Of a DNA stretch of 50,620 nt, positions 1-50,620 are shown one piece after another. The stretch is taken from the NCBI RefSeq assembly GCF_009741925.1, contig NZ_WPCC01000024.1, positions 1 through 50,620 of the forward strand. The letters run 5' to 3'. This DNA is from Natronomonas sp. CBA1123 (GTDB lineage: Archaea > Halobacteriota > Halobacteria > Halobacteriales > Haloarculaceae). The position numbers were made by a program, and so were the translations under genes. How positions within the stretch are numbered: the stretch's first letter is position 1; the number at the start of each line of letters is the position of its first letter. Below the pieces are notes generated by a model. The model was not told where the DNA came from. It ran no database searches and was given only the letters and a program-made list of their open reading frames with translations.

Positions 1-1
1 G

Positions 2-421
2 TTCCTCGACGGCGACGCGGAGGGGGCCGGACTACTCGACCGACCGCTCCGGCCGCTGGAGACCAACGCGGAGATGGCCGACGCGCTCCTCGATTTGTGG
101 GCGCTGACCGACGAGGACCGCTACCGTGCCGCCGCGGCCGACGCGCTCGCCTCGTTCGCCGGCGCCTACGACCGGATGGGCGTCGAGGTGGCCGGCTACG
201 CGGCCGCCTGTGCCCGCGCCCACTACGACCCCCTCGTCGTCCGGACGCCCGCCGCAGGGACGGACCTCCACAGGGCCGCCCTCCGCATCGCCGACCACGA
301 GAAGGTAGTCGTCCCCGAGGACCGCGAAAACGCAATCGTCGTTCGGAGCGGAACCGAGACGGTACCGGCTGAGACGCCCGACGAACTCCTCGAGCGCGCT
401 TCCGAGGGCCCGAGTCCCTGA
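2..421 (+). CDS. DUF255 / thioredoxin-domain (YyaL-like) protein, C-terminal part
   Basis: The reading frame is open from base 2 to the stop at 419-421, so only the last 139 residues are present and the start lies outside the window. The fragment begins with a segment on filled-out domains (LLDRPLRPLETNAEMADALL) that resembles the C-terminal (alpha/alpha)6-barrel region of the DUF255/YyaL family, large proteins with an N-terminal thioredoxin-like domain followed by a glycoside-hydrolase-like barrel. The biochemical role of the family is not settled. The catalytic-looking N-terminal half cannot be judged here. Base composition matches the neighbours. Family assignment is from recall of haloarchaeal homologues; a generic (alpha/alpha)6 protein is the alternative. 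Confidence 0.75.
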   Translation, partial: FLDGDAEGAGLLDRPLRPLETNAEMADALLDLWALTDEDRYRAAAADALASFAGAYDRMGVEVAGYAAACARAHYDPLVVRTPAAGTDLHRAALRIADHEKVVVPEDRENAIVVRSGTETVPAETPDELLERASEGPSP

Positions 422-488
422 GCCGCGTGCCGTGAGGACATGTGACTACCCCAACAACAACTCCAACCGTGCCTAAACTTACGATGTG

Positions 489-494
489 TTTATA
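489..494 (+). promoter_or_regulatory. TATA box of the TrmB-type regulator gene
   Basis: TTTATA lies 25-30 bases upstream of the ATG at 519, the distance at which haloarchaeal TATA boxes produce leaderless or nearly leaderless transcripts. This argues for the ATG at 519 rather than the in-frame GTG at 486, which would lie upstream of the expected transcription start. Confidence 0.55.
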
Positions 495-518
495 TCCCCC
501 GAGGGAGAGAGACGGGTA

Positions 519-1325
519 ATGGCAAGTCTCAGAGACCTCGGGTTGTCCGAGTACGAGGCTCGGGCGTACCGAGCACTGCTGAAAACCGGACCCACAACCG
601 CCAAAGAGTTGTCACGGGTCAGCGACGTCCCGATGGGTCGGATTTACGACGTGCTCAACAGCATCGAGCAGTACAACCTCGTCCGCTCCCAATCCGCTTC
701 CCGGCCGAAGAAGTACGTCGCCGTCGAGCCGACGACCGCACTCGACCGCCTTTTGGACGACAAGAAACGCGAACTCAACGAGAAGGCCAGCCAGTACGAG
801 GACATCGTCGACGAACTCACCGGCGAACTCGAAACCGCCGAACCGGTCGAGGAGACCTTCTGGACGGCCGCGGTCGGCCCCGAGGAGACCGTCGACCTCC
901 TCGTCGAACGACTCTCTGCGGCCGATTCGAGGGTCGTGATGGTGCTGTCGACGTACACCGAGCAGTTCTTCGACATCGACAAGGTCGGCACGCTCATCGT
1001 CGACGAGTTGAGCCAAGCGCTGGACCGCGGCGTCGACGTACAGTTGCTGATGCGGCCCGACCTCGTACCCATCCTTCCGGAGTCCATCGGCGAACGCTAC
1101 CGGAGTTCGCTGACCGAACACGACGCCTTCTCCGTCCGGACCAGCGAGAACGTCTCCGGAACGTTCACCCTCGTCGACGAAAACGAGGTCGTCATCGAGG
1201 TGCCCCACCCGCTGAAGAGCCAAGAGGTGTTCGCCATGATAGACCTCAAGGACCGCGAGTTCGCCGGAAACGTCAGAACCGAGTTCGAACCGCGGTGGGA
1301 GAAAGCCGAGGAGTTGGCGTTCTAG
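519..1325 (+). CDS. TrmB family transcriptional regulator
   Basis: A 268-residue protein. Residues 1-70 form a winged helix-turn-helix (LGLSEYEARAYRALL, then KELSRVSDVPMGRIYDVLNS) typical of TrmB regulators. It is followed by a Lys/Glu-rich coiled segment (about 75-110) and a C-terminal effector-type domain of about 150 residues. TrmB proteins in archaea control sugar and central metabolism genes by binding sugars or other ligands; the ligand here cannot be read from sequence. The ATG at 519 is chosen because a TATA box sits 25 bases upstream; a GTG at 486 would add 11 residues. The gene stands alone between the DUF255 gene and a histidine kinase, so the context gives no target. Confidence 0.85.
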   Translation: MASLRDLGLSEYEARAYRALLKTGPTTAKELSRVSDVPMGRIYDVLNSIEQYNLVRSQSASRPKKYVAVEPTTALDRLLDDKKRELNEKASQYEDIVDELTGELETAEPVEETFWTAAVGPEETVDLLVERLSAADSRVVMVLSTYTEQFFDIDKVGTLIVDELSQALDRGVDVQLLMRPDLVPILPESIGERYRSSLTEHDAFSVRTSENVSGTFTLVDENEVVIEVPHPLKSQEVFAMIDLKDREFAGNVRTEFEPRWEKAEELAF

Positions 1326-1410
1326 TCGTTCCGGCCGAGAGCCACAACTTTCCAATCGAAACAGCCGGAACGAACTTCCGTCTCGGTGTCGAACCATCGG
1401 AGAGGACCGA

Positions 1411-2805
1411 ATGGACGACCCCGAGAAACTGCGGGCCTTACTCGACCACGCCCAGGACAAAATCGTCGTCATCGACGAGAACGGCGTGTATCGATACGTC
1501 AACGCCGCCGTCGAACGGCTGTTGGGGTACACGACCGAAGAGTTCGTCGGGACCAACACCTTCGAATACATGCACCCCGACGACCGCGAGGACGTTCGGG
1601 AGGCCTTCGGTCGACTGCTCGAAGGGGCAGTCGACGACATCGAAACCATCGAATACCGCCACCAGGCCAAGGACGGCTCGTGGGTGTGGCTGGAGAGCCG
1701 CGTCGAGAATCACGTCGACTCGACGCTCGGTGGCTACGTCGTCAGCTCTCGCGACATTACCGACCGGAAGCGGGCCGAGCGCCGGCAGCGCGAGACCGAG
1801 ATTCGCCTCGAGGAACTCGCGGCGAACACCGACGACGTGCTGTGGACGTTCTCCGAGGACTGGAGCGAGTTGCTGTTCGTCAACGACGCCTTCGAGGACC
1901 TCTGGGGCATGCCGGTCGAACGCGTCAAGGCAGACCCGACGAGCTTCCTCGACGGCATCCATCCGGACGACAGGGACCGGGTTTTGGAGGCCATGCACCA
2001 GCTCTCGAACGGAACACCGAGGACCATGGAGTACCGCGTAAACCCGGAAAAGGGGTATCGTCGGTGGGTCTGGGTGCAGGCACGTCCCGTCGCCGAGAAC
2101 GGTTCGGTCGCCCGCATCGTCGGCTTCGCACGGGACGTCACCGACCGCCGCCGCCGTGAACGGCAACTACAGGTGATGGACAACCTCCTCCGGCACAACC
2201 TCCGAAACGACATGAACGTCATCCTCGGACACGCGGAGTTGGCCCGGAAACGGGCCGACGGGACGGTCGTGGAGGGGATGGAGACGATACTGGAGACGGG
2301 GTGGAAACTGCTCGAAACCGCCGAGAAGGAGCGGGAAATCGTCGACGTGCTCGTCGGGGTCGGCGACGTGGGGCGCGTCGACCTCGCTTCGACCCTCCGG
2401 GACAAAATCGAGGAGTTCGGAGCGGAGATGGCGCCGGAGGCCACAATCACCGCAGATACGCCCGCCTCGGCCGAAGTCGTCTCGCTACCGGAAATCGACC
2501 GCGCCATCCACGAGTTGCTCGAAAACGCCATCAGACACGCCGACGGTCCACCGGATATCGAGGCCGAACTCCACGTCGAATCGGAGGACGTCATCCTGAA
2601 CGTCCGTGACAACGCGTCGCCGATTCCCCGAAACGAGTTCGAACCGCTGTTCGGCGACGAAGAGCCCAGTGACCTGTATCACGGCACCGGCCTCGGCCTG
2701 TGGCTGGTCTACTGGATAGTCGACCTCTCGGAGGGCACGCTCGACTTCGAGTACGTCCCCGACTGTGGCAACTGCGTGACGGTACGACTCCCTCGAGCGG
2801 AGTGA
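1411..2805 (+). CDS. PAS domain sensor histidine kinase (orphan)
   Basis: A 464-residue soluble kinase with no membrane segment. Two PAS domains (about 1-125 and 126-250) are each closed by a PAC-like end (SRDITDRKRAE; ARDVTDRRRRE). The phospho-acceptor H-box is HNLRNDMN, with His262. The N-box is ELLENAIRHA (about 368-377) and the G-box is GTGLGLW (about 425-431), so all ATPase motifs look intact. It should sense a cytoplasmic signal and phosphorylate a response regulator by phospho-relay. No receiver-domain protein is encoded next to it, so it is an orphan kinase. Its stop is 3 bases from the stop of the convergent mptA. Confidence 0.9.
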   Translation: MDDPEKLRALLDHAQDKIVVIDENGVYRYVNAAVERLLGYTTEEFVGTNTFEYMHPDDREDVREAFGRLLEGAVDDIETIEYRHQAKDGSWVWLESRVENHVDSTLGGYVVSSRDITDRKRAERRQRETEIRLEELAANTDDVLWTFSEDWSELLFVNDAFEDLWGMPVERVKADPTSFLDGIHPDDRDRVLEAMHQLSNGTPRTMEYRVNPEKGYRRWVWVQARPVAENGSVARIVGFARDVTDRRRRERQLQVMDNLLRHNLRNDMNVILGHAELARKRADGTVVEGMETILETGWKLLETAEKEREIVDVLVGVGDVGRVDLASTLRDKIEEFGAEMAPEATITADTPASAEVVSLPEIDRAIHELLENAIRHADGPPDIEAELHVESEDVILNVRDNASPIPRNEFEPLFGDEEPSDLYHGTGLGLWLVYWIVDLSEGTLDFEYVPDCGNCVTVRLPRAE

Positions 2806-2807
2806 GT

Positions 2808-3740
2808 TCAGTCGTCCCCGGTGACTTCCGATTTCAACTGCTCGAATTCGGCGACTCGCTCGGCGTGGGCGTTGTGCTGGTGGATGGACTCGTCGTTGGA
2901 CTGTTCCATGTAGATGACGGCGTCGTCCGGGAGGTCCGGATACGCCTCGACCAGGCCCTCAGCCATCGCGCGAACACAGTCTTCGACGAACTTCGCGTTA
3001 CTGTGGCTATCGAAGGTCATGTAGTCCTCGTCGGGGCGTTTCGCGAGGTTGTAGATGCGCGCGCTCATCGAATCTCGGGCCACCTCGATGAGTCGGTTGA
3101 GGTCGACGCTCGGCTCGCCGGCGGTTTCGACGGTCAGCGTCGCGTGGCCTCGCTGGGAGTGGCCGGGTTGCGGCACCTCTTCGAGGAACGCATCGACGGT
3201 TTCGCGGTCGACATCGAGGTCGGCGAGTACGTCGCGAGCGCGGGATTCGCTCATGCCCTGCGAGCAGGGACACACGGTCATGCCGACGACGTGACAGCCG
3301 ATTTCCTCGCGGGTGCCGTCCTCGGTGGCGGTCGCCGACGCGATGATGTCCGCCGTCGCCTGCGTCGGGCGGTTCGTCGCCGGCGTCTCCTCGCGAATCA
3401 TGTACTCCGCTTCCATCCGCACCTCGGCTTTCGTCGTGTAGTCGTGTTTTTCGAGCAGGCGTTCGGCCACGTCGCCACAGACGTCCTCGACGCGCATCGC
3501 CGGTTCGGAGACGGCCTCCTCCAGCATCTCGTCGACGACCTCCATGTTCCGGCTCATGTCGGCACCTTTCCGCCAACTCGGTAGGTCGACGAACACCTCG
3601 AACTCCGCCATCAACACGATGGGGCGGTCCTCCTCGCGGTGAAGCTTTACGAGCTTCTCGACACCGGTCACGCCCACGCGGTTGAGACCGACGCTCACGT
3701 CGGGACTCGACGCCTGTACGTCCGGCAGCTGCTGACTCAT
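2808..3740 (-). CDS. mptA: GTP cyclohydrolase MptA (type IB, FolE2 family)
   Basis: A 310-residue protein of the GCYH-IB/MptA family, the iron-dependent cyclohydrolase that opens the GTP imidazole ring to start archaeal pterin (tetrahydromethanopterin-type or folate) synthesis. Family marks are the N-terminus [10 protein letters not shown], the segment [16 protein letters not shown], the cysteine motif VCPCSQGMS (metal ligand region) and [10 protein letters not shown]. Length is normal for haloarchaeal MptA. The ATG at 3740 gives the expected N-terminus. An AT-rich stretch (TTTTAAATA, 3744-3752) lies immediately upstream, closer than usual for a TATA box, so either the true promoter is further away or the transcript begins inside the predicted start region. 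Confidence 0.92.
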
Positions 3741-3802
3741 TGGTATTTAAAACGTCGGGGACGCCGTTAGGGCTTTCGAAAGGGGCATTCGGTCGGTTGC
3801 CG

Positions 3803-4616
3803 CTACTCCAGTTTCCCGAGTGCGGTGAAGAACTCGAGCGGCGGGCCCGCGATTCTGACGGGGTCGTCGGCCCGGCGCAGTCGAACGTTCGTCGGCGGGT
3901 CGACCCGCTCTCGTGTTCGGCCGTCGGCGACGACGAAGGCGTGGTCGGCCTCCTCGACGCGAACGACGATGTCGGCGTCCAGCGGCGCGGCGAGGGACGG
4001 CATCGGCCCCTCCGCACACATCTCCGTGACGACGAGCGTCGCCACGTCGGGATGGACGAGCGGCCCCCCTTCGCTGAGGTTGTACGCCGTCGACCCGGTC
4101 GGCGTCGACACCAACACGCCGTCGGCTCGGCTCCCCGAATACAGCTGTCCATCGACGCGCACCTCGATACCGACACCGTTGTTCCGGCCGCGCTGTGGCC
4201 CGAGAATCGACACCTCGTTGACCGCTGCCGGCAGCGACCACCCCCTCGCCTTCGGCCTGGACTTGCGGCAGTTCCTGGTACGTTCGGTCACCGCTCTCGA
4301 ATCGTTCGACCTCCCGCTTGACGGTCTCGACAGCCTCTTCGGGCGAAACCGCATTGAGGAAGCCGACTTCGCCGAGATTGACGCCCATGACGGGCGTCGG
4401 CGTCACCTCGCGGGCGGCAAACAGGAACGTTCCGTCGCCGCCGATGGAGACGACGAGGTCGCAGTCGACGAACTCGCCGACGGCCATCCCATCGCGGTCG
4501 AGGCTTGCCGCCGTCGCCGCGTCCAGCGAAACCGAGGCGTCGACGTTTCGGCGTATCCGGTCGGCGAGCTCTGCGGCCCGTGGATTGTCCTGTTGGGCAA
4601 CGACGCCGACGTGCAT
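3803..4616 (-). pseudogene. nadK: NAD kinase, disrupted by a +1 frameshift in a C5 run
   Basis: The N-terminal half starts at the ATG at 4616 (MHVGVVAQQDNPRAAELADR) and carries the GGDGTFLFAAR nucleotide-binding motif. The C-terminal half, in another frame down to 3803, carries NEVSILGPQRG, VLVSTPTGSTAYNLSEGG and the end of the fold. NAD kinase phosphorylates NAD(H) to NADP(H). The frames join at the C5 run at 4241-4245 (+ strand): with four Cs the reading would be EGEGWSLPAAVNEVS, exactly the conserved sequence. Corrected length is 270 residues, normal for the family. Nothing else is degraded, so a sequencing error is more likely than a dead gene. A TTG at 4643 would add nine residues but has less support. 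Confidence 0.85.
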
Positions 4617-4730
4617 CGGCGGTGCTTCGCCACCCGACGACAAAAAGCCCCACGGACTGCGATTCGACGGGTAACATTAACGTTGTAGCGAAATAACACG
4701 CTGATGTATGCCTGAGTCGCGGGGGCGAAC

Positions 4731-5564
4731 ATGAGCGACGAGGACGACTGGTTCGAGAGCGCCAGCGACGAACCGTTCGAGGACGGCGACGACGAACTGT
4801 TCGAAGACGACTTCGCGACCGCCTTCGAAGGCGGCGACGGCGACGGCTTCGAGGAGGAGTTCGAATCCGAGATTCCCCGTCTCGACCTCGGCATCGAGGG
4901 GCTCGACGACATGATTCAGGGCGGCGTCCCAGAGCGGTCGCTGCTCGTCGTCATGGGTTCTGCCGGGACCGGGAAAACCACGTTCGGCCTCCAGTTCCTC
5001 CAGCGCGGCATCGAAGACGGCGAGAAAGCCATCTACATCACACTTGAGGAAGACAAGGAAGCCGTCGTCCAGGCGGCAACCGAGAAGGGATGGCCTTTCG
5101 ACGAATACATCGAGGACGACAAACTCGCCATCGTCGATTTGGACCCCATCGAGATGGCCAACAGTCTCGCCTCCATCCGCGGTGACCTCCCCCGACTCGT
5201 CGACGAGTTCGACGCCCAGCGACTCGTTCTCGACTCCGTGTCGCTCTTGGAGATGATGTACGACAACCAAGCCGAGCGCCGTACCGAGGTGTTCGACTTC
5301 ACCCGGTCGCTGAAGAAGGCTGGCGTCACGACGATGCTGACGAGCGAGGCCAGCGAGGGCAATCCCTACGCCTCCCGCCACGGCATCATCGAGTACCTCA
5401 CCGACGGCGTGTTCGTCCTCCAGTACGTCCGCTCGGAGTTCCGCGAAACCCGACTCGCCGTCGAGATTCAGAAGATACGGAACGCCAACCACTCCCGTGA
5501 GACGAAACCCTACGAAATCACGAGCGACGGGATTTCGGTGTATCAGCAGGCGAATATTTTCTAA
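4731..5564 (+). CDS. KaiC-like RecA-superfamily ATPase
   Basis: A 277-residue single-domain KaiC-like protein. Residues 1-45 are a very acidic, low-complexity leader. The RecA fold follows, with Walker A GSAGTGKTT (about 76-84), the EED pair after ITLEEDKEA, and Walker B RLVLDSVSLL (about 162-171). Such archaeal proteins bind ATP and are thought to act in signalling or motility-related regulation rather than in a clock; no partner is encoded here except possibly the diverged relative at 41545. It is transcribed divergently from the NAD kinase gene and converges on the universal stress gene. The T5 run after its stop may end transcription. Confidence 0.85.
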   Translation: MSDEDDWFESASDEPFEDGDDELFEDDFATAFEGGDGDGFEEEFESEIPRLDLGIEGLDDMIQGGVPERSLLVVMGSAGTGKTTFGLQFLQRGIEDGEKAIYITLEEDKEAVVQAATEKGWPFDEYIEDDKLAIVDLDPIEMANSLASIRGDLPRLVDEFDAQRLVLDSVSLLEMMYDNQAERRTEVFDFTRSLKKAGVTTMLTSEASEGNPYASRHGIIEYLTDGVFVLQYVRSEFRETRLAVEIQKIRNANHSRETKPYEITSDGISVYQQANIF

Positions 5565-5570
5565 CGAACC

Positions 5571-5606
5571 TTTTTGCACGGGTCGGCACAGCCGACCCGG
5601 CAAAAA
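5571..5606. terminator. Bidirectional hairpin between convergent genes
   Basis: TTTTTGC at 5571-5577, a bulged A, then CGGGTCGGC (5579-5587), loop ACA, GCCGACCCG (5591-5599) and GCAAAAA (5600-5606). The arms are perfect apart from the bulge. It begins 6 bases after the stop of the KaiC-like gene and supplies a T5 run on either strand. It lies between two converging genes, which fits a shared termination or 3'-end element. The T-run precedes the stem on each strand instead of following it, so a classic intrinsic terminator is not certain. Confidence 0.45.
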
Positions 5607-5717
5607 CGTTCATGAAAAAGACACGTCGGCCCTCCCTACGGTCGGGCCTCGGTCCTGCTCGCAAAGCGCGCAGTGAACTGCTTCGGCGCGCGTTGCGCGC
5701 CTCGCAGATGCTCTATC
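5607..5717. other. GC-rich intergenic segment with two further small hairpins
   Basis: The remainder of the gap between the KaiC-like and stress-protein genes holds no credible ORF. It contains GGCCC/GGGCC arms (5628-5632 and 5644-5648) and a perfect 7-bp stem GGCGCGC-GTT-GCGCGCC (5685-5701). Its wording (for example TCCCTACGGTCG) resembles the larger structured element at 33806-34167. Function unknown. Confidence 0.4.
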
Positions 5718-6134
5718 TTACCGAACGACCGTCACCGGCACCGGCGACCGACGAACGACGCTCTCGGCGACGCTACCGAGCAGGATTCGGGAGACCCCTT
5801 CCCGACCGTGGCTGCCGATGACGACGTGGTCGCAGTTCTCGGCGACCTCTGTGATAGAACGGACGGGTCGGCCGGTTTCGGTCGTCGTCTCGACGGTGAC
5901 GCCCGCTTCCTCGGCGCGTTCCTCGACATCCTCGAACATTCGCTCTGCGGCCTCCTGTTGGGCGTCGAGCCACTCACCGGCCGCCGCGGCCTCGCCGACA
6001 CCGATGCCGTAACCCGCCTGTACCGGGTCGATGACCCGCAGACAGACGAGCGTCTCCTCGGGGAACTGCTCGGCCGCATACTCGAAGGCTCGCCACGACT
6101 GCTCGGAACCGTCCATCGGCACTAGGACACGCAT
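5718..6134 (-). CDS. Universal stress protein (UspA family)
   Basis: A 138-residue single-domain USP. It begins MRVLVPMDGSEQSWRAFEYA and ends with the nucleotide-binding signature HVVIGSHGREGVSRILLGSVAESVVRRSPVPVTVV, which includes the G-2x-G-9x-G(S) ATP-binding motif; ATP binding is therefore expected. USPs are small cytoplasmic dimers made under stress or growth arrest. The ATG at 6134 is preferred because it gives the standard MxxLVPxDGS start; an upstream in-frame start at 6194 would add a non-conserved tail overlapping the HerA-like gene. It lies 32 bases downstream of that gene on the same strand and may be co-transcribed with it. Confidence 0.92.
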   Translation of the reverse strand: MRVLVPMDGSEQSWRAFEYAAEQFPEETLVCLRVIDPVQAGYGIGVGEAAAAGEWLDAQQEAAERMFEDVEERAEEAGVTVETTTETGRPVRSITEVAENCDHVVIGSHGREGVSRILLGSVAESVVRRSPVPVTVVR

Positions 6135-6166
6135 ACGAGAACCGACGACGGCACCAGTGATAAAGG

Positions 6167-7945
6167 TCAGTCTCGTCCGTGTCGAGTCAGACACCTCGGC
6201 AACCCGATGAGTTCGACCGGTTCGGAGTTATCGGGCGAGTAGACCACCATCTGGCCCTTCTCCATGTACGGCACCTTCCCTTCGAGGTTCGAAGGGATGT
6301 TGACTGCCTTGATGGCGTCCTCGTCACCGAGATTGAGCACGACGGTGGTGTTCACCTGCTTGAAGATTGGGTCGGCGATGTCTTGGGGGTCCTGCGTGAT
6401 GAGAAACAGGCCGAGTCGCTCCTTGCGGCCCTGCTTTGCGGCCTCGGAGAACTTCCCGATGACCTTGTCGGCCTGGACGCTGTCGGCGTCGGTGAGGAAG
6501 TTGTGCGCCTCGTCCATTCCCAAGACGAGCGGCGTCTCCTTGATGCGCTCGAAGGAGGGGTCGTTCGACAGTTTCTCGTCGACGAGCAGCGAGGCGACGG
6601 CGAGGACGACCGTCGTGGTCGCCCGCGAGTCGTTGAGGTGGTAGGTCGGCACCGTCGTCAGACCACCGGGACGGACGAACTCCCGGACGAGGTCGGTAAT
6701 CGGGCGGGCGTCTTGGTCGAACACGTTGTCGAACCCGAACGCCCGCCGCCGGACCGCATCGAAGGTGGCCTCGTGGACGCGACCGGACTCGTCGAGTTCC
6801 TCCTTCAGCGCCGGGTCGTCGAGGAACGACATGAACTGGCTGTACGTGCCGTCGGAGCCGTGCTGGTCGAAGAAGCGCTTCAGCAGGTACTGCAACGCCC
6901 CGTACTGGTTGTCGTTGAGTTTCGACCCGGCGATGAGCCACGGCCGGTTTCGGACCATCGAGAATGGGATGGTGAACTCGACCTGTTCGGCGTGGTGGTG
7001 GGAGGCGGCGTACGTCGCGTCACCGACCTTCGGGACGAACGCCTTCGTGTCGTCGACGCCGCCGTGGGCAACGCCCTCCCGTTCGAGTCGACGCTCGTAG
7101 TCCGCTTCGATAGCGGGGTTGTCGTCGTGCATCTGGGCGTACTCGTCTTGCGGGTCGAACTGAACGACGGCAGGCGCCACGTCGCGGCCGTCCTCGATTG
7201 GGTAGCGGCGGTCCTCGGAGAGATACTGCCGGAGAACGTTCTTCGCGGCGTGGGTCTTCCCCGACCCAGTTCCCCCCGCTACGAGGGTGTGGCGGAAGAC
7301 GAGCGGGTCGCCGGCCTCGTAGTCGTCTTTCAGGCGGTAGTCGATGGTCGGCGGTTCGGCCGCAGTGCGGACCTTCTCGCCGCCGACCGAGAGGTGACCG
7401 AGGAAGACCCCCTCGGCGGGGATTTTCAGCCCCGTCTTGATTTCCTCGTCGTCTTCGGCCTGTCGGACGACCGTCTCCGGTTTCGGAACCCGGTCGGTCA
7501 TCCGACGTTTGAGTTCGCCGCCCTCAGAGTACAGCACCGCGACCGGCTCGAGCGACGCCATGAACTTGTAGTCCTGTTCGTCGACCTCTTCGCGGCGCAT
7601 CGCTCGCCGAGCATGAATCTCGGTGGCGTCGTCCGAACGGAATTCTTGGGCGTATTCGAGCGCGACGATGCGGCAGAACAGTCGCTCGCCGTCCGGATAG
7701 GCGGCGATGAGGTAACTGCCGATACGGACCGAAGAGCGGTTCGCGACCGTGATGTAGGCTCTGAGCCGCGTCTCGTCGTCGTCCTCGCTGATGACCAGCC
7801 CCTCGGAGGCCGACAGCGTCCCGATGCCCCTGTCGGTCCCGACCGGCGTCACCGAGACGGCCTCGAAGTCGTCCTCCTCTGTGGCCGGCTCCTCCCCGGC
7901 GGCGTCGTCGGGGTCGTGGTCGGCGAAGTCGCCCAAATCGGACAT
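6167..7945 (-). CDS. HerA-like ATPase (DUF87, FtsK/HerA superfamily)
   Basis: A 592-residue protein with an acidic N-terminal tail (1-30), a HAS-barrel-like N-terminal domain (about 45-130) and a DUF87 ATPase core. Walker A is AGGTGSGKTHAAKN (about 220-233), Walker B is PLVLGMDEAHNFL, and ITQDP with the KQVNTTVVLNL region follows, as in HerA. HerA hexamers work with the NurA nuclease to resect DNA ends for archaeal recombination. The NurA-family gene here is about 12 kb away at 20388, so partnership is an inference. A TATA-like CTTTTTAG lies about 25-30 bases upstream of the start. A generic HerA-like ATPase with another role remains possible. Confidence 0.85.
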   Translation of the reverse strand: MSDLGDFADHDPDDAAGEEPATEEDDFEAVSVTPVGTDRGIGTLSASEGLVISEDDDETRLRAYITVANRSSVRIGSYLIAAYPDGERLFCRIVALEYAQEFRSDDATEIHARRAMRREEVDEQDYKFMASLEPVAVLYSEGGELKRRMTDRVPKPETVVRQAEDDEEIKTGLKIPAEGVFLGHLSVGGEKVRTAAEPPTIDYRLKDDYEAGDPLVFRHTLVAGGTGSGKTHAAKNVLRQYLSEDRRYPIEDGRDVAPAVVQFDPQDEYAQMHDDNPAIEADYERRLEREGVAHGGVDDTKAFVPKVGDATYAASHHHAEQVEFTIPFSMVRNRPWLIAGSKLNDNQYGALQYLLKRFFDQHGSDGTYSQFMSFLDDPALKEELDESGRVHEATFDAVRRRAFGFDNVFDQDARPITDLVREFVRPGGLTTVPTYHLNDSRATTTVVLAVASLLVDEKLSNDPSFERIKETPLVLGMDEAHNFLTDADSVQADKVIGKFSEAAKQGRKERLGLFLITQDPQDIADPIFKQVNTTVVLNLGDEDAIKAVNIPSNLEGKVPYMEKGQMVVYSPDNSEPVELIGLPRCLTRHGRD

Positions 7946-8026
7946 ACCGTAGCTGTGTCCGCCATCGGCTAAAAAGGCACAGGTGGTGGAGTGGAAGTAA
8001 AACGGACCGCGGACCGGAAGCCGGCC

Positions 8027-8548
8027 TCAGAGCGGCATCGGACCGCTTCCCTGCCCACCGTCGCCGTCGGCTTGCCGCGCTTGTGAGAGCATCTCCGAAA
8101 CCGGCTGGACGTAGTCGTAGCCCGGGACGATTCCCTCCATGTAGGTCCCCTCGACGTACTCGACCATCGCCTTCACCATCGCTGGTGCGTGGTCGGCGTT
8201 GCCCCACTCGAACTCGAAAATCGCGACGGCGTCGCCGGATTCTTCGATGACCCGCTGGTCGTCGAAGGCCACGTCCTGTCGGACCGCCATGTCGGCGTCT
8301 TCGAGTCGGAGTTCGTACGTCTCGAACCATCCATCTTCGACGGCCGACCCGACCGGTCCCTCCGTCGCCGCCGACAGCATCGGCGCACGAACCTCTATCG
8401 TGTACCGGAGGTCCCAGTCGTCGGTTTCGGCGGCGGTCGCCCGCCCGTCGAATCGCGTCGTCGTCACGTCGAACCACTCGCCGTCCCGCTCGAAGGCCTC
8501 GTGGCCCTCGAAGGCCCGAACGGCGCGCTCGGGGAGTTCGTCGGTCAT
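8027..8548 (-). CDS. Conserved haloarchaeal protein (DUF5813-type)
   Basis: A 173-residue soluble acidic protein. It starts TDELPERAVRAFEGHEAFERDG and consists of a single alpha/beta-looking domain ending near residue 150 (AMVKAMVEYVEGTYMEGIVPGYDYV), followed by a short Gly/Asp-rich tail (DGDGGQGSGPMPL). No catalytic motif or cysteine pair is visible. I associate it with the haloarchaeal family named DUF5813 from memory. It is upstream of the HerA-like gene on the same strand with an 81-base gap, so it may or may not share its promoter. Function unknown. Confidence 0.75.
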   Translation of the reverse strand: MTDELPERAVRAFEGHEAFERDGEWFDVTTTRFDGRATAAETDDWDLRYTIEVRAPMLSAATEGPVGSAVEDGWFETYELRLEDADMAVRQDVAFDDQRVIEESGDAVAIFEFEWGNADHAPAMVKAMVEYVEGTYMEGIVPGYDYVQPVSEMLSQARQADGDGGQGSGPMPL

Positions 8549-8633
8549 TGAATACGGGTACGGCGTTGTGCCTCAAAAGGGCGTCGTGAGAGGGCGTGAC
8601 GTGTCCGAAACTCCGGTTTGACACCTGTGTAGC

Positions 8634-8783
8634 TCACTCCCCGTCGGTTTCGGCGGCAGGGAGGTCCTGCCACGACGACTCCCCGAAAAACGCTTGCAGT
8701 GCCAGAAAGACGCCCAGATAGGTTCCCGCTGCGACAATCAAGAACAGAATGACGGATGCGCCAAACAGTTCAATCGGCGTCAT
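8634..8783 (-). CDS. Small single-span membrane protein, 49 residues
   Basis: A short ORF starts at the ATG at 8783. The protein begins MTPIELFGASVILFLIVAAG, continues with one hydrophobic helix (about 7-33), and ends in a short polar acidic tail (about 34-49; SSWQDLPAAETDGE). The stop is TGA at 8634-8636. Codon use is like the neighbours, and the amphipathic end plus a single helix are typical of haloarchaeal small membrane proteins. There is no family I recognise. It lies 85 bases upstream of the DUF5813-type gene on the same strand. The alternative is a chance ORF, but the hydrophobic pattern and the clean start make a real gene more likely. Confidence 0.65.
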   Translation of the reverse strand: MTPIELFGASVILFLIVAAGTYLGVFLALQAFFGESSWQDLPAAETDGE

Positions 8784-8900
8784 ATCTCCCACTGGATACT
8801 GCCGATGGATAAGTAATTCGCCCTCACGGAGTACGGTCTCACGGCTCGCTTCGCTCGCCGTTCGACTATCCGAGGCGCTCTCTGCGGTCGCGCCTCGCTA
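8784..8900. other. Intergenic segment with the CTCGCTTCGCTCG-type repeat
   Basis: There is no ORF between the tRNA-Leu 3' end and the small membrane gene. The segment contains the 15-mer GCTCGCTTCGCTCGC at 8844-8858, identical to 33837-33851 and inverted at 34055-34069. It is framed by ACGGC/GCCGT arms that could form a small hairpin. Its proximal end (CGCCTCGCTATGCGAGG) overlaps the tRNA 3' end. Confidence 0.4.
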
Positions 8901-8985
8901 TGCGAGGGGAGGGATTCGAACCCACGGACCCCTACGGGAGCGGATCTTAAGTCCGCCGCTTTTGGCCAGGCTCAGCCACCCTCGC
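8901..8985 (-). tRNA. tRNA-Leu (anticodon UAA)
   Basis: An 85-nt class II tRNA. The acceptor stem GCGAGGG/CCCTCGC is perfect, with discriminator A. The anticodon stem is GCGGA/TCCGC with loop CTTAAGA, giving anticodon UAA. A long variable arm (CTCCCGTAGGGGTCC region) is as expected for Leu. The T arm reads GTGGG-TTCGAAT-CCCTC, with one T-T mismatch at its second pair. CCA is not encoded and no intron is present. Confidence 0.93.
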
Positions 8986-9071
8986 GCGTTCGTACCTCCG
9001 ACCGTCCCCGGAAAATCGGTTTCGGTCCGCAGACGAACAGTTCGCGGACGCCTCCACGGCGTTCGGTCGTT

Positions 9072-9597
9072 TTACTCGATGGTGAACGTCGTTTCGGCGG
9101 TCAGCCCCTTGTCGTCGGCGTCCGGGACGTTGACCCGAACCGCCAGTACGTACTCTCCGGGGGGCTGCGGGCTCCCAGCGTTGGGCAGACTCTCGGAACC
9201 GTTGGGACCACGACCGCTTGAACGTCTTCGTCTCCGAGCGCGAAAACCGAAAGAGGCTGTCCTCAGTGGGGTGGTTCGTGACGCGACTGGCCTCGTCGAT
9301 GCCGTCGATGCTCCACGTCCATCGGACCGGCGAGTCGGTTCGCAGCGCGATGGGGAACGGAACCCGGTTCCGGAACGATACGCGAAAGCGAACCGGCTCG
9401 TCAGTCTCGTATCGCTGTCGGTCAGTTTCGACCGAAACGCCGACCGCTCGCGGTCGGAGTCGCATCGGAACGAAGGCGTGGCTGGCCGATGCCCAATCGA
9501 TGGGTTTCCGCGACCGTTCGTCGTCGGAGGTTCGCTTGGGAGCGTAGGGGTCTTCGTCGTCGTACTCCAGCGCCCGCGATTCGTAGATGCGGCGCAT
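9072..9597 (-). pseudogene. Conserved haloarchaeal protein (DUF7974-type), broken by a +1 frameshift in a G6 run
   Basis: Two frames together encode one protein of about 174 residues. The first runs from the ATG at 9597 (MRRIYESRALEYDDEDPYAP) through an Ig-like beta segment (VGVSVETDRQRYETDEPVRF, then RTDSPVRWTWSIDGIDEA) to RFRESAQRWEPAAP. The second continues GEYVLAVRVNVPDADDKGL and ends AETTFTIE. Removing one G from the G6 run at 9159-9164 (+ strand) restores AAPGEYVLAV. The predicted fold is a beta-sandwich with no catalytic motif. I link it to the family called DUF7974 from memory. The gene is 45 bases downstream of dppF on the same strand. The break is a homopolymer change with no other damage, so it may be a sequencing error. 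Confidence 0.7.
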
Positions 9598-9642
9598 CCA
9601 CTCGCAGTAACACTGCAGCGACCAAAAGCGTACGGACCGCGG

Positions 9643-10989
9643 TCAGTCGTCGCCGACAGCACTGTCGCGTGCGTCACCTTCGGCCTCGGGGATATCGCCG
9701 GTTTCGTCCGCGTCGAACAGGTGACAGGATTTGGGGTTCTCGCCGTCGCCGAGCGTCGGTTCTCGGGTCTCACAGACGCTCTCGTAGTGCTCTCTGAGCA
9801 GGTCGCCCGCGGCCTCGAAGTCCTCGTCAGCGAGGAGTTCGATGGCCTCGTCGACCCGCTCGCGGTGGACCCCGTCGGGTTCGGTGTCGAGTTCGTGGCC
9901 GCGGAGTTCCGCGATGAACTCCTCGCGGAGGTTCTCGCGGTCCGCACCCGGATTGCGCTCTTCGACCTGCTCCCACGCGTACTCGACGCCGACTTCGCGG
10001 TCGGCGATTCGAACCCGCAAATCCATGATGGAGCGGAACTCTTCCTGTCCGATGTCCATTCCTTCGGGCGGAATCACGCGTGGGCACCGAGTGTGGAACT
10101 TACAGCCGGAGGGTGGGTCCATCGGCGAGGGGACCGTCCCCTTCAGGAGGACGCGGTCGCTCTCCCACAGCGGGTCCGGTTCGGGAATGGCCGACAGCAG
10201 CGCCTCGGTGTAGGGATGATGCGGTTCGGTGAACACCTCCTCGGGCGTGCCGACCTCGACGATTTCGCCGAGGTACATCACCGCGATACGGTCGGCGATG
10301 TGCTCGACGACGCTGAGGTCGTGAGCGATGAACAGATACGACAGCCCGAACTCCTCCTGGAGGTCCATGAGGAGGTTGAGAATCTGGGCCTGAACGCTCA
10401 CGTCCAGCGCGGAGACGGGTTCGTCACAGACGATGAAGTCGGGGTCGACCGCCAGCGCCCGAGCGATACCGATTCGCTGCCGTTGGCCGCCGGAGAACTC
10501 GTGGGGGTATCGCCCGGCGTGACTCGCCTGTAGGCCGACGGTTTCGAGCAGTTCCTCGATGCGCTCCTGTCGCTCGTCGCCGCTGGCGAGTCCGTGCACG
10601 TCGAGCGGTTCGCCGATGATGTCGGCGATGGTGAGCCGCGGGTTCAAACTCGCAAACGGGTTCTGGAAGATGAACTGGAGGTCCTTGCGGTACTCCCGCA
10701 TCTCGCTGTTGGACAACTCCGCGAGGTCGACCTCCTCGGTGCCGTCGCGGTAGTACGCCGACCCGGCGGTGACGTCCTCCAGTTGCAACAGGGTTCGACC
10801 CAGGGAGGACTTCCCACAGCCCGATTCGCCGACCAGGCCGAGGGTCTCGCCCTCCTTGATTTCGATGTCGACGCCGTCGACGGCTTTCACGTCCTTGTCC
10901 TCGCCGAGCAGTCGGTCGAGGAAGCCGCTCTCCGTCGAGTAGTACTTCGTGAGGTTCTCCGTACGAATCAGGGGGTCGTTAGCACTCAT
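9643..10989 (-). CDS. Dipeptide/oligopeptide ABC transporter ATP-binding protein DppF-like
   Basis: A 448-residue ATPase. Walker A is GESGCGKSS, the Q-loop region is [14 protein letters not shown], the signature is [15 protein letters not shown], Walker B is [12 protein letters not shown], and the H-loop is FIAHDLS, so all motifs are intact. The C-terminal oligo_HPY domain begins [15 protein letters not shown], but a charged helical insert of about 95 residues separates these cysteines from the last pair ([13 protein letters not shown]). These four cysteines correspond to the positions that hold a [4Fe-4S] cluster in related DppD/DppF proteins; that is inference. The ATG at 10989 overlaps the dppD stop (ATGA). 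It is the last gene of the dpp operon. Confidence 0.88.
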
Positions 10990-12353
10990 CGTTTCTCCTC
11001 CGTCGTCTCGCTGCCGGCACCCGTCTCGATGCCCTCCCCGACGTGGACCTCGTAGTCGAGGCCCTGTTGGAGGTCGCCGGTGTACTCCAGACACGCTGCG
11101 GCGTGGGCGTCGTCGTCGTCGATGGGGTCGGCACGGTCACCGCTGTCGACGTCGGTGAGGTTGGGTTCCTTCCGCGTACACGCCTCCTCGGCGTACGGAC
11201 ATCGCGGGTGGAAACTACACCCCGGCGGGACCTGTACGAGGTCGGGCATCGTTCCCGGAATCGTATCGAGGCGTTCACGTTTGTCCCCGATTCGGGGAAT
11301 CGAACCCATCAACCCGACCGTGTAGGGATGTTTCGGGTCGTAGTACAGTTCTTCGACCGGTGCGATTTCGACCGGCTTGCCCGCGTACATCACCGCCACG
11401 CGGTCGCAGACGCCCGCCACGACGCCGAGGTCGTGGGTAATCATCTGAATCGCGGTTCCCGTCTCGGTCGTCAAGTCGTCGAGCAACTCGAGAATCTGGG
11501 CCTCGATGGTCACGTCCAGTGCGGTCGTTGGCTCGTCCGCGATGATGAGGTCGGGGTCACACGACAGCGCGACGGCGATGACCGCCCGCTGCTGCATGCC
11601 GCCGGAGAACTCGTGGGGGTAGTTGTCGTATCGACTCTCGGGGTCGGGAATGCCGACCTGGTCGAGCATGTCGATGGCGCGGTCCTTGACGGCGGCGGAA
11701 TCGAGGTCCATGTGCGTCCGGATGGCCTCGGAAATCTGCTCGCCGATGGTGTACACCGGGTTGAGCGCCGTCTGTGGGTCCTGGAAAATCATCGCGATGT
11801 GGTTCCCACGGAGTTGGCGCAACGGTTCGCCGTCGGCGCGCGTAATCTCGATGTAGCGTTCGGAGCCGTCGTGGACGACGACGGCGTCCTCGTCGACGAT
11901 ACCGAGGTCGACGCCGTAACGACTATCGACCAAGTCACGCATGCCGACATCACCGTCTCTGACCACCGTCGCGGCGTCGGCGTCGGCGTCGACTCGGTCG
12001 TCGGCTATCGACGACGGCGCGACGCCTTCCTCGAGCAGTCGGTCGACGAGTTCGGTCACGTCGTGTTCCGCACGGAGGTCCGCCACGTCGACGACGCGCT
12101 TCGGGAACTGCTGTTCGAAGCGCTCGACGGTCGACTCCTCGTAGAACCGTATCGACCCGCCGGCGACGCGACCGGGGTCGTCAATGAGCCGCATCAACGA
12201 CAGCGACGCGACTGACTTGCCGGCGCCGGATTCGCCGACGACGCCGAACTTCTCGCCGCGGTCGATGCTGTAGGAGAGTCCGTCGACGGCGCGGACGACG
12301 CCGTCCTCGGTGTAGAACTGCGTCCGGAGGTCTTCGACTTCCAGAAGCGTCAT
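10986..12353 (-). CDS. Dipeptide/oligopeptide ABC transporter ATP-binding protein DppD-like
   Basis: A 455-residue ATPase, about 110-130 longer than usual. Walker A is GESGAGKSV, the Q-loop is MIFQDPQTALNP, the signature is FSGGMQQRAVIAVAL, Walker B is LIIADEPTTALD, and the H-loop is MITHDLG. Between Walker A and the Q-loop there is an extra segment of about 90 residues (about 75-170; Asp/Val-rich, including VDADADAATVVRDGD). The C-terminal oligo_HPY domain has CSFHPRCPYAEEAC and a final AAACLEY, a four-cysteine set. The ATG at 12353 is used, sharing one base with the dppC stop. It pairs with DppF to power uptake through DppB/DppC. Confidence 0.88.
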   Translation of the reverse strand: MTLLEVEDLRTQFYTEDGVVRAVDGLSYSIDRGEKFGVVGESGAGKSVASLSLMRLIDDPGRVAGGSIRFYEESTVERFEQQFPKRVVDVADLRAEHDVTELVDRLLEEGVAPSSIADDRVDADADAATVVRDGDVGMRDLVDSRYGVDLGIVDEDAVVVHDGSERYIEITRADGEPLRQLRGNHIAMIFQDPQTALNPVYTIGEQISEAIRTHMDLDSAAVKDRAIDMLDQVGIPDPESRYDNYPHEFSGGMQQRAVIAVALSCDPDLIIADEPTTALDVTIEAQILELLDDLTTETGTAIQMITHDLGVVAGVCDRVAVMYAGKPVEIAPVEELYYDPKHPYTVGLMGSIPRIGDKRERLDTIPGTMPDLVQVPPGCSFHPRCPYAEEACTRKEPNLTDVDSGDRADPIDDDDAHAAACLEYTGDLQQGLDYEVHVGEGIETGAGSETTEEKR

Positions 12354-13387
12354 CAGCGGAACCCTCCGCCGGTGTCGCCACCGGTGTCCTGTGGGTCCAT
12401 CGCGTCGCGGACGCCGTCGCCGACGAGGTTGACCGCGAGCACGAAGAAGACGATGGCGAGTCCCGGGAAGACGGTAACCCACCATCGGCCGGCGATAACG
12501 GCGTCACGGCCGCCCGAGAGGATGGTCCCCCACTCGGGAGAACCGGGCTGGAGTCCCAACCCGAGGAACCCGAGTGCGGCGGCCGCGAGGACGATGGTGC
12601 CGACGTTGAGCGTCGCCTGGACGATGACCGGTGCCATCGCGTTCGGGACGATGTGTTTGAAGATGATGGAGCTGTCCCGTGCGCCGAGTGCCTTCGCGGC
12701 CATCACGTACTCGTTTTCCTTCACCGAGAGGATTTCACCCCGGATGAGACGCGCGTAGCCGATCCACCCGACGATGACCAAGGCGAGAATCATCTTCCAG
12801 AAGCCCTGTCCCAGGATGGCGATGATGACGATAGCGAGGACGAGGAAGGGGAACGCATAGAGGATGTCGACGACGCGCATGATGGCCTCGTCGGTCCAGC
12901 CGCCGTAGTAGCCCGCGATGGCGCCCATCGGCACGCCCACGAGGACGGCCAATCCGACGGCGATGACCCCGATAGAGAGGCTGAAGCGTGCGCCGACCAT
13001 CACTTGCGAGAGGATGTCGCGACCGAGTTGGGTCGTGCCGAAGGGGTGTTCGGCGTTCGGCGGGGTGTTGCTCGCAACGAGGCTAGTGTCGGTGCTGTGT
13101 GGGGCCAGTTGAATCGGTTGGATGGGAATCGATTGGCCGGCGACGGCGACCTCGATGGGTCGTGCGAAAACCGCAACGAGCACCATGAAGGCGAGGATAC
13201 CGATACCGAGGAACGCCGACCGGTTCTGCTTGAACCGATACCACGCCTTCGCGCGTCTGCTGGTGCCGCTTTTCGACCCCTCGGCCGCCTCCCAGTCGAC
13301 GAGGTCGTCGCGTTCGGTCACTATCGACGCGTCGAACCCAGTCACCTGAATTCGGCCGCGTTCGGAAGTCTTGTCTCTCGTAGCCAT
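12353..13387 (-). CDS. Peptide ABC transporter permease DppC-like
   Basis: A 344-residue inner-membrane permease of the OppC/DppC type. A cytoplasmic N-terminal tail (about 1-50) is followed by one helix (FLGIGILAFMVLVAVFA), an external loop of about 75 residues with HPFGTTQLGRDILSQVMVGAR, and five helices. The EAA motif region is EYVMAAKALGARDSSIIFKHIVPN, which contacts the ATPases. It belongs to a continuous operon with dppB 3 bases upstream and dppD overlapping by one base. The substrate (peptide, nickel chelate or other) is not fixed by the permease sequence. Confidence 0.9.
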   Translation of the reverse strand: MATRDKTSERGRIQVTGFDASIVTERDDLVDWEAAEGSKSGTSRRAKAWYRFKQNRSAFLGIGILAFMVLVAVFARPIEVAVAGQSIPIQPIQLAPHSTDTSLVASNTPPNAEHPFGTTQLGRDILSQVMVGARFSLSIGVIAVGLAVLVGVPMGAIAGYYGGWTDEAIMRVVDILYAFPFLVLAIVIIAILGQGFWKMILALVIVGWIGYARLIRGEILSVKENEYVMAAKALGARDSSIIFKHIVPNAMAPVIVQATLNVGTIVLAAAALGFLGLGLQPGSPEWGTILSGGRDAVIAGRWWVTVFPGLAIVFFVLAVNLVGDGVRDAMDPQDTGGDTGGGFR

Positions 13388-13390
13388 AGT

Positions 13391-14341
13391 TTAGTAGCGG
13401 ATTCGTGGGTCGAGATACGAGTATATGATGTCAGCCACAAGGTTGGCGAAGACGATCGTCACCCCGATCATCAGGACCGACGCCTGGATAATGGGGAAGT
13501 CGCGCTGGAGAATCGCTCCGAGCAGGAGGCGTCCGATACCCCGAACCGAGAACACCTGCTCGATGACGACCGCGCCGTCGACGATGAACGCGATTTGCAG
13601 CGCCGCGACGGTCACGACGGAAATCAGCGAGTTTCGGACGACGTGTTTGGTGATGACGGTCCGCTCGGGCAGTCCCTTCGCGCGGGCCATCTTCACGTAC
13701 TCCTTGTTCAGTTCTTCGAGCATCGACGACCGCATGATGCGCATCAGCAGCGCCGCCGAGGCCGTCCCCAGCGTAATCGCGGGGAGGACCATGAACTTCA
13801 GCAGCGCCGGGTCGTACACCGCTACGTCCGAAGGCGGAATGGTTCGGAACCATCCCAATTGGACGCTGAAGACGAGCAGCAACATCAGTCCGAGCCAGAA
13901 GTTCGGCGTCGCGACGCCGAGCAGGGCGGCGACGCGGCTGACTTCGTCGGCCTGCTGGCCCTTCTTGACCGCGGCGACGATGCCGGCCGGAACGCCGATG
14001 GCGATGGAGATGACGAGCGCGAGGATGCCGAGCAGCACGGTGTAGGGGAGGCGCGTCGAGATAGCCTCGCCGACGCTCCGCTCGGAGATGAACGACTGAC
14101 CGAAGTCCAGTACCATGGCGTCTCTGAGCCACAGGACGTACTGGACGTATATCGGCTCGTCGAGGTTGTACTGCTCCCGTAACTGCCGTTCCGTCTCGGC
14201 GCTTACGTCGTTGAATCCGACGAGCACGTCGATGACGTCACCGGGTTGGAGGTGGACCATCGCGAACGTGATGGCCGTCACACCCAGCAGTATCGGGATG
14301 GTGAGTAACAGTCGCTTGAGGACGTACCTGCGTAGGGACAT
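13391..14341 (-). CDS. Peptide ABC transporter permease DppB-like
   Basis: A 316-residue permease of the OppB/DppB type. It begins MSLRRYVLKRLLLTIPILLGVTAITF, the usual N-terminal first helix with R(x)4-R(x)2-LLTIP, followed by LQPGDVIDVL in the large external loop. Five more helices follow. The EAA loop is EYVKMARAKGLPERTVITKHVVRN, and the protein ends DIIYSYLDPRIRY, a standard ending for this family. It lies 27 bases downstream of dppA and 3 bases upstream of dppC. Confidence 0.92.
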   Translation of the reverse strand: MSLRRYVLKRLLLTIPILLGVTAITFAMVHLQPGDVIDVLVGFNDVSAETERQLREQYNLDEPIYVQYVLWLRDAMVLDFGQSFISERSVGEAISTRLPYTVLLGILALVISIAIGVPAGIVAAVKKGQQADEVSRVAALLGVATPNFWLGLMLLLVFSVQLGWFRTIPPSDVAVYDPALLKFMVLPAITLGTASAALLMRIMRSSMLEELNKEYVKMARAKGLPERTVITKHVVRNSLISVVTVAALQIAFIVDGAVVIEQVFSVRGIGRLLLGAILQRDFPIIQASVLMIGVTIVFANLVADIIYSYLDPRIRY

Positions 14342-14368
14342 GTAGGGGTGGTAATCGCGGTTCCGGGG

Positions 14369-16126
14369 TTATTCGGCGCCGTAGTACCGCGAGTACTCGT
14401 CACCCATGCGTTGGTTGAACTCTTCGGAGGTGAACGACCCCGCCAGCGGCGAAATCGGCGAGTACGCCGGCGTCCCGATGCCGTCGTAGACGGCGCTGAC
14501 GATGCCGGGCCGGTTGATGAGTCGGTTGACCGCGAGGCGGACGTCCTGACTCTGGAACGGCGTCTCGGCGTTCATCGGGTAGATGAACATGTCGAAGCCA
14601 CCGGCGATGCGGCTCGTGACCGTGAAGTCGCTCTCCTCTTGGAGCGCCGAGACGCTGCCCTGCGGCGGTTGGGCGAGGTCAACGTCGCCGCCACGGAGTG
14701 CGGCCTCGCGAGCGGAGCTCTCGGTGATGATTCGGAACGTCGCCGTCTCGATGGGCTGGTCGGCCGGCACGTCGCCGGAGCCGTCGTACCAGTGGTCGTC
14801 GAACGCCGACAGGCGCCACAGTTCGTCGGGGTCGTAGTCGTCGAAGCGGTAGGGACCCGTCCCGATGGGCTCCGTCGAGAGGTCGAGAGGTCCGTCCTCG
14901 CCGGCTTCCCGCGGAACGATGAGACCGTCGCCGACGGTGAACTGGAACGGCGCGTACACCTCGGGCAGTTCGACTCGCAGCGTGTAATCGTCCTCGACGG
15001 TGAGGGTTCCCTCGAAGGAGTCGGCGGACTCGCCTTCCGGCGTGTCGGGGACGCCCAGCCAGTCGCCGACGTCGGCCTCCCGCGTCGTTCCGAGATACCG
15101 CTCCCAGGAGAACTTCACGTCCTCGGCGGTCATCTCGCGACCGTCGAAGTCGAACTCCTCGCTTGGGTGGAACTGGACGCCTTCACGGAGTGTGAACACG
15201 TACTCCGTGTCGCTGACCTGTTCGAGGTCCTCGGCGAGCACCATCTGCGGTTCGCCGTCGTAATCGACACCCATCAGGCCCTCGTAAACGAGGTTCGTCG
15301 ACATAGTCGAGGTGGTGTCGTTCTGCTCGGTGGGGTCGGTGTTGGCCACGTCGGCGGAGAACGTCGCGATGAGTTCGCCCTCCTCGCCGGCGTTGTCGCC
15401 CGTGACCTCCGCGTGGACGCCCGCCCACGGCGCATAGACGCTGTAGTACTTGCCGCCGTTGATGGGGTAGGTCTGCCAGCCTTCGACCGCCGCCGACCGG
15501 AAGGCGTCGATTTCCTCGCCGTAGCGGACGAACGACATCGGCGAGGCCTGCACGATAGCCTCCTGGGCGTCCTCGTAGATGCCCGCTCGCTCGTCGATAT
15601 CGGTCGTCGACGTTCCATCGTCGATGAGGTTGTCGATTTCCTCGTCGGTGAAGTGGTTGACGTTACAACAGGCAGGGGTGTGCTGGTCGCTGTGGAACAG
15701 GTTCCGGATGTAGGCGTCCGGGTCCCAACCAGCCGACCAGCCGAGACAGACGAGCGCCTCGTCTTCGGCGGAGTCCTCGGCCAGTACACGGCCGACGTAG
15801 GTCGTCCACTCGAACTGGTTCAGTTCGATATCGAAGAACTCCGTCGCGTTGAGTTCCTCCTGAATGACCTGCGCCCACTGGACGCGCTCCGGGTTCTCGT
15901 TGGTGATGATTTCGCCTTCCCACGGGGTCTCGAAGCCTGCCTCCTCGAATCCGTCGCTGAGTTGCTGTTGGAGGTCGTCGGGAAGACCGCCTCCGTCACC
16001 GTTTCCGTTGCCGTTGCCACCGAGACCGGAACAACCGGCAAGTCCAGCCGCACCGGCAGCGCCCATCGCTTGGAGGAGCCGCCGCCGATTCTGATTAACG
16101 TTATCCTGGCTGTCGTTTCGCGCCAT
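14369..16126 (-). CDS. Peptide ABC transporter substrate-binding lipoprotein DppA-like
   Basis: A 585-residue extracellular binding protein (SBP family 5). The N-terminus has a twin-arginine motif (NRRRLLQAMGAAG) and a lipobox (GLAGC, Cys near residue 32), so it is probably exported folded by Tat and anchored by lipid. A Gly/Asn linker follows. SBP_bac_5 landmarks include the segments DGREMTAEDVKFSWERYLG and IGTGPYRFDDYDPDELW. The end, QRMGDEYSRYYGAE, is complete. It is the first gene of the dpp operon; its promoter holds a long TA repeat about 20 bases upstream. The ligand is inferred only from family (di/oligopeptides). Confidence 0.9.
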   Translation of the reverse strand: MARNDSQDNVNQNRRRLLQAMGAAGAAGLAGCSGLGGNGNGNGDGGGLPDDLQQQLSDGFEEAGFETPWEGEIITNENPERVQWAQVIQEELNATEFFDIELNQFEWTTYVGRVLAEDSAEDEALVCLGWSAGWDPDAYIRNLFHSDQHTPACCNVNHFTDEEIDNLIDDGTSTTDIDERAGIYEDAQEAIVQASPMSFVRYGEEIDAFRSAAVEGWQTYPINGGKYYSVYAPWAGVHAEVTGDNAGEEGELIATFSADVANTDPTEQNDTTSTMSTNLVYEGLMGVDYDGEPQMVLAEDLEQVSDTEYVFTLREGVQFHPSEEFDFDGREMTAEDVKFSWERYLGTTREADVGDWLGVPDTPEGESADSFEGTLTVEDDYTLRVELPEVYAPFQFTVGDGLIVPREAGEDGPLDLSTEPIGTGPYRFDDYDPDELWRLSAFDDHWYDGSGDVPADQPIETATFRIITESSAREAALRGGDVDLAQPPQGSVSALQEESDFTVTSRIAGGFDMFIYPMNAETPFQSQDVRLAVNRLINRPGIVSAVYDGIGTPAYSPISPLAGSFTSEEFNQRMGDEYSRYYGAE

Positions 16127-16145
16127 ACTTGCCTACCTGCGTTCC

Positions 16146-16161
16146 AAATATATATATATAG
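16146..16161 (-). promoter_or_regulatory. TATA element of the dpp operon
   Basis: A run of alternating T and A (16146-16161) lies about 20-35 bases upstream of the dppA start codon. It is the most AT-rich stretch in the neighbourhood and sits at the distance expected for a leaderless haloarchaeal promoter. The rest of the 197-base gap (16127-16323) shows no ORF or other structure I can support. Confidence 0.55.
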
Positions 16162-16323
16162 GGGAATCAGGGTGCCTCGTTGTTGGTGTGTCGACCCAAT
16201 CACTTAATCTGCGGCGTTCATTGTCGGGTAATCGGGCGGAGAGTAGGACGAACACCGAGATAAATTCGGCTTCGGTTTCAAATCGTGTATTCGGTTCCAG
16301 CGGTACTCGGCCGCCGATTCGTG

Positions 16324-16659
16324 CTACCAATCGACCGATAGCGTGCCGTCACCGTGGGGGTCCGGGGCGATTTCTTCGTTCGTTCGCCGGTCGACGACGT
16401 GGATGACTCCGCGGTCCTTCTTTGCTGGACAGGCGTCTGCAGCACGAATGTTGTGCTCGAGGTCGCTCTCACCAAAGAAGTACACGTCCGGTTTTGCGAT
16501 ACCCGTCGTGATGTCCATCTCCCAGTTGGTCGACACCTCCGCACACTTGCCCGCGGCAATACACTTGTTCGCCTCGAAGATGATTTTGTACGGTGCGTCC
16601 TCGATTGGGGGGGCATCCCCTTCGCCGATGTCGCTGGGGTCTATCGGGTCGTCGGCCAT
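16324..16659 (-). CDS. Ferredoxin, 3Fe-4S type
   Basis: A 111-residue small acidic protein with only three cysteines, in the pattern C-x5-C (ANKCIAAGKCAEVS) and later C-P (AADACPAKKDRGVIHVVD). This is the arrangement of single-cluster 3Fe-4S ferredoxins, one ligand short of a 4Fe-4S site. It would carry electrons to an oxidoreductase in the cytoplasm. The start at 16659 (MADDPIDPSDIGEGD) gives the expected acidic leader. Upstream in-frame codons to 16866 run into the TrkA_C gene and are not used. No redox partner is encoded next to it. Confidence 0.85.
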   Translation of the reverse strand: MADDPIDPSDIGEGDAPPIEDAPYKIIFEANKCIAAGKCAEVSTNWEMDITTGIAKPDVYFFGESDLEHNIRAADACPAKKDRGVIHVVDRRTNEEIAPDPHGDGTLSVDW

Positions 16660-16696
16660 ACCCCTACTCAGGGGCCGTCGGTTTTGTCTGTAACGA

Positions 16697-17860
16697 CTAC
16701 TGGCCGTCCACTGCGGCAGCCGCCTCCAGTTGCCGGAGTTGTGCCGGACGAGCGATAGCGTACACCGTCTCGCCGGGAGCGAGTGCTCGCCTTCGCGGCG
16801 GAATCGCCTCGATATCGCCGGCAGACGTTCGGACCGCGACGACGGCGATATCGAGTGCGCCGACACTCGAGTTGACGAGGGGACTTCCCGATTCGATCGT
16901 GACCGCAGTCGTCGTCTCCTCGGCGGCGCGCAACTGGGCGGCGAACTCCCGGTCGGTTCGAGCCTCGACGGGGAGGGTGACGAGCCGATATCGGCGCTCG
17001 GTGTCGAAGCGCCGTGCGTCCCGCTCGTCCATCGTCAGGGTCACCACGTCCTCGGCCGTCCCCCGGAGCTCCGCGTTCGTCACCCGGCGTGGCGAGGCTT
17101 CCTCCCCGTCGCCGGTCGTCCAGACCTGAACGGCGTCGCCGGGACTGGCGTTGTTCGGCGGGTCCGCCCTGACGGCGACGGCAGCACTTCCGGGCGGTAG
17201 CGTCGGTCCGAGCCCCGATTCTCGCCGTCCCAACGCGATGTACTCGATGCTCGCGTCCTCGGCGAACTCCACGTCGACGTACCCGACGTCGTAGTCGACA
17301 CGGAGGCGCTCGACGAACCGTGTCTGTAACTCCTCGACGGTGAGTCGCCGGGGAAACAGCAGCGTCTGACCGGCGAGTTTCTCCTTCGTCGCCGCGTCGA
17401 CGGGTTCGTAGCCGTCGATGTCATCGATATCGTCCGGTACCTCGACGGTGGTCACTCGGCCGACGGACTTGACGATGCGGCTCACGTCCTGTTCGACGGA
17501 TTTCCGTCCCGAGACGGCGAAGACGCTGATACCGGCTCGGTCGCCGACTCGCCCACCCGCACTCGCCGTGACGCCCGAAAGGAAGAGCGTGATGGTGTTG
17601 TAAGCCACCATCTCCAGGGCGAGTAAGTCGCCGCCGGTACCGCCGATGACCTCGCCGAGCGCACCGGCAGTGTTCAGATACAGCGCGACGCTGCTGAGCC
17701 CGATGAGTACCGTCAGGCCGTCCGGGACCTGTTCGTTGGCGTACCACCGGTGAACCAGTCCGACGGCGGCGCCTAACACCCCGGCGAGCAGCACCAACAC
17801 CGCGACACGCGCCACGTCGACGAGGAACCCCTCGACGATGGCGAGTTGTGCAGGGGTCAT
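16697..17860 (-). CDS. Membrane protein with C-terminal TrkA_C (RCK_C) domain, copy B
   Basis: A 387-residue protein. Three hydrophobic helices lie in the first 110 residues (LLAGVLGAAVGLVHRWY; LTVLIGLSSVALYLNTAG; EMVAYNTITLFLSGVTA), followed by a long soluble region ending in a TrkA_C-like fold (SPLVNSSVGALDIAVVAVRT, then LAPGETVYAIARPAQL). TrkA_C domains bind regulatory ligands such as cyclic di-AMP or ATP in potassium and other ion transporters. Three helices are too few for a channel, so it is probably regulatory or one half of a heteromer with the overlapping gene upstream (4-base overlap). Function inferred from domain only. Confidence 0.75.
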   Translation of the reverse strand: MTPAQLAIVEGFLVDVARVAVLVLLAGVLGAAVGLVHRWYANEQVPDGLTVLIGLSSVALYLNTAGALGEVIGGTGGDLLALEMVAYNTITLFLSGVTASAGGRVGDRAGISVFAVSGRKSVEQDVSRIVKSVGRVTTVEVPDDIDDIDGYEPVDAATKEKLAGQTLLFPRRLTVEELQTRFVERLRVDYDVGYVDVEFAEDASIEYIALGRRESGLGPTLPPGSAAVAVRADPPNNASPGDAVQVWTTGDGEEASPRRVTNAELRGTAEDVVTLTMDERDARRFDTERRYRLVTLPVEARTDREFAAQLRAAEETTTAVTIESGSPLVNSSVGALDIAVVAVRTSAGDIEAIPPRRRALAPGETVYAIARPAQLRQLEAAAAVDGQ

Positions 17861-19059
17861 CCGACCACCTCCTCGAAAGCGTCGAGCGCCTCGCGTGTTC
17901 CGACGACGAACAGTTCGTCGCCGGCCGATAGCTCAGTCGCTCCACGCGGGGCGACCAGCCAGCCGTCGGGCCGCTTGACCGCCAGTACCGCGACATCGTG
18001 ATTATCACGGACATTGGCCCCGGCCAGCGTCGACCCCACGAGGGAACTGGTCGGCTTGACCGAGAGCTTCCGGAAGCGTTTGCCAGCCTGTCGAAGCAAC
18101 GAGATGAGTTCGAACTCCCGGCGGGTTCCGCGGGCAGTCACGACGATTTTCGGCCGCTGGGCCGAGAGCAGTTTCTCGGCGTCGCTGCGAGCGACTGCGA
18201 CGGTGACACGGCCGTCCCCGCCCGTCGTCGTCGGGGCGTTGACGGGGGGTGTGACCTCCTCAGTTCCGCCGTCGGTCTTCAACTCCTCTTTTTTCGTCCC
18301 GGAGCGGGCGGCGACGACGGTCCCCTCGACGGAGAGCCCATCCGCGACGACGAGCACCTCGTCACCCCGAGCGACCCCCGTGGGGACGAGCACGTCGAGG
18401 GAGACGGCCCGTTTGCCGGTCGGGACTCGCTTGGAGATGCCCGACAGCGGCGGCGCGGCGATGACCGTCGCCCGCCCCCGCTCGTCGATTGACACCGAGA
18501 CGTCCGCGAGGTCCAGTTCCGTCTTCAGTCGGTCGGCGAACCGCGTCTCGAGTTCAGAAATCGGGAGGTCAGCGGGAAGTCGCCACTCGCCGGTCTTGAT
18601 GGCCGTCCGTGTCTCCTCGGACAGCGGCGGATACCCCTCCATGTCGATGACCTCGCCGATGACCTCGACGCGAACTTCGCCGCGGGAGCCGACGAGGTCG
18701 ACCACGTCGCTCGACAGCGTCCGCTCCCGCAACTTCGACAGCGACAGCCGTTTCGGGAACGTCGCGCCCATCTGGTCGCCCTTCGAGTGAGCGTACATCG
18801 AGACCATCAACACGACGACGAGAGCGACGATGACCCGAGGACCGGAGGCGAGAACCGCCGGGTCGTTCAGTGCCAGCAGTCCGCCGTTGATACCCGCGAT
18901 AGCCAAGGAGAGAACGACGACACCGAAGGCGGGGATGGAGACACCGGTGAAGTACTTGAAAATGAAGCCGAGCCCCCACGCGACGAGCGCCGGGAAGATT
19001 CCCGTCAGGATGCCGAGATATATCCCCAGCAGAATCTCGACGGGGAGCGCTTGAACCAT
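17857..19059 (-). CDS. Membrane protein with C-terminal TrkA_C (RCK_C) domain, copy A
   Basis: A 400-residue protein starting at the ATG at 19059. Three helices fill residues 5-90 (ILLGIYLGILTGIFPALVAW; IPAFGVVVLSLAIAGINGGL; VIVALVVVLMVSMYAHSKG), followed by a soluble part with a loop rich in Gly/Thr (about 265-280) and a C-terminal TrkA_C domain (SSLVGSTLAGANVRDNHDVA and LSAGDELFVVGTREAL). Its layout parallels the overlapping downstream gene, suggesting an ancient duplication and a two-subunit complex. It is divergent from the potassium channel gene at 19167, with a 107-base shared promoter region. A transport or sensor role for potassium is an inference from context. Confidence 0.75.
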   Translation of the reverse strand: MVQALPVEILLGIYLGILTGIFPALVAWGLGFIFKYFTGVSIPAFGVVVLSLAIAGINGGLLALNDPAVLASGPRVIVALVVVLMVSMYAHSKGDQMGATFPKRLSLSKLRERTLSSDVVDLVGSRGEVRVEVIGEVIDMEGYPPLSEETRTAIKTGEWRLPADLPISELETRFADRLKTELDLADVSVSIDERGRATVIAAPPLSGISKRVPTGKRAVSLDVLVPTGVARGDEVLVVADGLSVEGTVVAARSGTKKEELKTDGGTEEVTPPVNAPTTTGGDGRVTVAVARSDAEKLLSAQRPKIVVTARGTRREFELISLLRQAGKRFRKLSVKPTSSLVGSTLAGANVRDNHDVAVLAVKRPDGWLVAPRGATELSAGDELFVVGTREALDAFEEVVG

Positions 19060-19166
19060 GGGCCCCCTGAATCCCCGCGGCGTTAAACTACTACCGCTCC
19101 GACAGCGATGCTCCGCCCCGTCCGAGAGCGGAGAGGTTTTATCGTGGCCGTAGCTGAGACGACAGT

Positions 19167-20336
19167 ATGGCGGCCGAATCGGAGAAGCGGCACGAGCGGC
19201 CGACGTTGTTGCGGACGCGAGCCGCAGTGCTGTCGACGACCGTCGTCGCCGTGCTATCGGTCGTCACCGGGCTCGTCAACATCGGTGCGACGACGATTTC
19301 CGGACCGCTCGCTACGGTCGTCCCGGAGTCCGTCGCTCGGACGGCGGGCTTCACCGGGACGATGACGGGGTTCGCCATGCTGGTCAGCGTCTACGGGCTC
19401 CGACGCGGCTACCGAGTGGCGTGGTCGTCGACGGTCGTTCTGCTCCCCGTCACGGCGCTTCAGGGATTGGCCCAGTCCAGCGTCCTCTCGCTGCCGCTCG
19501 TCGCCCTGTCGGTGCTTTCCCTTCCGGCCGTCCTCCTCAACCGCCGGTACTTCGACCGACGCGTCGACCTCAACACGACGCAGTTGGCTTCTCTGGCGGC
19601 CATCGTCGGCGTCCAGGCCTACGGCACTATCGGCACCTACGCCTTACGCGATGAGTTTCCGCAGGTGAACACCGTCCTCGACGCCTTCTACTTCACGCTC
19701 GTCACCGCCTCGACGGTCGGCTACGGCGACATCACGGCGACGACGCAGTTCGGGCGGCTGTTCTCGATGTCGGTGCTGCTCACCGGCGTCGCCAGTTTCG
19801 GTGTCGCCCTCGGGACCCTGCTGGGGCCGCTCATCGAAGCCCGCCTCGCGACCGCACTCGGAAACATGAGCGACAAACAACTCGACCTGTTGGACGACCA
19901 CTACATCGTCCTCGGATACGGCGAACTGACAGAACCGATTCTCGAAAACCTCGACCGCGACGCCTCGGTGGTCGTCACTCGAGACACCGAGAAGGCCAAA
20001 CAACTCCGAGACCACGGGTTCGAGGTCGTCACCGGCAACCCCAGCGACGAGGAGCCGCTCCAGCGCGTCCACGTCGAGCGGGCAAAGGCGCTCATCGCCG
20101 CGACGAACGACGACGCACAGGACGCGCTGTCGATTCTGACCGCGCGGGAACTCAATCCCGACCTCCGAATCGTCGCCGCGGCCACCGACCGCGAGAACGT
20201 CCGGAAACTCCGCCGGGCGGGCGCCGACGTGGTGTTGAGCCCCTCCGTTCTCGGCGGGCGGCTCCTCGTCGAGTCGGCGCTCGGCAACGACGACCCCGAG
20301 CGCACGCTGGGACAGATACTCGACCTCGGCGACTGA
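19167..20336 (+). CDS. Potassium channel protein with RCK (TrkA_N) domain
   Basis: A 389-residue membrane protein. About six hydrophobic segments lie in residues 20-225. The canonical K+ selectivity filter TVGYGD lies near residue 191, preceded by the pore helix (AFYFTLVTAS). A cytoplasmic RCK/TrkA_N domain follows (HYIVLGYGELTEPILENL, then VVTGNPSDEEPLQRVHV and LIAATNDDAQDALS). No RCK_C domain follows, so gating may be by nucleotide at the RCK_N pocket alone. The gene is divergent from the two TrkA_C membrane proteins. Confidence 0.9.
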   Translation: MAAESEKRHERPTLLRTRAAVLSTTVVAVLSVVTGLVNIGATTISGPLATVVPESVARTAGFTGTMTGFAMLVSVYGLRRGYRVAWSSTVVLLPVTALQGLAQSSVLSLPLVALSVLSLPAVLLNRRYFDRRVDLNTTQLASLAAIVGVQAYGTIGTYALRDEFPQVNTVLDAFYFTLVTASTVGYGDITATTQFGRLFSMSVLLTGVASFGVALGTLLGPLIEARLATALGNMSDKQLDLLDDHYIVLGYGELTEPILENLDRDASVVVTRDTEKAKQLRDHGFEVVTGNPSDEEPLQRVHVERAKALIAATNDDAQDALSILTARELNPDLRIVAAATDRENVRKLRRAGADVVLSPSVLGGRLLVESALGNDDPERTLGQILDLGD

Positions 20337-20387
20337 GTGAACGCCCGTTCACCGACCATTTAACACCGAAAGCGACGCAGATAGCCC

Positions 20388-21632
20388 ATGACCCTCGACC
20401 CGGTCCACTTCGACGGCATCGCCCAGCTGGCGGGGCGCATCAGCCAGCAGGTCGACGCCACGGACCACGACTCCTTCGCCGAGACGGTGTTCGAGGAGTT
20501 CCTCGACCCGCTGTGGTACGACGGCCGGCGCGTCATCGAACCCGTGGGTGAGTTGCGGCGCCGCCGCATCGACGCCGAAGACGCCGCCCTCCAGGAGGCT
20601 CCGTTTCCGACCCAACACGGCCTCGACTCCGGCACCATCAACCCCACGACGTTCACGAACGGCCTCGTTTTAGACGTGGCACAGGCGGCGATGGCCGCCG
20701 TCCCTTCCGACCTCGACCTCCATCGCGCCCGGTCGGTCGTCGCGACGGTCCACTCCAACGACGCAACCGTCGACTGCGGCGAGGACGACTGGACCGTCTT
20801 CGACGGCGGTTACTCCCGTGGTCGCATCCTGCAGGCACCCCACGTCAACCGCTACGAGGAGGCCGTCGTCCACGCGCTGTCGTTGTATCTCGCGGAGGTG
20901 ACCCACGCCCGAACGCAGTCGGAGGTGGTCGACGACTTGCTCATCCTCGACGGCCCCATCTACCCGAAAGGACTGCTCGCGTGGGCCGACCGACACCCGG
21001 AACTCGCCGACTTGCTCGTCGAGGACGAACGCCCGCGGGACGTAATCGAGGGGTACGTTGAGTTAGTCGAGACGTTCGCCGACCGCGGTGTCCCACTTGT
21101 CGGCTTCGTCAAAAACAGCGCCTCGAAGGCCATCACTCGCGCCGTCCGCAACAAGGAGCGCGCGCCGTGGGTCGACGATGGCGCCTTTTTCGAGCGGGCG
21201 CTCCGCCGGACCGACGACGACGGTGAGACCCGGACCGATTGTCTCACGTTCACCAACTGGTTCGTCTCCCGATGTGGCGTCGACGAACCGCTGTCGGCCG
21301 ACGGCGACGCCGTGGGGGTCGAACGCGAACGCGACCCAGAGGACTATGAAGTGACCTTCTTCTGCATCTACGACCCCCGTGACGAGCTCCTGTTCCGCGT
21401 GGAGGCCCCCGCGGTGTTCACCCGCGACGAAACGACTCGGGAGGCGATTACGATGCAGTTGCTCCGGGACGTGGCCCACGAACGCGGCCCGCCGCTCGCC
21501 GTCGCCAAGGCCGACGAACTCGCCCGTATCAGCCGCGAGGAGAAGGCCGCACTCGGCCGCGCCATCGAGGAGCGCTTCGACGCCGAACGCGACCGCAGTT
21601 ACGACGACGAACGCTGGGGACTGGTCGCTTAG
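20388..21632 (+). CDS. nurA: DNA double-strand break repair nuclease NurA
   Basis: A 414-residue NurA-domain protein. The metal-binding aspartates expected of the RNase H-like fold are in WTVFDGGYSRGR (Asp near 139) and LLILDGPIYP (Asp near 187), and the family GFVKNSASKAIT and CIYDPRDELLFRVEAP segments are present. NurA is the 5'-3' nuclease that works with the HerA ATPase on DNA ends in archaeal recombination. In many archaea nurA sits beside herA; here it lies between potassium genes, and a HerA-like ATPase is at 6167. It overlaps the convergent DUF7113-type gene by 4 bases. Confidence 0.88.
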   Translation: MTLDPVHFDGIAQLAGRISQQVDATDHDSFAETVFEEFLDPLWYDGRRVIEPVGELRRRRIDAEDAALQEAPFPTQHGLDSGTINPTTFTNGLVLDVAQAAMAAVPSDLDLHRARSVVATVHSNDATVDCGEDDWTVFDGGYSRGRILQAPHVNRYEEAVVHALSLYLAEVTHARTQSEVVDDLLILDGPIYPKGLLAWADRHPELADLLVEDERPRDVIEGYVELVETFADRGVPLVGFVKNSASKAITRAVRNKERAPWVDDGAFFERALRRTDDDGETRTDCLTFTNWFVSRCGVDEPLSADGDAVGVERERDPEDYEVTFFCIYDPRDELLFRVEAPAVFTRDETTREAITMQLLRDVAHERGPPLAVAKADELARISREEKAALGRAIEERFDAERDRSYDDERWGLVA

Positions 21633-21976
21633 GTGCCCGCGACCTCATCTGCGACTTCGATGACCTCGACGGTCACCTCCTCTTCGGGAACGCCGAGGCG
21701 GGCGAACTGCGTCCGAACGTGCTCCTTCCCGGCCTCGATTGCGTCCTCGCGCGTCTCGAATCCCCGCGGCATCGGCGACTCGAAGGCGATTTGGACCTCC
21801 TCCCCACCGAGTTCCTGGGTCGTCCCGCCGCTGTCGACCTGGTAGAAGGCGTCACACACCCAGACGTACGGCGCGTCGTCGTCGGGCGCCCCCCGGAACT
21901 CCGGTGGGTCCTCGCCGCGCTCGAACAGCGTTCCGGTCAAATCGGTCCCCCGTGCCGACCCCCGAATGTGAATCAT
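21629..21976 (-). CDS. Conserved haloarchaeal protein (DUF7113-type)
   Basis: A 115-residue soluble acidic protein, MIHIRGSARGTDLTGTLFERG at the start and EEVTVEVIEVADEVAGT at the end. The middle carries DAPYVWVCDAFYQVDSGG and IAFESPMPRGFETREDAIEAGKEH, a single alpha/beta domain with one cysteine. I link it to a haloarchaeal family named DUF7113 from memory; no activity is known to me. The ATG at 21976 is preferred over the in-frame start two codons upstream. Confidence 0.75.
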   Translation of the reverse strand: MIHIRGSARGTDLTGTLFERGEDPPEFRGAPDDDAPYVWVCDAFYQVDSGGTTQELGGEEVQIAFESPMPRGFETREDAIEAGKEHVRTQFARLGVPEEEVTVEVIEVADEVAGT

Positions 21977-22039
21977 ACACACACTACGATAGGGACGGGT
22001 AAAAAGCGTGCGGCGGCGGGGATAGCTTCGGACCCCCCG

Positions 22040-22270
22040 TCACTCCATCGCCACGTACGTCCGCGTGTCCTCGACGCCGTCGAGGTTCTGAATCGTGGTG
22101 GCCGCGATATCCTTCACGTCGGCTGGGGAGTCGACCTCGACTTTGGCGATGATGTCCACGTCGCCAGCGACGATGTGGGCGGAGACGACGCCGTCGATGG
22201 CCTCGATGTCGTTTTTCAGGCGGTCGGCCTCACCGGTGTGGGCTTTCACCATCACGTAGGCGACGACCAT
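22040..22270 (-). CDS. Stand-alone Lrp/AsnC ligand-binding (RAM) domain protein
   Basis: A 76-residue protein that is just the RAM domain of Lrp/AsnC regulators (VVAYVMVKAHTGEADRLKND, then GDVDIIAKVEVDSPADVKDI and DGVEDTRTYVAM), with no helix-turn-helix. Such stand-alone RAM proteins usually bind small ligands and may modulate a partner. It follows trkA on the same strand with a 2-base gap, which indicates co-transcription and suggests a role in controlling potassium uptake (inference). A near relative of the same length is at 23076. Confidence 0.88.
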   Translation of the reverse strand: MVVAYVMVKAHTGEADRLKNDIEAIDGVVSAHIVAGDVDIIAKVEVDSPADVKDIAATTIQNLDGVEDTRTYVAME

Positions 22271-22272
22271 GG

Positions 22273-22959
22273 TCAGGCACCCCCCGTCGCCGTGACGTGG
22301 CTCGTCTCACCCACGATAATCTGTTCGACGTCGCGAAGGACGCTGAAGTCGGCGATGATGACGACCCGGTCGCCAGCCTCCAGTGAGTCGTCGGGGCCGG
22401 GGAGTTCGAGCCTGCCGTCGGCTTTCCCGAAGGCGAGCAGTCGGGAGTCGGCCGGCAGTTCGAGTTCCGTCAACGAGTAGCCACGCATCGGCGACTCCGG
22501 CGTGATGGTCAACTGGACCAACTGGAGGTTCTGGGCGATGTCGGCGACAGCACGGATGTTGCCGCCGACGAGGGCGTTCTTCGCGGCGATGGCGCCGAGT
22601 CGCTCGGGGTAGATGACCTCGTCGACGTCGGAGGCGTACTTCTGGACGACGTACTCGCGGTAGTCGTCGTCGACCCGGAGGACCGTCCGACAGTCGTGGG
22701 CCTTCCCTATCATGCAGGCGACGAAGTTGACGACGAGGTCACCGGAGAGGCCGGCAATGCCGTCGGCGTCCTCGAGGCCGACCGCCAACAGCGTCTCCTC
22801 GTCGCTGCCGTCGCCCTGCACGACGTCGAACCCCTCGTCGTCGAGTCTGCTCACCTTCGTCTCGTCGGGTTCGATGATGACGACGTCGTGGTCTTCCTCG
22901 CGCAGCACCCGGGCGGTCCGCATTCCGACCCGACCGGCACCAACGATAACGAATCTCAT
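22273..22959 (-). CDS. trkA: Trk potassium uptake regulatory protein TrkA
   Basis: A 228-residue soluble protein with the standard two-part layout. TrkA_N has the Rossmann motif VIVGAGRVGMRTA (residues 3-15) and ends with ASDVDEVIYPERLGAIAAKN. TrkA_C starts near residue 145 (LQLVQLTITPESPMRGYSL) and ends with GDRVVIIADFSVLRDVEQI. It would bind NAD(H) and regulate a TrkH-type channel in the membrane; no TrkH gene is in the window. The ATG at 22959 is the conserved start. The 2-base gap to the RAM protein indicates an operon. Confidence 0.9.
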   Translation of the reverse strand: MRFVIVGAGRVGMRTARVLREEDHDVVIIEPDETKVSRLDDEGFDVVQGDGSDEETLLAVGLEDADGIAGLSGDLVVNFVACMIGKAHDCRTVLRVDDDYREYVVQKYASDVDEVIYPERLGAIAAKNALVGGNIRAVADIAQNLQLVQLTITPESPMRGYSLTELELPADSRLLAFGKADGRLELPGPDDSLEAGDRVVIIADFSVLRDVEQIIVGETSHVTATGGA

Positions 22960-23075
22960 GGCGTACCGTACGCCGACCGGCCCCAATAATGTTACTCCGT
23001 ACCACGGAGGTGACTCACCGCTCGTGGAACACAGCGGCGGGAAAGATTTTTCGCCAGTCCCTGCGAATCGGTACC

Positions 23076-23306
23076 ATGGTCCGTGCGTTCATCATGGTGA
23101 AGGCAGGTTCGGGACACGCCGAGTCGCTCTTGGGGACGATTCGCGGACTGAACCACGTCGCCGACGCGAACGTCGTGGCCGGCGATTTCGACCTCATCGT
23201 CGAGGCCGAGGCCGAGGAAGTGTACGACGTCATCAACGGCGTGGCGACGAAGGTTCGAGAACTCGACAACGTCGACGACACGAAGACCTACGTCTGTCTG
23301 GAGTGA
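23076..23306 (+). CDS. Stand-alone Lrp/AsnC ligand-binding (RAM) domain protein, second copy
   Basis: A 76-residue RAM-only protein (VRAFIMVKAGSGHAESLLGT, then DFDLIVEAEAEEVYDVINGV and NVDDTKTYVCLE), clearly related to the 76-residue protein at 22040 and of identical length. It is transcribed divergently from trkA, so the two RAM proteins flank it on opposite strands. Starting at 23076 gives the family-type MVRAFIMV start; upstream in-frame codons to 22989 are not conserved in character. Confidence 0.87.
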   Translation: MVRAFIMVKAGSGHAESLLGTIRGLNHVADANVVAGDFDLIVEAEAEEVYDVINGVATKVRELDNVDDTKTYVCLE

Positions 23307-23477
23307 CGACCCACTCGCCGTCGGTTACTCGTTCTCGTCGGGGGCGCCGTGGGCGTCGAGCCACGCGCTCGGGTCACCGCGCTCTGTGTCAAATCTGACC
23401 GGCCCCCTCCGCGGGCGGCGAGCAAAGAGGTAACGACGGAGAGACAGAGGGAAGAGGCTCGACCGCCTACCGATGGT

Positions 23478-23789
23478 ATGGTCTCGGTGTTCGAAGCCGT
23501 GGGATTGCTCGTCCTCATCGGCGTCAACACGCTCGTCGCCGCCGTCCTCACACGCGTGTTCCGCGTCCGACTGAACACCCGGTGGGGCGGAGCGCTGTAC
23601 ACGCTGTTGCTAACGCCGCTGGCGTTGGTCGTCCTCACGCTCGTGTTGGGGCAGGCCCTCGGCCCGAACCTCGGGTCGACGACGACGGTCGTCGGCGTCG
23701 CCATCCTCCTGCCGCTCACGCTCGGCGTCGCCTTCGATTACTTCTGGATGCCCTCGCCCGACGAGGTCGAGGTTCCGGATACGCTCTAA
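23478..23789 (+). CDS. Small membrane protein (DUF7991-type)
   Basis: A 103-residue protein with three hydrophobic helices ([58 protein letters not shown]) and a short acidic cytoplasmic tail ([12 protein letters not shown]). I link it to a haloarchaeal membrane family called DUF7991 from memory. The start at 23478 follows a GGT and leaves no conserved residues upstream. Its stop overlaps the tmk stop by 4 bases (convergent). Function unknown. Confidence 0.75.
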
Positions 23790-24367
23790 TCGAGGAGGTC
23801 GGCGACGACGCCCTCCGCCGACGCGATGACCTCCTCTGGGGACTGGGTGGCGTCGATGCGGACGAACCGGTTCGGTTCGGCGTCGATGAGCCGTTCGTAG
23901 TTCTGCTGGACCCGTTCGAGGTAGTCGGCGGCCTCGAACTTGTTCGTCGCGCCCGCGCGCTCGGCACCCGTCTTCGGCGGCACGTCGAAGTACAGCGTCG
24001 CGTCGGGTTTCCGGGTGAACGGCTCGTGGACGCCCTTGATGTACGCCATCGGCTGTTTGACGATGCCCGACAGCGTCGCCCCCTGATAGGCGTACCGGGA
24101 GTCCGAGTACCGGTCGGAAATGACTGTTTTCCCCTCGTTCAGCGCCGGGCGAACAACACGGGAGAGGTGGTCGGCGTGGTCGGCGGTGTAGAGGAACAAC
24201 TCCGCCATCGGGTCGGCGGCGTCGTCGTTGATGGAGCGATTGACGGCCTCGCCGTACCACGACTCGGTCGGTTCGCGGGTGAACACCGCCTCGGGGTGGC
24301 TGTCGGCCAGCGCCTCCCGGACGGTCGTCTTCCCGCTGCCGTCGATACCTTCGAGCGTGATGAGCAT
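23786..24367 (-). CDS. tmk: Thymidylate kinase
   Basis: A 193-residue dTMP kinase that makes dTDP. P-loop GIDGSGKTT (residues 7-15), the REPTESWYG and [15 protein letters not shown] motifs and the substrate pocket are all present. The ATG at 24367 yields the standard [13 protein letters not shown] start. It lies back to back with cofH (divergent, 120-base gap), so the two share a promoter region. Confidence 0.94.
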
Positions 24368-24487
24368 ACCCGGCCCGTCGGCGCCGGCGCATATCAGTTG
24401 GGCGGTCTCTCCGACGACGGCTCGCCGACAACTGACCGGACTGCCGCTACCCGGTGGGGTTTTGACGTTCGAGTGGAGAGGTGGGGT

Positions 24488-25843
24488 ATGGACGCGTTCG
24501 AGGCGTCGGCGAACGTCCCGCGGGGTTCCTTCGAGTTCGAACACCGCCCCGAAACGGAGCAATCCTTCGAGAACGCCCTCGCGAAGGCACGGAGCGGCGA
24601 CCGACTCAACGTCGACGACGCCATCGAGTTGCTAACCACTGGAAGCGAGCGGGACGGCATCGACCTCGAACGCAAAGAGCGAGTGCTGGAGGCCGCCGAC
24701 CGCCGTCGCGCCGAGGTCGTCGGCGAGGAAGTCACGTTCGTCGCCAACCTCAACAACAACGTCACGACCGCCTGCAACACGGGGTGTCTGTTCTGTAACT
24801 TCAAGGACCGCTCCGAGCAGTTCCGCACGACGTACCAAGACGACCACGGCGGCTTCACAAAAACGCCCGACGAGTCCCGCGAAATCGTCCGTGGCGCCGT
24901 CGAGCGCGGCATCTACGAGGTGACCTCGGTATCCGGCCTTCATCCCGCCTTCGCGCTCGACGACGAACACCGCGAGCTGCTCGAATCGAGCGACCGCGGC
25001 GACCTCAACTACCGCCCACCCGAAGAGTACGAGGTCGACCCCCGAACGTACGTCGAACAGATTCGGGCGATGGCCGTCGACGGCGTCCACGTCCACTCGA
25101 TGACGCCCGAAGAGGCCTACCACGCCCGCCGCGGCACCGACTGGTCCTACGAGGAGGTGTTCCGCCGCCTGAAAGATGCCGGCCTCGACTCCGTGCCGGG
25201 GACCGCCGCCGAAATCCTCGTCGACGAAGTTCGGGACGTCATCTGCCCGGCGAAAATCGACACCGGCGAGTGGCTCGACGCGATGGAAGCCGCCGCCGAA
25301 GTCGGGTTGGACACCACCGCGACCATCATGTACGGCCACGTCGACAACGAGGCCCACCGCGCGCTGCACCTCGACCGAATCCGGGAGCTACAGGACCGAA
25401 CCGGGAACATCACCGAGTTCGTCCCGCTGTCCTTCGTCCACCGCGACACCCCACTGGCCGAACGCGGGATGGTGGATTCGGGGGCGACAGTCCACGAGGA
25501 CGAACTGATGATAGCGGTCTCCAGACTGTATCTCGACAACGTCGAGCACATCCAATCGTCGTGGGTGAAGTACGGCGACACACAGGGGCTGAAGATGCTC
25601 TCCTGTGGCGCCGACGATTTTATGGGCACCATCCTCTCCGAGGAAATCACGAAACGGGCCGGCGGCGAGTACGGGGAGTTCCGCTCGTTCCAGGAGTACG
25701 TCGACATGATTTCGGCCATCGGACGCGTTCCCGTCGAGCGCTCGACGGACTACGAGAAACGCCGCCGTATCGACCCCGACGACGGCCCACACGGGCCGGA
25801 GTTGGGACCGAAAGCCGACGGCACGCCGCTGGTGCCGCGTTAA
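24488..25843 (+). CDS. cofH: FO synthase subunit CofH (radical SAM)
   Basis: A 451-residue radical SAM enzyme. The [4Fe-4S] motif C-x3-C-x2-C is CNTGCLFC (about residues 98-105). The downstream [31 protein letters not shown] and [20 protein letters not shown] segments are typical of CofH. It transfers the hydroxybenzyl group of tyrosine to a pyrimidine in the synthesis of FO, the precursor of coenzyme F420. The ATG at 24488 is used. It converges on cofG, the other subunit, with the stop codons overlapping by 4 bases. Confidence 0.94.
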
Positions 25844-26946
25844 TCCGCCAGCAACGCTCGGTAACGTTCCCCGGCGTCGCTTTCGGCCTCGATGGCCGAC
25901 TCGATGCGCTCGGAGAGCCATCCCTCCTCGACGTACCGCTCGTAGACGGGCAGGCGCTCGTTCAGCGGAACGCCCGCCTCCTCGGCAATCGACTCCAGTT
26001 CCCGCAGCTGCGGCCAGGCGTACTCGGGGTTGATGTGGTCGTCGGTGACCGGCGAGACCCCGCCCAAATCGTCGATGCCGCAGTCGAGCAGCTCGCGGAC
26101 GGGTGCGAGGTTCGGCGGCGACTGGACGCTCACCTCCTCCGGGAGGCCGACGCGAGCCATCGCCGTCACCCGGCGCATCGTTTCGACGTCCGGGGACCCG
26201 CTCTGCCAGCGTTCGTTGTTCACGACGGGTTGAACGATGACCTCCTGGATGTGGCCGTAGCGCTCCTGGAGGTCCCGAATCGCGAGGATGCTCTCGGCGC
26301 GGTCCTGCCAGGACTCGCCGATACCGACGAGGATGCCGGTGGTGAACGGGACGCCGAGTTCCCCCGCGGTAGCGAGGGTGGCGAGTCGCTGTCCCGGCTC
26401 TTTCGCCCGTGGGCCGCCGTGAGCCTGCACCTCGGCGGTGGTCTCCAACATCACGCCCATCGAGGCGTTCACGTCGGCGACCAGTTCCATCTGCTCGCGA
26501 GTCTGGTCGCCGGGGTTGGCGTGGGGGAGGAGTCCCTCGTCGAGGGCGATTTCGCAGGCCTCCCGGAGGTAGGCGTGAATCGAGTCGTGGCCCCACTCCT
26601 CGAGTTGGTCGTGAATCGCCGTATACCGGTCGTCGGGGTCGTCGCCGAAGGTGAACAGCGCCTCCGTACACCCCGCGTCGGCACCGCGCTCGCAGATGTC
26701 GCGGATTTCCTCGGGCGAGAGCAGCGACGCCTGTCCCGGCGGGTCGTAGTAGGTGCAGTAGGTACAGGTATAGCGGCAGGCGGTCGTCAGCGGGACGAAC
26801 ACGTTGCGCGCGAAGGTCAACTCCGGGGCGGCCGAAACGTCGGCGGGCGTGGTATCGAGCAGTCGCTCGACGGCCGCCTCCTCGACGGTTACCTCGATGC
26901 CGTAGTCGCCTGCGCCGAACACACTCCTCGGTCGGAGGGAGAGCAC
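25840..26946 (-). CDS. cofG: FO synthase subunit CofG (radical SAM)
   Basis: A radical SAM protein of up to 368 residues with the cluster motif CRYTCTYC (about residues 57-64) and CofG landmarks GDDPDDRYTAIHDQL, HANPGDQTREQM and VNNERWQSGSPDVETM. It completes the deazaflavin ring of FO together with CofH. The GTG at 26946 is the longest start, but a TTTTAAT sequence lies directly before it, so a leaderless transcript would begin near 26922, where another in-frame GTG (VFGAGDYGIEVTV) gives a 360-residue protein. Confidence 0.92.
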   Translation of the reverse strand: MLSLRPRSVFGAGDYGIEVTVEEAAVERLLDTTPADVSAAPELTFARNVFVPLTTACRYTCTYCTYYDPPGQASLLSPEEIRDICERGADAGCTEALFTFGDDPDDRYTAIHDQLEEWGHDSIHAYLREACEIALDEGLLPHANPGDQTREQMELVADVNASMGVMLETTAEVQAHGGPRAKEPGQRLATLATAGELGVPFTTGILVGIGESWQDRAESILAIRDLQERYGHIQEVIVQPVVNNERWQSGSPDVETMRRVTAMARVGLPEEVSVQSPPNLAPVRELLDCGIDDLGGVSPVTDDHINPEYAWPQLRELESIAEEAGVPLNERLPVYERYVEEGWLSERIESAIEAESDAGERYRALLAD

Positions 26947-26982
26947 ATTAAAAGGCTCGCCTGCGGCGGGACGGCGTCGGCC

Positions 26983-27588
26983 TCAGGCGCCCCGGCCGAT
27001 ACCCACCCGCCCGTCGCGGCGCTGGACGGCGAACCCGGCGTCTTCGAGCCACTCGCGGGCCCGTCCCTCGCCGTGGAGGAGCAGTTCGACGAGGTCGCGT
27101 GGTTCGTCGATGTCGACGGCCAGCCGGAAGGAGTCGACCATCGTCGCCTCCGTGCCGATTCGGCGGGCGATACGACGGTGGTCCCGAACCGAGGCGCCGT
27201 GGTAGTCGACTTCGAAGTCGGGGTGTCGGACGACGAGGGCGTTCGTCCCGCCGCCGAGTCCCGGGGCGATGACGACGTCGCCGTCGGCCTCGAAGAGCCG
27301 TTCCAGCGCCACGGCGTTCGCCAACCCGAGGTCGGCCATCACGACGGCGACCGGCGGGTCGAGACGCGCGTTCACCGCGTCGGTGAGCGGCCGGTCGTCG
27401 ACGACGACCGGGTACGGGCAGTCGACCGAGTCGGTCGCTAGAACGGTCGGCTCTCGGCCGGTTCGAGAAATCGCATCGCACACGTCGAGAAGCAACGCGC
27501 GGGCGAAGGCGGCCCGTTCGTCCGGTTCGAAGGCGTCGGCGAGTCGCGTCTTCGGCTCCCGCGCCGCGAACGGGACGTAGACGTTCAT
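26983..27588 (-). CDS. cofC: 2-phospho-L-lactate guanylyltransferase CofC
   Basis: A 201-residue nucleotidyltransferase of the CofC/FbiD family. It starts MNVYVPFAAREPKTRLADAF, the family's NTP-binding N-terminus, and continues with VVMADLGLANAVALERL and IAPGLGGGTNALVVRHPDFEVDYHGAS. It activates 2-phospholactate (or phosphoenolpyruvate) to give the F420 side-chain donor. It is transcribed in the same direction as cofG with a 36-base gap, and the preceding membrane gene ends at the base before its start, so an operon is likely. Confidence 0.93.
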   Translation of the reverse strand: MNVYVPFAAREPKTRLADAFEPDERAAFARALLLDVCDAISRTGREPTVLATDSVDCPYPVVVDDRPLTDAVNARLDPPVAVVMADLGLANAVALERLFEADGDVVIAPGLGGGTNALVVRHPDFEVDYHGASVRDHRRIARRIGTEATMVDSFRLAVDIDEPRDLVELLLHGEGRAREWLEDAGFAVQRRDGRVGIGRGA

Positions 27589-28347
27589 CTACCGCAGTCT
27601 GCTCGGACCCTGCTGGCGGGACTTATACAGGTAGTAGCCCCCGCCGACCAGAAGCAATGCGACGACGACGACCGCACCGACGATGAGACCGGTCCGGAGC
27701 GTCGCGCTCTGGGAGGCCTCGTTCTCGGCGCGCTCGGCGTTTCGAATCGCGTTGTCGAAGTTCCCGGCCTCGTAGGCGTCGATAGCGCTGTCGAGAGATT
27801 CTTGGGCGTCGCCGGAGCCCGAACTTCCGGTGGCCTCGCGGGCGCTGTCGATGGCCTCGCGGGCCTCCTTGCTGTCGGTCGTGTAGTGGTGGACCTCGTA
27901 GCTGTCGATGGCGTTGGTCGTGCCGCCCTCGCGGACCTGCGTGAACTCGGCGAACCGGAACTGCTGTGGCGGGTCGTAGCTCAGGTTCTCGATTTCGGGC
28001 GCAGTCCCACGAATTTCGACCTCGATTCGGTTCGTTCCGTCCTCGATGTCGACCTGCGTCTCGACGGACTGGCCGTCGGCGGACGTCTGGTCGACCTGAT
28101 TGCCCGCCTGGTCGAACTGCCGGACCGTCCACGTCACGTTCGTCATGTTCGTCTCACCGCGCAGCGTCCACTGTTCGAACTCGTCGAACAACTGCGTGAG
28201 TTCGACGGTCGCCTCGACGGTGGTTCCGACTTCGGCCTCCTCGGGCATGTCGTCGCTGCTGCTGTCGACGGCCGCCGCCGGTGCGACGAAAAGCGCACCG
28301 ACGAGCAGGCAGGCGAACAGGCCCGCGATGAACTGGCTACTCCTCAT
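27589..28347 (-). CDS. Secreted membrane-anchored protein with repeat-helix segment
   Basis: A 252-residue protein. The N-terminal signal sequence (SSQFIAGLFACLLVGALFVAPAAAVDSS) ends near residue 27. An extracellular beta-rich region follows (about 30-160; VEATVELTQLFDEFEQWTLR), then a helical TPR-like stretch with repeated Ala/Glu (about 160-220; SLDSAIDAYEAGNFDNAIRN). The last 30 residues hold one helix (LIVGAVVVVALLLVGGGYYL) and a basic tail. It overlaps the end of cetZ1 by 11 bases and is followed directly by cofC. No known family is clear; a surface partner of the cytoskeletal protein is possible but unproved. Confidence 0.75.
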   Translation of the reverse strand: MRSSQFIAGLFACLLVGALFVAPAAAVDSSSDDMPEEAEVGTTVEATVELTQLFDEFEQWTLRGETNMTNVTWTVRQFDQAGNQVDQTSADGQSVETQVDIEDGTNRIEVEIRGTAPEIENLSYDPPQQFRFAEFTQVREGGTTNAIDSYEVHHYTTDSKEAREAIDSAREATGSSGSGDAQESLDSAIDAYEAGNFDNAIRNAERAENEASQSATLRTGLIVGAVVVVALLLVGGGYYLYKSRQQGPSRLR

Positions 28348-29506
28348 CGTCGCCGTACTCTATGAGGTCGTCTAGGTCCTCCTTGCTCTTCGCTCGGAGC
28401 TGTTCGACGTTCTCCTCGGCCTCGATGGCCATCCGCTGCATCTCCTTGACGCGCGGAACGTCGGTCACCCCCGAGAGGACGACGATTGCCGCCACCCGGC
28501 TCTCGTTGGGGAGCGGGTAGTCGCCGGCCCGCACCTCCATACAGCCGGTGGTCTCCTCGAGCCACTTCCGCGCTTTGTCTATGCCCTTCCGATTGAGCGC
28601 CTTCGGCGGCCCGGAGACGAGCAACAGCGCCCGCTCGGTGCTGTCGACTTCACACTGCAGGGTGAGTTTCCCGAGCGTCGCTCGGCGGACGAGAGAGGTG
28701 ATGCGGTTCGTCGCGTCGCCGGAGCTTTCGAGGCCGTCGCCGTCGTTGTTGCCGCGGAACCTGTCGAGCAGTCCCTTGTTCTCCGATTCGACCTCCTCGC
28801 TGGCGTAGCCGATGGACGTGATGCCGTGGTCGCCGAGCGTGTTGATGATTTCGGAGGCGTCGACGACGCTTTCGGCCACGTCGTCGCCCATCGCCTCGAC
28901 CTCGCCCGCGGAGAACAGCGCGCCGAAGCGAGCGACGATTTCCTGATTGATTTCGGCGTAGCCCTCGCCGAGACTCTCGCCGCCGGTTTTGAACGCGTCG
29001 TTGTCGAAGGTGAGCAGATTGTCGACGCTCTCGGCGAACTCTTGGAACGACCGGGCGGCGTTGCGATTGTAGATGCCCCCCTCGTCGCGGGCGGGGAGAA
29101 TACCGAGCCCGTAGACGGGTTCGACGTACAGTCGCTGGAGGTGTTCGGCCAGGATGGGCGCACCGCCGCTGCCGGTGCCGCCGCCGAGACCGGCCATGAT
29201 GAGGAACGCGTCGATTTCGCTGCTCGTCATGGTGTCGATGGCCGTCTGAATCTCCTCCATGTCCTCGCGAGCACACCGCTCGCCCAGCTCCGGTTCGGTG
29301 CCGGCGCCGTGGCCTTTCACGACCGATTGGCCGATGAGTACCCGGTTCTCGTTCGGTACGTAGTCCAGGCCCATCAAGTCCGCCTTCGCCGTGTTGACGG
29401 CGACGGCGTGGCCGATGATACCCGTCCCACGGGTAGAGTCGTATTCGAGGAACCGGTCGAGAACTTTCCCGCCGGCCTGCCCGAAGCCGATCATTGCGAG
29501 TTTCAT
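28337..29506 (-). CDS. cetZ1: Tubulin/FtsZ-like protein CetZ
   Basis: A 389-residue GTPase of the CetZ family, archaeal cytoskeletal proteins that control cell shape and motility in haloarchaea. The GTP-binding tubulin signature is GLGGGTGSGGAP (about 109-120). The N-terminus MIGFGQAGGKVLDRFLEYD is the CetZ form, and the T7-like segment with GIYNRNAARSF fits. The C-terminal tail is acidic (KSKEDLDDLIEYGDDEE). Synteny with cofG/cofC and a membrane gene matches what I recall of cetZ1 in Haloferax. The start at 29506 is conserved, with a TATA-like TTATCC about 40 bases upstream. Confidence 0.92.
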   Translation of the reverse strand: MKLAMIGFGQAGGKVLDRFLEYDSTRGTGIIGHAVAVNTAKADLMGLDYVPNENRVLIGQSVVKGHGAGTEPELGERCAREDMEEIQTAIDTMTSSEIDAFLIMAGLGGGTGSGGAPILAEHLQRLYVEPVYGLGILPARDEGGIYNRNAARSFQEFAESVDNLLTFDNDAFKTGGESLGEGYAEINQEIVARFGALFSAGEVEAMGDDVAESVVDASEIINTLGDHGITSIGYASEEVESENKGLLDRFRGNNDGDGLESSGDATNRITSLVRRATLGKLTLQCEVDSTERALLLVSGPPKALNRKGIDKARKWLEETTGCMEVRAGDYPLPNESRVAAIVVLSGVTDVPRVKEMQRMAIEAEENVEQLRAKSKEDLDDLIEYGDDEE

Positions 29507-29598
29507 AACGTCACTTGTCCCGGATAGCGTCCCACGGGAAGGATAAGCTTTCGGCCAGAGTCAGACGCTGAGATGACGATTCGGTCGCCCGCTACGTA

Positions 29599-30612
29599 TC
29601 AGTCGTCCAACGTCTCGGGGTCGACGCCGAGATAGTCGGCCAGCGTCGTCAGGTCTTCGGTGGTGAGACCGAATGCGTCGATGTCGTTGTCGTCGGTGGT
29701 GTTGTCGAACTGCAGCGAGCGGTACTGGTCCGACCCCATCGGGGCGCCGGGGACGAAATCGGCGAGTCGCAACCCGATTTTCGTCAGCGCCATCGGAACC
29801 GGCACCACGTCGACGGGCTTGTCGTCGGCCGCGTGGGCCAACTTCGCGACTTCCGCCAGCGTCAACACCTCCGGACCGCCGATGTCGTAGGTCTCGCCGA
29901 CGTGTGGCTCTTGGCCTTCGGCATCCCCGTCCTCGGTGTCGTCGACACGACGGATGGCCGGCGTCGGTCCGTCTTCGTCGCTTTCGTCATCGCTCTCGGC
30001 TTCGTCGGTGGGTTCGACGCCCTCCAGTGCATCGGCGAGCATCGGGACGACGTCGCCGACCCAGATGGGCTGAAACCGTGTCTTCCCACCGCCCGGAAGC
30101 GGGGTGAGATACGGCGGGGCGAGTTTCTTCGTAAAGGAGACGAACTCGCCGCCGTCGCCGAAGACGACGGAGGGTCGGAAGATGACCCAATCGAGGTCGG
30201 ACTCCTTGACGATGGCCTCGGCGAGGCCCTTCGATTGGATGTAGGCCGTGTTCCCGTCGGGGTCGGCGCCGAGGGCGCTCATCTGGACCAGTTTTCCGAC
30301 GCCGTGTTCCTCGGCCGCGCGGACGACGTTTTCGGTGCCGTCCCGATGGACTTCGAAGTGTTTGTCGTTGCCGCCCTTCGGGCGGAACAGCGGCGACAAC
30401 GCGACGAGATTGATGACGGCGTCCTGCCCCTCGAAGGCGGCTTCGATGGAGTCGTACGCCGCCACGTCGCCCATGGCGGTTTCGACGCCGTTCGGCAGGT
30501 CGGCCTCGTTCGGGGAGCGTGACAGCGCCGTCACGTCGTGTCCCCGCCGGTGCAACTCTCGACACAGGTTCTCGCCGATGAAGCCCGTACCGCCGACGAC
30601 AAGGATGCGCAT
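29599..30612 (-). CDS. NAD(P)-dependent dehydrogenase/epimerase, complex I NDUFA9-like
   Basis: A 337-residue protein of the atypical short-chain dehydrogenase class. NAD-binding GGTGFIGENL (residues 7-16) and a YxxSK active-site pair (YIQSKGLAEA) are seen, with FRPSVVFGDGGEFV nearby. This resembles the NDUFA9 accessory subunit of complex I and related proteins. A haloarchaeal acidic insert (about 213-237) interrupts the C-terminal half. A TATA box TTTATAC lies about 26-32 bases upstream. Substrate unknown. Confidence 0.85.
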   Translation of the reverse strand: MRILVVGGTGFIGENLCRELHRRGHDVTALSRSPNEADLPNGVETAMGDVAAYDSIEAAFEGQDAVINLVALSPLFRPKGGNDKHFEVHRDGTENVVRAAEEHGVGKLVQMSALGADPDGNTAYIQSKGLAEAIVKESDLDWVIFRPSVVFGDGGEFVSFTKKLAPPYLTPLPGGGKTRFQPIWVGDVVPMLADALEGVEPTDEAESDDESDEDGPTPAIRRVDDTEDGDAEGQEPHVGETYDIGGPEVLTLAEVAKLAHAADDKPVDVVPVPMALTKIGLRLADFVPGAPMGSDQYRSLQFDNTTDDNDIDAFGLTTEDLTTLADYLGVDPETLDD

Positions 30613-30738
30613 ACACTGTTTCGTACTCGCGGAGACCGTATAAAGGGTCGTGGCGAGGCAACCACCGCAGGTTCCCGAACGCCCCCGAAACCGTCGCTAG
30701 CCGACGCCGTTATTGCGCCGAAACCCCGAGTACCGATA

Positions 30739-31797
30739 ATGAGCGCTACCGCCGGACTGGACCGCATCGACCGGGCCGTCATCAACGCCTTCCAGGGCGG
30801 CTTCCCCGTCGTCGAGGAGCCCTTCGAGCCGGCCGCCGAGGCGCTTCGAGCGCGCGGCATCGACGTGACCGGAGCGGAACTCCTCGAACGGGTCCAACGG
30901 CTCGACGACGACGGCGTGTTGACGCGCTTCGGCGCGCTCATCAACGCCCAGGAAATCGGTGGTGCGGCGACGCTCGTGGCGATGCACGCCCCCGAGGAGC
31001 GCTTCGAGGAGGTGGCCGAGCAGGTCAACGCCCACAGAGAGGTCGCCCACAACTACGAACGGGAACACCCCCATCTCAACATGTGGTTCGTCGTCTCGGT
31101 GGCCGACCCCGACGCCGTCGAGGACGTCCTCGGCAACATCGAATCCGAAACCGGACAGGAGACGTACAACCTCCCGAAGCGCGAGGAGTTCCGCGTCGAG
31201 GCGAAGTTCCTCCTCGACGGCCCGATTCCCGACGGCGACCTCGATTGCTCGGACCTCGGTCCAGCCATCGACCCCGTCGAGCGGGACACGCTCACCCCTC
31301 AAGAGCGGGACCTCGTCGTCGAGATTCAGGGTGGCCTACCTGTCACCGCGACGCCGTACGCCGACGTGGCCGCGGAACTCGGCGTCGACACCGAGTGGGT
31401 CACGAGCACCATCAAGCGATTCAACGAGGAAGGGAAAGTCCGCCGCGTCGGCGTGATTCCGAACCACTACAGTCTCGGCTACACGGAAAACGGGATGACC
31501 GTCTGGAACGTCCCCGACGACCTCGTCTCGGAGGTCGGCCCCGAAGTCGCCTCGTTGGATTTCGTCACGCACTGCTACCGCCGACCCCGTCACGAGGGCG
31601 TCTGGCCGTACAACTTCTTCGCGATGACACACGGCCGAAGCGAAGCAGAGAGCCAACAGCGCATCCAGCAGGTCAAAGAGACGATGGAGTCCTTCTGGGA
31701 CGTCGCAGACGACGACTGGGACACGCTGTTCTCGACACAAATACTGAAAAAGACCGGTATCCGACTGGACGAACGCGCAGACGCGAACACGGAGTAG
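30739..31797 (+). CDS. Siroheme decarboxylase AhbA/AhbB-type fusion (Lrp/AsnC-like)
   Basis: A 352-residue protein with two similar halves. The first half (about 1-165) has a winged-helix region (DRIDRAVINAFQGGFPV, then LERVQRLDDDGVLTRFGALI) and NYEREHPHLNMWFVVSV. The second (about 180-350) has SVAHL-like landmarks (LPVTATPYADVAAELGV, IKRFNEEGKVRRVGVI) and HCYRRPRHEGVWPYNFFAMTHG. Such AhbA/AhbB proteins remove two carboxyls from siroheme in archaeal heme and d1 synthesis. Genes for precorrin-2 dehydrogenase and hemA follow immediately, supporting a tetrapyrrole role. A pure Lrp regulator is unlikely given the H-Y-R motif. Confidence 0.82.
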   Translation: MSATAGLDRIDRAVINAFQGGFPVVEEPFEPAAEALRARGIDVTGAELLERVQRLDDDGVLTRFGALINAQEIGGAATLVAMHAPEERFEEVAEQVNAHREVAHNYEREHPHLNMWFVVSVADPDAVEDVLGNIESETGQETYNLPKREEFRVEAKFLLDGPIPDGDLDCSDLGPAIDPVERDTLTPQERDLVVEIQGGLPVTATPYADVAAELGVDTEWVTSTIKRFNEEGKVRRVGVIPNHYSLGYTENGMTVWNVPDDLVSEVGPEVASLDFVTHCYRRPRHEGVWPYNFFAMTHGRSEAESQQRIQQVKETMESFWDVADDDWDTLFSTQILKKTGIRLDERADANTE

Positions 31798-31806
31798 CCA
31801 AACCCG

Positions 31807-32454
31807 ATGATACCGCTGTATCACGACTTTACGGACGAAACGGTGCTCGTCGTCGGCGGCGGGCCGGTCGGGGCCCGGAAGGCCAGACGGTTCGCCCGCG
31901 AGGCACGCGTCGTCGTCGTCAGCCCCGAGTTCCCGGCCGACGACTACGGCGGGGCCGAACACGTGCGAGCGGCGCCGACCGCCGAGGACGTGTCGGCGTG
32001 GGTCGACCGAGTCGACCCGGCGCTCGTGGTGGCGGCGACAGACGACGAGGCGGTCAACGACGCCGTCGAGGCGGCCGCACGGGAGCGGTCGGTGCTCCTC
32101 AACCGCGCCGACCGCTCCGGGGACCGCGACGTGGGCAGCGTGGTCGTCCCAGCGACGGTTCGGGACGGCGACGTGGTCGTCTCTATCTCGACCAGTGGAG
32201 CGAGTCCCGCGCTGTCGAAGGAACTCCGAACGCGCATCCAATCGGACATCGACGGCGCGGGTGAGTTGGCGAGACTGACCGGCGAGGTGCGCGAGGAACT
32301 GAAACAACGGGGTATCGACGCGAGTGCTCGTCGGGACGCGGTCCGAGCCGTCGTGCAATCGCCGCGTGTTTGGAAGGTTTTAGGTACAGGCGGGGCTAAG
32401 CCACGACGAACAGTAGACGCCGTCGTCGAATCGGCGTTGGGTGACAAGGAGTGA
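31807..32454 (+). CDS. Precorrin-2 dehydrogenase (siroheme synthase N-terminal domain)
   Basis: A 215-residue protein with a Rossmann NAD-binding motif VLVVGGGPVGARKARRF (residues 13-29) followed by the SirC/CysG-N fold (VVAATDDEAVNDAVEAAARE, and GSVVVPATVRDGDVVVSIST). It oxidises precorrin-2 to sirohydrochlorin. A ferrochelatase function, present in some homologues, is not excluded. It lies 9 bases after the AhbA/B gene, and its last four bases (GTGA) contain the hemA start, so the three genes form an operon. Confidence 0.88.
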   Translation: MIPLYHDFTDETVLVVGGGPVGARKARRFAREARVVVVSPEFPADDYGGAEHVRAAPTAEDVSAWVDRVDPALVVAATDDEAVNDAVEAAARERSVLLNRADRSGDRDVGSVVVPATVRDGDVVVSISTSGASPALSKELRTRIQSDIDGAGELARLTGEVREELKQRGIDASARRDAVRAVVQSPRVWKVLGTGGAKPRRTVDAVVESALGDKE

Positions 32455-33803
32455 ACATCGGAACCGGAATCATCGCTGGGGTCAGCGTCTCATACAGCCA
32501 CGCGAGCGTCGAGCAAATCGAAGCCGCCTGCGAGACCTCCGAACGCGAGGCCGTCGAGGCGCTTCTGAAGCGTCCCGGCGTCTCGGAGGCGTTCGTCCTC
32601 CAGACGTGCAATCGCGCGGAGGCGTACGTCGTCGCCGACGAGGCCGAAACCGCCCGCGAGGCGCTCGACGAGTACCTCGTCGGCGTCGACCCGGATGCGA
32701 CCCGCGAGTTGGGCCACGAAGAGAGTCTCCGACACCTGATGCGGGTCGCCTGTGGCCTCGAATCGCTCGTCATCGGCGAAGACCAGATTATCGGACAGGT
32801 GCGTGAAGCCTATGAGGCCGCTCGGGGCGCCGGCGGCATCGGGTCGACGCTCGACGATGCCGTCCTCAAGGCGCTCCACGTCGGCGAGCGCGCCCGCAGC
32901 GAGACCGCAATCAACGAGGGCGTCGTCTCGCTGGGGTCGGCCGCCGTCGAACTCGCCGAAAGCGAGCGGGACATCGCCGACGCGACCGCGCTCGTCGTCG
33001 GTGCCGGGAAGATGGCGACGCTGGCGGCCCGCGCACTCGACGACGCCGTCGACCGCGTCGTCGTCGCCAACAGGACGCTCCCACACGCCGAACACATCGT
33101 CGAGGAACTCGACACCGATGCCGCCGCCGTCGGTCTCGCTGCCCTCCCGATTGCCGTCGAAGAGGCCGACATCGTCGTCACGGCGACGGGCAGCGACAAC
33201 CACGTCCTCGACAGCGATACGCTCGAGGAGGTCGGCGAGACGCTCATCATCGACATCGCCCAGCCGCGTGACGTGACGCCGGCGGCGCGAACCGTCGATG
33301 AGGTCGAACTCCACGACCTCGATTCGCTGCAGTCGGTCACCGACGAGACCCGGAGTCAGCGGCGCGAAGCCGCCGAAACCGTCGAGGCGATGATAGACGA
33401 GGAGTTCGACCACCTTATCGCCCAGTACAAGCGCAAGCGCGCCGACCAGGTCATCGGGGCGATGTACGAGGGCGCCGAACGCATCAAGGCCCGTGAACTC
33501 CGAACCGCCGTCTCGAAACTCGAAGCCGAATCAGACGACGGCCTCACCGACGAACAGCAGGAAATCCTCGAATCGATGGCCGACGCGCTCGTCGGACAGA
33601 TTCTCTCCGCGCCGACACAGAGCCTCCGGGACGCCGCCGAGAACGACGACTGGACGACCATCAACACCGCCCTCCAGTTGTTCGGCCCCGGGCTGAAACC
33701 CGAACCCGCCGAGGTTCCGGAGGCCCCCGACGGGATTCCCGACGAGATGCGGCGACAGATGCCCGACGCCGTCCTAGAGCAGTTGACGGTCGACGACGAC
33801 TAG
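32451..33803 (+). CDS. hemA: Glutamyl-tRNA reductase
   Basis: A 450-residue reductase that converts glutamyl-tRNA to glutamate-1-semialdehyde with NADPH, the first step of tetrapyrrole synthesis. The catalytic cysteine is in LQTCNRAEAYV (about residue 52). NADPH-binding motif LVVGAGKMATLAAR and VVANRTLPHAE are present, as is the SLVIGEDQIIGQVREAY motif. The C-terminal dimerisation helices are normal. It starts with GTG at 32451, inside the stop of the previous gene. Confidence 0.94.
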   Translation: MNIGTGIIAGVSVSYSHASVEQIEAACETSEREAVEALLKRPGVSEAFVLQTCNRAEAYVVADEAETAREALDEYLVGVDPDATRELGHEESLRHLMRVACGLESLVIGEDQIIGQVREAYEAARGAGGIGSTLDDAVLKALHVGERARSETAINEGVVSLGSAAVELAESERDIADATALVVGAGKMATLAARALDDAVDRVVVANRTLPHAEHIVEELDTDAAAVGLAALPIAVEEADIVVTATGSDNHVLDSDTLEEVGETLIIDIAQPRDVTPAARTVDEVELHDLDSLQSVTDETRSQRREAAETVEAMIDEEFDHLIAQYKRKRADQVIGAMYEGAERIKARELRTAVSKLEAESDDGLTDEQQEILESMADALVGQILSAPTQSLRDAAENDDWTTINTALQLFGPGLKPEPAEVPEAPDGIPDEMRRQMPDAVLEQLTVDDD

Positions 33804-33805
33804 AA

Positions 33806-34167
33806 ACACCCACTTTTTACTCCCTCGGGTGTCCTCGCTCGCTTCGCTCGCTACGGGCACCACTCAGTCGCAAAAACTTGGGGAAAAACGACCCGACGCC
33901 TCGCTACGCTCGGCGTCGGCGAACCGCTCGCTCCCTATGGTCGCTCACGGATGCTGGACGCACAGGACTGGGTAGTGTACGCCGAGCGAAGCGAGGCGTT
34001 TCCCCGATGCCGAACGCCGAAGGCGTGAGGCATCGGTAGCGCGCACGGACTGACGCGAGCGAAGCGAGCGGAAGGAGTACGTGCTATTTTTCCCCAAGTT
34101 TTTGCCGAGAACCGGTGTCGCGCGCCGTTCGGCGCGCGACCCGCGTTCTCGTGTAAAAAGTGGGTGT
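33806..34167. repeat. Structured inverted-repeat element between hemA and the RNase H-like gene
   Basis: A 362-base non-coding region with several perfect or near-perfect inverted repeats. Outermost, ACACCCACTTTTTAC (33806-33820) is matched by its complement at 34153-34167 (15/15). Next, GCAAAAACTTGGGGAAAAA (33870-33888) is matched at 34087-34105 (19/19). Inside these, 33897-33915 matches 33980-33998 (18/19). Hairpins lie at 34004-34036 (CCGATGCC/GGCATCGG) and 34117-34140 (10-bp stem, loop GTTC), with CGAGAAC/GTTCTCG (34106-34112, 34145-34151) enclosing the latter. The 15-mer GCTCGCTTCGCTCGC (33837-33851) recurs inverted at 34055-34069. The outer arms start just after the stops of both converging genes, so at least they may act as terminators. 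No credible ORF. Confidence 0.85.
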
Positions 34168-34181
34168 AGAAAGCTGGGTTC

Positions 34182-34847
34182 TTAATCGCTAGCCGACCCG
34201 CCGCCGACGAAGTTGTTGGAGCGGTCGCGGTCGGCACGGGACGGCGGCGGGTACCGGTCGTCGTCGGGCGCTCGCCAGCGCTCGTCGCGCGGGAGGACAC
34301 AGCGGTCGGGTTCGCGGTTGACGTGGGCGTACTGGTCGGGTGTGTTCGCGAGCGGATGAGCGGGGTTGTCGCCGCTGTCGATGCGGGCGGCACGGAGTTC
34401 GCCGAAGCCGGCGACACGGGCGCGGATGCCCCGCCAGTGGGTGGCGCTTTCGGTGGGAACGCGGAACGGATGCGGTGGCCGGCCGTCGGGGCCCCGCGTG
34501 GCGAGCGTCGCTCGGTTGACGTTCGCCGCGAGGTCGTCGTGGTCGATGAGGACACCCACGCGGGCGTTTCGGGGCGCTCGTGCCGCCAACACGTCGAGAC
34601 CGAGATGGAGGGCCCGATACTCGGCGACGTTGTTGTCCGGTACCGCGTCGGGCACCGAGAGGCGAGCGACACGCTCGCCGTCGCGCGTTTCGATGACGAC
34701 ACCCAACCCGCCAGCACCGTCCGCGCGGTAGGACCCGTCGGTAGCGAGGTAGAAGTCTCGGCGATGGGTGCGCGGCGGATGCGCGATGTGGGGGGTCGGT
34801 GAGTCGTCGAACAGGTTCCGCAATACCGGCCGGCAGTGCGCGGCCAT
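34182..34847 (-). CDS. RNase H-like protein
   Basis: A 221-residue protein with an RNase HI-type fold. Metal-binding acidic positions are visible in FYLATDGSYRADGAGG (Asp), NNVAEYRALHLGL (Glu) and VLIDHDDLAANVN (Asp). The usual fourth position corresponds to SGDNPAHPLAN. It continues with a C-terminal tail of about 50 residues rich in Arg/Asp. It would cut RNA in RNA:DNA hybrids, in the cytoplasm, but the family also includes diverged nucleases. The ATG at 34847 is the conserved start, with a TATA-like TTTATG about 20-25 bases upstream. An earlier in-frame start to 34895 is not supported. Confidence 0.78.
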   Translation of the reverse strand: MAAHCRPVLRNLFDDSPTPHIAHPPRTHRRDFYLATDGSYRADGAGGLGVVIETRDGERVARLSVPDAVPDNNVAEYRALHLGLDVLAARAPRNARVGVLIDHDDLAANVNRATLATRGPDGRPPHPFRVPTESATHWRGIRARVAGFGELRAARIDSGDNPAHPLANTPDQYAHVNREPDRCVLPRDERWRAPDDDRYPPPSRADRDRSNNFVGGGSASD

Positions 34848-34900
34848 ACAGGAGTTTCGCCCCGCACAGTACATAAATCCACGGGCGCCCAGCACCGATG

Positions 34901-34916
34901 TTTAGACTAGTCTAAA
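34901..34916. promoter_or_regulatory. Perfect 16-bp palindromic operator (TTTAGACTAGTCTAAA)
   Basis: TTTAGACTAGTCTAAA is its own reverse complement. It lies 53 bases upstream of the znuA start and 54 bases upstream of the divergent RNase H start. Its TTAGnCTAGnCTAA core resembles the motif recognised by DtxR-family metal regulators (consensus near TTAGGTTAGCCTAA), so it is probably the binding site of a metal-sensing repressor. This link is inferred; no regulator gene is adjacent. Confidence 0.65.
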
Positions 34917-34923
34917 TTCTATA

Positions 34924-34945
34924 TTAGACCATAAGTCCTAAATAT
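34924..34945 (+). promoter_or_regulatory. Second, imperfect operator half-sites overlapping the znu TATA region
   Basis: TTAGACC...GTCCTAA (34924-34941) repeats the half-sites of the upstream palindrome, with mismatches. CTAAATAT at 34938-34945 is a TATA-like element about 24-31 bases upstream of the ATG at 34969, fitting a leaderless transcript. A repressor bound here would cover the promoter. Confidence 0.5.
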
Positions 34946-34968
34946 GAACTGGTGACTAAGTCCTCGTA

Positions 34969-36034
34969 ATGACGTATCACGAAACCGGCGACAGCGACCG
35001 GCCGGTCCTCACCCGTCGGCAGGCGGTCGCCGGCGGCGGCGGACTGTTAGCCGCCGGCCTCGCCGGCTGCCTCGGCGAGGCGAGCGCACCGGGGGGGCAC
35101 CAGCGACGACGGGCCGGTCGCGGTCGCGTCGTTCTTCAGTTTCTACGATTTCGGCCGGAAAATCGCCCGCGAGACGCCGATAGAGGTCCGCAACCTGATT
35201 CCGACCGGCCTCCACGGCCACGGCTGGCAGCCGAACTCCAGTATCACCCGAGAGGTCATCGAGGCGGACGCGTTCGTCCACGTCGGAGAGGAGTTCCAGC
35301 CGTGGGCCGACCGGACGATTCAGACGCTGAAAGACGACGGCATCGACACGCAGCTCATCAACGTCCGGGAGGGCGTCGAGTTGGTCGACCTCGCGGCGAG
35401 TCTCGACCGCGACGAGGAAGGCGTCGGCGAGAACCGCGGCAAGGACCCCCACTTCTGGCTCGACCCCCAGCGAGCCAAGCAGTCCGTCGACAACATCACC
35501 GAGGGGTTCGTCGAACTCGCTCCCGACCACGAGGCGACGCTTCGCGACAACGCCGAGACCTACAAGAGCGACGTACTCGACCGCATCGACGGCGACTACG
35601 AGGCGATATTCGACGCCGCGACCCGGGACGTGGTCCAGTTGGCCGCACACAACGCCTTCCAGTACATCGGGACGCGCTACGGCGTCGAGATGCGGCCGCT
35701 CGTCGTCAATCTCGCAGCCAGCGGCGACGTGAAACCCACCGACATCAGGGAGGCCAAACGCGTTATCGAGGAAAACGACATCGAGTACGTCGGCGCCGGC
35801 GTCTTCGAGACCCGTCGACCCGCCAAACAGCTCATCGCCGAGACGGACGTATCGGCGTACTTCCCGGTGACGCCCTACGCCGGCGTCCGCGAGGAGTGGG
35901 TCGAAAACGACTGGGGCTACGAGGAAATCGCGTACAACATCAACATGCCGACGTTCGAAGTCGTCCTCGGAAACAAAGCGCCCGAAGACGCCGGCCCCGA
36001 CGGCTGGGCCGAGGAGTGGAGGAACTTCGAATGA
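34969..36034 (+). pseudogene. znuA: Metal ABC transporter substrate-binding protein (ZnuA-like), broken by a +1 frameshift in a G7 run
   Basis: The first frame (from the ATG at 34969) reads a twin-arginine/lipobox start (RRQAVAGGGGLLAAGLAGC, Cys near residue 35). The second continues SDDGPVAVASFFSFYDFGRK and runs to the stop at 36032. Removing one G from the G7 run at 35091-35097 joins them into 354 residues with the metal-binding segments LHGHGWQPNSS, PHFWLDP and AAHNAFQYIG. It should bind Zn or Mn outside the cell and deliver it to ZnuB/ZnuC. No other damage is seen. Its last bases (ATGA) hold the next start. Sequencing error is the likeliest cause of the break. Confidence 0.85.
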
Positions 36035-36777
36035 CGACCGAGGGACCCGTCGCTGAACTCGACGACGTGACGTTCGGCTACACCACGACGCCGGTCGTTG
36101 AGGACATCTCCCTTCGCATCGAACAGGGCGAGTACGCCGCAATCGTCGGACCGAACGGCTCCGGGAAGTCGACGCTGATGCGTCTCATCCTCGGCCTGCT
36201 CGAACCAGACAGCGGTTCGGCCCGGCTGTTCGGCGAACCCGCCCATCGCTTCGACGAGGGGTCCCGAGTGGGCTACGTCGCCCAGCAGGCCAGCGCCTCC
36301 AAGGAGATGCCCATCACCGTCCGAGAAGTCGTGAAGATGGGCCGGTTCCCCCACGTCGGCTACGGCCTGCTGTCGGCGTCGGACTGGGAGGTCGTCGACC
36401 GCGCGCTCGACGTCGTCGGAATGAGTGCCTTCGCCGACCGCCCCGTGACCCAACTCTCCGGCGGCCAGCGACAGCGCGCCTTCATCGCACGAGCGCTGGC
36501 CGGTGAAGCCGACCTGCTCGTCCTCGACGAACCGACCGTCGGCGTCGACGCCGAATCCGTCGACGCCTTCTACGCACTGCTCGAAACGCTCAACGACGAC
36601 GGCATCACCGTCCTGTTGGTCGAACACGACCTGCGTGCGGTCACCGACCACGCCGAACGGGTGGTCTGTCTGAACCGCCGGCTCCGCTTCGACGGCCCGA
36701 CCGAGGAGTTCGTCGACAGCGACGCCCTCGCGGAGACGTTCGGAACGGCCGTCAGCGCCGTTGGTGAGAGCGGATGA
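36031..36777 (+). CDS. znuC: Metal ABC transporter ATP-binding protein (ZnuC-like)
   Basis: A 248-residue ATPase with Walker A GPNGSGKST, Q-loop VGYVAQQ, signature LSGGQRQRAFIARAL, Walker B LLVLDEPTVGVD and H-loop VEHDL, all intact. It is of the Mn/Zn/Fe subfamily, as shown by its neighbours. Its start overlaps the previous stop (ATGA) and its stop overlaps the next start, so the three genes are one translationally coupled operon. The metal is probably zinc or manganese; sequence does not decide. Confidence 0.9.
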   Translation: MTTEGPVAELDDVTFGYTTTPVVEDISLRIEQGEYAAIVGPNGSGKSTLMRLILGLLEPDSGSARLFGEPAHRFDEGSRVGYVAQQASASKEMPITVREVVKMGRFPHVGYGLLSASDWEVVDRALDVVGMSAFADRPVTQLSGGQRQRAFIARALAGEADLLVLDEPTVGVDAESVDAFYALLETLNDDGITVLLVEHDLRAVTDHAERVVCLNRRLRFDGPTEEFVDSDALAETFGTAVSAVGESG

Positions 36778-37799
36778 CGAAGAGTCTCGCGTTCATCGTC
36801 GCACAGTCGAGCCCACTCGACGCCGTCCTCGCGCCCGTCTACTGGCTGTTGGCGCAGTGGTCGGAGTTCATGTTCGATGTGGCCCGGTGGACCGGACTGG
36901 GACTCCTGCAGTACCAGTACATGCACCGGGCGGTACTCGTCGGACTGTGTATCGGCGTAATGGCGCCGCTCATCGGGACGTTCCTCGTCCACCGTCAACT
37001 GGCGCTCATCGGTGACGCCCTGGCCCACACCGCCTTCGCCGGCGTCGCCGTCGGTCTGTTCCTGAACGCCGTGTTGGATTTCGGCGTCTCCCCGTACCTC
37101 ACTGCCATCATCGTCGCGATGATAGCGGCGTTGAGTATCGAACTCATCTCGGAGGTGACCGACGCCTACAACGACGTGTCGATGGCCATCGTCCTCTCGA
37201 CGGGGTTCGCGCTGGGGACGACGCTCATCAGCCTCAACGCCGGCGGCCTGTCGGTCGGCATCGACCAGTACCTCTTCGGCAACCTCGCGACCGTCTCCCG
37301 TGAGAACGCGGCGATACTGCTCGTGTTGTTCGCCGTCATCGTCGGCACCATCGCACTCACCCGAAATCAACTGCTGTACGTCACCTTCGACGAAACCGCA
37401 GCCGAAGTGGCGGGCATTCCCGTCAACTGGTACAACCGGACGATGGTCGTCCTCACGGCGCTCGTCGTCGTCGGCGCGATGCAGATAATGGGCGTCATCC
37501 TCGTCGCGGCGATGCTGGTCGTCCCCGTCGCGGGGGCCGCACAGGTCTCCCGGAGTTTCACCGGGTCGCTGCTCTCGTCGGTCGTCCTCGCGGAGTTGGC
37601 CGTCGTCGTCGGTATCGGGCTGTCGTACTACGGCGAGGCGACCGCAGGCGGCGTCATCGTCCTCGTCGCCGTCGCCATCTACGTCGCCTGTATCGTTCTC
37701 GGACGCCTTCGAACCGCGCTCGGAGAGGAGTCGGCGGCGGAGACCGCACGCATCGACGCCAGCGGCGCCGACTCGAAGGCCGAACCGACGACCGACTGA
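36774..37799 (+). CDS. znuB: Metal ABC transporter permease (ZnuB-like)
   Basis: A 341-residue permease of the ABC-3 family. About eight to nine helices are visible, including VLVGLCIGVMAPLIGTFLVH, GDALAHTAFAGVAVGLF and ATAGGVIVLVAVAIYVACI. A polar acidic tail follows residue 310. The GDALAHTAFAG segment after the first helices and the MAIVLSTGFALG segment are family marks. It forms the membrane part of the znu importer; its start overlaps the znuC stop by 4 bases. Confidence 0.9.
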   Translation: MTKSLAFIVAQSSPLDAVLAPVYWLLAQWSEFMFDVARWTGLGLLQYQYMHRAVLVGLCIGVMAPLIGTFLVHRQLALIGDALAHTAFAGVAVGLFLNAVLDFGVSPYLTAIIVAMIAALSIELISEVTDAYNDVSMAIVLSTGFALGTTLISLNAGGLSVGIDQYLFGNLATVSRENAAILLVLFAVIVGTIALTRNQLLYVTFDETAAEVAGIPVNWYNRTMVVLTALVVVGAMQIMGVILVAAMLVVPVAGAAQVSRSFTGSLLSSVVLAELAVVVGIGLSYYGEATAGGVIVLVAVAIYVACIVLGRLRTALGEESAAETARIDASGADSKAEPTTD

Positions 37800-37847
37800 C
37801 TCCGACGACCGGAACACACATCGGACGGGGGGGCTGTACGTCGGCAC

Positions 37848-38339
37848 ATGCAGGCCCGCGACATCATGACGCGTGACGTGGAGACGGTCTCCCCGGAGGA
37901 CGACGTGAGCGAGGTGTTGACGCGACTCGCTCGCGCCGATTTCAACGGCTTCCCCGTCACCGAGGACGGCATCGTCGTCGGCATCGTCACGCAGGGCGAT
38001 TTGGTCGATTTGTTCCAGCCCTCCGACCGGACGCTGTGGATTCCCGTCGGCTTCCCGCCGTTTCTCGAATCGCTCACCTACGCTATCGACATCTCGTGGG
38101 ACGACTTCGACGTCGGCGTCGACATGCTTCGGAACGCCGGTCGCCCGATTAGCGAGGTTATGACGACCGAGGTCGTAACCGTCGGCCCGAAGGCCGACCT
38201 CGACGAACTGCTCGCCCTCCTCGCAGACGAGGACCGCGACATCAACCGGCTCCCGGTCGTCGACGAGGCCAACGCCCTCCTCGGTGTCGTCACCCGGGAG
38301 GACTTGCTTCGGGCGCTCCGGGACGAACGGGACGCCTGA
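37848..38339 (+). CDS. CBS domain protein
   Basis: A 163-residue soluble protein made of a tandem CBS pair (a Bateman module). The first CBS is residues 1-60 (RDIMTRDVETVSPEDDVSEV) and the second 100-160 (ISEVMTTEVVTVGPKADLDEL), with a linker of about 40 residues between. CBS pairs bind adenosine nucleotides and modulate enzymes or channels. It follows the znu operon by 48 bases on the same strand and could be co-transcribed. No partner is obvious. Confidence 0.88.
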   Translation: MQARDIMTRDVETVSPEDDVSEVLTRLARADFNGFPVTEDGIVVGIVTQGDLVDLFQPSDRTLWIPVGFPPFLESLTYAIDISWDDFDVGVDMLRNAGRPISEVMTTEVVTVGPKADLDELLALLADEDRDINRLPVVDEANALLGVVTREDLLRALRDERDA

Positions 38340-38346
38340 GAAAGCG

Positions 38347-38547
38347 ATGGATTCGACCGGCGGGAGCCGAGAGCCGACCGACTGGCAACGCCGTATCACC
38401 CGTGGATTGGAACTGCTCGGTGTGGCCATCGCCGTCCTCGCGGTGTTCGGGCTACTCGCCGTCGGCGTCGAAGCCGGGTCGCCGGTCGTCGGTGCGCTGG
38501 GATTGCTGCTGGGGGCCGTCCTGCTCGTGACCCTCACTCGTCGCTGA
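38347..38547 (+). CDS. Small membrane protein, 66 residues
   Basis: A 66-residue protein starting at the ATG at 38347, 7 bases after the CBS gene. After a polar N-terminus (DSTGGSREPTDWQRRITRGL), two hydrophobic helices are joined by a short turn (LELLGVAIAVLAVFGLLAVGV; SPVVGALGLLLGAVLLVTL), ending TRR. No family is recognised. The 3' end overlaps the convergent pilin-like gene by 14 bases. Confidence 0.7.
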   Translation: MDSTGGSREPTDWQRRITRGLELLGVAIAVLAVFGLLAVGVEAGSPVVGALGLLLGAVLLVTLTRR

Positions 38548-38950
38548 TTTCGAAGGCTTCGAGCACCCGAAACGACGGCTCCTCGCCGGTACCGGTCCAG
38601 ATGATGCGGACCGTCACGCCCGGTTCGACGCCCGTCAAGCGGACGGTGTCTCCCTCCTCGACGGGGAACGCCTCGTCGGCAGCGGCCCACGTCGTCGTCA
38701 CTTCGGCCTCTGGCGACGACACCTCGAGTCGTGCGGTCTCCGCGGTCGTGAACGAATCGCCGCCGGCGTGTGTCACCGTCACGGTGCCGTCGTCGTACTC
38801 GTGGGTGAACGACGCGTTCGGCATCGGGTCGGTCAAATCGCCGACGAGCATCGAACCAGCGTAGGCACCGACCACCACGATGAGGACGACCATGGCGCCA
38901 GCGGCAACGAGTCGTATTTTCGGGGTCCCACCGCCCACCTCCCTCTCCAT
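38534..38950 (-). CDS. Type IV pilin N-terminal-domain-like secreted protein
   Basis: A 138-residue protein with a single N-terminal helix (LVAAGAMVVLIVVVGAYAGSM, about 14-34) and an extracellular beta-sandwich. The segment ASFTHEYDDGTVTVTHAGGDSF is characteristic of archaeal Pilin_N-type proteins. It lacks the standard class III prepilin processing motif (RAVSPV or similar) before the helix, so it may be a membrane-tethered relative rather than an assembled pilin. It is convergent with the small membrane gene at 38347. Confidence 0.7.
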   Translation of the reverse strand: MEREVGGGTPKIRLVAAGAMVVLIVVVGAYAGSMLVGDLTDPMPNASFTHEYDDGTVTVTHAGGDSFTTAETARLEVSSPEAEVTTTWAAADEAFPVEEGDTVRLTGVEPGVTVRIIWTGTGEEPSFRVLEAFEISDE

Positions 38951-39028
38951 ATCACTTCCCGTCGGGCGACGAACTTACCTCTTACTCCATCCCGAAAACT
39001 TGAGGCCGACGGCCGACGCCGTTCCGTC

Positions 39029-39946
39029 GTGCGCTATCGAAACCTCCTGTTGTTCTGTGCGCTCGCCGCCGCGTGGGGGTCGGCGTTCATGGCCATCAAA
39101 GCGGGGCTGGGCGAACCCGGGAACCCGGCGTACTTTTTCGACGCGCCGGTGCTGTTCGCCGCCGTTCGCTACGACATCGCCGGCATTCTGATGCTCGGGT
39201 ACGCCGCGTGGGCCGTCGACCGCTGGCGGCCGCGCGGCCGCTCGGAGTGGCTCCTCGTCGCCGTCGGGGCGGTGTTTCTCATCGCCGGGTATCACGCGCT
39301 GTTGTTCATCGGCGAACGCGGGACGACGAGCGCCGCGGCGGCCGTCATCGTCTCGCTGTCGCCCGTCCTCACGACGGCCTTCGCCCGCGCCCTCCTCCCT
39401 CAGGAACGACTCACCGTCGTCGGGTTGGTGGGGATGGTCCTCGGTCTCGTCGGCGTCGCGATTCTCGCCCGGCCCGACCCGGCGAACCTCGTCGGGTCGC
39501 GGTTTGAGGCGCTCGTCTTCGGTGCCACGCTGTGTTTCGCCCTCGGGAGCGTCCTCACGCGCCGACTCGACACCGACCTTCCCATCGAGACGATGGAGGC
39601 GTGGTCGATGGTCGGCGGTGCCGCGTTGATGCACGCCCTCAGCGTCGGCCTCGGCGAATCCGTTTCGGGACTCCCACCGCTACGTGCGACAGTCGCGCTG
39701 GTGTATCTCGCCGTCGTCGCCAGTGCGGCGGGCTTTCTCATCTACTTCGACTTGCTCGAACGCCTCGGCCCCATCGAAATCAACCTCGTCTCCTACGTCG
39801 CCCCCGTCTTCGCCGCCGTCGCCGGCTTCCTCTTCCTCCAGGAGGTCATCGACGGGCCGACGGTCCTCGGCTTCCTCGTCATCCTCGTCGGCTTTCTGCT
39901 CATCAAACGGCGGGAAATCCGTGCCGAACTGAACCGACATCTGTGA
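39029..39946 (+). CDS. DMT-superfamily transporter (EamA/RhaT family)
   Basis: A 305-residue membrane protein with ten predicted helices in two EamA repeats (first half starting YRNLLLFCALAAAWGSAFMA; second half near ETMEAWSMVGGAALMHALSV). Such proteins export amino acids, nucleotide sugars or drugs; the substrate is not evident. The GTG at 39029 is chosen because the protein then begins (V)RYRNLLLF, just before the first helix. Longer in-frame readings to 38768 overlap the divergent pilin-like gene. Confidence 0.85.
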   Translation: MRYRNLLLFCALAAAWGSAFMAIKAGLGEPGNPAYFFDAPVLFAAVRYDIAGILMLGYAAWAVDRWRPRGRSEWLLVAVGAVFLIAGYHALLFIGERGTTSAAAAVIVSLSPVLTTAFARALLPQERLTVVGLVGMVLGLVGVAILARPDPANLVGSRFEALVFGATLCFALGSVLTRRLDTDLPIETMEAWSMVGGAALMHALSVGLGESVSGLPPLRATVALVYLAVVASAAGFLIYFDLLERLGPIEINLVSYVAPVFAAVAGFLFLQEVIDGPTVLGFLVILVGFLLIKRREIRAELNRHL

Positions 39947-39961
39947 CCGGGCAACGACCCG

Positions 39962-40195
39962 TTACTGTCGGTAGTCGTGGCCGATGACGACCGCGGCGAC
40001 GTTGGCGACGACCAAGGCAGTGAACACGAAATAATCCGTCGGGCCGTCGAATCCGCTGGCGAAGAGCCCGAGCAGACAGAACGGCAGGAACACCGCACTC
40101 CAGAAGGCGAGGGCCTCCAGTGGCCCACCGAGGTACGACCGTGCCGACTTGACCACCCCAATCAGGGAGTCGTCGGGGAACGTGGAGGGACTCAT
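39962..40195 (-). CDS. Small two-helix membrane protein
   Basis: A 77-residue protein. A polar N-terminus (SPSTFPDDSLIGVVKSARSY) is followed by two hydrophobic helices (LEALAFWSAVFLPFCLLGLFA; DYFVFTALVVANVAAVVIG) and the short tail HDYRQ. No known family is certain; I recall similar proteins in haloarchaea without known function. A TTATTAG element lies about 35-40 bases upstream. Confidence 0.7.
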   Translation of the reverse strand: MSPSTFPDDSLIGVVKSARSYLGGPLEALAFWSAVFLPFCLLGLFASGFDGPTDYFVFTALVVANVAAVVIGHDYRQ

Positions 40196-40342
40196 CGTCT
40201 ATCCGACAACACACGCGAAACCCACTAATAACCACGCGAACATTTCACACGTTTCACAGCCTCCGTGACCTTTCACGGACACGCCAGCGCGGGCGAGAGA
40301 TTTTATCCGCGCTGCTGAAGCGGTCACGGACCGTCCGGTCCG

Positions 40343-40768
40343 CTATCCGAGCATCGCGAGGTCGACCTCGTGGGGGCCCTCCGGTGTTCGGATGGTCGTC
40401 GCCTCGCGGAGGCGATCGCGGACGGCGCGTCGCCACGCCGCCACCGCCCGTTCGTGGTACTCGCGGTGTATCTCGGGGGCGTACGTTCGCTCGGGGTGTG
40501 AGCGGAGGGCGTCTTCGGTTCGGTCGGCCGTCGGGAACGCGGGTACGGAGTCGACGAACATCTCCGGCGGCAAGTGAAGCGGCGCCGGGTCGTCGTACTC
40601 CCGTTCGGCGCCCGCGAGGTGCAGTCGGGCGCGCATCCGACCGCTGAACGGCGGCGTCACCCGGAGAACCGCTCCGGCGTCGCGGCGCTCGTTGGCCTCG
40701 AGTGCGGCCACCACGTCGTCGGTCGTCACCGCGAGCGTACGTATCGATGTCGGGTCGTCAGTCGCCAC
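40343..40768 (-). CDS. Conserved haloarchaeal protein (DUF8009-type)
   Basis: A 141-residue soluble protein. An N-terminal helical segment (TTDDVVAALEANERRDAGAV) precedes a beta-rich core (LRVTPPFSGRMRARLHLAGA) with the conserved PLHLPPEMFVDSVPAFPTAD and HREYHERAVAAWRRAV. I link it to a haloarchaeal family named DUF8009 from memory. No catalytic residues stand out. A 7-bp hairpin (CGGACCG/CGGTCCG, 40327-40342) follows its stop. Confidence 0.7.
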   Translation of the reverse strand: MATDDPTSIRTLAVTTDDVVAALEANERRDAGAVLRVTPPFSGRMRARLHLAGAEREYDDPAPLHLPPEMFVDSVPAFPTADRTEDALRSHPERTYAPEIHREYHERAVAAWRRAVRDRLREATTIRTPEGPHEVDLAMLG

Positions 40769-40839
40769 GGCGGAGAACGGACCCGGGCGCCAATGAGCGT
40801 GTCGGCGGACTTTTCTCCGCCGGCGGTCGATTCGGTCGC

Positions 40840-41052
40840 ATGGACTGGACGCACGAGGAGCGAGACGACGGCGCCGTCTGGAGTCGAAGCGACCGCAACG
40901 CCTTCGTCCGCCTTCGGCACACCGCCGACGACCGGTGGGCGGTGACCCTCGACCGACTGGAGCAGGCCCCCGACGGGGAGACGTACCGCCACGAGACCTT
41001 CGAGGAACGGGAGGCGGCCGAGCGTCAAGCCGAGGAGTGGCGCTCAGCGTAG
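40840..41052 (+). CDS. Small conserved protein (DUF7543-type)
   Basis: A 70-residue soluble protein beginning MDWTHEERDDGAVWSRSDRN and ending with a charged helix (ETFEEREAAERQAEEWRSA). The middle is beta-like (AFVRLRHTADDRWAVTLDRL). I associate it with a small haloarchaeal family called DUF7543 from memory. It overlaps the convergent DUF7522-type gene by nine bases. Function unknown. Confidence 0.7.
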   Translation: MDWTHEERDDGAVWSRSDRNAFVRLRHTADDRWAVTLDRLEQAPDGETYRHETFEEREAAERQAEEWRSA

Positions 41053-41448
41053 CGGCCCGATGGCCTCGGAGACAGCCTCCGCAGAGCAGTCGGGGTCCAA
41101 GGCGATGTACAGCCCGGTCGTCTCGCCAAGCAGTCTGAGCAGGGTCAACTCCTCGGTGTGTGTCACCAGCGAGGTGACGTGGCCGGCGTTCGGCAACAGC
41201 GTGTTCTCGTAGGTGTCACGCTCCATGAAGTCCATGTGCAGGTGGTCCAACACGCGTGCGTAGTGCTCCCGGAGGTGCTCTTCGTCGCGATACATCTCGA
41301 CGATGTCGTCGTGGACGTAGAGGATGTTGTACTCGTTCTGTGAGAACTCCATAAACGACTGGACGCCGTCGCCACAGACGTCTCGCGCCCGTTGGAGTGC
41401 GGCCACGGCGTCGAACTCCGCCAACTCCGAATCGCCCGTCAGTGCCAT
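41044..41448 (-). CDS. Conserved haloarchaeal protein (DUF7522-type)
   Basis: A 134-residue soluble protein with a helical N-terminus (EFDAVAALQRARDVCGDGVQ), the conserved SFMEFSQNEYNILYVHDDIV and a C-terminal alpha/beta part (LTLLRLLGETTGLYIALDPD). I link it to the haloarchaeal DUF7522 family from memory. It is divergent from the DUF7504-type gene next door, and proteins of these two families often occur near regulators; no function is assigned. Confidence 0.75.
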   Translation of the reverse strand: MALTGDSELAEFDAVAALQRARDVCGDGVQSFMEFSQNEYNILYVHDDIVEMYRDEEHLREHYARVLDHLHMDFMERDTYENTLLPNAGHVTSLVTHTEELTLLRLLGETTGLYIALDPDCSAEAVSEAIGPLR

Positions 41449-41544
41449 GGGTGCCACTCGATAGCGACCGACTAAAACGGTTGGTTGACGACCCGCATCC
41501 GTGTCGGCCCAATCGTTTTTATTCGATGGCGACCGAGGGCCAGC

Positions 41545-42144
41545 ATGTCATCAGCGGGAGCACTCGACGACATCGGCGACGTGTCGAACGTGCTCGTTCT
41601 CGGGCCGAGCGTCGACGAATCCGTCGATACGGGCTGTAAGCGCCTCCTGACGGCCGGCGATGAGGAGGCGGTACTCGTCGTGAGTTTCATGCTGTCACCC
41701 AAACAGTGGGTCGATGGCTGGGTCGAACGCGTCGGCGACCTCCCCGAGGAACTCGTCGTCGTCACGACGAGCGACGCCTTCACCCAACCGGGAGAGACCG
41801 AAGACGACCTCCCCGACCCCGTGACCGTCGAGTACCTCTCCAGTCCCGGCGACCTCACGGGAATCGGGATGGTCGTCAGTAAGTACCTCGAACGCTGGCA
41901 CGAAGCTGACCGGGAGATGGCCGTCTGTTTCGACTCGCTGACGACGCTGTTGCAGTACGGCGAGACCCACAGCATCTACCGGTTTCTCCACCTCATCACG
42001 ACACGCATCTCCGGTGCTGACGCCCGCGCACACTTCCATCTCGACCCCGACACCCAGGACAAACAGACCGTCTCGACCATTACCTCGACGTTTCAGGCGA
42101 TTGCCCGCCACACCGATTCGGGTTGGGAAGTCAAGCGTCGCTGA
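41545..42144 (+). CDS. RecA-fold protein related to KaiC (DUF7504-type), no P-loop
   Basis: A 199-residue protein. It starts MSSAGALDDIGDVSNVLVLG and continues with AVLVVSFMLSPKQWVDGWVER, EMAVCFDSLTTLLQYGETHS and TRISGADARAHFHLDPDT, the layout of a RecA-like sheet. Where a Walker A is expected (about residues 18-33; VLGPSVDESVDTGCKRLL) there is no GxxGxGKT, so nucleotide binding is doubtful. It resembles the haloarchaeal DUF7504 family (memory). A TTTTTATT stretch lies about 23-31 bases upstream of the ATG at 41545, fitting a leaderless start. Confidence 0.72.
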   Translation: MSSAGALDDIGDVSNVLVLGPSVDESVDTGCKRLLTAGDEEAVLVVSFMLSPKQWVDGWVERVGDLPEELVVVTTSDAFTQPGETEDDLPDPVTVEYLSSPGDLTGIGMVVSKYLERWHEADREMAVCFDSLTTLLQYGETHSIYRFLHLITTRISGADARAHFHLDPDTQDKQTVSTITSTFQAIARHTDSGWEVKRR

Positions 42145-42150
42145 GACACC

Positions 42151-42561
42151 TCAGAGTTCGGGTTCGAACTCGCGGAACGCTTCTCGCCAGGACTCGGGAA
42201 CCGGTTTCGTCCCCGCCTCGTCGACGACCACAAGCGTCGTCTCGCCGGTCGCCGCGGGGTCGTCGGCTCCGCTGGCGTACACCCGATAGCCCATCCGGAA
42301 ACTGGACTCCCCGATGTCGGTGACGCCACAGTCGATGCGAACCGACTCGTCGTCGAGGACGATTGCCCGCCGAAAATCCATCTCGATGGACGCCAACACC
42401 ATCCCCAACTCGTCGAAGGCGACGCCGAGAACCGCCTCGAAGTACTCGATGCGCGCCTGTTCGAGGTACGTCCCGTAGACGGCGTTGTTGACGTGTTCGA
42501 GCGTGTCGAGGTCTCTGTATCTGACGGGCAACTCGACGTGAAACGGGAACTCCTGGTCCAT
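42151..42561 (-). CDS. Acyl-CoA thioesterase (hotdog fold)
   Basis: A 136-residue hotdog-fold protein of the 4HBT family. It has the motif VRYRDLDTLEHVNNAVYGTYLEQARIEYF, with the catalytic Asp expected in RDLDTLEHVN. It should hydrolyse the thioester of acyl-CoA in the cytoplasm; the natural substrate is unknown. The ATG at 42561 gives the standard length. It is convergent with the RecA-like gene, 6 bases between stops. Confidence 0.88.
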   Translation of the reverse strand: MDQEFPFHVELPVRYRDLDTLEHVNNAVYGTYLEQARIEYFEAVLGVAFDELGMVLASIEMDFRRAIVLDDESVRIDCGVTDIGESSFRMGYRVYASGADDPAATGETTLVVVDEAGTKPVPESWREAFREFEPEL

Positions 42562-42646
42562 ACGCACGCCCCGTCCGTGTCGCCGAAGGGCGTTTCGCTT
42601 CCGCCGGCGCCGGTACGCTCATTGTGTTCGACCGACCAACACGTCT

Positions 42647-42862
42647 ATGGCCCGGCTTCTGCGGGATTCGCTGTACGGCCTCCTCATCGTCGCCTGCGTC
42701 GTGGCGACGCTACTGGCGGCCGTCGCCTTCGTCGCGCCCACGGTTCTCCCGGCGCCGTTTGCGGCCGCCGCCGCGGGCAGCAACCTCTGGATAGTCGCCA
42801 CCGCCGCCCTCACCATCCTCGGCGTCATGTTCCTACTGTTGGTGATGCGGGCGCTCATCTAA
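42647..42862 (+). CDS. Small two-helix membrane protein, 71 residues
   Basis: A 71-residue protein with a basic start (ARLLRDSLYG) and two long hydrophobic helices (LLIVACVVATLLAAVAFVA; LWIVATAALTILGVMFLLL) separated by an Ala/Pro/Gly loop. No known family. It lies between convergent and divergent neighbours without an evident operon. Confidence 0.65.
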   Translation: MARLLRDSLYGLLIVACVVATLLAAVAFVAPTVLPAPFAAAAAGSNLWIVATAALTILGVMFLLLVMRALI

Positions 42863-42876
42863 CCCACACATCGATA

Positions 42877-43647
42877 TCATTCCTCGGCCCATTCCGGCCG
42901 TTCGACGGTCGTCTCGCCGACGTCGGTGTATCGAACCCGTCGTTCGACGGTCAGCGTCTCACCCGTCGCGTTTCCGGGTCCACGCTGGAGGAGACGATAC
43001 TCGTGGACGAACCTCTCAGAATCGACGGAGGCACTGAATTCGGCGTACTGGAGTTCCGCCACGGGTTGTCTCGGGCCAAGGAACCCGTATCGGTTGTGGA
43101 AATCCGTCGACCGAACGTAGTAGAGCGTCTTCCCGTTCAGTTCGGTACTGCCGCTGACAGTCGTGGTGAAGGACTCCAGAATCGGACGGAGCCTATCGGT
43201 CTGTGTCGACCGAGTCACGAACTCACTGAGCCGATTCTCCGCGGAGAACGACTCTACCTCCCGCCCGTTGTCGGTCCAACTGGCTTGCCATCCGCGCTCC
43301 CCGTCGAAGTAGTATGTGACATCGAGTAGGGATTCGTTTCCACGCGAGTGGTTCAGTTCGAAGCGGTACGCACTGAATCCCTCTGCCACCGCGGTTCGGG
43401 TCCGTCGCTCTTCGATGACCGTCCCGTTTTCGGTGGTAACCGTTTCGGTCCGACGGACGGTGAACGAGTGGTTTTCGAGGTAGTCACCGTGAGCCCGTAT
43501 CATTGCGTCGCTGTCCTCGATTCCGGACTCGGTGACGCCCGGAGCGACTTGCGCCGACTCCGTGTCCGACCGTTCCCCAGGAATTATCGAACACCCCGAG
43601 ATGGAGACCGATAGACACAGCACGACGAGGAGGGCAGTGCGTTTCAT
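42877..43647 (-). CDS. Predicted lipoprotein (DUF7537-type)
   Basis: A 256-residue protein with a signal and lipobox (ALLVVLCLSVSISGC, Cys near residue 19), followed by an acidic Ser/Thr-rich linker and a domain of about 200 residues (HSFTVRRTETVTTENGTVIE; YYFDGERGWQASWTDNGRE), probably extracellular and lipid-anchored. I recall it as a haloarchaeal DUF7537-type lipoprotein. No enzymatic motif is seen. Confidence 0.75.
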   Translation of the reverse strand: MKRTALLVVLCLSVSISGCSIIPGERSDTESAQVAPGVTESGIEDSDAMIRAHGDYLENHSFTVRRTETVTTENGTVIEERRTRTAVAEGFSAYRFELNHSRGNESLLDVTYYFDGERGWQASWTDNGREVESFSAENRLSEFVTRSTQTDRLRPILESFTTTVSGSTELNGKTLYYVRSTDFHNRYGFLGPRQPVAELQYAEFSASVDSERFVHEYRLLQRGPGNATGETLTVERRVRYTDVGETTVERPEWAEE

Positions 43648-43674
43648 ACACTAACTATTCACTATTGCTTACCT

Positions 43675-43707
43675 AAAAAAAATCGCCGGTCACCGAATCC
43701 GGTTCGG
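43675..43707 (-). terminator. Terminator-like hairpin and U8 tract after the DoxX gene
   Basis: On the minus strand, downstream of the DoxX gene, the stem CCGAA/TTCGG (43693-43697 with 43703-43707) is followed by a T8 run (43675-43682 as A8 on the plus strand). The run lies about 55 bases after the DoxX stop, between it and the lipoprotein start. This is the typical U-tract signal of archaeal termination. Confidence 0.5.
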
Positions 43708-43735
43708 TATGGACTTCGGCAGCCCGTGACGAGTC

Positions 43736-44167
43736 CTATAACGCTTCCTCTGGCGGCGACTGCGTGTACCACCACGCCCACGCGATGAGGACGGCCTGCA
43801 ACGGGAGTCGACCCCATCGGACGAGTTGGGAGGGGTCGCCGCCGCCGGGTGCACCCTCGATGACCACGCCGTGGGTCGCCATATAGATGTTCGCGGGGAA
43901 GATTGCCACGAGTAGCGCGACGGTCCCCCACGCCGCGATGCGGCGCGTTCGTGGAACCAACACACCGACGCCGACGAGGATTTCGGCGACGCCGGAGAGA
44001 TAGACGAGTTCGAGCCGAAACGGGAGGAAGGGCGGCACGATTTGGACGTACAACTCCGGAACGACGAAGTGCAGTATCCCCGCGACGATGTAGGCAGGGC
44101 CCATCACGTACAGAAGCGGCCGTTTCAGTCGCCGAAGCGCACCTAACAAATCGCGTCCGTCGCTCAT
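43736..44167 (-). CDS. DoxX family membrane protein
   Basis: A 143-residue protein with four hydrophobic helices, of the DoxX/DoxD-like type (LLYVMGPAYIVAGILHFVVP; LELVYLSGVAEILVGVGVLV; AAWGTVALLVAIFPANIYMA; PLQAVLIAWAWWYTQ). The GVAEILVGVGVL element is typical of the family, which is linked to redox and stress functions; the exact role is unknown. The start at 44167 leaves a short polar N-terminus (SDGRDLLGALRRLKRP). It is followed by the terminator at 43675. Confidence 0.82.
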   Translation of the reverse strand: MSDGRDLLGALRRLKRPLLYVMGPAYIVAGILHFVVPELYVQIVPPFLPFRLELVYLSGVAEILVGVGVLVPRTRRIAAWGTVALLVAIFPANIYMATHGVVIEGAPGGGDPSQLVRWGRLPLQAVLIAWAWWYTQSPPEEAL

Positions 44168-44253
44168 TCCGCGTATGTAATCGGGTTGTCGAGTTAACGC
44201 TACCGTCTCGGTGCGCAAAGCGGCGGCTGTTCGACGTGAGCTCTCGAGATAGG

Positions 44254-44271
44254 AGTGCCCGGGGAGGGCTC
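44254..44271 (-). repeat. 18-bp direct duplicate of the tRNA-Met 3' end (att-like)
   Basis: AGTGCCCGGGGAGGGCTC at 44254-44271 is identical to 44379-44396, which covers the last acceptor/T-arm bases of tRNA-Met plus two flanking bases. The copies are in the same orientation, 125 bases apart. Repetition of a tRNA 3' end is the usual footprint of integrase-mediated insertion. The segment between them (44272-44378) has no gene and includes GCTCGCTTCGCT (44289-44300), a fragment of the intergenic repeat seen elsewhere. Confidence 0.6.
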
Positions 44272-44380
44272 GAACTACGCCGAGACGTGCTCGCTTCGCT
44301 GTGCGCGCCTCGTCTACTTCGGAGCCCCGGGGCATTTCACGGCGTCGCCACTCCCTATCGGTCGTGACTCCTTGGAAAGT

Positions 44381-44512
44381 GCCCGGGGAGGGCTCCGAAC
44401 CCTCGATCTCCGCATGTCCCAGGAACGAGACGTAGGCACCGTCTCAGGACATCGCGGGTACCGCCTCGTAACCCTATGAGTGCGGCGCTATGTCCAGCTA
44501 AGCCACCCGGGC
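44381..44512 (-). tRNA. tRNA-Met (CAU) with a 58-nt intron
   Basis: Acceptor GCCCGGG/CCCGGGC is perfect, with discriminator A. The D arm is GCTTAGCTGGACATAGC. The anticodon stem is CCGCA/TGCGG and the loop CTCATA-A gives anticodon CAU. The intron occupies 44417-44474 (58 nt), at the canonical site after position 37. The T arm is GAGGG-TTCGGAG-CCCTC. Mature length is 74 nt and CCA is not encoded. An elongator tRNA-Met is meant because haloarchaeal elongator tRNA-Met genes usually contain an intron at this place; tRNA-Ile2 is the alternative. Confidence 0.9.
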
Positions 44513-44629
44513 TCACTTCCTCGTTGCCCGCTTTCGCCCTTCAACCTTCCTATCTCCGTCGGGTGGTTGTGCGGGTCAGTGGCGTAGTCAGCCAGCGGTT
44601 TTAAGCTACCGTGCGGGGACACCACACGC

Positions 44630-45601
44630 ATGGACGAGCTTCCGGCACTGGTAACCGAGGCCGTCGGCGATGCGGCGGTCATCGAAACCGTCGACGTCGG
44701 CGGTGGAGACGCCGTCGTCGTCACCCCCGAGGCGACGCACGTGTATCGTTCCGAGGGACTGCTGTCCGACGAATCACTCGAGGGCTACGACCACGACGTC
44801 GAACGCTTCGCCGTCGACGCCGGCCGGCGCAAATCGACGATTCGACTCGACGGCATCGACGGCGAGCGAAGCTTCACCGTCCCGGGAAGCGTCGCCGACG
44901 GCGTCATCGAGGCCGTCCTCGAAGGCGTTCTCAGAGCGACCGGCGTCGTCGCCGAAGCGGAAACCGTCGACGCGACGTTCCGATTCAGCGAACTCACCCT
45001 CGTCGTCACCGACAGACAACTGCTGAAACACGTCGGCAGCGCGGTCTGGGACGAGGAGTTCGAGGCGTTCCGCTACGAGAACCTCGCCGACCTCGACTTC
45101 GAGGAAGGAAGCGTCGCCACGCAAGTCGTCGTCGAGGCCGATGGCCGAAAACAGCGGGTCAAGGTGCCGAACGAACACGCCGGCCGCGTCCGCGAGGACG
45201 TACAGAGCGCCGTCTTCGAGTTCCACGGCGTCTCCTCGCTCGGCGGGCTTCGGGCCGCCCTCGAGGACGGAGCCGACGACGAGACCGACCGCGACGAAGC
45301 GACCGACCCGAACGAAGACGAGGGAGCCGACGACGCGTCGGAAGGTGGCTTCGTCTCCGCCGACTGGTCGCCACCGGCCGACCAGGACGTGACCGGCAGT
45401 CGAGGGATGGATACCGCAGAATCGGGCAACGAGGACGACTCGCCCGACGACACCCAGCCGGAGACAACCGAAGTCGATACCGAGGAACTCGCAGACGAGG
45501 TCGAGGCGCTCAGGGAGACCGTCGAGTACCAGACGGAACTGCTCGAAGCTCAGGGGGAAACCATCGAACAGCTCGTCGACGAACTCCGACGTGGGCGGTG
45601 A
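44630..45601 (+). CDS. Conserved haloarchaeal protein with acidic linker and C-terminal coiled coil (DUF7115-type)
   Basis: A 323-residue soluble protein. Residues 1-200 form two similar alpha/beta parts (GGGDAVVVTPEATHVYRSEG; RFSELTLVVTDRQLLKHVGS) rather like a PH-domain fold. An acidic Asp/Glu linker (about 205-285) is followed by a coiled coil (ELADEVEALRETVEYQTELL, then EAQGETIEQLVDELR). I link the N-terminal part to DUF7115 from memory. Such a protein could act as an adaptor or oligomer; no enzymatic motif is present. Confidence 0.72.
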   Translation: MDELPALVTEAVGDAAVIETVDVGGGDAVVVTPEATHVYRSEGLLSDESLEGYDHDVERFAVDAGRRKSTIRLDGIDGERSFTVPGSVADGVIEAVLEGVLRATGVVAEAETVDATFRFSELTLVVTDRQLLKHVGSAVWDEEFEAFRYENLADLDFEEGSVATQVVVEADGRKQRVKVPNEHAGRVREDVQSAVFEFHGVSSLGGLRAALEDGADDETDRDEATDPNEDEGADDASEGGFVSADWSPPADQDVTGSRGMDTAESGNEDDSPDDTQPETTEVDTEELADEVEALRETVEYQTELLEAQGETIEQLVDELRRGR

Positions 45602-45634
45602 GCGGTCGGTTCAACCGGTCTCCGAGACGTTCGG

Positions 45635-46039
45635 TTACTCGAGCAACTGCGGTCCCCAGATATCGGCCACGAGAGCGACGAGGTAAGCGGCCGCCAACAG
45701 CACCGCACTCGGGAGGGGGTTGCTGCCCGAAAGCTCCAAGCCCGAGACGACGACGACTGCCGCACCGACGACACCGAGAGCGAAAACTGCGATGACGAAG
45801 ACGAAGCAGAACTCGCCGAGCCGCCCCAGCGACCACGGCCCCGCCACGAACGGGTAGGCGCTTCCGATGGCGAGCGTTCCGGCGAACAGCGTCACACTCG
45901 AGGCCGTGAGTGGTGACCCGAGTACCTCGTTGCCGACCGAAATCGCCGGATACCACAGCACACCGAGGGTAGCGCTCGCGAGCAGTACGTCGACGGTCGC
46001 ACCGAGCCACGAGTTGCGCTGGAAGGGGAGGGCGGACAT
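45635..46039 (-). CDS. Membrane protein, four helices
   Basis: A 134-residue integral membrane protein. Helices are at about 12-32 (LGATVDVLLASATLGVLWYP), 43-65, 76-100 (FCFVFVIAVFALGVVGAAVV) and 111-128. The ATG at 46039 gives a sensible cytoplasmic start (SALPFQRNSW). No family is known to me. It is downstream of the DUF5830-type gene on the same strand (44-base gap). Confidence 0.68.
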   Translation of the reverse strand: MSALPFQRNSWLGATVDVLLASATLGVLWYPAISVGNEVLGSPLTASSVTLFAGTLAIGSAYPFVAGPWSLGRLGEFCFVFVIAVFALGVVGAAVVVVSGLELSGSNPLPSAVLLAAAYLVALVADIWGPQLLE

Positions 46040-46083
46040 AACAGGGGATAGCAGTCCCAGCGTCGAATCAATTGGGGTCGGCG

Positions 46084-46446
46084 TCACTCCCGGCCGGTCA
46101 CTTTCCGGATGCACGACGACCCGAACGGGCCGTGTTCGCCGGCCTGTAACTTCATGAAGTAGCCTGTCGAGATGGACGCCCCACAGCGCTGGCAGTCGAA
46201 GTCGCCCTCCCGAGAGACGACTTCGCTCTCGAAACTGAGGAACCGGCCGGCGGTGGGTTTCACCGTGTCGCCGTCGCGGGTGATGTGGCCCCGCGTTTCG
46301 GCCTCCTCGAGGATGGCCCGCGTCGTCTCGGGATGGGTGGTAATCGTCTCGATGCGGTCGATGAGTTCGGCCAGCGACAACTCCTCGTGTTCGAGGCGGG
46401 CGAGCAACTGCACCCCGAGTTCGACGGGGTCGTCGTCGCGGCTCAC
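46084..46446 (-). CDS. Conserved haloarchaeal zinc-ribbon-like protein (DUF5830-type)
   Basis: A 120-residue protein. A helical N-terminal winged-helix-like part (ELGVQLLARLEHEELSLAEL, and TTRAILEEAETRGHITRDGD) is followed by a C-terminal metal-site-like region with DFDCQRCGASIS and SSCIRKV (three cysteines, C-x2-C...C). It could be a small nucleic-acid-binding protein. I associate it with DUF5830 from memory. GTG at 46446 is the likely start, since it begins (V)SRDDDPVELG. Confidence 0.75.
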   Translation of the reverse strand: MSRDDDPVELGVQLLARLEHEELSLAELIDRIETITTHPETTRAILEEAETRGHITRDGDTVKPTAGRFLSFESEVVSREGDFDCQRCGASISTGYFMKLQAGEHGPFGSSCIRKVTGRE

Positions 46447-46503
46447 GGAGACCCCTCAGCGGCGTCGGAATAAAAACGACCGGGTAATCCGACCACAAGA
46501 GGT

Positions 46504-47184
46504 TTGTCCACCCGGTGGCTTCCCGCCGACGTGAAGCGCGCGACCGCCCGTCAGGTGGCTGGCATCGCCGTCGTCTGTGTCGTCGCCGCCACCGCCGCGC
46601 TGACGGTTCCCCCGGAACGGCTGTTCGTCCACGCCGAGGCGCTCGCCTCACGACCCGTGGTTCTCGGCGTCGCGCTCCTCGTGCTGTATCTCGTTCGACC
46701 GCTGTTGGCGTGGCCCATCAGCGCGCTGTCGATACTCCTCGGCTACCTCTACGGGCCGACGGCGATTCCGGTCGCCCTCGCCGGTGCGGTCGTGACGACG
46801 CTACCCGCCTACGGACTGGCGGGGTATCTCGGCCACGACGCCGGCCTGCTGGCCCGCGTCGGCGACGCCGGCGGCGCCGTCCGGAAGACCGCCGGCGACC
46901 TCCGCGGCGTCATCGCGGTTCGACTCGCGCCGCTGCCGACCGACCCCGTCTCCTACGGCGCGGGACTGGCCGAGGTGCCGCTGCGCCCCTACATTCTGGG
47001 AACGGCCATCGGCGAGGCGCCGTGGGTCGTCGCCGCCGTCTTGCTCGGCGCTTCCGCCGGCGAGTTAACCGCCGCCGGAAGCGCCGCCGACCCGCTCGTC
47101 GTCGTCACCGCCGTCGCGCTTGCGGCACTGCTCGCGCTTTCCGGGCCGGCCTACAGGCGCCTCTCGGACGGAACGGCGTTCTAG
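46504..47184 (+). CDS. TVP38/TMEM64 (DedA-like) membrane protein
   Basis: A membrane protein of about 226 residues with five or six helices and the SNARE-assoc (VTT) region (LYLVRPLLAWPISALSILLG, GPTAIPVALAGAVVTTLPAY, then APLPTDPVSYGAGLAEVPLR), typical of TVP38/TMEM64 proteins. Members of this superfamily include lipid scramblases and flippases. Two starts are possible: TTG at 46504, the longer, and GTG at 46531 (VKRATARQVAGI), which begins just before the first helix; an AATAAAAA element at 46469-46476 suits either. It converges with the zinc-finger gene. Confidence 0.85.
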   Translation: MSTRWLPADVKRATARQVAGIAVVCVVAATAALTVPPERLFVHAEALASRPVVLGVALLVLYLVRPLLAWPISALSILLGYLYGPTAIPVALAGAVVTTLPAYGLAGYLGHDAGLLARVGDAGGAVRKTAGDLRGVIAVRLAPLPTDPVSYGAGLAEVPLRPYILGTAIGEAPWVVAAVLLGASAGELTAAGSAADPLVVVTAVALAALLALSGPAYRRLSDGTAF

Positions 47185-47306
47185 AACGTGAAGGGGTCCG
47201 AGCAGTCGACGACGACGCCGTGTTGCGGGCAGACGTACTTGCAGTGACGCTTGTACATCGGCGTCTCACACATCGGACACCGTCGACCGCTTCGCTCCCC
47301 GTCCAT
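47181..47306 (-). CDS. HVO_2523-type zinc finger microprotein, 41 residues
   Basis: A 41-residue protein starting at the ATG at 47306 and ending at the TAG at 47181. It starts MDGERSGRRCPMCETPMYKR and continues HCKYVCPQHGVVVDCSDPFTF. Six cysteines include two C-x2-C-like pairs (CPMC; CKYVC), with two His residues, so a zinc-ribbon fold is expected. It matches the haloarchaeal HVO_2523-like zinc-finger microproteins I recall. It follows the class II ribonucleotide reductase gene on the same strand. An 11-bp perfect hairpin (47294-47321) spans its start codon. Confidence 0.85.
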   Translation of the reverse strand: MDGERSGRRCPMCETPMYKRHCKYVCPQHGVVVDCSDPFTF

Positions 47307-47321
47307 ACGAGGACGGGGAGC
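47294..47321. repeat. Perfect 11-bp inverted repeat across the start codon of the zinc finger gene
   Basis: GCTCCCCGTCC (47294-47304) is complemented exactly at 47311-47321, with a 6-base loop (47305-47310). The start codon (47304-47306) sits at the loop edge. If transcribed, the hairpin could mask the start. It may instead be a DNA-level palindrome, since the T5 run 25-30 bases upstream of the ATG suggests the transcript begins very near the start codon. Confidence 0.7.
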
Positions 47322-47330
47322 GATATCCTC

Positions 47331-47353
47331 AAAAAGGCTCCGTAGCGTCTACG
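47331..47353 (-). terminator. Terminator-like signal after the RNR gene
   Basis: On the minus strand, directly after the ribonucleotide reductase stop, CGTAG-ACG-CTACG (47341-47353) can form a small hairpin and is followed by a T5 run (47331-47335 as A5). It lies between that gene and the zinc finger gene and may also provide the latter's TATA-like element. Confidence 0.4.
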
Positions 47354-50300
47354 TCAGCACTCCGACCAGCCACAGGACTCACACGTCTTGCAGCCCTCGG
47401 AGTAGTACAGCGTCATACTGCTGCACTCGGGACACTCGGGGGATTCTCCGGCGTCGATGAGCGACTGCGTGTCGGAGGCGTCGTCGTTCGGCGAGGCCTT
47501 CGACTCCATCTCGGGGGCGGCACTCGCCGCACCGCCGTCGGTTTCCGGCGCTTCGCGCGGTTCTCGCTCGGCCTGCTCTTCGGCCTGCTGGGCCGTCTGG
47601 TCGAGCGTGGCCTGGTCGGGATAGGCCTTGTCCACGTCGCCGTCGAGATACCGGCGCATCGCCGTCCCGATGGCGTCGGGGATGGAGTTAATCTGCTCGC
47701 CTTTGTCCCAGGCGACCTTCGGCGACCGAATGCCCTGCAGTTCGTCGGCGATTTCTTCGGGGTCGACGCCCGAGCGCAGCGCCGTCGAGATGGTCTTCGC
47801 CAGCGCCTCGGTGAAGGAGGCGGTGAAGCCACCGGAGTTGCCGATGTTGGCGAACAGTTCGAACGGCCGCTCGCGAGCGGGGTCCTCGTTGATGTTGACG
47901 TACAGTTTGCCGTAACCGGTGTCGATGCGCTGGGTGACGCCGTGGAGCACGTCGGGACGCGGCTGTTTCTCGCCGAACTCGCCCGACTCGATGTCGATTA
48001 GCGACTCCACGTCGGACTCGAGTGCCGTACGGACCTCTTCGTTGTCGAGGAAGCCCTCGATGCCGCCGAACAGTTCCTCGATGTTCTCGACGATGGCCGC
48101 CGCGGCCTCGTCTTCGTTCAAGTCGGAGAACTCGGCGTTCTTCGCACGGGTCGTCAACACCTGCTTCGAGCGGGTGCCGTCGCGGTAGTAGGTGACGCCC
48201 TTCCCGCCGTGTTCGTAGATGTACTCGAACACTTCCTTCGCGTCCTCGACCGTGGAGTCGTTGGGCGCGTTGACCGTCTTCGAGATGGCCGAGTCGACGC
48301 CCTTCTGACAGGCGACCTGCACGCCGGCGTGTTCCTTCGCCGAGAGGGCGCCGGTCGTCACGAACAGTTCGCCGACCGCGTCGGGAACCGTCGAGAGCCC
48401 GTCGACGCCGTCGAAGGCGTTGTTCGCCATCTGCTCTTGGGCCTCCTGCTTGACGGCGTCGACGTCGATGTCGTTCTCCTCCAGCACGCGGAGGAAGTAG
48501 TCGTCGAACTCCACGAGCATCTCGTCGCCCTGGACGTCGTCGGAGACGTTCTTGTAGAAGGCGACGTTGTAAATCGGCTCACAGCCGCCGGTCGTGTTGC
48601 CAATCATCGACGTCGTGCCGGTCGGCGCGATGGTCGTCGTGTTGTGGTTGCGGATGGCGAAGCCGTCTTCCCACTCGTCGGCGTCGAGCCCGGTCTGTTT
48701 CTCGAACCACTCGCGGTACTCGGTGGGGTTGGCGTACTTGGAGTTGTCCCACTCGTCGAAGGCACCGCGCTGTTCGGCCAGTTCGTGGGAGGCCCACTTC
48801 GAGCCGTGGTTGATGTGAGTCATCAACTGGCGGGCGACCTCGTTGCCCTCCTCGCTCCCGTAGCGGATGCCGAGTTGGATGTACAACTGCGCCAGCCCCA
48901 TGATGCCGAGGCCGATTTTCCGCATCTCGCGGACTTTCTCCTCGATTTTCGGCACCGGGAAGTCCGACATCGTGACGACGTTCTCGAGGAACCGCGTCCC
49001 GAGTTCGATGCGCCGGTCGAACTCCTCGAAGTCGATGGCCTCCTCGAGGAACGCCTCGACGGCGGCCTCCGTCGAGTCGTACTCGTCGGCGTGTTCGGCG
49101 TGCCAGACGCGCCAGTCGGGCGTCTCGAGGTCCGCTAGCGTCGAGAGGTTGATGTGACCGAGGTTACAGGCCTCGTACTCCTCGAGCGGCTGTTCGCCAC
49201 AGGGGTTCGTCGCGAGGATGCGGTGGTCGGGGTGTTTCTCCACGTCGAAGGAGTGCTGTTTGTTCACCCGTTCGAGGTAGATGACGCCCGGTTCACCGTT
49301 CTCGTGGGCACCCTCGACGATGTGGTTCCACAGTTTCTCGGCGGGGACCGACAGCACCTCGCCGACCTCGACGTGTTCGCCCAGACCGAACATGTCGTAC
49401 AGTTCCTTCGTCTCGGGGGTGGCGACGTGGGGTTCGCCGGTTCGGGGGTTCGTGAACGTGAACTCCTCGCCGTTTTTCACACAGTCCATGAACTCGTCGG
49501 TGATGCCGACGGAGATGTTGAAGTTCGAGAGGTGGCCTTCGACGGCGTTGCGGAGGTGTTTGGGGACACGACCCTCGTCGTCGATGAGTTCGCGGGCCTC
49601 TTCGAGCGCTTCGGCGAAGGAGTTGTGCGTGAAGTCGTCGGGGTCGTTGAGCCGGAGCGTCTCGGCGAGGGAGACGTCCTTGTTCTTCGCGTGGAGGAAC
49701 TGAATTACGTCGGGGTGTGAGACGCGCATGACGCCCATCTGGGCGCCTCGGCGGGCACCACCCTGCGCGATGGTCTCACACATCTGGTCGTACGTTCGCA
49801 TGAACGTAATCGGGCCGCTGGCGATGCCGCCAGTGGAGCCGACGGCGTCGCCGTAGGGTCGAAGCCGCCAGAAGGCATACCCCATGCCACCGCCGCTCTG
49901 GAACACCTGTGCGGCCTCCTTTGCGGTCTGGTGGATATCGTCGATGTCGTCCTCCGGGGAGTCGACGAAACACGCCGAGAGCTGCTGGAGTTCGTCGCCG
50001 GCGTTCATCAGGGTCGGGGAGTTCGGCATGAAGGAGAGCATCTCCATGGCCTCTTGGAACTCCGCGGCTTTCTCCTCGACGTGGCTCCGGATGTCTTCGG
50101 GGAGTTCGGGGACCAGCGTCTCGTAGGCGAACTTGTTGACGTTGTAGATGGAGAGCTCCGTCTCGGCTTCGTCACCGACCGAAACGCCCTTGCCGAACAC
50201 TTCCTCGGCGAGTTCGTCGCGGCGCGGGTGGTCGGGTTTGAGTTGCTCCGGCGTGACCGTCACCTCGACATCGCGTTTCTCGGCCTCGAAGACGGCCTCG

Positions 50301-50503
50301 GCGAGGGCGATGTTCTTGCCGACCCGCTCGAAGAGGTCCTCCTGCTGTTCGACGGGGTCGCCGTTGGCGTCCTTCCGGAGATAGCGCGCCGGCAGGATGT
50401 TGTGATAGGCGTTGCCGGTGAGGCGCTCCTCGAGCGTGTCGCCTTCGGTTCGCTTCACCGGAAGCGTCAGTTCGTCCGCGGAGAGAGGTCCCGCCCCGGA
50501 CAT
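47354..50503 (-). CDS. nrdJ: Adenosylcobalamin-dependent (class II) ribonucleotide reductase
   Basis: A 1049-residue reductase that makes dNTPs from NDPs or NTPs. It carries the N-terminal ATP-cone-like region, LQQLSACFVDS (a redox cysteine near residue 177), GGARRGAQMGVM, the catalytic finger loop NPCGEQPLEEYEACNLGHIN (Asn-Cys-Glu triad, about 430-437), TGTTSMIGNTTGG and a C-terminal cysteine-rich zinc-ribbon (GCKTCESCGWSEC). No small subunit (NrdB) gene is near, as expected for the B12 type. No intein is visible in the window. The ATG at 50503 follows a GTG at 50506 that would add one residue. Confidence 0.94.
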   Translation of the reverse strand: MSGAGPLSADELTLPVKRTEGDTLEERLTGNAYHNILPARYLRKDANGDPVEQQEDLFERVGKNIALAEAVFEAEKRDVEVTVTPEQLKPDHPRRDELAEEVFGKGVSVGDEAETELSIYNVNKFAYETLVPELPEDIRSHVEEKAAEFQEAMEMLSFMPNSPTLMNAGDELQQLSACFVDSPEDDIDDIHQTAKEAAQVFQSGGGMGYAFWRLRPYGDAVGSTGGIASGPITFMRTYDQMCETIAQGGARRGAQMGVMRVSHPDVIQFLHAKNKDVSLAETLRLNDPDDFTHNSFAEALEEARELIDDEGRVPKHLRNAVEGHLSNFNISVGITDEFMDCVKNGEEFTFTNPRTGEPHVATPETKELYDMFGLGEHVEVGEVLSVPAEKLWNHIVEGAHENGEPGVIYLERVNKQHSFDVEKHPDHRILATNPCGEQPLEEYEACNLGHINLSTLADLETPDWRVWHAEHADEYDSTEAAVEAFLEEAIDFEEFDRRIELGTRFLENVVTMSDFPVPKIEEKVREMRKIGLGIMGLAQLYIQLGIRYGSEEGNEVARQLMTHINHGSKWASHELAEQRGAFDEWDNSKYANPTEYREWFEKQTGLDADEWEDGFAIRNHNTTTIAPTGTTSMIGNTTGGCEPIYNVAFYKNVSDDVQGDEMLVEFDDYFLRVLEENDIDVDAVKQEAQEQMANNAFDGVDGLSTVPDAVGELFVTTGALSAKEHAGVQVACQKGVDSAISKTVNAPNDSTVEDAKEVFEYIYEHGGKGVTYYRDGTRSKQVLTTRAKNAEFSDLNEDEAAAAIVENIEELFGGIEGFLDNEEVRTALESDVESLIDIESGEFGEKQPRPDVLHGVTQRIDTGYGKLYVNINEDPARERPFELFANIGNSGGFTASFTEALAKTISTALRSGVDPEEIADELQGIRSPKVAWDKGEQINSIPDAIGTAMRRYLDGDVDKAYPDQATLDQTAQQAEEQAEREPREAPETDGGAASAAPEMESKASPNDDASDTQSLIDAGESPECPECSSMTLYYSEGCKTCESCGWSEC

Positions 50504-50506
50504 CAC

Positions 50507-50620
50507 TCGGCCCCCCGTGGTGAAAGTAGGTCGGTTCCCCTTACAGTTCCGTCAGCAGCGAGATGGGTGGTGCAAATCGTCATGGTAGCGTGTTCGTGCT
50601 GAATGCCATATGACCCGGCG
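50507..50620. other. Upstream region of the reductase gene
   Basis: No CDS is supported in the last 114 bases. The region contains a C6 run (50510-50515). An ATG at 50610 on the plus strand begins a frame that leaves the window after four codons, too short to assign. No clear TATA box stands out for the reductase gene. Confidence 0.3.

Follow-up and report, generated by a model that had tools for sequence, protein, structure and literature searches.

The region between hemA and an RNase H-like gene in the window, a 50,620-nucleotide stretch of DNA from Natronomonas sp. CBA1123, is firmly read as two cassettes lying tail to tail in opposite orientation (positions 33804-34167) and not as one element. 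Both cassettes, A and B, belong to a single dispersed non-coding family; with moderate confidence, we favour the reading that it is a mobile 3'-end cassette predicted to act as a two-way T-tract terminator. The identity of the cassettes and their position at stop codons are firm, and transcription probably ends at them. A search of the open-access literature found no description of the family, and it apparently represents a repeat family of salt-loving archaea undescribed so far. It reveals the nature of one kind of "structured intergenic element", for which annotation would otherwise suggest an RNA or a transposon.

Two cassettes between hemA and the RNase H-like gene

The pairings named in the original prediction were recovered in the window: the outer perfect repeat (33806-33820 with 34153-34167; 15 of 15 positions paired), the inner perfect repeat (33870-33888 with 34087-34105; 19 of 19), the pair with one mismatch, which we read as 33896-33916 with 33979-33999 (20 of 21), the crossing pair, read as 33836-33851 with 34055-34070 (16 of 16), and the further hairpins at 34004-34036 and around 34106-34151. 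Both strands also folded far better than dinucleotide shuffles (z of -10.1 and -10.8), none of 100 shuffles being as good.

When the region was compared with its own genome by BLAST, 33 matches were obtained, many of them of half length, together with one nearly full-length copy (C20:15198-15550, 85% identical). Comparison of these copies identified the half, and not the whole 362 bases, as the repeat unit. The perfect repeats, the outer one of 15 bp and the inner one of 19 bp, arise because box 1 and box 2 of the two cassettes face each other (Table 1). A single long-range structure over all 362 bases was rejected because neither the one-mismatch pair nor the crossing pair is conserved in the C20 copy, in which only one of the two arms has changed. 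Each of their arms is part of a separate local hairpin made up of words that recur, CTCGCTTCGCTCG among them; judged by sequence comparison, these local hairpins gave rise by chance to the one-mismatch 19-bp pair and the crossing 15/16-mer.

The earlier suggestion of a matched pair of terminators comes close: each gene end has its own cassette with a T5 run a few nucleotides past the stop codon, but the pair consists of two whole cassettes and not of repeat arms. Similarly, a non-autonomous mobile element is borne out by homologous copies, empty sites and covariation, albeit as two cassettes and not a single element; the homologous copies and the covariation were observations on which the original prediction had been staked. 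A free non-coding RNA may be made but is not needed to explain the region. No Rfam family matched up to an E value of 1 across 33600-34400, and cassette A folded in the mRNA sense resembled shuffled sequence (z 0.03; template strand z -2.6). A phage origin was rejected, there being no matches among 50,697 phage records; plasmid records gave two partial matches only, both haloarchaeal. In cassette B, box 1 starts 14 nt past the RNase H-like stop codon, with its CCCAC 17 nt past.

Table 1. Host genes and parts of cassettes A and B in the window
Feature	Position	Strand	Remark
hemA (glutamyl-tRNA reductase)	32451..33803	+	host gene of cassette A; stop codon 33801-33803
Cassette A, whole	33804..33955	+	directly behind hemA stop codon; ends judged from the family
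Box 1 of A	33806..33820	+	ACACCCACTTTTTAC, holds T5 run
Hairpin 1 of A	33821..33869	+	sequence variable, palindromic in all copies
Box 2 of A	33870..33888	+	GCAAAAACTTGGGGAAAAA; two T5 runs on opposite strand
Hairpin 2 of A	33893..33919	+	includes first arm of the non-conserved one-mismatch 19-bp pair
Hairpin 3 of A	33921..33955	+	conserved flanks GAACCG...CGGATGCT; distal end of cassette A
Spacer separating tails of A and B	33956..33973	.	by difference
Cassette B, whole	33974..34167	-	distal limit by eye, from diverged hairpin 3
Diverged hairpin 3 of B	33979..33999	-	
Extra hairpin of B	34004..34036	-	
Hairpin 2 of B	34036..34086	-	TAGCACG...CGCGCTA
Box 2 of B	34087..34105	-	
Hairpin 1 of B	34106..34152	-	
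Box 1 of B	34153..34167	-	with T5 run
RNase H-like ORF	34182..34895	-	host gene of cassette B; name from the original prediction

A haloarchaeal family placed behind stop codons

Across the family, cassettes are about 115-300 bp long and begin behind a stop codon with box 1, (A)ACACCCACTTTTT[A/G/C]C, which contains the T5 run. This is followed in order by hairpin 1, GCAAAAACNTGGGGAAAAA (box 2, A5...A5), hairpin 2, GTGAACCG, hairpin 3 and CGGATGCT, and no conserved ORF was found within the cassettes. The genome of strain CBA1123 has about 17 copies: in its 3.45 Mb, box 1 (CCCACTTTTTNC) occurs 17 times and box 2 19 times, against one and zero for the reversed controls. The two-box pattern was present in 62 of 392 genomes and 19 of 95 genera of the order, and the reversed pattern in none. 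In a scan of 84,980 species with one genome each, all hits among the loci listed were haloarchaeal, from Natronomonas, Haloarcula, Halorientalis, Halosimplex, Halobacterium, Halococcus and other genera. Presence within Natronomonas is patchy, and several species of the genus show no cassettes.

The arms of the hairpins covary, since swapping 3' halves between copies lowered the arm score from 19.8 to 13.4 (sd 0.4) in hairpin 1 and from 12.5 to 10.3 (sd 0.4) in hairpin 3. Sister subfamilies show complementary replacement of box arms (CCCA/TGGG, CGAA/TTCG, GAAC/GTTC and CGAC/GTCG) with T5 and A5 kept, in a pattern that itself required T5/A5; most of the T5/A5 counts likewise rest on search patterns requiring them. 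The constancy of T5:A5 amid stretches free to covary suggests a sequence-specific role. In the complete genome G001, such sister subfamilies use the boxes CGAACTTTTT/AAAAACTTCG and AACCTTTTT/AAAAACGTT and share a GATGAAAAAGACAC-type box 2 tail (L358, L363, L372-L374, L381, L383-L384, L386-L387 and L392). Another, with T4 boxes (CGACCTTTTAC...GGTAAAAGGTCGATCAAAATC), lies behind the thermosome stop codon at L279 and L280, in another family of the order. In the B cassettes of L026 from 2946 (G000:C14:95245) and L017 from 2944 (G000:C11:40943), hairpin 1 holds two more hairpins, GTGGCGG..CCGCCAC and TGCGGGC..GCCCGCA, suggestive of a further small repeat having entered its palindrome.

Box 1 lies no more than 12 nt from the stop codon of an ORF read in the same sense in 118 of 156 distinct two-box copies, and in 116 of those 118 the distance is 0-6 nt; some copies of the family have no near stop codon. 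A less biased test of position used hairpin 3 alone as bait in G001, which did not ask for T5/A5: nearly all elements started with a T-run box directly behind a stop codon, box and stop lying mostly 110-260 nt upstream of hairpin 3. The idea that the cassette brings its own stop codon was rejected because, at several sites, empty relatives have the same stop. Thermosome subunits are over-represented among the upstream proteins (15 of 101), where aRF1, EF-G-domain proteins, ETF alpha, PhoU, SOR/SNZ and acyl-CoA dehydrogenases also recur. Genes of these kinds are generally highly expressed.

Turnover between species and relation to known repeats

That the family turns over between sister species is well supported by comparison with the gene ends of G009 and G015, which are about 90-99% identical to those of strain CBA1123. 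The thermosome cassette of this strain is missing in both relatives, another cassette is shared with G015 and absent from G009, and further cassettes are missing from one or both. Several gene ends carry A or B depending on the species; in the relatives, B adjoins hemA and A adjoins the RNase H-like gene at the hemA junction itself, the reverse of the window. Comparison with two clean empty sites shows about 280 bp in place of roughly 20-45 bp, with no target duplication visible at either. In genus g9, that of G027, the thermosome end is filled in some species and empty in others.

At single sites, whole gene ends may have been imported by interspecies recombination; but the variety of host genes requires gain at new genes. 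As to how cassettes move, we infer deletion-coupled insertion as the route by which a stop codon would acquire one, and cassettes would replace one another at gene ends. Tandem cassettes in the same orientation stand behind one gene at L216 (4329-4640, the pair about 160 bp apart) and at L039 (1185-3072), with no ORF in between. At L018 (G000:C41:94539-94989), about 0.45 kb separates the convergent genes around an A/B pair, a distance that is 1.3 kb in G009 and about 6.5 kb in G015, so the A/B pair may mark a deletion or rearrangement.

Integron attC sites recall the cassette in having a palindrome at the stop codon and a variable loop. We file the cassette as a variant akin to the small mobile repeats of Haloquadratum and to bacterial REPs, and as a member of neither family. 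The SMR-A repeats of Haloquadratum walsbyi are, like the cassettes, haloarchaeal and palindromic, about 110 bp long and without a transposase, present in tens of copies, with a strong target preference and no known mobiliser (PMC3119063). They cause no target duplication and are too short to encode a transposase, both of which hold for the cassettes at 115-300 bp, and deletion-coupled insertions have also been described for them (PMC3119063). However, SMR-A have prominent inverted ends (PMC3119063) and single cassettes have none, and SMR-A enter the palindromes of IS605-type elements (PMC3119063), whereas cassettes adjoin the stop codons of ordinary genes. Bacterial REP/BIME elements are also extragenic palindromes, sometimes in head-to-head pairs (PMC2817692, PMC12306157), and some lie within 15 nt of a stop codon (PMC12306157). 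In contrast to the cassette, with its three hairpins, 115-300 bp and far fewer copies, REPs are single palindromes of 20-40 bp that are linked to RAYT transposases (PMC2817692, PMC12306157).

A MITE was rejected because single cassettes, which run from (A)ACACCCAC to CGGATGCT, have ends that are not inverted copies, and because the two clean empty sites show no target duplication; the 15-bp inverted repeat of the window spans two cassettes and does not form the ends of one. A REP/RAYT mobiliser was likewise rejected, since comparison of carriers with Y1_Tnp did not reveal a RAYT (Y1) link: Y1 transposases do not track carriers, G010 and G012 (88 and 82% complete) having no Y1_Tnp and non-carriers having several.

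A predicted two-way transcription boundary and its alternatives

On the favoured reading, a polymerase leaving the gene would meet a T5 run that usually begins 6-11 nt past the stop codon, and one arriving from the opposite direction would meet two T5 runs set behind hairpins 3 and 2. Termination by archaeal polymerase and aCPSF1 takes place at T tracts of this kind, so that the gene would have a very short 3' UTR, compared with a median of 97 nt in Haloferax (PMC7237163), and would be shielded from antisense transcription. In Haloferax volcanii, T5C terminates with 95% efficiency in vivo (PMC7237163), and aCPSF1 binds U-tracts, two of them better than one (PMC8716108). Behind the gene, the sense strand of the cassette carries a run of at least five T, the feature of an archaeal T-tract terminator, and genes that lack a cassette seldom have T5 within 60 nt past their stop. 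The likeness to the Haloferax T5C terminator lies in this five-T sense-strand run downstream of the gene; unlike that terminator (PMC7237163), the cassette has its T5 ahead of conserved hairpins and, in mirror image on the opposite strand, two T5 runs. A bacterial-type hairpin terminator does not fit, the sense T5 preceding hairpin 1; the order of hairpin then T5 is present only in the opposite direction (hairpin 2 then T5).

Several points count against the terminator reading. In the sense direction the hairpins come after T5 and would be superfluous for a T-tract terminator, cassette B of the window stands 17 nt off its stop codon, and not every copy has a stop nearby. Furthermore, a study in E. 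coli (PMC4824070) indicates that a stop-proximal terminator may be impeded by the ribosome. The conflicting strand signals described below, the origin of most T5/A5 counts in patterns that required these runs, and the possible import of gene ends at single sites also weigh against it. If the terminator reading is true, many haloarchaea would have exchangeable 3'-end modules that fix where transcription stops, including at prominent genes like the thermosome, and close species differing in cassettes would constitute a natural experiment on archaeal termination.

The main rival, which we consider somewhat unlikely, is a small mobile repeat of REP or SMR type that is purely selfish: termination would be incidental, the hairpins would serve as recognition structures on single-stranded template-strand DNA, and the place behind the stop would be the target or the one site where insertion does no harm. 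It agrees with turnover among sister species, with deletion-coupled insertion that leaves no target duplication, with the existence of tandem copies and with the patchy distribution inside the genus. It also agrees with two strand signals. Of 114 complete elements, 102 have the better fold on the template and not the sense strand with RNA parameters, and 98 with DNA parameters, and tandem 2x2 mismatches on the sense strand are TC/TC rather than GA/GA by 90 to 1 in hairpin 1 (kinship ignored) and by 33 to 0 in hairpin 3, which therefore places tandem GA on the template strand or on an antisense RNA. However, cassette A folded as DNA was no better than shuffles on either strand, and neither a mobiliser nor tracking of carriers by Y1 transposases was found. 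The constancy of T5/A5 between covarying arms, together with the bias towards housekeeping genes, suggests use by the host.

By analogy with a proposal for stop-proximal REPs in E. coli, the cassette might instead be an RNA element of the mRNA 3' end, whose read-through hairpins would make the message more stable or affect the ribosome during termination. The location 0-6 nt past the stop agrees with this, REPs lying within 15 nt of a stop codon make ribosomes stall according to earlier work cited in PMC12306157, and on the sense strand of hairpin 1 G.T pairs outnumber A.C pairs by 72 to 30 (kinship ignored). We nevertheless regard it as quite improbable, given that the sense strand is the poorer folder in those 102 of 114 elements, that cassette A in sense resembles shuffles and that T5 ahead of the hairpins should halt most transcripts. 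The strand signals conflict, mismatches and fold energy pointing to the template and G.T pairs to the sense strand. An antisense small RNA, in which the bottom strand would be transcribed from the CGGATGCT end via hairpins 3 and 2 and stop at the T5 runs, would account for a template fold of three clean hairpins with U5 after hairpin 2. The lack of an Rfam match and of conservation just past CGGATGCT speaks against such an RNA, and we hold it to be highly improbable.

The near-exact position of a moving repeat at stop codons calls for an explanation in its own right, one that can be tested directly. Active targeting of insertion to stop codons, for example via single-stranded template DNA or via the transcription or translation machinery at the gene end, appears unlikely to us, and to our knowledge such a target logic is established for no mobile repeat. 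Carrier genes (L144-L253) end in TAA in 50 of 78 cases (64%), compared with 15% of their neighbours, which mostly end in TGA (279 of 464); this excess may stem from expression level or from target choice. Directly behind the thermosome stop codon, another hairpin array (TAAGCGAGGTT...) was observed at L256, L257, L268, L283, L323 and L335, with GA and not TC on the sense strand, and the end of the thermosome gene resembles a hotspot shared by several families of repeats.

Follow-up and report, generated by a model that had tools for sequence, protein, structure and literature searches.

A one-base frame break at a G7 run in a haloarchaeal metal-binding lipoprotein gene, probably a homopolymer-length error of the assembly

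Organization of the locus

The window analyzed here is a stretch of 50,620 nucleotides from Natronomonas sp. CBA1123 (assembly GCF_009741925.1, contig NZ_WPCC01000024.1), which corresponds to contig C44 of a source genome (G000) of 3.45 Mb in 89 contigs. Its two closest relatives, Natronomonas gomsonensis YCN60 (G003) and G002, served for the comparisons, with one genome per species. The window harbors an operon for the uptake of a metal (Table 1), whose genes are arranged as in an ordinary metal ABC importer: the neighbors with PF00005 and PF00950 matches (36031-37799) provide the genomic context expected of a ZnuA/TroA-type binding protein. In agreement with the initial annotation, the first gene codes for a metal-binding protein – its PF01297 match scores 145.8 bits against a curated cut-off of 29 – and the reading frames of the ATPase and the permease are intact. 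At the level of individual families the assignment is less specific; the binding protein scores under the cut-offs of the NCBIfam equivalogs AztC, MntC and ZnuA, and the top matches of the ATPase (AztA) and the permease (AztB) are likewise under theirs.

Table 1. Features of the window, with positions counted from its first nucleotide.
Feature	Position	Strand	Evidence
NAD kinase gene, broken at a C5 run by a single base that both relatives lack	3803-4676, break 4241	minus	PF01513/PF20143 in the G002 ortholog
Gene of a 189-residue protein, extra base at a G6 run near the 3' end compared with both relatives	9072-9642, break 9164	minus	no Pfam match
Perfect 14-bp palindrome TTAGACTAGTCTAA, candidate DtxR-type metalloregulator operator of the operon	34902..34915		TTAGN6CTAA match
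Start of the lipoprotein gene: Tat RR motif, hydrophobic stretch, lipobox AGC, beginning of the Gly linker	34969..35097	+	translation
G7 run, site of the frame break	35091..35097	+	sequence; G002 and G003 orthologs one base shorter
ZnuA/TroA-type metal-binding domain, in another frame, to its stop codon	35099..36034	+	PF01297, E 2.2e-42; 311-residue open frame
ABC transporter ATPase, intact frame, start overlapping the preceding stop	36031..36777	+	PF00005, E 4.2e-33
ABC-3 family metal permease, intact frame	36774..37799	+	PF00950, E 1.5e-60

The frame that opens with the ATG at 34969 encodes MTYHETGDSDRPVLTRRQAVAGGGGLLAAGLAGC followed by LGEASAPGG, in which a Tat RR motif precedes the AGC lipobox with its cysteine codon at 35068-35070. 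Inspection of the sequence shows that the run reads exactly GGGGGGG. This assembly retains the RR motif, the hydrophobic stretch and the lipobox cysteine, but in a frame other than that of the PF01297 domain. A single orthologous protein of G003 aligns with the window in two pieces and two frames (residues 1-46 and 45-357), whose junction is the G7 run, and aligns with G002 in one piece; the earliest ATG, GTG or TTG of the domain frame 3' of the run is the TTG at 35381, about 94 codons inside the domain. Because the two frames meet at the G7 run and the domain frame has no usable start, a true one-base frame break between signal and domain is confirmed for the assembled sequence, located in the Gly-rich linker after the lipobox as had been claimed. 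A mis-chosen start codon as the cause of the break is ruled out for the same reason. As assembled, the frame of the ATG at 34969 meets its first stop at 36775, giving an Arg-rich read-through of 602 codons that joins the ATPase frame; automatic annotation of the contig would list a fusion protein of 602 residues or treat the binding protein as lost.

Orthologs in related genomes

In the longer alignments, the identity of the window amounts to about 94% with G003 and about 92-94% with G002; for the DNA of the gene alone, the values are 96% and 95%, respectively. The domain after the break shares 97.8% protein identity with Natronomonas gomsonensis YCN60. Of the 311 codons following the run, 22 differ synonymously from G003 and 7 with a change of amino acid, the numbers relative to G002 being 29 and 6; distributed over codon positions 1/2/3, the changes number 5/2/24 and 6/1/29. 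No sign of pseudogene decay was found in these codons in the comparison with both relatives. Purifying selection is evident on both sides of the run, and the substitution pattern shows that it acted on the domain until very recently. With 97.8% protein identity and mostly synonymous change, the break is either very recent or not real.

Among the 20 genomes examined from the genus, the source genome included, ten others contain a long match to the ortholog. The ortholog set comprises 80 of the 140 loci of a contig scan; altogether 91 loci were examined, of which 89 were retained after removal of two duplicates. Among the matches listed, signal and domain share one uninterrupted frame at all 88 other loci, the window locus being the sole exception; the 88 include L067, which the lipobox pattern missed, yet its LTGC is in frame. 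Near the junction, the longest G/C run is 7 solely at the window locus and 6 at three of the 89 loci, again among the matches listed, and no run of at least 7 occurs at any of the 88 others. At the site of the run itself, G003 has GGGAGG and G002 has GGGGGAG, both one base shorter than the window and neither a pure run. The operon resembles haloarchaeal importers of the ZnuA/TroA type (cluster A-I) in its domain, gene order, overlapping start and stop codons and Tat lipobox, but differs from these relatives in a gene that is out of frame only in the assembled sequence of this genome.

Other one-base breaks and their frequency

The break in the lipoprotein gene has counterparts on the same contig. 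Both the NAD kinase gene and the gene of the 189-residue protein carry an extra base in a short G/C run (Table 1), and five extra-base events (six bases), absent in both relatives, cluster around the start of the ribonucleotide reductase gene (47354-50506, minus strand); this cluster covers 61 bases (50481-50541) and is separated from the contig end by about 80-140 bases. The NAD kinase break is weakened as proof of inviability: the relatives possess three PF20143 members, one of which is cut by a contig end in G000 and one of which was not found there. On this contig, one NAD kinase would seem to have no intact gene, and the main value of these observations is one of caution.

A second G7 run of the window, intergenic at 37827-37833, likewise exceeds its counterpart in both relatives, GGGACG, by one base. 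Elsewhere in the same genome, two runs of eleven G/C bases, at L129 (G000:C9:86906-86916) and L131 (G000:C9:165317-165327), exceed the reported G7; the counterpart of L129 in G003 is C7 followed by AA. For slippage or an assembly error, these two runs are stronger candidates than the G7.

How often such events are private to one genome was estimated from six stretches, i.e. the window and 200 kb of contigs C9, C14 and C16, with about 178 kb aligned in all three genomes; over about 104-107 kb of coding sequence, a gene was scored when its frame is open in two of the genomes but shifted in the remaining one. The raw counts of private frameshifted genes are 7/101 in G000, 2/107 in G003 and 1/109 in G002. 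On review, the break at 44271, which lies 5' of the likely start Met, was left out, as was the one case of G002, located before the likely start Met (leaving 0), while the two cases of G003 were retained, though one of them resembles an antisense ORF. The reviewed counts are 6/101 in G000 versus 2/216 in the relatives (Fisher p 0.014), or 5/100 versus 2/216 (p 0.03) when the G7 event itself is omitted; this assembly thus has more one-base breaks in conserved genes than its relatives. Taken alone, the window has 3/33 shifted genes versus 0/69 (p 0.03), and the remaining stretches 3/68 versus 2/147 (p 0.18). A similar picture emerges from private length changes of 1-2 bases in G/C runs of at least 4: the window contains 8 in G000 and 1 each in G003 and G002, and all six stretches contain 16, 5 and 7. 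Outside the window, 8 of 18 such changes belong to G000 (p 0.22), and both extra and missing bases occur. Hence, the excess of frameshifts and run changes in G000 is concentrated in the window and not significant outside it.

Two further approaches were not retained. G7 runs are not rare in G000 (166 overlapping matches, or 48 per Mb), but eight further genomes from the genus range from 10-98 per Mb; because high counts also occur in these, including a one-contig genome, the number was rejected as proof of error. A codon-usage test of the reading frame at 43 G/C runs of at least 7 in G000 (40 sampled and three from the window) and at 20 in G003 was discarded as uninformative because spurious antisense ORFs had entered its training set; the sequences of G002 and G003 were compared directly instead.

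Interpretation of the frame break

We consider it likely, by a modest balance of the evidence, that the operon encodes an ordinary, functional importer and that the assembly consensus gives the G7 run one base too many, through a homopolymer-length error. The organism would then possess a working ABC importer for zinc or manganese, whose lipid-anchored binding protein would be in frame in the cell. A sequencing error was one of two options named in the initial annotation, and the other one-base breaks in G/C runs of the contig speak for it. As the excess is concentrated in the window and not significant outside it, an assembly error is likely but not proven; both an error at this very base and a working transporter are what we infer. 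Against an error stands the observation that the pure G7 also differs from the relatives by a substitution, so that real divergence can be involved. A comparable case is the published genome of Clostridium autoethanogenum, with about 240 homopolymer errors and false frameshifts (PMC4687164): there, too, one-base changes in short homopolymers left conserved genes apparently broken, but bases were missing from a PacBio consensus, whereas the window has mainly extra ones. A literature search for Natronomonas draft genomes sequenced by Ion Torrent returned no fitting paper.

What competes most seriously with an assembly error is a real and recent one-base slippage at the G7 that inactivated the lipoprotein in the sequenced strain, which we regard as possible, though doubtful; the frameshift may have been fixed in culture. 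G runs are natural slippage sites, and the conservation of the sequence indicates only that the break is recent. Loss of the lipoprotein could be tolerated because a second ZnuA-type protein exists, namely an intact PF01297 paralog with its own Tat/lipobox start at G000:C18:7773-8621. However, equivalent breaks elsewhere on the contig affect a gene as central as NAD kinase, and the cluster of extra bases at the contig end resembles a consensus error of the same type.

The other option of the initial annotation, phase variation, fared worse, and we judge it improbable. According to this model, reversible slippage in the tract would toggle the lipoprotein while the ATPase and the permease are still expressed; if true, phase variation by a homopolymer would have a notable example among the archaea. 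A change of one base in the run does move the entire domain into or out of frame, and the run is close to the 5' end of its gene, a position in which A/T tracts have been proposed as general switches, the headline results of that study concerning poly(A) and poly(T) rather than poly(G) (PMC2831843). The locus also resembles bacterial homopolymer contingency genes in that a run of G occupies the 5' part of a gene for a surface lipoprotein; unlike theirs, its tract is short and not conserved, no length variants of it were seen, and none of the relatives compared is out of frame. Seven bases are at the short end for homopolymer switches. Conservation of the tract is lacking even at 95-96% identity, none of the 88 other loci (among the matches listed) is in an off-state or has a run of 7 or more, and the same contig has further one-base breaks in G/C runs. 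In favor of switching, a linker G7 also follows the lipobox in L194 (G002:C1:612456-613283), the second ZnuA-type lipoprotein of G002; but it is in frame there, and such runs therefore arise simply from Gly codons, through which, as these sequences suggest, G7-like runs come and go. A variant of the model, in which the tract arose recently in this lineage and slippage toggles the lipoprotein with the second intact ZnuA-type protein as a back-up, appears very unlikely. Among the papers listed by a targeted literature search, none on homopolymer phase variation in haloarchaea was found.

A ribosomal shift of frame at a slippery run of G is conceivable in principle, but that programmed frameshifting or an internal start yields the protein from the G7 sequence is scarcely credible, since the relatives need no shift and the domain frame offers no start codon ahead of the TTG noted above.

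Upstream palindrome

The palindrome lies 53 bases upstream of the start codon of the lipoprotein gene and resembles the operators of the DtxR family. A scan for promoters of the sigma-70 type, a type not expected in archaea, gave no match. Haloferax volcanii is reported to have three regulators of the DtxR type, Idr, SirR and TroR (PMC11349517); a literature search for a TroR/Haloferax motif paper found none. TTAGN6CTAA has only one match in the window, where 0.04 are expected. Among the matches listed, it occurs upstream of the ortholog in 76 of the 89 haloarchaeal loci versus 0.16 expected from mononucleotide shuffles, and the consensus across orthologs is TTAGAYNNRTCTAA.
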